The translations under genes were made by a program, and so were the position numbers. DNA of 11,338 nt from Caldithrix sp. GTDB taxonomy: Bacteria; Zhuqueibacterota; Zhuqueibacteria; Oceanimicrobiales; Oceanimicrobiaceae. Below, piece after piece: positions 1 through 11,338 of this stretch. The first letter of the stretch is position 1. Each line of letters opens with the position of its first letter. Location: contig SMXE01000028.1 of assembly GCA_004357015.1 (NCBI GenBank), positions 1 to 11,338 of the forward strand. The letters are read 5' to 3'. A model generated the notes under the pieces. It worked only from the letters and a program-made list of their open reading frames with translations. It was not told where the DNA came from and did not search any database.

Positions 1-459
1 ACTGCGATGTATGGCCTCATGGCAGCCTACTCCAACGAAGAAAAATATGAAAAAGCCTTACAAATTTCCGACCAGCTTTTCGAACAATTCCCGGACAACC
101 CGATTCTGTTCTATCGCCGTGGACGAATGTATGCCGAGTTGGGAAAATGGTCAGAGGCAGCGGAATCGTTTGCCAGGTTGTACGAAATCCTGACTGCGAC
201 CAGATACCAGTGCGTGAGCTTTCAAATTGAATGTTTCTATTGGTCCGCAAGGTGCCAGTATGCATTGGAGAACTATTATGCTACCCAGAGATTCTGTCAG
301 GATGCCCTCAGTCTGGAAAAACGCCTCGATTTTTCAAAGGAAATGGATGGCCCACTCGACAAGTTCGCTGACATTCAAAAGGAGTTGCATAAACTGAACA
401 AGAAAATCGACGCCATCCTGCTGACACGTGCATCTGACGTGGTTCGCAATAGGCAATGA
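1..459 (+). CDS. TPR-type repeat protein, C-terminal part (5' end outside window)
   Basis: The reading frame is open from the first base of the window and ends at TGA 457-459, so this is most likely the tail of a longer gene; the first ATG at 7 is probably internal. The visible 152 residues are helical. The segment around residues 5-65 has the TPR rhythm: a Y-x-x-x-x-x-Y-E-K-A-L helix pair, then P-D-N-P, then a second pair with W-S-E-A-A-E-S-F. A less regular helical pair (YWSARCQYALENYYATQRFC) and a lysine-rich terminal helix follow. TPR arrays mediate protein-protein contacts; no catalytic motif is visible and the partner is unknown. The 329 bp after the stop carry no gene, so it is probably the last gene of its unit. 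The TPR-like nature is fairly safe; any specific function would be a guess. Confidence 0.75.
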   Translation, partial: TAMYGLMAAYSNEEKYEKALQISDQLFEQFPDNPILFYRRGRMYAELGKWSEAAESFARLYEILTATRYQCVSFQIECFYWSARCQYALENYYATQRFCQDALSLEKRLDFSKEMDGPLDKFADIQKELHKLNKKIDAILLTRASDVVRNRQ

Positions 460-788
460 CTGAATCGGGTTTTGATTATTGCCTATTTGGCGATTGATAA
501 TCCAAACACATGATTTCCAGCAGCCACATCCCGTTGTCGGTTTGACTTTAACATTTTCATTTGCCGCTTAGTCGTGACAAATAGAATTACAAGACTGCTA
601 ACCACGTATACACTTATACTAACCGGCTAAGCAATCTCGTCCACTAGCTTCCTTCGCTCCGCGTTTCTGTCCCTCTGTTTCTGACCTTGAGGCCGACTAT
701 CTCCAGGCAACAAACCGTGGTATATCATTTGCTTGCTGCAAATGCGCTAACTCAATTAGTATTTTACTGAGGTTGAGGCAATCGTATC
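460..788. other. Gene-free intergenic region with two small hairpins
   Basis: No convincing coding frame lies here on either strand. Fifteen bases after the preceding stop there is an imperfect hairpin: GATTAT 474-479 pairs with ATAATC 497-502, and GCC 481-483 with GGC 489-491. No T-run follows, so it is at best a weak terminator. A perfect 7-bp inverted repeat lies at 726-744, upstream of the next gene. TATACT at 615-620 resembles a -10 box but has no recognisable -35 at the right distance. The region presumably carries the promoter of the 789-1607 gene, which I cannot place with confidence. Confidence 0.5.
726..744. repeat. Perfect 7-bp inverted repeat upstream of the 789 gene
   Basis: CATTTGC (726-732), a 5-base spacer, then GCAAATG (738-744) form a perfect inverted repeat that ends 44 bases before ATG 789. 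It could be a regulator half-site pair or a leader hairpin. No T-run follows, so it is not an intrinsic terminator. No function is shown. Confidence 0.35.
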
Positions 789-1607
789 ATGAGAATGTTT
801 AAAAATGTTTTGTTTATGGCCCTGGTCGCGGGGTTGTCACTCGAATTGGTAGTGCCCCAGACCGGATACACACAGAAGAAAGGCAAAGGTGATCTCGAAG
901 ACTTTGCCGACGACTTTGGTGAGGAAGAAGATTCCGACAGCGGTGACTCTGAAGAGGCGATTGGATTCTTCATTGAGGTCATGTTCCACCATCTGGTGCA
1001 CATGCCACAACTCTGGGGTGGCACGCCGGAAACCGAAAATGGCCCGTATCCTTCCTTCCCTTATGCCGGCGGCGACGGTTTCATGGCAACATCAAACCAG
1101 CACCGCAGTTACTTCTTCACCACCGAATTCAACTATCACTACATCAACGAAGACCTGCGAAGCTATATCGTGAAATGGGAAACACAATTCATGCGCCGCA
1201 GCAAACTCTCATTTGATCTGGCGGTTTATGAAGAAGACAGAATTGATGATTTTGGCTTTATTTATAAAGACCATCTGACTTTTTTTGGCTTCCGCTATGG
1301 CTACGCGCTGTTCCACTCGCCGCAAATGATTCTCAATCTCGAAGGCGGCTTGCGCGGCTTTCACCGCAACAGCGCGCACAGCGGGCCGGAGATTGCGCTG
1401 GATTTGCAGCTGTTCCCGAAGAGGCCGCTCATCCTGGAAACTGAGATCGCCGCAGCGTACGTGAGCAACGGCATGCTCTTGACAGTTGAGTCCAGCGCCG
1501 GCATTGCCATCGGAAGATTCGAAATACTCGGGGGTGTTAGAATACTAAAAAACAAATCATCCGATTTGCTCGATGGGTTTCGAGTCGGGCTGAGAGTGTG
1601 GTACTAA
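789..1607 (+). CDS. Secreted, beta-rich putative outer-membrane protein with acidic N-terminal segment
   Basis: This is a 272-residue protein starting at ATG 789. GAGG at 775-778 lies 10 bases upstream; ATG 795 is a possible alternative. Residues 1-29 look like a Sec signal peptide (basic MRMFK start, hydrophobic core 7-22, cleavage probably near 25-29). A strongly acidic low-complexity segment follows at about 35-57 (D/E/S/G). From about 80 to the end the chain alternates polar and hydrophobic residues with many aromatics, and it ends in L-R-V-W-Y. A final strand with a C-terminal aromatic residue is typical of outer-membrane barrels recognised by the BAM complex. I do not recognise the family. 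The barrel assignment is inferred from pattern only; a periplasmic beta protein is the alternative. A short putative lipoprotein gene follows after a hairpin repeat. Confidence 0.7.
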   Translation: MRMFKNVLFMALVAGLSLELVVPQTGYTQKKGKGDLEDFADDFGEEEDSDSGDSEEAIGFFIEVMFHHLVHMPQLWGGTPETENGPYPSFPYAGGDGFMATSNQHRSYFFTTEFNYHYINEDLRSYIVKWETQFMRRSKLSFDLAVYEEDRIDDFGFIYKDHLTFFGFRYGYALFHSPQMILNLEGGLRGFHRNSAHSGPEIALDLQLFPKRPLILETEIAAAYVSNGMLLTVESSAGIAIGRFEILGGVRILKNKSSDLLDGFRVGLRVWY

Positions 1608-1641
1608 GCATGTGTGAAAGGTCTAAGACCCAAAATACGCG

Positions 1642-1704
1642 TTTGGCCATTAGCTATTGGTCTTTGGCTTTTTGCCAAAAGCTAATTGCCAAAGGCCAAT
1701 CGCT
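1642..1704. repeat. Degenerate heptanucleotide tandem array (9 units) forming a bulged hairpin
   Basis: Nine consecutive 7-base units fit the loose pattern W-W-W-N-G-Y-Y: TTTGGCC, ATTAGCT, ATTGGTC, TTTGGCT, TTTTGCC, AAAAGCT, AATTGCC, AAAGGCC, AATCGCT (AATCGCT departs slightly). The first half is complementary to the second. TTGGCC 1643-1648 pairs with GGCCAA 1694-1699, ATTAGCT 1649-1655 with AGCTAAT 1680-1686, and TTTGGC 1663-1668 with GCCAAA 1674-1679. This leaves one 7-base bulge on each arm (1656-1662 and 1687-1693) and a 5-base loop. It lies between the stop at 1607 and ATG 1739. No T-run follows, so it is not a standard terminator. It recalls the heptameric short tandem repeats known from several bacterial genomes. 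Confidence 0.75.
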
Positions 1705-1738
1705 CAATTTAGGTAAGAAGCAAGTCCTCGTCTGTGAA

Positions 1739-2002
1739 ATGAAATCTGCAAATCATCTACTGCAAAAACTGTGTGTTCTGGCGGCATTGCCATTATTCGT
1801 GAATGCGTGCGTTTCACCCAAAGCCGTCTACCGGTTGCAACCCGTAGACGAAAACACCGTCTGGTTATTCGGCAGCGAATATGTGATCCAGGGTAAGGTT
1901 TTTTTCCCAATTACCAAGCAGGCCAGGTATCTGGAACTCGCCCTTCCCATTGGCGACTTTGAAGTCACTGTTTTGTTCAAACAGCACCGGCACAAAGTCT
2001 GA
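1739..2002 (+). CDS. Small putative lipoprotein of unknown function
   Basis: The product has 87 residues when started at ATG 1739. The frame is open upstream to an ATG at 1598, but that extension would run through the heptamer hairpin and into the preceding gene, and it would bury the signal peptide. From 1739 the product begins MKSANHLLQK, has a hydrophobic stretch (LCVLAALPLFV) and reaches V-N-A-C with Cys24. This is a slightly non-canonical lipobox (Asn at -2), so acylation by Lgt and Lsp is likely but not certain. The remaining roughly 63 residues (starting VSPKAVYRLQP after Cys24) look beta-rich, with no domain I recognise. No strong ribosome binding site precedes it. The fusion gene begins 103 bases after its stop. 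It may work with the putative barrel protein upstream, which rests on proximity alone. Confidence 0.55.
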   Translation: MKSANHLLQKLCVLAALPLFVNACVSPKAVYRLQPVDENTVWLFGSEYVIQGKVFFPITKQARYLELALPIGDFEVTVLFKQHRHKV

Positions 2003-2095
2003 TTGGCCGGCACTCCTTCTGAAACGAGATTTCGCACTGCCAGGACTGTTGACAATCTTCATGCAGGATGTTACATTGAGGCGACATCCAACTAC

Positions 2096-2100
2096 AGGAA
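2096..2100 (+). promoter_or_regulatory. Ribosome binding site fixing the fusion gene start at 2106
   Basis: AGGAA at 2096-2100 lies 5 bases before ATG 2106. It supports this start over in-frame ATG 1950, which would add 52 residues read through the end of the preceding gene. Confidence 0.6.
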
Positions 2101-2105
2101 TACTG

Positions 2106-5100
2106 ATGAAATTCGTCGCCGACGTCCACTTGCATTCATACTTCTCCCGCGCAACCAGCAAGAATCTTAACCTTGAATACCTCAACAAATGGGCGCAGCT
2201 CAAAGGCGTTAACGTCGTGGGGACAGGGGATATCGCGCACCCGGGCTGGCTCGCTGAAATGCGAGAAAAACTTCAGCCGGCCGAGGACGGACTGTTCAAG
2301 CTGAAAGCGGAGTATGCCAAACCGGTTCAGGCAGAAGTGTTCAAGGCCTGCCGGGCGCCTGTGCGTTTCATGTTAGCCGGCGAAATCAGCAACATCTACA
2401 AAAAGAACGACAAAGTCCGCAAGATTCACAATGTGGTTTTCATGCCGTCGTTCGACGCTCTGGAGAAGTTTCAGACGACGCTGGAAAAAATCGGCAACAT
2501 TCGTTCGGACGGCCGCCCAATTCTCGGCCTGGATTCCCGCGACTTGCTGGAAATCGTGCTGGAAACCGACGCGCAGGGGTACCTCATCCCGGCGCACATC
2601 TGGACGCCGTGGTTTGCACTGCTCGGCTCCATGTCCGGCTTCGATTCCGTTGAAGAGTGCTTCGACGATCTGACCGAACATATCTTCGCCCTCGAAACCG
2701 GCTTGTCGTCCGACCCTCCAATGAACTGGCGGCTTTCCATGCTGGACCGCTACACGCTGGTCTCCAACTCAGACGCGCATTCGCCGCAAAAATTGGCGCG
2801 GGAAGCGAACGTATTTGACACAGACCTTTCCTATCCCGCTATTTTTGCGGCGCTCAAAAGCGGCGACCCGGAAAAGTTTCTCGGCACTATCGAATTTTTC
2901 CCAGAGGAAGGCAAGTACCACTACGATGGCCACCGGAAATGCGGCGTGCGCTGGGACCCAAAGGAAACGCTCGCAAACGACTGCATCTGCACCGTATGCG
3001 GCAAGAAAGTCACCGTCGGTGTGATGCACCGCGTGGAGCGGCTGGCCGACCGCGAGCTGGGTGAAAAGCCCGAAAAATACCGTCCTTACAAAAGCCTGGT
3101 GCCGTTGCCTGAAATACTTGCCCAAATTCACGGAGTGGGCGTGAACACCAAACGTGTCAACGAAGGGTTTGAATTTCTGCTCTCCAGACTGGGTTCCGAA
3201 CTTCACATTCTGCAGGAGGCCCCGCTTGAAGATGTAGAAAAGCTGGGTGGCGCTATGGTGGCCGAAGGCATTCGCCGGATGCGGGCAGGAGACATCCAAA
3301 TCGCGGCTGGTTTTGATGGCGAGTTCGGTAGCATTCATTTGTTCGAGGAAGCAGAACGCGAATCGTTTTCAACGCAGCTTGGCTTCTTTATCGAAAACGT
3401 GAAAAGAAACGCCACCGACGCGCCAGCCGAAACAGAGAGCAAAGTGTCCGATACATCTCTTAGCTACAAACGGGCAAGCAAGCCAATGCCCGAACCGCTA
3501 CCTGACAAGCCACAGCAGTCTGCCACTGTTGCCGGCAGCAACGAGGCCATTCCGAATGACTTGAACAGCCAGCAGAAGCACGCAGTTGAACTCGACGCCG
3601 GCGCGCTGCTCATTGTCGCCGGACCCGGAACTGGCAAAACACGCACCCTGACACACCGCATTTCGCATCTGATTATAAGGAAAAATGTCCCGGCCGCAAA
3701 CATCCTGGCAGTGACCTTCACCAACAAAGCCGCTGAAGAAATGCAGCAGCGGCTCACCGGCCTGTTGGGTGAGCCGGTGGTGAAAGAAATCTCGGTTTCC
3801 ACTTTTCACTCCGTGTGTGTTCACATTCTTTCAACCGATGGCGAAGGAATTGGCATTCCGCCGGAATTTTCAATTTGTTCAGATAAAGACCGGACGATTC
3901 TGCTTCGAAAAGCTGCACCGACATATCACCGGAATAGAACAAGCGAGATTCTCGAAGAAATTTCCCTCGCCAAAAGCAACCTACTCTCTCCAGAACAAGT
4001 TGAGGCCGATAACGCATTAGCAAATTCAAGGGAACTGGCGGCAGTCTATCAGAATTACCAGGAACGCCTGCGCGAGAACCATTTGCTGGACTACGATGAC
4101 CTTGTTTTTGAAACGGTGAACTTATTTGAGGGGTCCCCTGAGATTCTGCAGAAATATCAGAACAAGTTCGCTGCCATTTTTGTGGATGAATATCAGGACA
4201 TCAATTTTGCACAACACCAGTTTCTGAAGCTTCTTATGGGCGCAGGATCAAACCTGTGCGCTATCGGGGATCCCGATCAGGCGATCTACGGCTTTCGTGG
4301 CGCCAACAGAGAATTCTTTCTGAGCTTTCAGGAAGATTTTCCCGACACCGCCGTCATCAATCTCAGCCAGAACTACCGTTCTACGCAGCTCATTGTGGAT
4401 GCATCTTCGCAGGTACTTGCAAAACAAAACGGCGATACCGGCAGCCAACTCTGGTCCGACGTTGTCAGCACGACCAGAATCACAACCTACTCCGCCCCGA
4501 CCGACAAAGCTGAGGCTGAGTACATCGTGCATGAAATCGAAAGGATGGTGGGAGGTACAAGCTATTTCTCCATCGATTCTGGCAGGGTTTCGGACCAGGG
4601 AAATGCGGCGGAATATTCCTTCGCAGATTTCGCTGTGCTTTACCGGACTCGATCGCAAAGCCGGCTGCTCGTGGAAGCTTTCGCAAGATCAGGAATGCCG
4701 TTCCAGACAGTGGGAGAAATGTCCTTTTGGGAAACACCGGAAATCGACAAACTTTTGAACTATCTTCGGTTCCTTTGCAGCCCGGAGGCGGGCTTATATC
4801 TTGAGAAGATCCTGAAGCAAAACCAACGCTCGCTTGGCTCTGCCACGATAGAGCGAATCGTGGAGCACTCGGAGGCTACAAGACAGTCGATCCGTGAGGT
4901 CATGGAGAACGCCGAAACAATTAAAATCTCCGAAAAGCAGCGCCAAACCCTGCAACTATTTTCTGCAAAGCTGGAGGCGTTGAAAGCAAATCCTAACTCA
5001 AATTCAATTCCGGAGCTTATCGAATCCATAGCCCGCTCATTCGACACGGACATGGCACCAGACACGCTGCATCAACTGCTCACGCACGCTGAGCCTTTTG

Positions 5101-5510
5101 GTAAGGATATCAGAAAATTTCTACGCGCCACAGTGTTGAGAAGCGAAACGGACGAATATGCACCGCGCTCGGACAAAGTAGCTCTAATGACGTTGCACGC
5201 TGCCAAAGGCCTGGAATTCCCGGTTGTCTTCATCATCGGCTGCGAAGAGAATCTTATCCCTTTCCGGCGGGAAGGCAAGCAGACCGACATTGACGAGGAA
5301 CGCAGATTGCTCTATGTCGGCATGACCCGCGCACAGCAGCGGCTTATCATGACCAGCGCCAAAACGCGTGTGGTTTTTGGAAAGAAATTACGCCCGGAAC
5401 CTTCACGATTTCTCAAAGATATAGAGGCAGCCTTAAAAGAGGTTACGAAAAGGCCATTCAGGAAAAACCGTAAAGAAGGAGAAAGTTCTTCTCAAATGGA
5501 CTTGTTTTGA
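2106..5510 (+). CDS. EndoQ-like PHP endonuclease fused to UvrD/Rep-type SF1 helicase, with C-terminal clamp-binding motif
   Basis: This 1134-residue protein starts at ATG 2106, where the EndoQ-typical opening MKFVADVHLHS begins. Residues 1 to about 430 match the EndoQ/TIGR00375 family. Metal-site candidates in the PHP domain are D6-x-H8-x-H10, G39-T-G-D42, H45, E93, H108, H164 and D223-A-H225. The zinc site is C279, C293, C295, C298, followed by HRVERLADR. EndoQ nicks DNA 5' of deaminated bases and abasic sites. A low-complexity linker spans about 435-483. The helicase has a Q-motif (LNSQQ 486-490), Walker A GPGTGKT 506-512, Walker B VDEYQD 693-698, GDPDQAIYGFRGA 721-733, NYRS 756-759, TLHAAKGLEF 1029-1038 and LLYVGMTRA 1068-1076. 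The 2B region seems shorter than in UvrD/PcrA. The chain ends in Q-M-D-L-F (1130-1134), close to the beta-clamp consensus QL(S/D)LF. All key residues are present, so both halves should be active. The repair role is inferred. Confidence 0.93.
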   Translation: MKFVADVHLHSYFSRATSKNLNLEYLNKWAQLKGVNVVGTGDIAHPGWLAEMREKLQPAEDGLFKLKAEYAKPVQAEVFKACRAPVRFMLAGEISNIYKKNDKVRKIHNVVFMPSFDALEKFQTTLEKIGNIRSDGRPILGLDSRDLLEIVLETDAQGYLIPAHIWTPWFALLGSMSGFDSVEECFDDLTEHIFALETGLSSDPPMNWRLSMLDRYTLVSNSDAHSPQKLAREANVFDTDLSYPAIFAALKSGDPEKFLGTIEFFPEEGKYHYDGHRKCGVRWDPKETLANDCICTVCGKKVTVGVMHRVERLADRELGEKPEKYRPYKSLVPLPEILAQIHGVGVNTKRVNEGFEFLLSRLGSELHILQEAPLEDVEKLGGAMVAEGIRRMRAGDIQIAAGFDGEFGSIHLFEEAERESFSTQLGFFIENVKRNATDAPAETESKVSDTSLSYKRASKPMPEPLPDKPQQSATVAGSNEAIPNDLNSQQKHAVELDAGALLIVAGPGTGKTRTLTHRISHLIIRKNVPAANILAVTFTNKAAEEMQQRLTGLLGEPVVKEISVSTFHSVCVHILSTDGEGIGIPPEFSICSDKDRTILLRKAAPTYHRNRTSEILEEISLAKSNLLSPEQVEADNALANSRELAAVYQNYQERLRENHLLDYDDLVFETVNLFEGSPEILQKYQNKFAAIFVDEYQDINFAQHQFLKLLMGAGSNLCAIGDPDQAIYGFRGANREFFLSFQEDFPDTAVINLSQNYRSTQLIVDASSQVLAKQNGDTGSQLWSDVVSTTRITTYSAPTDKAEAEYIVHEIERMVGGTSYFSIDSGRVSDQGNAAEYSFADFAVLYRTRSQSRLLVEAFARSGMPFQTVGEMSFWETPEIDKLLNYLRFLCSPEAGLYLEKILKQNQRSLGSATIERIVEHSEATRQSIREVMENAETIKISEKQRQTLQLFSAKLEALKANPNSNSIPELIESIARSFDTDMAPDTLHQLLTHAEPFGKDIRKFLRATVLRSETDEYAPRSDKVALMTLHAAKGLEFPVVFIIGCEENLIPFRREGKQTDIDEERRLLYVGMTRAQQRLIMTSAKTRVVFGKKLRPEPSRFLKDIEAALKEVTKRPFRKNRKEGESSSQMDLF

Positions 5511-5530
5511 GTTATGTCTGACTCAAAACA
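5503..5530 (+). repeat. Perfect 10-bp inverted repeat overlapping the fusion gene stop codon
   Basis: TGTTTTGAGT (5503-5512) and ACTCAAAACA (5521-5530) are exact reverse complements around an 8-base loop. The left arm includes the TGA stop 5508-5510. A GC-rich stretch follows rather than a T-run, so it is not a standard intrinsic terminator. It could protect the mRNA 3' end or cause pausing. On the sequence alone only the symmetry is certain. Confidence 0.5.
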
Positions 5531-5664
5531 CGGCGGTCGTCGGCTGGAGTCGAAGGAATAACCGCGTAATCTTTGCAGTATCTAATTGTAGGCTCAAGGA
5601 AAGCGTTTACAACTACGAACCTACTGATAACGGATGTGGACAAGCAGAAACGTTCAATAGGCTA

Positions 5665-6897
5665 ATGCTTTATTTCACCAGGCTAAAAAACTTCTTACAC
5701 CGCCGGATGCAATACAGCCTTTCACATCGCCAGTCGCTCGCCCTGTCTGTTGCAGCTCACGTCTCGCTGGCGGCATTCTTGGGTACAATTCAGCTTGGAA
5801 AAATTACCGGACTGCCTGTGCCCAAAACCGAGAAAGAACTGGAAGTTGAGCTTGATTTGATTGTTGAACAGGAAACAGAATTCGAGAAAGACTCAAACGC
5901 CGAGGATTTCACGAATCAGGACCATTCTTACAACACGGAAGATCTCCTCGACCCAAGCGCCTCCGCTACGAACGGTACAAAAAGAAATATTGAAGGGAAT
6001 ACGACTGTCCAGAGACAACGCCTGCTGCTGGCTTCACTCAGCACTTTTGACCAGATGAAGTCGCGGTTTAATTTCATGGTAAGACAGGTGCCGGCGGATT
6101 CGGTCGGGGCATTTTCGCCAATTCAGGGAATCGCGCCGGACACGAAGTCCATCACTGAAGCGTTGAACAGCGGTCTCCTAAAAGTAAACGGATTTGGCCG
6201 AGGCAATTGTCCCGCAAAGGGTGGAATAAATATTCTGGGACTTGGCCACCCGCAGGGCTTTTCCGAGCAAATGACGGCAACCGTGGCGATGCTGACAGAT
6301 GCCCGCACGTACGACGACATGGTGAAAGCTGCCAATCGGTTTGAAAGCCTGGCTGAAAGGTATCCTAATAAGTGGCTGGCAGCCTTTTGGACTGGCTACG
6401 TATACTCGCGATGCGCCATTTTTTCCCTGCAAAGTACAAGATCACACAAATACATGCACCACCTTAACACTGCACAGTCATATACAGACAAAGCATGGAA
6501 AGCGCACGATGCAAGAACGATGAATGACCAATCCGCCTTGCATTCCTTGCAGGCGAATATCTACAACTTGCGCGCCCGACAGTGCCGAATCCTGCCTGAT
6601 GATGAGAAGGAAAGTGAATTCACACAATTGTACGTTGAAACAGTTGCAAAAGCGGAGGATGCAAATCCAGACAACGCGATGGTTCTGGCGCTGAAAGCAG
6701 TTATGATGTTGAACAATCCCGTAACCCAAGAAGAAGGAAGGCGCATCCTCAGGTTAACCCTGGCGAGATTCGAGGCGCTGGAGGCTTTGAGCAGCTTGCG
6801 ACCCAGGTTTGATCGAAAATGGATGAATTTTTGGCTAAGTGAATACGGCCTTGTGAACCAGACGGAGCCTGGCCACAGGTCAAAATCTTCAATGTAG
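5665..6897 (+). CDS. TonB-type N-terminal anchor fused to a TPR-like helical domain; unknown function
   Basis: This is a 410-residue protein starting at ATG 5665; ATG 5707 (Met15) is an alternative, and neither has a strong ribosome binding site. After a basic cytoplasmic tail, one membrane segment spans about 24-44 and contains S28-V-A-A-H32. This is the S-x3-H arrangement of TonB, where the Ser/His pair contacts ExbB-ExbD. As in TonB, a short proline-containing stretch (LPVP) and a beta-like segment (EVELDLI) follow. An acidic, Asn/Ser-rich linker runs about 68-118. Next come a Gly-rich patch at 175-198 (GFGRG and GLGHPQGF) and, from about 213 to 395, paired helices with TPR-like features (RYPNKWLAAFWTGYVY, NPDNAMVLALKAVMML). 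No TonB C-terminal domain is visible. Family members usually transmit inner-membrane energy to periplasmic or outer-membrane partners. No ExbB/ExbD genes lie in the window. A terminator follows the stop closely. Confidence 0.75.
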   Translation: MLYFTRLKNFLHRRMQYSLSHRQSLALSVAAHVSLAAFLGTIQLGKITGLPVPKTEKELEVELDLIVEQETEFEKDSNAEDFTNQDHSYNTEDLLDPSASATNGTKRNIEGNTTVQRQRLLLASLSTFDQMKSRFNFMVRQVPADSVGAFSPIQGIAPDTKSITEALNSGLLKVNGFGRGNCPAKGGINILGLGHPQGFSEQMTATVAMLTDARTYDDMVKAANRFESLAERYPNKWLAAFWTGYVYSRCAIFSLQSTRSHKYMHHLNTAQSYTDKAWKAHDARTMNDQSALHSLQANIYNLRARQCRILPDDEKESEFTQLYVETVAKAEDANPDNAMVLALKAVMMLNNPVTQEEGRRILRLTLARFEALEALSSLRPRFDRKWMNFWLSEYGLVNQTEPGHRSKSSM

Positions 6898-6905
6898 TGA
6901 AAAGA

Positions 6906-6934
6906 AAAGGGGTGAAATTTACACCCTTTTTTTG
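6906..6934. terminator. Intrinsic terminator, probably bidirectional
   Basis: GGGTG (6911-6915) pairs with CACCC (6923-6927) around a 7-base AT loop. The stem extends outward through G-T and A-T pairs into A6906-6909 and T6929-6932. The T-run at 6928-6934 terminates the + strand gene ending at 6897. On the - strand the hairpin is followed by CTTTTCTTTT, suitable for the convergent TPR gene ending at 6961. Confidence 0.8.
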
Positions 6935-6960
6935 TTAAGTCGCTGTACCAATGCGCCCCA

Positions 6961-8178
6961 CTAGTTTAATTTTTCCAACTGGTCGAGAATCGCACGCACT
7001 TTCTGCGCCCGCTCATCGTCTTCAGAAACCAGCGCAAGGAATTTTCGATACTCCGTCAGCGCTTCCTCGACCTCGCCTTTTTTGTGCAACAGGACTGCCA
7101 GGTTGAAATGGCTAAAAGCGTGATCGGGATTCACGAGACTCTCTTCCAGATAGGCATTGATGGCCTCATCTATCTTGCCTTGCTGGTCAAAGATCTGGCC
7201 GATTTGAAAGTTCACCAGAGGTCTCACCGGGTCGAGCTTCAGAGCTGTGTCATATTCGTTCAGTGCAGCAGTCGTGTCGCCGTGCAGGTAGCGTGCCTGG
7301 GCCAGATCTATATAACCCTCCGGCAGTGTGGAATCGATTTTCGTCACTTTCTCAAACATCGAAATCGCCTTGTCGATGGATTTTAGATCGATGAACACGA
7401 ATCCCATGTTCAGGTAGGCCTCAATATAACGTTCGTCAATCTGGGTCGCTCTGCGGAAAAAGCGAACGGCTCTTTCGTACTCCTGCTGCTGTCGGTACAG
7501 TTTGCCCAATTCATTGTAAGCTTCCTTATTCTGTTTGTTGAGCTTGACAGCTCCCTCGAAATTGGTCTTAGCCTTTTCAAGGTCACCTTGGTCGCGGTAA
7601 AGCATGCCAAGCGCAACATAAGCGTTATCCATGGTGGAATCTGCTTTCACGGCATTTTCCAAATGCTCAAAAGCCTGATCTTTTCGATCCAGCTTCTCAA
7701 CGACATACGCAAGATTGTAATGCGCCTCAGCATAATCTTCGCGCTGTTCCACAGCCTTCTGCAGGTTCGTCAATGCGGATTCGTATTCTTCCTTGCCTAT
7801 AAAAGCAAGTCCCATGTTAAACTCTATGTCCGCTTCATCGTAACCTGGCTCTTCAGTGACCGGCTCCAACTGTGAGGCCTTCTGTAATTTACTCATCGCC
7901 TCGTCGAAATCTTTCGTCTTAAGGTAGGTCAAACCCAGCACGTAGTATGCTTCAGCAAAATCAACATTAAAATCAATCGCCTGTTTGAGAAGATAAATCG
8001 CCTGAATGTAATCACCTTTCTTGTAAAGCTCCGCACCTTGCACGTAAAGCCCGATGGTCCTCTCTTCAAAAGTTCGCCCGGGTGGGGTCACCGCACATGA
8101 ATGCACCAGAAAAAGAAACAGTAACAGAGCGACAATAATGACGCCGGAAGAACCTGTCTGATTTGCACGCTTTAGCAT
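6961..8178 (-). CDS. TPR-repeat lipoprotein
   Basis: This 405-residue protein starts at the ATG complementary to 8176-8178, with AAGGA 6 bases upstream. Residues 1-28 form a lipoprotein signal peptide: basic MLKR, hydrophobic core GVIIVALLLFLFLV, then V-H-S-C28 as lipobox. The mature protein should be acylated at Cys28 and anchored to a membrane facing the periplasm. From about 42 to 384 it is almost entirely TPR, with about ten units: 42-72, 76-106, 116-148 (after a short acidic insert), 151-183, 184-217, 218-251, 252-285, 286-318, 320-352 and 354-384. The units show the usual G/A-Y-x-x-x-G-x-Y-x-x-A-I pattern and D/N-P ends. Such solenoids are scaffolds. Its position 69 bases after the MMPL transporter gene on the same strand suggests the transporter or its substrate-handling complex as partner, which is inference. 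Confidence 0.9.
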   Translation of the reverse strand: MLKRANQTGSSGVIIVALLLFLFLVHSCAVTPPGRTFEERTIGLYVQGAELYKKGDYIQAIYLLKQAIDFNVDFAEAYYVLGLTYLKTKDFDEAMSKLQKASQLEPVTEEPGYDEADIEFNMGLAFIGKEEYESALTNLQKAVEQREDYAEAHYNLAYVVEKLDRKDQAFEHLENAVKADSTMDNAYVALGMLYRDQGDLEKAKTNFEGAVKLNKQNKEAYNELGKLYRQQQEYERAVRFFRRATQIDERYIEAYLNMGFVFIDLKSIDKAISMFEKVTKIDSTLPEGYIDLAQARYLHGDTTAALNEYDTALKLDPVRPLVNFQIGQIFDQQGKIDEAINAYLEESLVNPDHAFSHFNLAVLLHKKGEVEEALTEYRKFLALVSEDDERAQKVRAILDQLEKLN

Positions 8179-8180
8179 AT

Positions 8181-8190
8181 GCTTTCCTTT
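8181..8190 (-). promoter_or_regulatory. Ribosome binding site of the TPR lipoprotein
   Basis: On the - strand AAAGGAAAGC precedes the ATG at 8178, with AAGGA ending 6 bases from it. The site fixes the start and shows that the gene is translated from its own signal rather than by coupling to the transporter stop at 8248. Confidence 0.65.
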
Positions 8191-8247
8191 TTCAAATTAA
8201 TTCCTGTTTGGTCTTGGGCACCAACTTCATTCTTAGCAGATATACCT

Positions 8248-10683
8248 TTAGTGACTTCGTTCTGTTCCCGCATTAATCGATGCAGAGCCAGAAGCATCGC
8301 CGGTCCCTCTAGTCTCGAGAAGCTGCAGAATTGCGGGAAGAATCAAGATGGCCGTAAGGTAGGTCAGGCCGATTCCAATCAGAGCCAATTTGCCTATGGA
8401 GTTAAGTCCGGGATGATGTGCTACAATAAGGCCTGAATAGCCGACAATTGTGGTCAAAGTCGTCATCGAGATTGCAAGTCCGGTGTTCTTCACAACATGG
8501 ATAAGTGAGCCAGGACCTTCCTCTTTGTATCGATGATAAATGTGGACGCCATTATCAACCCCGATGCCAATTACGCTCGGTATCACAACGATGTTGAAGA
8601 GATTCCACTTAGTACCCATGAGATACATAGTGCCAATCATCCACAGCACACCCAGCAGCAACGGCGACAACACAAGCAATGTCGCCTTCAGATCGCGAAA
8701 ATCAAGCAAGACAATCAGGAAAACAACGAAAAATGTCAGAATCACTGCCCACTTCCCTTCACTGATCATGATTGTGAGCATATCGGCCAAAATAATGTTC
8801 GAGCTAGATGCATGGTAAACCTTGCCGGAAGCAGTGGTGATCTTTCCAACATCATCACGAAAGTTGATGGCGTTGCGTCCATTTTTTAGGGCGACACTTG
8901 GATAGATAAATACAAAGTTGCCAATGTCTCCTTTCTTATTAATGAACTGTCGCTTATCCTTCTCGGGAAACTCCTCCCACGTAAAGGGTTTATCAACCTC
9001 AAGGTATCGCTTAAATTCATCCAGCCTCTCCTTGTCTTCACCCTTGAGAACGCCGTCGGCTTCGTCCGCTATGAACTCACGAATCTCCTTAATCTTGACC
9101 AACTTCTCTGGCTGATCATCGGGAACCAGAGAGTAGATGCTGCGGACAGTTCTTATCGTAGGCGTAAGCGTATCGCTTACCATGATTTCCTTGATCCTTT
9201 CGACGATTTCGTTTATCTCATCCTTAGAATCTGCCAGAACCACCGCCGGAGACTCAGACAGTTTAAAAACACCTCTTGTTTTCTGACTAACAGTTTTTCG
9301 TTCTTTGGTTATTGCTCTGAGATTTGTGAAGTCATATTCGAATTGCACCTGACCGGCGCCATACACCGAGTACAAAGTCAAACCTAACCCAAGAAACACG
9401 ACAGGCATAGCATAACGAAACTTTCGTTTTTCATAGTGTTGTGTTTTGCCATCCACTTGCTTAATCTTAAGCAGATTCCTTTTCTCAAAAAGGGTGATGA
9501 AGGCCGGCAATACAACCACCATTGCCACCAATGCAAACAGTATTCCAACGCCTGAAATGAAACCCAAGTCAGAAAATCCCTTAAAATCCATTAGTGTTAA
9601 AGAGAAAAAGGCCGCGGAAGTCGTTACTGCGGTGGTAGCCAAGGCTCTACCGGTTTGAGTAACCATATTGTGGATAGACCGCTCAAAACTCATCCCGCTA
9701 CGCCGGCATTCACTGTAGCGTGCGAAGGCATGTATGCCATAATCAATGCCGAGACCGAATAAAATAACAAAAAGAAATCCGGTAATAGTATTAAGGTTTC
9801 CGACCACCAGGTAGGTCAGTCCAAAAGTCCAGGCCAACGAGCAAGCAAGTGTAAAGACGATCAAAAGCGCACCAGTCAACCTCCGGAAATATAGTATGAT
9901 GATCAAGATTACCCCAGTCAGCCCATAAAGAGCTGTTCCAAAAATATCCTTCTTGACGACCTGGTATTCATCAAGTCGATTCTTGAAATTTCCGCCATAG
10001 TAAACTTTGATATCCGGGGCAAATCGGGCAAGATTTGCTTGTTCGACGAGGTCCATAACCTCATCGACCATTTTTTGCACAAAACTCAGGTTCGTGTTGG
10101 TTTGAGAGGGGAAAATTTTGATAACGAGGACGGTACTATCTGCATTCGTGTAGTATTCAGAAGGCAGCTTGTCGCGATATTTTTTCTCCCACTTCAGCAA
10201 CGAATCGTCGGCTTCATCCTCTTCCTCATCCCCAAAAAGATCGTCAACGAATAACGGGTTTAGTTTCTGCTTTTCCGCAGCGACCTTTTCCTCAACAGCG
10301 ATTTGGAGAGAATCTAATTCGTCCATATTGAGCAGGAGCAAAGCATTCTTGTTATAAAATTCTATATCATTCTTGTAGTCAACATAATTGACATACGCTT
10401 GAGATTGTAGCTCGCTGACAAGATAGTCGGCACAACGCTTCAACGCCTCATAATCCTGCGATTCCATTACAATACGAAGGTTGCCTACTCCTCCGACCTC
10501 CTTCTTGATGCGGTTCAGGGCCTGGACACTTTCGAAACTTTCAGGGAGAAGTTCTGCGAGATTGCTTTCCAGTGAGAGCTTGGACGCGTAGTAGCCGCCC
10601 ACGGCCGTCAGGAGAACCGCTACGACAATTATGGGATTGGCAAACTTGACTATAAATTGAGAGACGCCTTTGTTCTCAGGCAT
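8248..10683 (-). CDS. MMPL/RND-family transporter (HpnN-like architecture)
   Basis: The product is an inner-membrane transporter of 811 residues from ATG 10683, which has GGAAAGAGAAGG just upstream. ATG 10698 (no ribosome binding site) and TTG 10743 are weaker in-frame starts. The protein has the duplicated RND/MMPL plan. TM1 is at about 17-34. A large periplasmic domain runs to about 245, followed by a five-helix bundle at about 248-400 with G-L-G-I-D314-Y-G. TM7 is at about 425-443, a second periplasmic domain runs to about 640, and the second bundle at about 645-788 contains G-I-G-V-D710-N-G. The membrane aspartates are the expected proton-relay positions. A highly acidic patch (GDEEEDEADD, 151-160) sits in the first periplasmic domain. 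Relatives export lipids, including hopanoids, or other hydrophobic molecules; the substrate here cannot be read from sequence. The C-terminal tail is Gly/Ser-rich. The TPR lipoprotein gene follows. Confidence 0.9.
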   Translation of the reverse strand: MPENKGVSQFIVKFANPIIVVAVLLTAVGGYYASKLSLESNLAELLPESFESVQALNRIKKEVGGVGNLRIVMESQDYEALKRCADYLVSELQSQAYVNYVDYKNDIEFYNKNALLLLNMDELDSLQIAVEEKVAAEKQKLNPLFVDDLFGDEEEDEADDSLLKWEKKYRDKLPSEYYTNADSTVLVIKIFPSQTNTNLSFVQKMVDEVMDLVEQANLARFAPDIKVYYGGNFKNRLDEYQVVKKDIFGTALYGLTGVILIIILYFRRLTGALLIVFTLACSLAWTFGLTYLVVGNLNTITGFLFVILFGLGIDYGIHAFARYSECRRSGMSFERSIHNMVTQTGRALATTAVTTSAAFFSLTLMDFKGFSDLGFISGVGILFALVAMVVVLPAFITLFEKRNLLKIKQVDGKTQHYEKRKFRYAMPVVFLGLGLTLYSVYGAGQVQFEYDFTNLRAITKERKTVSQKTRGVFKLSESPAVVLADSKDEINEIVERIKEIMVSDTLTPTIRTVRSIYSLVPDDQPEKLVKIKEIREFIADEADGVLKGEDKERLDEFKRYLEVDKPFTWEEFPEKDKRQFINKKGDIGNFVFIYPSVALKNGRNAINFRDDVGKITTASGKVYHASSSNIILADMLTIMISEGKWAVILTFFVVFLIVLLDFRDLKATLLVLSPLLLGVLWMIGTMYLMGTKWNLFNIVVIPSVIGIGVDNGVHIYHRYKEEGPGSLIHVVKNTGLAISMTTLTTIVGYSGLIVAHHPGLNSIGKLALIGIGLTYLTAILILPAILQLLETRGTGDASGSASINAGTERSH

Positions 10684-10811
10684 ACCTTCTCTTTCCATCA
10701 ACCGATTGTGGGATGTATTTAGTGGATTTGGGGTGAATAACAACTTTGGAGCTATGGTTCTTTGCTTCTTTAACCAATGTGAGAAGCTAAAAATCCCAAT
10801 GCCCGCGAGCC

Positions 10812-10840
10812 ATCATACATGTATGCAGATATGCTTACAA
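10812..10840 (-). promoter_or_regulatory. Candidate sigma70-type promoter with overlapping palindrome, upstream of the MMPL gene
   Basis: On the - strand TTGTAA (10840-10835) and TATGAT (10817-10812) are separated by exactly 17 bases, giving four of six and five of six consensus matches. A perfect 12-bp palindrome, CATACATGTATG (10814-10825), overlaps the -10 box and could be an operator. Transcription would leave a leader of about 120 bases before ATG 10683. It lies just downstream of the rrn terminator, which is where a separate promoter would be needed. Confidence 0.45.
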
Positions 10841-10841
10841 A

Positions 10842-10875
10842 TAAGAAAAGGGAAAAGAAACCTTTTCCCTTTTTA
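10842..10875 (-). terminator. rRNA operon terminator
   Basis: A perfect 12-bp inverted repeat with a 4-base loop lies here: AAAAGGGAAAAG at 10846-10857 and CTTTTCCCTTTT at 10862-10873 on the + strand. On the - strand it comes about 12 bases after the 5S 3' end and runs into CTTTTCCCTTTTCTTATT, a T-rich tail that partly lies in the stem itself. Position and shape fit the end of the rrn transcript. Confidence 0.8.
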
Positions 10876-10884
10876 TGAAATAAT

Positions 10885-11002
10885 TCCCGGCGACGTCCTA
10901 CTCTTCCACCCCGTCTCCAAGGCAGTACCATCGGCGCTGAAGGGCTTAACTTCTCTGTTCGGTATGGGAAGAGGTGTTTCCCCTTCGCTATTGCCACCGG
11001 AA
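10885..11002 (-). rRNA. rrf: 5S ribosomal RNA
   Basis: The - strand carries the 5S hallmarks: CCATACCGAACAGAGAAGTTAAG near the 5' third (here given as CCATACCGAAC then AGAGAAGTTAAG), GCGCCGATGGTACTGC in the middle, and GGGTGGAAGAGTAGGACGTC near the 3' end. The ends pair (CCGGTGGC with GTCGCCGG) to form helix I, giving about 118 nucleotides, the usual bacterial length. It follows 23S rRNA after a spacer of about 68 bases. The ends are estimated to within a few bases from the terminal pairing. Confidence 0.95.
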
Positions 11003-11070
11003 TTGTTTTGACAATCTTAAGAATCTATTTCAATAAAGCACTAAATTACCTGCTGTTAACCAAAAATTAT
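11003..11070 (-). other. 23S-5S spacer with a TTGGTTAA inverted repeat
   Basis: This AT-rich spacer holds no tRNA. At its 23S side TTAACCAA (11056-11063) mirrors TTGGTTAA (11070-11077), so the 23S 3' end can form an 8-bp hairpin with sequence just downstream. A small hairpin, ATTGT 11002-11006 with ACAAT 11011-11015, sits next to the 5S 5' end. Both may be processing signals. Confidence 0.55.
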
Positions 11071-11338
11071 TGGTTAAGCCTCACGGCTTATTAGTACCAC
11101 TCGGCTGAGTACATTGCTGCACTTACACCTGTGGCCTATCAACCTTGTCATCTTCAAGGAGCCTTTAGTCAGGTCGAAACCTGAAGGGAAATCTAATCTT
11201 GGGGTGGGCTTCGCACTTAGATGCTTTCAGCGCTTATCCCTTCCGGACATAGCTACCCAGCAGTGCCTCTGGAGAGACAACTGGTACACCAGGGGTCCGT
11301 CCACTTCGGTCCTCTCGTACTAGAAGCAGCTCCCCTCA
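11071..11338 (-). rRNA. rrl: 23S ribosomal RNA, 3' part (continues beyond window)
   Basis: The - strand contains the universally conserved sarcin-ricin loop AGTACGAGAGGACC (11321-11308), where elongation factors contact the large subunit. It also contains other conserved 3'-terminal sequence such as AGGGATAAGCGCTGAAAGCATC. The gene ends in CCGTGAGGCTTAACC, the 3' strand of the helix that joins the two ends of 23S rRNA. The 3' boundary near 11071 is estimated from that helix. The remaining roughly nine-tenths of the gene lie beyond the right edge of the window. Confidence 0.96.

Follow-up and report, generated by a model that had tools for sequence, protein, structure and literature searches.

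In silico analysis of the window, that is the whole 11,338-nucleotide stretch of DNA under study, revealed one open reading frame of 1134 residues, free of internal stops, in which an EndoQ-type endonuclease precedes a UvrD-type (SF1A) helicase. The union of both in one polypeptide, proposed in the initial annotation, is confirmed at the level of sequence by domain profiles, matches to PDB sequences and a residue map, and the assignment of each half is well supported. We lean towards the view that the protein is a self-contained, clamp-docked enzyme for incision and unwinding, acting in an alternative, nick-initiated excision repair of deaminated and abasic sites. The predicted layout is as follows:

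2106..5510, forward strand: coding sequence of the EndoQ-UvrD fusion, 1134 amino acids plus stop; relatives span its full length
2106..3353, forward strand: EndoQ domain, residues 1-416, with PHP, zinc and C-terminal helical parts (PDB sequence and profile searches, TIGR00375)
3390..3551, forward strand: linker, residues 429-482, predicted to be disordered (low pLDDT, variable in the alignment)
3552..5453, forward strand: SF1A helicase of the UvrD/PcrA/Rep type, residues 483-1116 (profile and PDB searches)
2049..2077, forward strand: promoter-like site TTGACA-17-TACATT, the second hexamer being preceded by TG (weakly supported; the region has four promoter-like sites, shuffled sequence 2.4 on average)

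The fusion is neither a product of chance nor an assembly artefact, because its closest database match, which may come from the same species, shows 99% identity and has 17 member sequences, and the 120 matches listed in the database search cover 96-100% of the query. The helicase had been allotted 650 residues; it is present and spans about 630 residues, preceded by a linker of about 54. The full-length structure model is poor (pLDDT 61, pTM 0.50), with pLDDT below 50 across most of residues 422-480. As had been expected, such fusions are filed in databases under generic helicase names, and no published description or biochemistry of any EndoQ-helicase fusion was found in a literature search. 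Some standalone EndoQ genes also carry the name “DNA helicase UvrD”, which the existence of fusions may explain.

Homology to EndoQ extends over the entire enzyme, beyond the PHP domain (residues 5-416). The TIGR00375 profile matches residues 5-410 (E 1.3e-50), the EndoQ entries 5zb8, 7k30 and 7k31 align by sequence with residues 5-416 (E 4.8e-50 to 2.6e-49), and EndoQ chains were the only PDB matches for this section in a profile search (E 5e-80). All metal-ligand and lesion-reading residues of the Pyrococcus enzyme are present, E76, H84, H139, G169 and S171 of P. furiosus EndoQ corresponding to E93, H108, H164, G199 and S201:

2121..2780, forward strand: PHP catalytic set and lesion pocket, D6, H8, H10, D42, E93, H108, H164, G199, S201, D223 and H225 (P. 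furiosus EndoQ map)
2931..2999, forward strand: zinc site, H276, C279, C295 and C298 (alignment to P. furiosus EndoQ)

The EndoQ set described earlier (metal ligands, zinc site, whole length) is therefore upheld, except that the zinc site is not of the four-cysteine type but H-C-C-C, its four ligands lying at the family positions with His276 standing where P. furiosus EndoQ has its first Cys. Among 190 fusion sequences, which include near-duplicates (L020 and L070 are the same in the EndoQ part), each PHP or pocket residue is kept in 187-190, the misses being N-terminally cut rows and one H8Q; H276 is kept in 189 and the three cysteines in all 190, and the additional Cys293 is a cysteine in just 12. 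The fusion scores 172.9 bits against the curated TIGR00375 cut-off of 326.6 and is therefore not filed under this family; a standalone bacterial EndoQ also falls below it (193.4 bits), and the cut-off is no definition of EndoQ activity. By homology, nicking of deaminated DNA by the fusion is plausible. EndoQ activity is also reported for Bacillus pumilus (excerpt of PMC6202378).

A PHP half with a changed substrate (ribonucleotides, mismatches or another lesion), feeding a different excision pathway, appears improbable. It would agree with the uracil glycosylase already present in related genomes, with the histidine as first zinc ligand and with the EndoQ tree, in which fused and most standalone forms lie on opposite sides of one branch, the label “alone” taking in four contig-edge loci (L053, L055, L076 and L107). 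However, E93, H108 and the pocket residues H164, G199 and S201 are invariant in 190/190 fusions, and H276 is also found in standalone bacterial EndoQ.

In the second half, the UvrD-helicase profile covers residues 486-746 (E 2.3e-83) and the UvrD_C profile residues 964-1086 (E 1.1e-59), while PcrA (1pjr) aligns by PDB sequence with residues 483-1116 (E 1.7e-125). The motif residues of Walker A and motifs II, III, IV, V and VI are present, and K511, D694, E695, Q725, R731, R758, R1067 and R1075 are intact in 189/190 fusions. All checked motif residues are thus those of PcrA, UvrD and Rep, and 19 PcrA-like proteins from related genomes are 33-39% identical to this part, but the helicase is not a PcrA orthologue. 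It shows (i) a placement outside the PcrA clade; (ii) 560 bits with the PcrA equivalog model, against a cut-off of 911; (iii) as in the other fusions, a short stretch after motif VI, 37-67 residues compared to 120-134 in PcrA (measured on 102 of the 190 fusions and 16 PcrA frames). By sequence comparison, the Tudor-like RNA-polymerase-binding tail of PcrA (excerpt of PMC5397179) is missing from the fusions, which carry a clamp-type motif instead and an EndoQ at the other end. A separate PcrA- or UvrD-like gene occurs in most genomes among the matches listed and in four further genomes; in the source genome a PcrA-like gene, apart from the fusion, is seen as a C-terminal part cut by the contig end. 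The fusion helicase is therefore an extra one, and a role as substitute for the housekeeping PcrA is ruled out by these genes.

The 2B subdomain also sets the fusions apart from PcrA, UvrD and Rep, as it varies between members, is frequently reduced and is lacking in four short ones:

4743..5174, forward strand: 2B-subdomain region, residues 880-1023, 144 amino acids (alignment count, boundaries set in this analysis)

Alignment counts give 144 residues in the query, a median of 145.5 in 68 wider fused rows and 159-163 in 19 PcrA proteins. In short-frame fusions (seven loci fetched, L172 left out of the measurement) the region comprises 6 residues in four members, 110 in L170 and 41 in L173, which reaches a contig end; a reduction is not general across the fusions. 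The 2B subdomain is autoinhibitory, its loss favours unwinding by monomers, and Rep is activated by its deletion (excerpt of PMC13238157). Unwinding from an EndoQ nick by the fused helicase is plausible by homology.

An alternative, which we consider unlikely though worth weighing, is that EndoQ works as its archaeal counterparts do and that the helicase is a translocase, carrying the nuclease along DNA or clearing proteins for a survey of single-stranded or replicating DNA by EndoQ and leaving the nick unprocessed. Standalone EndoQ is indeed common, and 38 of the 39 loci checked (L127-L165; 34 from the phylum of Desulfonema magnum and five divergent ones from that of Neglectibacter timonensis, with shorter flanks at contig ends) have no adjacent helicase gene; EndoQ therefore does not need a helicase, and an operon rule for the standalone form is ruled out by the single adjacent helicase among these short-frame loci. 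The helicase half is also far less conserved than the EndoQ half, with a mean pairwise identity among fusions of 38% against 58%. Nevertheless, the helicase motif residues are retained almost without exception, the protein-recruitment tail of PcrA is absent, and the 2B subdomain, which couples movement along DNA to the displacement of proteins in Rep (title of PMC6158625), is lost in some members, a loss of the kind that favours monomer unwinding.

Two clamp-binding-type motifs were identified in the fusion:

5493..5507, forward strand: C-terminal motif QMDLF, residues 1130-1134 (motif conservation among fusions)
3375..3389, forward strand: internal motif QLGFF, residues 424-428 (in the alignment it falls on QLSLF, the C-terminus of standalone bacterial EndoQ)

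The C-terminal motif is found in 112/121 fusions, compared to 4/7698 background windows and 0/19 PcrA proteins of related genomes, and in 62/69 fusions of the wider set. The internal motif, anchored by alignment, occurs in its relaxed form Qxx[LMFI][FLM] in 119/121 near and 54/69 wider fusions, and in its strict form in 117/121 and 14/69, respectively; a separate count in the near set gave 114/120. Most of the distant fusions deviate from the canonical residue at position 2 of this motif. Standalone EndoQ ends in a clamp-type motif in 118 of 120 cases (QLxLF in the bacterial forms). The beta-clamp, which has two sites, is bound through the consensus QL[S/D]LF or QxxLF, and G at position 3 weakens this binding in E. 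coli (excerpt of PMC12309361). QMDLF fits the consensus; QLGFF, with F at position 4, is a looser fit, and its G at position 3 counts against clamp docking through the internal motif. Archaeal EndoQ is stimulated by PCNA, and bacterial EndoQ contains the clamp consensus (excerpt of PMC4858679). The dnaN gene lies near the fusion in 12 Desulfobacterota-labelled loci, a neighbourhood confined to one lineage. The predicted motifs suggest that the fusion may dock on the clamp. The initial annotation had mentioned neither these motifs nor the missing PcrA tail and the reduced 2B subdomain. Compared with P. furiosus EndoQ (5zb8, 7k30), the fusion shares the whole EndoQ length by sequence, metal ligands, lesion-pocket residues and, where the EndoQ part ends, a motif for the sliding clamp (a PIP in archaea), and differs in the helicase, the histidine for the first zinc Cys and the bacterial-type QxxLF motifs, one of them C-terminal.

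EndoQ relatives cleave 5' of uracil, hypoxanthine, xanthine and abasic sites. In the preferred reading, the clamp-docked enzyme would act in sequential order: (i) docking on the DnaN sliding clamp through QMDLF and possibly also QLGFF; (ii) flipping of a deaminated base (uracil, hypoxanthine or xanthine) or an abasic site into the EndoQ pocket, and cleavage of the bond 5' of the lesion to leave a 3'-OH; (iii) loading of the helicase, which translocates 3'-5', onto the uncut strand where the nick is kinked, and movement along that strand, so that the damaged one would be peeled away, starting at the 5' end made by the cut, into a flap beginning with the lesion; (iv) completion by polymerase, flap nuclease and ligase. 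The lesion range, clamp binding, loading strand, order of steps and the helicase step itself are what we infer; what the protein and its genome are seen to carry, as judged from their sequences, is complete catalytic sets, two clamp-type motifs, a somewhat shortened 2B without the PcrA tail, and a separate PcrA-like gene. A pathway model for EndoQ and EndoV already includes a helicase step (excerpt of PMC4357722). Nicking followed by unwinding is supported by the retention of both catalytic sets in 186/190 fusions, by the 2B reduction, by the dnaN neighbourhood and by two-gene forms, in which a separate EndoQ (ending QxxLF or QLSFF) accompanies a helicase; the helicases of L052, L061, L064, L099 and L131 end in or near a clamp-type motif. 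Against it stand the standalone loci without a helicase and the uracil glycosylases.

A UDG-superfamily protein was identified in 60/60 related genomes and EndoV in 17/60. The earlier suggestion that the fusion bypasses glycosylases is thus unsupported, and the absence of Ung or Nfi, for which a survey had been advised, was not seen for the glycosylase. EndoV occurs in 12 of the 51 genomes with fused-type EndoQ (Fisher's test of EndoV versus the fused type gives p 0.10, the 60 genomes being related and non-independent and their fused, standalone or none labels assigned by reading genome search results). Replacement of glycosylase or EndoV repair by the fusion is ruled out by this gene content. 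More doubtful than the preferred reading is a broader proposal, an undescribed and widespread bacterial pathway, linked to replication and running alongside glycosylase repair, in which the fusion would occupy both DnaN sites with its two motifs, nick next to deaminated or abasic sites and immediately unwind by means of a helicase that has escaped 2B autoinhibition in whole or in part.

In mismatch repair, a UvrD-type helicase step follows nicking by MutL. The fusion resembles MutL endonuclease, beta clamp and UvrD, by analogy only, in combining a clamp-tethered nickase (MutL-clamp link: excerpt of PMC9690074) with a subsequent UvrD-type helicase, but its nuclease is unrelated, its lesion recognition would be built in and both activities would reside in one chain.

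The nuclease folds and substrates of AddAB/RecBCD and Gabija (GajA-GajB) differ from those of the fusion, although these systems likewise couple a UvrD-type helicase to a nuclease; RecB also carries a clamp motif (excerpt of PMC13254535). A Gabija- or RecBCD/AddAB-like machine for defence or resection, acting on DNA ends or foreign DNA, is nonetheless very improbable. The helicase does score against GajB and RecB/AddA models, and a role of EndoQ in antiviral defence has been suggested (excerpt of PMC8307549). These scores reflect the shared UvrD fold, because PcrA and Rep models score far higher; a GajB score is expected of any UvrD-type helicase, and no GajA-like or AddB-like gene was found among the six window proteins scanned. 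Fused-type EndoQ is present in 51/60 class-level genomes (some copies are truncated by contig ends or interrupted by frame breaks), which contrasts with the sporadic occurrence of a defence gene. A search of 50,697 phage records gave no EndoQ match, among plasmid records there was no match over 80% of the query, and no relative was found in viral contigs. A defence or mobile origin was rejected on these results together with the model scores.

The fusion occurs in 61 of the 80 best genome loci, under a dozen or more phylum labels, and in three cultured species, Desulfonema magnum, Moorella stamsii and Neglectibacter timonensis; it is therefore testable. EndoQ is presented as mainly archaeal in the excerpts of literature consulted, and the earlier phrase “a limited set of bacteria” proved too narrow: homologues are present in 69/82, 69/98 and 47/101 genomes of three bacterial phyla (for the latter two samples 90% completeness was requested, the completeness of the genomes not being stated; divergent homologues, with E values from 1e-24 to 1e-52, make up 30 of the 47, and two more genomes with a short PHP match only are uncounted). 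The widespread fusion with its two-gene versions, its clamp-type motifs, the missing PcrA tail, the variable 2B subdomain and the status as an extra helicase are new in this analysis.

Should the fusion act in the proposed manner, many bacteria would possess a one-protein, replication-linked repair of deaminated DNA beside glycosylase repair. In contrast to the mainly archaeal picture, EndoQ homologues, of which 30 are divergent, are found in 185/281 genomes sampled from three bacterial phyla, and a helicase is often attached to them. The fusions also include naturally occurring UvrD-family helicases whose 2B subdomain is reduced or missing, and would allow a direct test of 2B as a regulatory brake.

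In silico analysis of the window revealed an EndoQ-type lesion endonuclease and an SF1A helicase joined in one frame:

2106-5510, + strand: EndoQ-UvrD fusion, a single ORF of 1134 residues

The TIGR00375 model covers residues 5-410 of this protein, and the UvrD helicase domains of Pfam and NCBIfam lie at 486-1086. In a sequence search of the PDB, residues 5-416 matched EndoQ (5zb8, 7k30, 7k31), and residues 483-1116 matched PcrA best, with UvrD1 and UvrD close behind. A profile built from 81 EndoQ domains found EndoQ as its best PDB match (E 5e-80) and retrieved only three distinct sequences, all EndoQ, at E ≤0.01 among 177635 distinct PDB sequences. The 120 database matches listed cover 96-100% of the query; the top match, with 99% identity and 17 member sequences, is possibly from the same species. 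The AlphaFold model of the full-length fusion was poor (mean pLDDT 61.2, pTM 0.50).

The other proteins noted in the window are the following:

789-1607, + strand: protein with no Pfam or NCBIfam match
5665-6897, + strand: protein with no Pfam or NCBIfam match, with a membrane-anchor-like stretch at its start (by eye)
6961-8178, - strand: TPR-repeat protein whose N-terminus looks signal-like by eye; resembles the MamA/PilW models under their cut-offs
8248-10743, - strand: MMPL/RND transporter, HpnN-like, under the curated HpnN cut-off

Database entries name the fusion proteins “UvrD-helicase domain-containing protein”, “PcrA” or “TIGR00375 family”. No description of the fusion was found in titles and abstracts of the literature searched, a coverage that leaves out most subscription journals, nor any mention in passages of PMC4357722, PMC4858679, PMC6202378, PMC8307549 and PMC11354406; an earlier sighting may exist. 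A Desulfovibrio EndoQ homologue has already been listed in a published figure.

The catalytic zinc ligands of P. furiosus EndoQ are E76, H84 and H139, and its pocket comprises H139, G169 and S171 (PMC8307549). Mapped through a HMMER alignment, E76, H84, H139, G169 and S171 correspond to E93, H108, H164, G199 and S201 of the query, bearing out the PHP metal ligands proposed in the initial annotation. The four-cysteine zinc site proposed there holds in its four positions and at three of its residues: P. furiosus C249, C252, C268 and C271 align with H276, C279, C295 and C298, the first being a histidine. Among 190 fusions (121 database proteins, query included, and 69 genome loci, with some near-duplicates), the seven PHP ligands are complete in 187, the eight helicase residues in 189 and both sets in 186. 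The exceptions are P0090 (R731C), L115 (H8Q) and two rows without the N-terminus. Mean pairwise identity over 400 sampled pairs of the 69 loci is 58% for the EndoQ half and 38% for the helicase half.

Judged from its sequence, the helicase half is not PcrA. It scores under the PcrA cut-off and shares 33-39% identity with 19 PcrA-like proteins of related genomes; 37-67 residues follow motif VI in the fusions (102 of 190 measured), compared with 120-134 in PcrA (16 frames measured). The 2B-subdomain region comprises 159-163 residues in PcrA (n=19) and 144 in the query; its median is 110 (93-167) in 119 near fusions, the database proteins, and 145.5 (10-169) in 68 wider fused rows from genome loci. 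In four fusions chosen for short frames (L167, L168, L169 and L171) it is reduced to 6 residues, against 162 in a PcrA, and QxxLF stands at or near the C-terminus. The 2B region is thus variable and not uniformly reduced. Rep becomes active as a monomer when its 2B is deleted (PMC13238157). Most of the related genomes listed, and all four of a second set, also carry a PcrA- or UvrD-like gene separate from the fusion; in the query's own genome the C-terminal 445 residues of one are found at a contig end.

The query ends in QMDLF and carries a second motif, QLGFF, at 424-428. The bacterial consensus for binding the sliding clamp, a dimer with two binding sites, is QL[S/D]LF, more generally QxxLF (PMC12309361, PMC9690074). 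Q[LMI]x[LM][FL] occurs within the final 15 residues of 112 of the 121 near fusions vs 4 of 7698 background windows of equal length; a slightly wider form (F allowed at position 4) is present in 62 of the 69 wider fusions, and even in this form it ends none of the 19 PcrA-like proteins of related genomes. The internal motif, as Qxx[LMFI][FLM], occurs in 119/121 near and 54/69 wider fusions (strict form, 117/121 and 14/69). Standalone EndoQ, encoded without the helicase part, ends in a clamp-type motif in 118 of 120 cases, and this terminal motif aligns with query residues 424-428 (three genomes aligned), so that the simplest view of the internal motif is that it is the former end of EndoQ. Earlier work described both the stimulation of archaeal EndoQ by PCNA via a C-terminal PIP box and the clamp consensus in bacterial EndoQs (PMC4858679); the literature searched yielded nothing on the second motif, which lies at the new C-terminus.

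A survey of one genome per species yielded at least 591 matching stretches, 587 of them encoding a relative. In 61 of the best 80 loci the two parts are fused in frame; 15 loci are unfused and 4 lie at a contig edge. According to record titles and derived ranks, fused rows belong to Chloroflexota, KSB1, Thermodesulfobacteriota, Myxococcota, Gemmatimonadota, Fibrobacterota, Bacteroidota, Planctomycetota, Elusimicrobiota, Cloacimonadota, Calditrichota, Bacillota, Pseudomonadota and SAR324; individual labels may be wrong, because the majority are metagenome-assembled genomes. None of the rows labelled Nitrospirota (3) or Omnitrophota (5) is fused. Strain-named hosts of the fusion include Desulfonema magnum 4be13, Moorella stamsii DSM 26217 and Neglectibacter timonensis SN17. 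Within the window's phylum 69 of 82 genomes contain EndoQ; the proportion is 69 of 98 in the D. magnum phylum (27 having a frame ≥900 aa long) and 47 of 101 in the N. timonensis phylum (13 with such a frame). Some of the shorter frames are genes truncated at contig ends. The N. timonensis count omits two genomes with only a short N-terminal PHP match (otherwise 49), and 30 of its 47 matches are divergent (E 1e-24 to 1e-52). Phage records gave no EndoQ match, no plasmid record matched more than 80% of the fusion, and no viral contig encoded a relative.

Several individual loci deserve description. In L166 (genome G183) a fused EndoQ (3552-7199, + strand, 1216 aa) and a standalone one (14253-15587, - strand, 445 aa) lie about 7 kb apart. 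L160 (4043-6055, - strand) is a 671-aa frame with EndoQ over about 414 residues and no Pfam match; the surplus is possibly an extra domain or an over-long frame. L113, on a contig titled Patescibacteria, has standalone EndoQ and, nearby, a polymerase of the PolX type that contains a PHP domain of its own (1511-2845 and 4131-5900, both + strand). Five standalone EndoQs of 394-419 aa (P0125, P0142, P0174, P0185, P0223) bear the NCBI name “DNA helicase UvrD” with only PF27218 listed, likely a name transferred from the fusion.

A quick, unrooted maximum-likelihood tree built from 112 EndoQ domains has a branch with SH-aLRT support of 98%: on one side lie all 74 fused rows with 7 split (two-gene) rows and 7 labelled “alone”, and on the other lie 23 standalone rows plus L099, which is split. 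A quick helicase tree sets the 19 PcrA controls apart by a branch with 100% support, and the helicase of L099 groups with them (98%). Midpoint drawing places PcrA among the fused rows; this tree is therefore compatible with one origin of the fused helicases but does not demonstrate it. The simplest reading of these unrooted quick trees would be one main fusion event with fissions afterwards. The clearest cases of fission are in Omnitrophota (L052, L058, L061, L064), where EndoQ stops just past the clamp-type motif; in L052 a 296-aa gene of unknown family separates the EndoQ and helicase genes. Further two-gene forms are L099 (Nitrospirota) and L131, the latter being the only one of 39 other short-frame loci (L127-L165) with a helicase gene adjoining EndoQ. 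Frames appear to be broken in L012, L098 and L011.

The fusion had been suggested to bypass glycosylases, and a survey of whether its host genomes lack Ung, Nfi or MutY had been proposed. Gene content did not support a bypass, and the fusion as a substitute for other repair was rejected: the UDG superfamily is present in 60/60 related genomes and EndoV in 17/60, the latter in 12 of the 51 whose EndoQ is of the fused type (some of these genes are interrupted by a contig end or frame break) vs 5/9 others. D. magnum, M. stamsii, N. timonensis and Eth-SRB1 all encode UDG, and one of the four gives a weak EndoV match. The query's own genome, 70% complete, contains one UDG-superfamily protein, which scores too low for the family 4 cut-offs; EndoV gave no match there.

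UvrD-type helicases translocate 3' to 5'. EndoQ incises 5' of the lesion, leaving a 3'-OH and a 5'-phosphate, and in a published pathway model a helicase removes the damaged piece following EndoQ and EndoV cuts (PMC4357722). A 3'-5' run on the uncut strand would strip the cut strand from its new, lesion-bearing 5' end; a run on the cut strand would head away from the lesion. The helicase is thus expected to load at the kink, on the strand left uncut. The clamp, whose binding is proposed from the motifs, would hold the protein.

The clamp gene dnaN lies in the flanking DNA near the fusion in 12 of the 80 best loci (L071, L073, L074, L079, L080, L081, L082, L089, L093, L097, L112, L126), with gyrB also in 11; all 12 are labelled Desulfobacterales, Desulfobacteraceae, Desulfatitalea or Deltaproteobacteria. 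In the examples inspected, dnaN is divergent from the fusion with two small genes between. Two more genes recur beside these fusions, in 12 loci each, and their L074 copies have no NCBIfam match. In the neighbourhood of L082 thyX scores over its cut-off, and L112 has a thymidylate synthase-like gene, under the NCBIfam cut-offs and over that of Pfam. Within this single lineage, the dnaN/thyX neighbourhood fits a context of replication and uracil for the fused enzyme.
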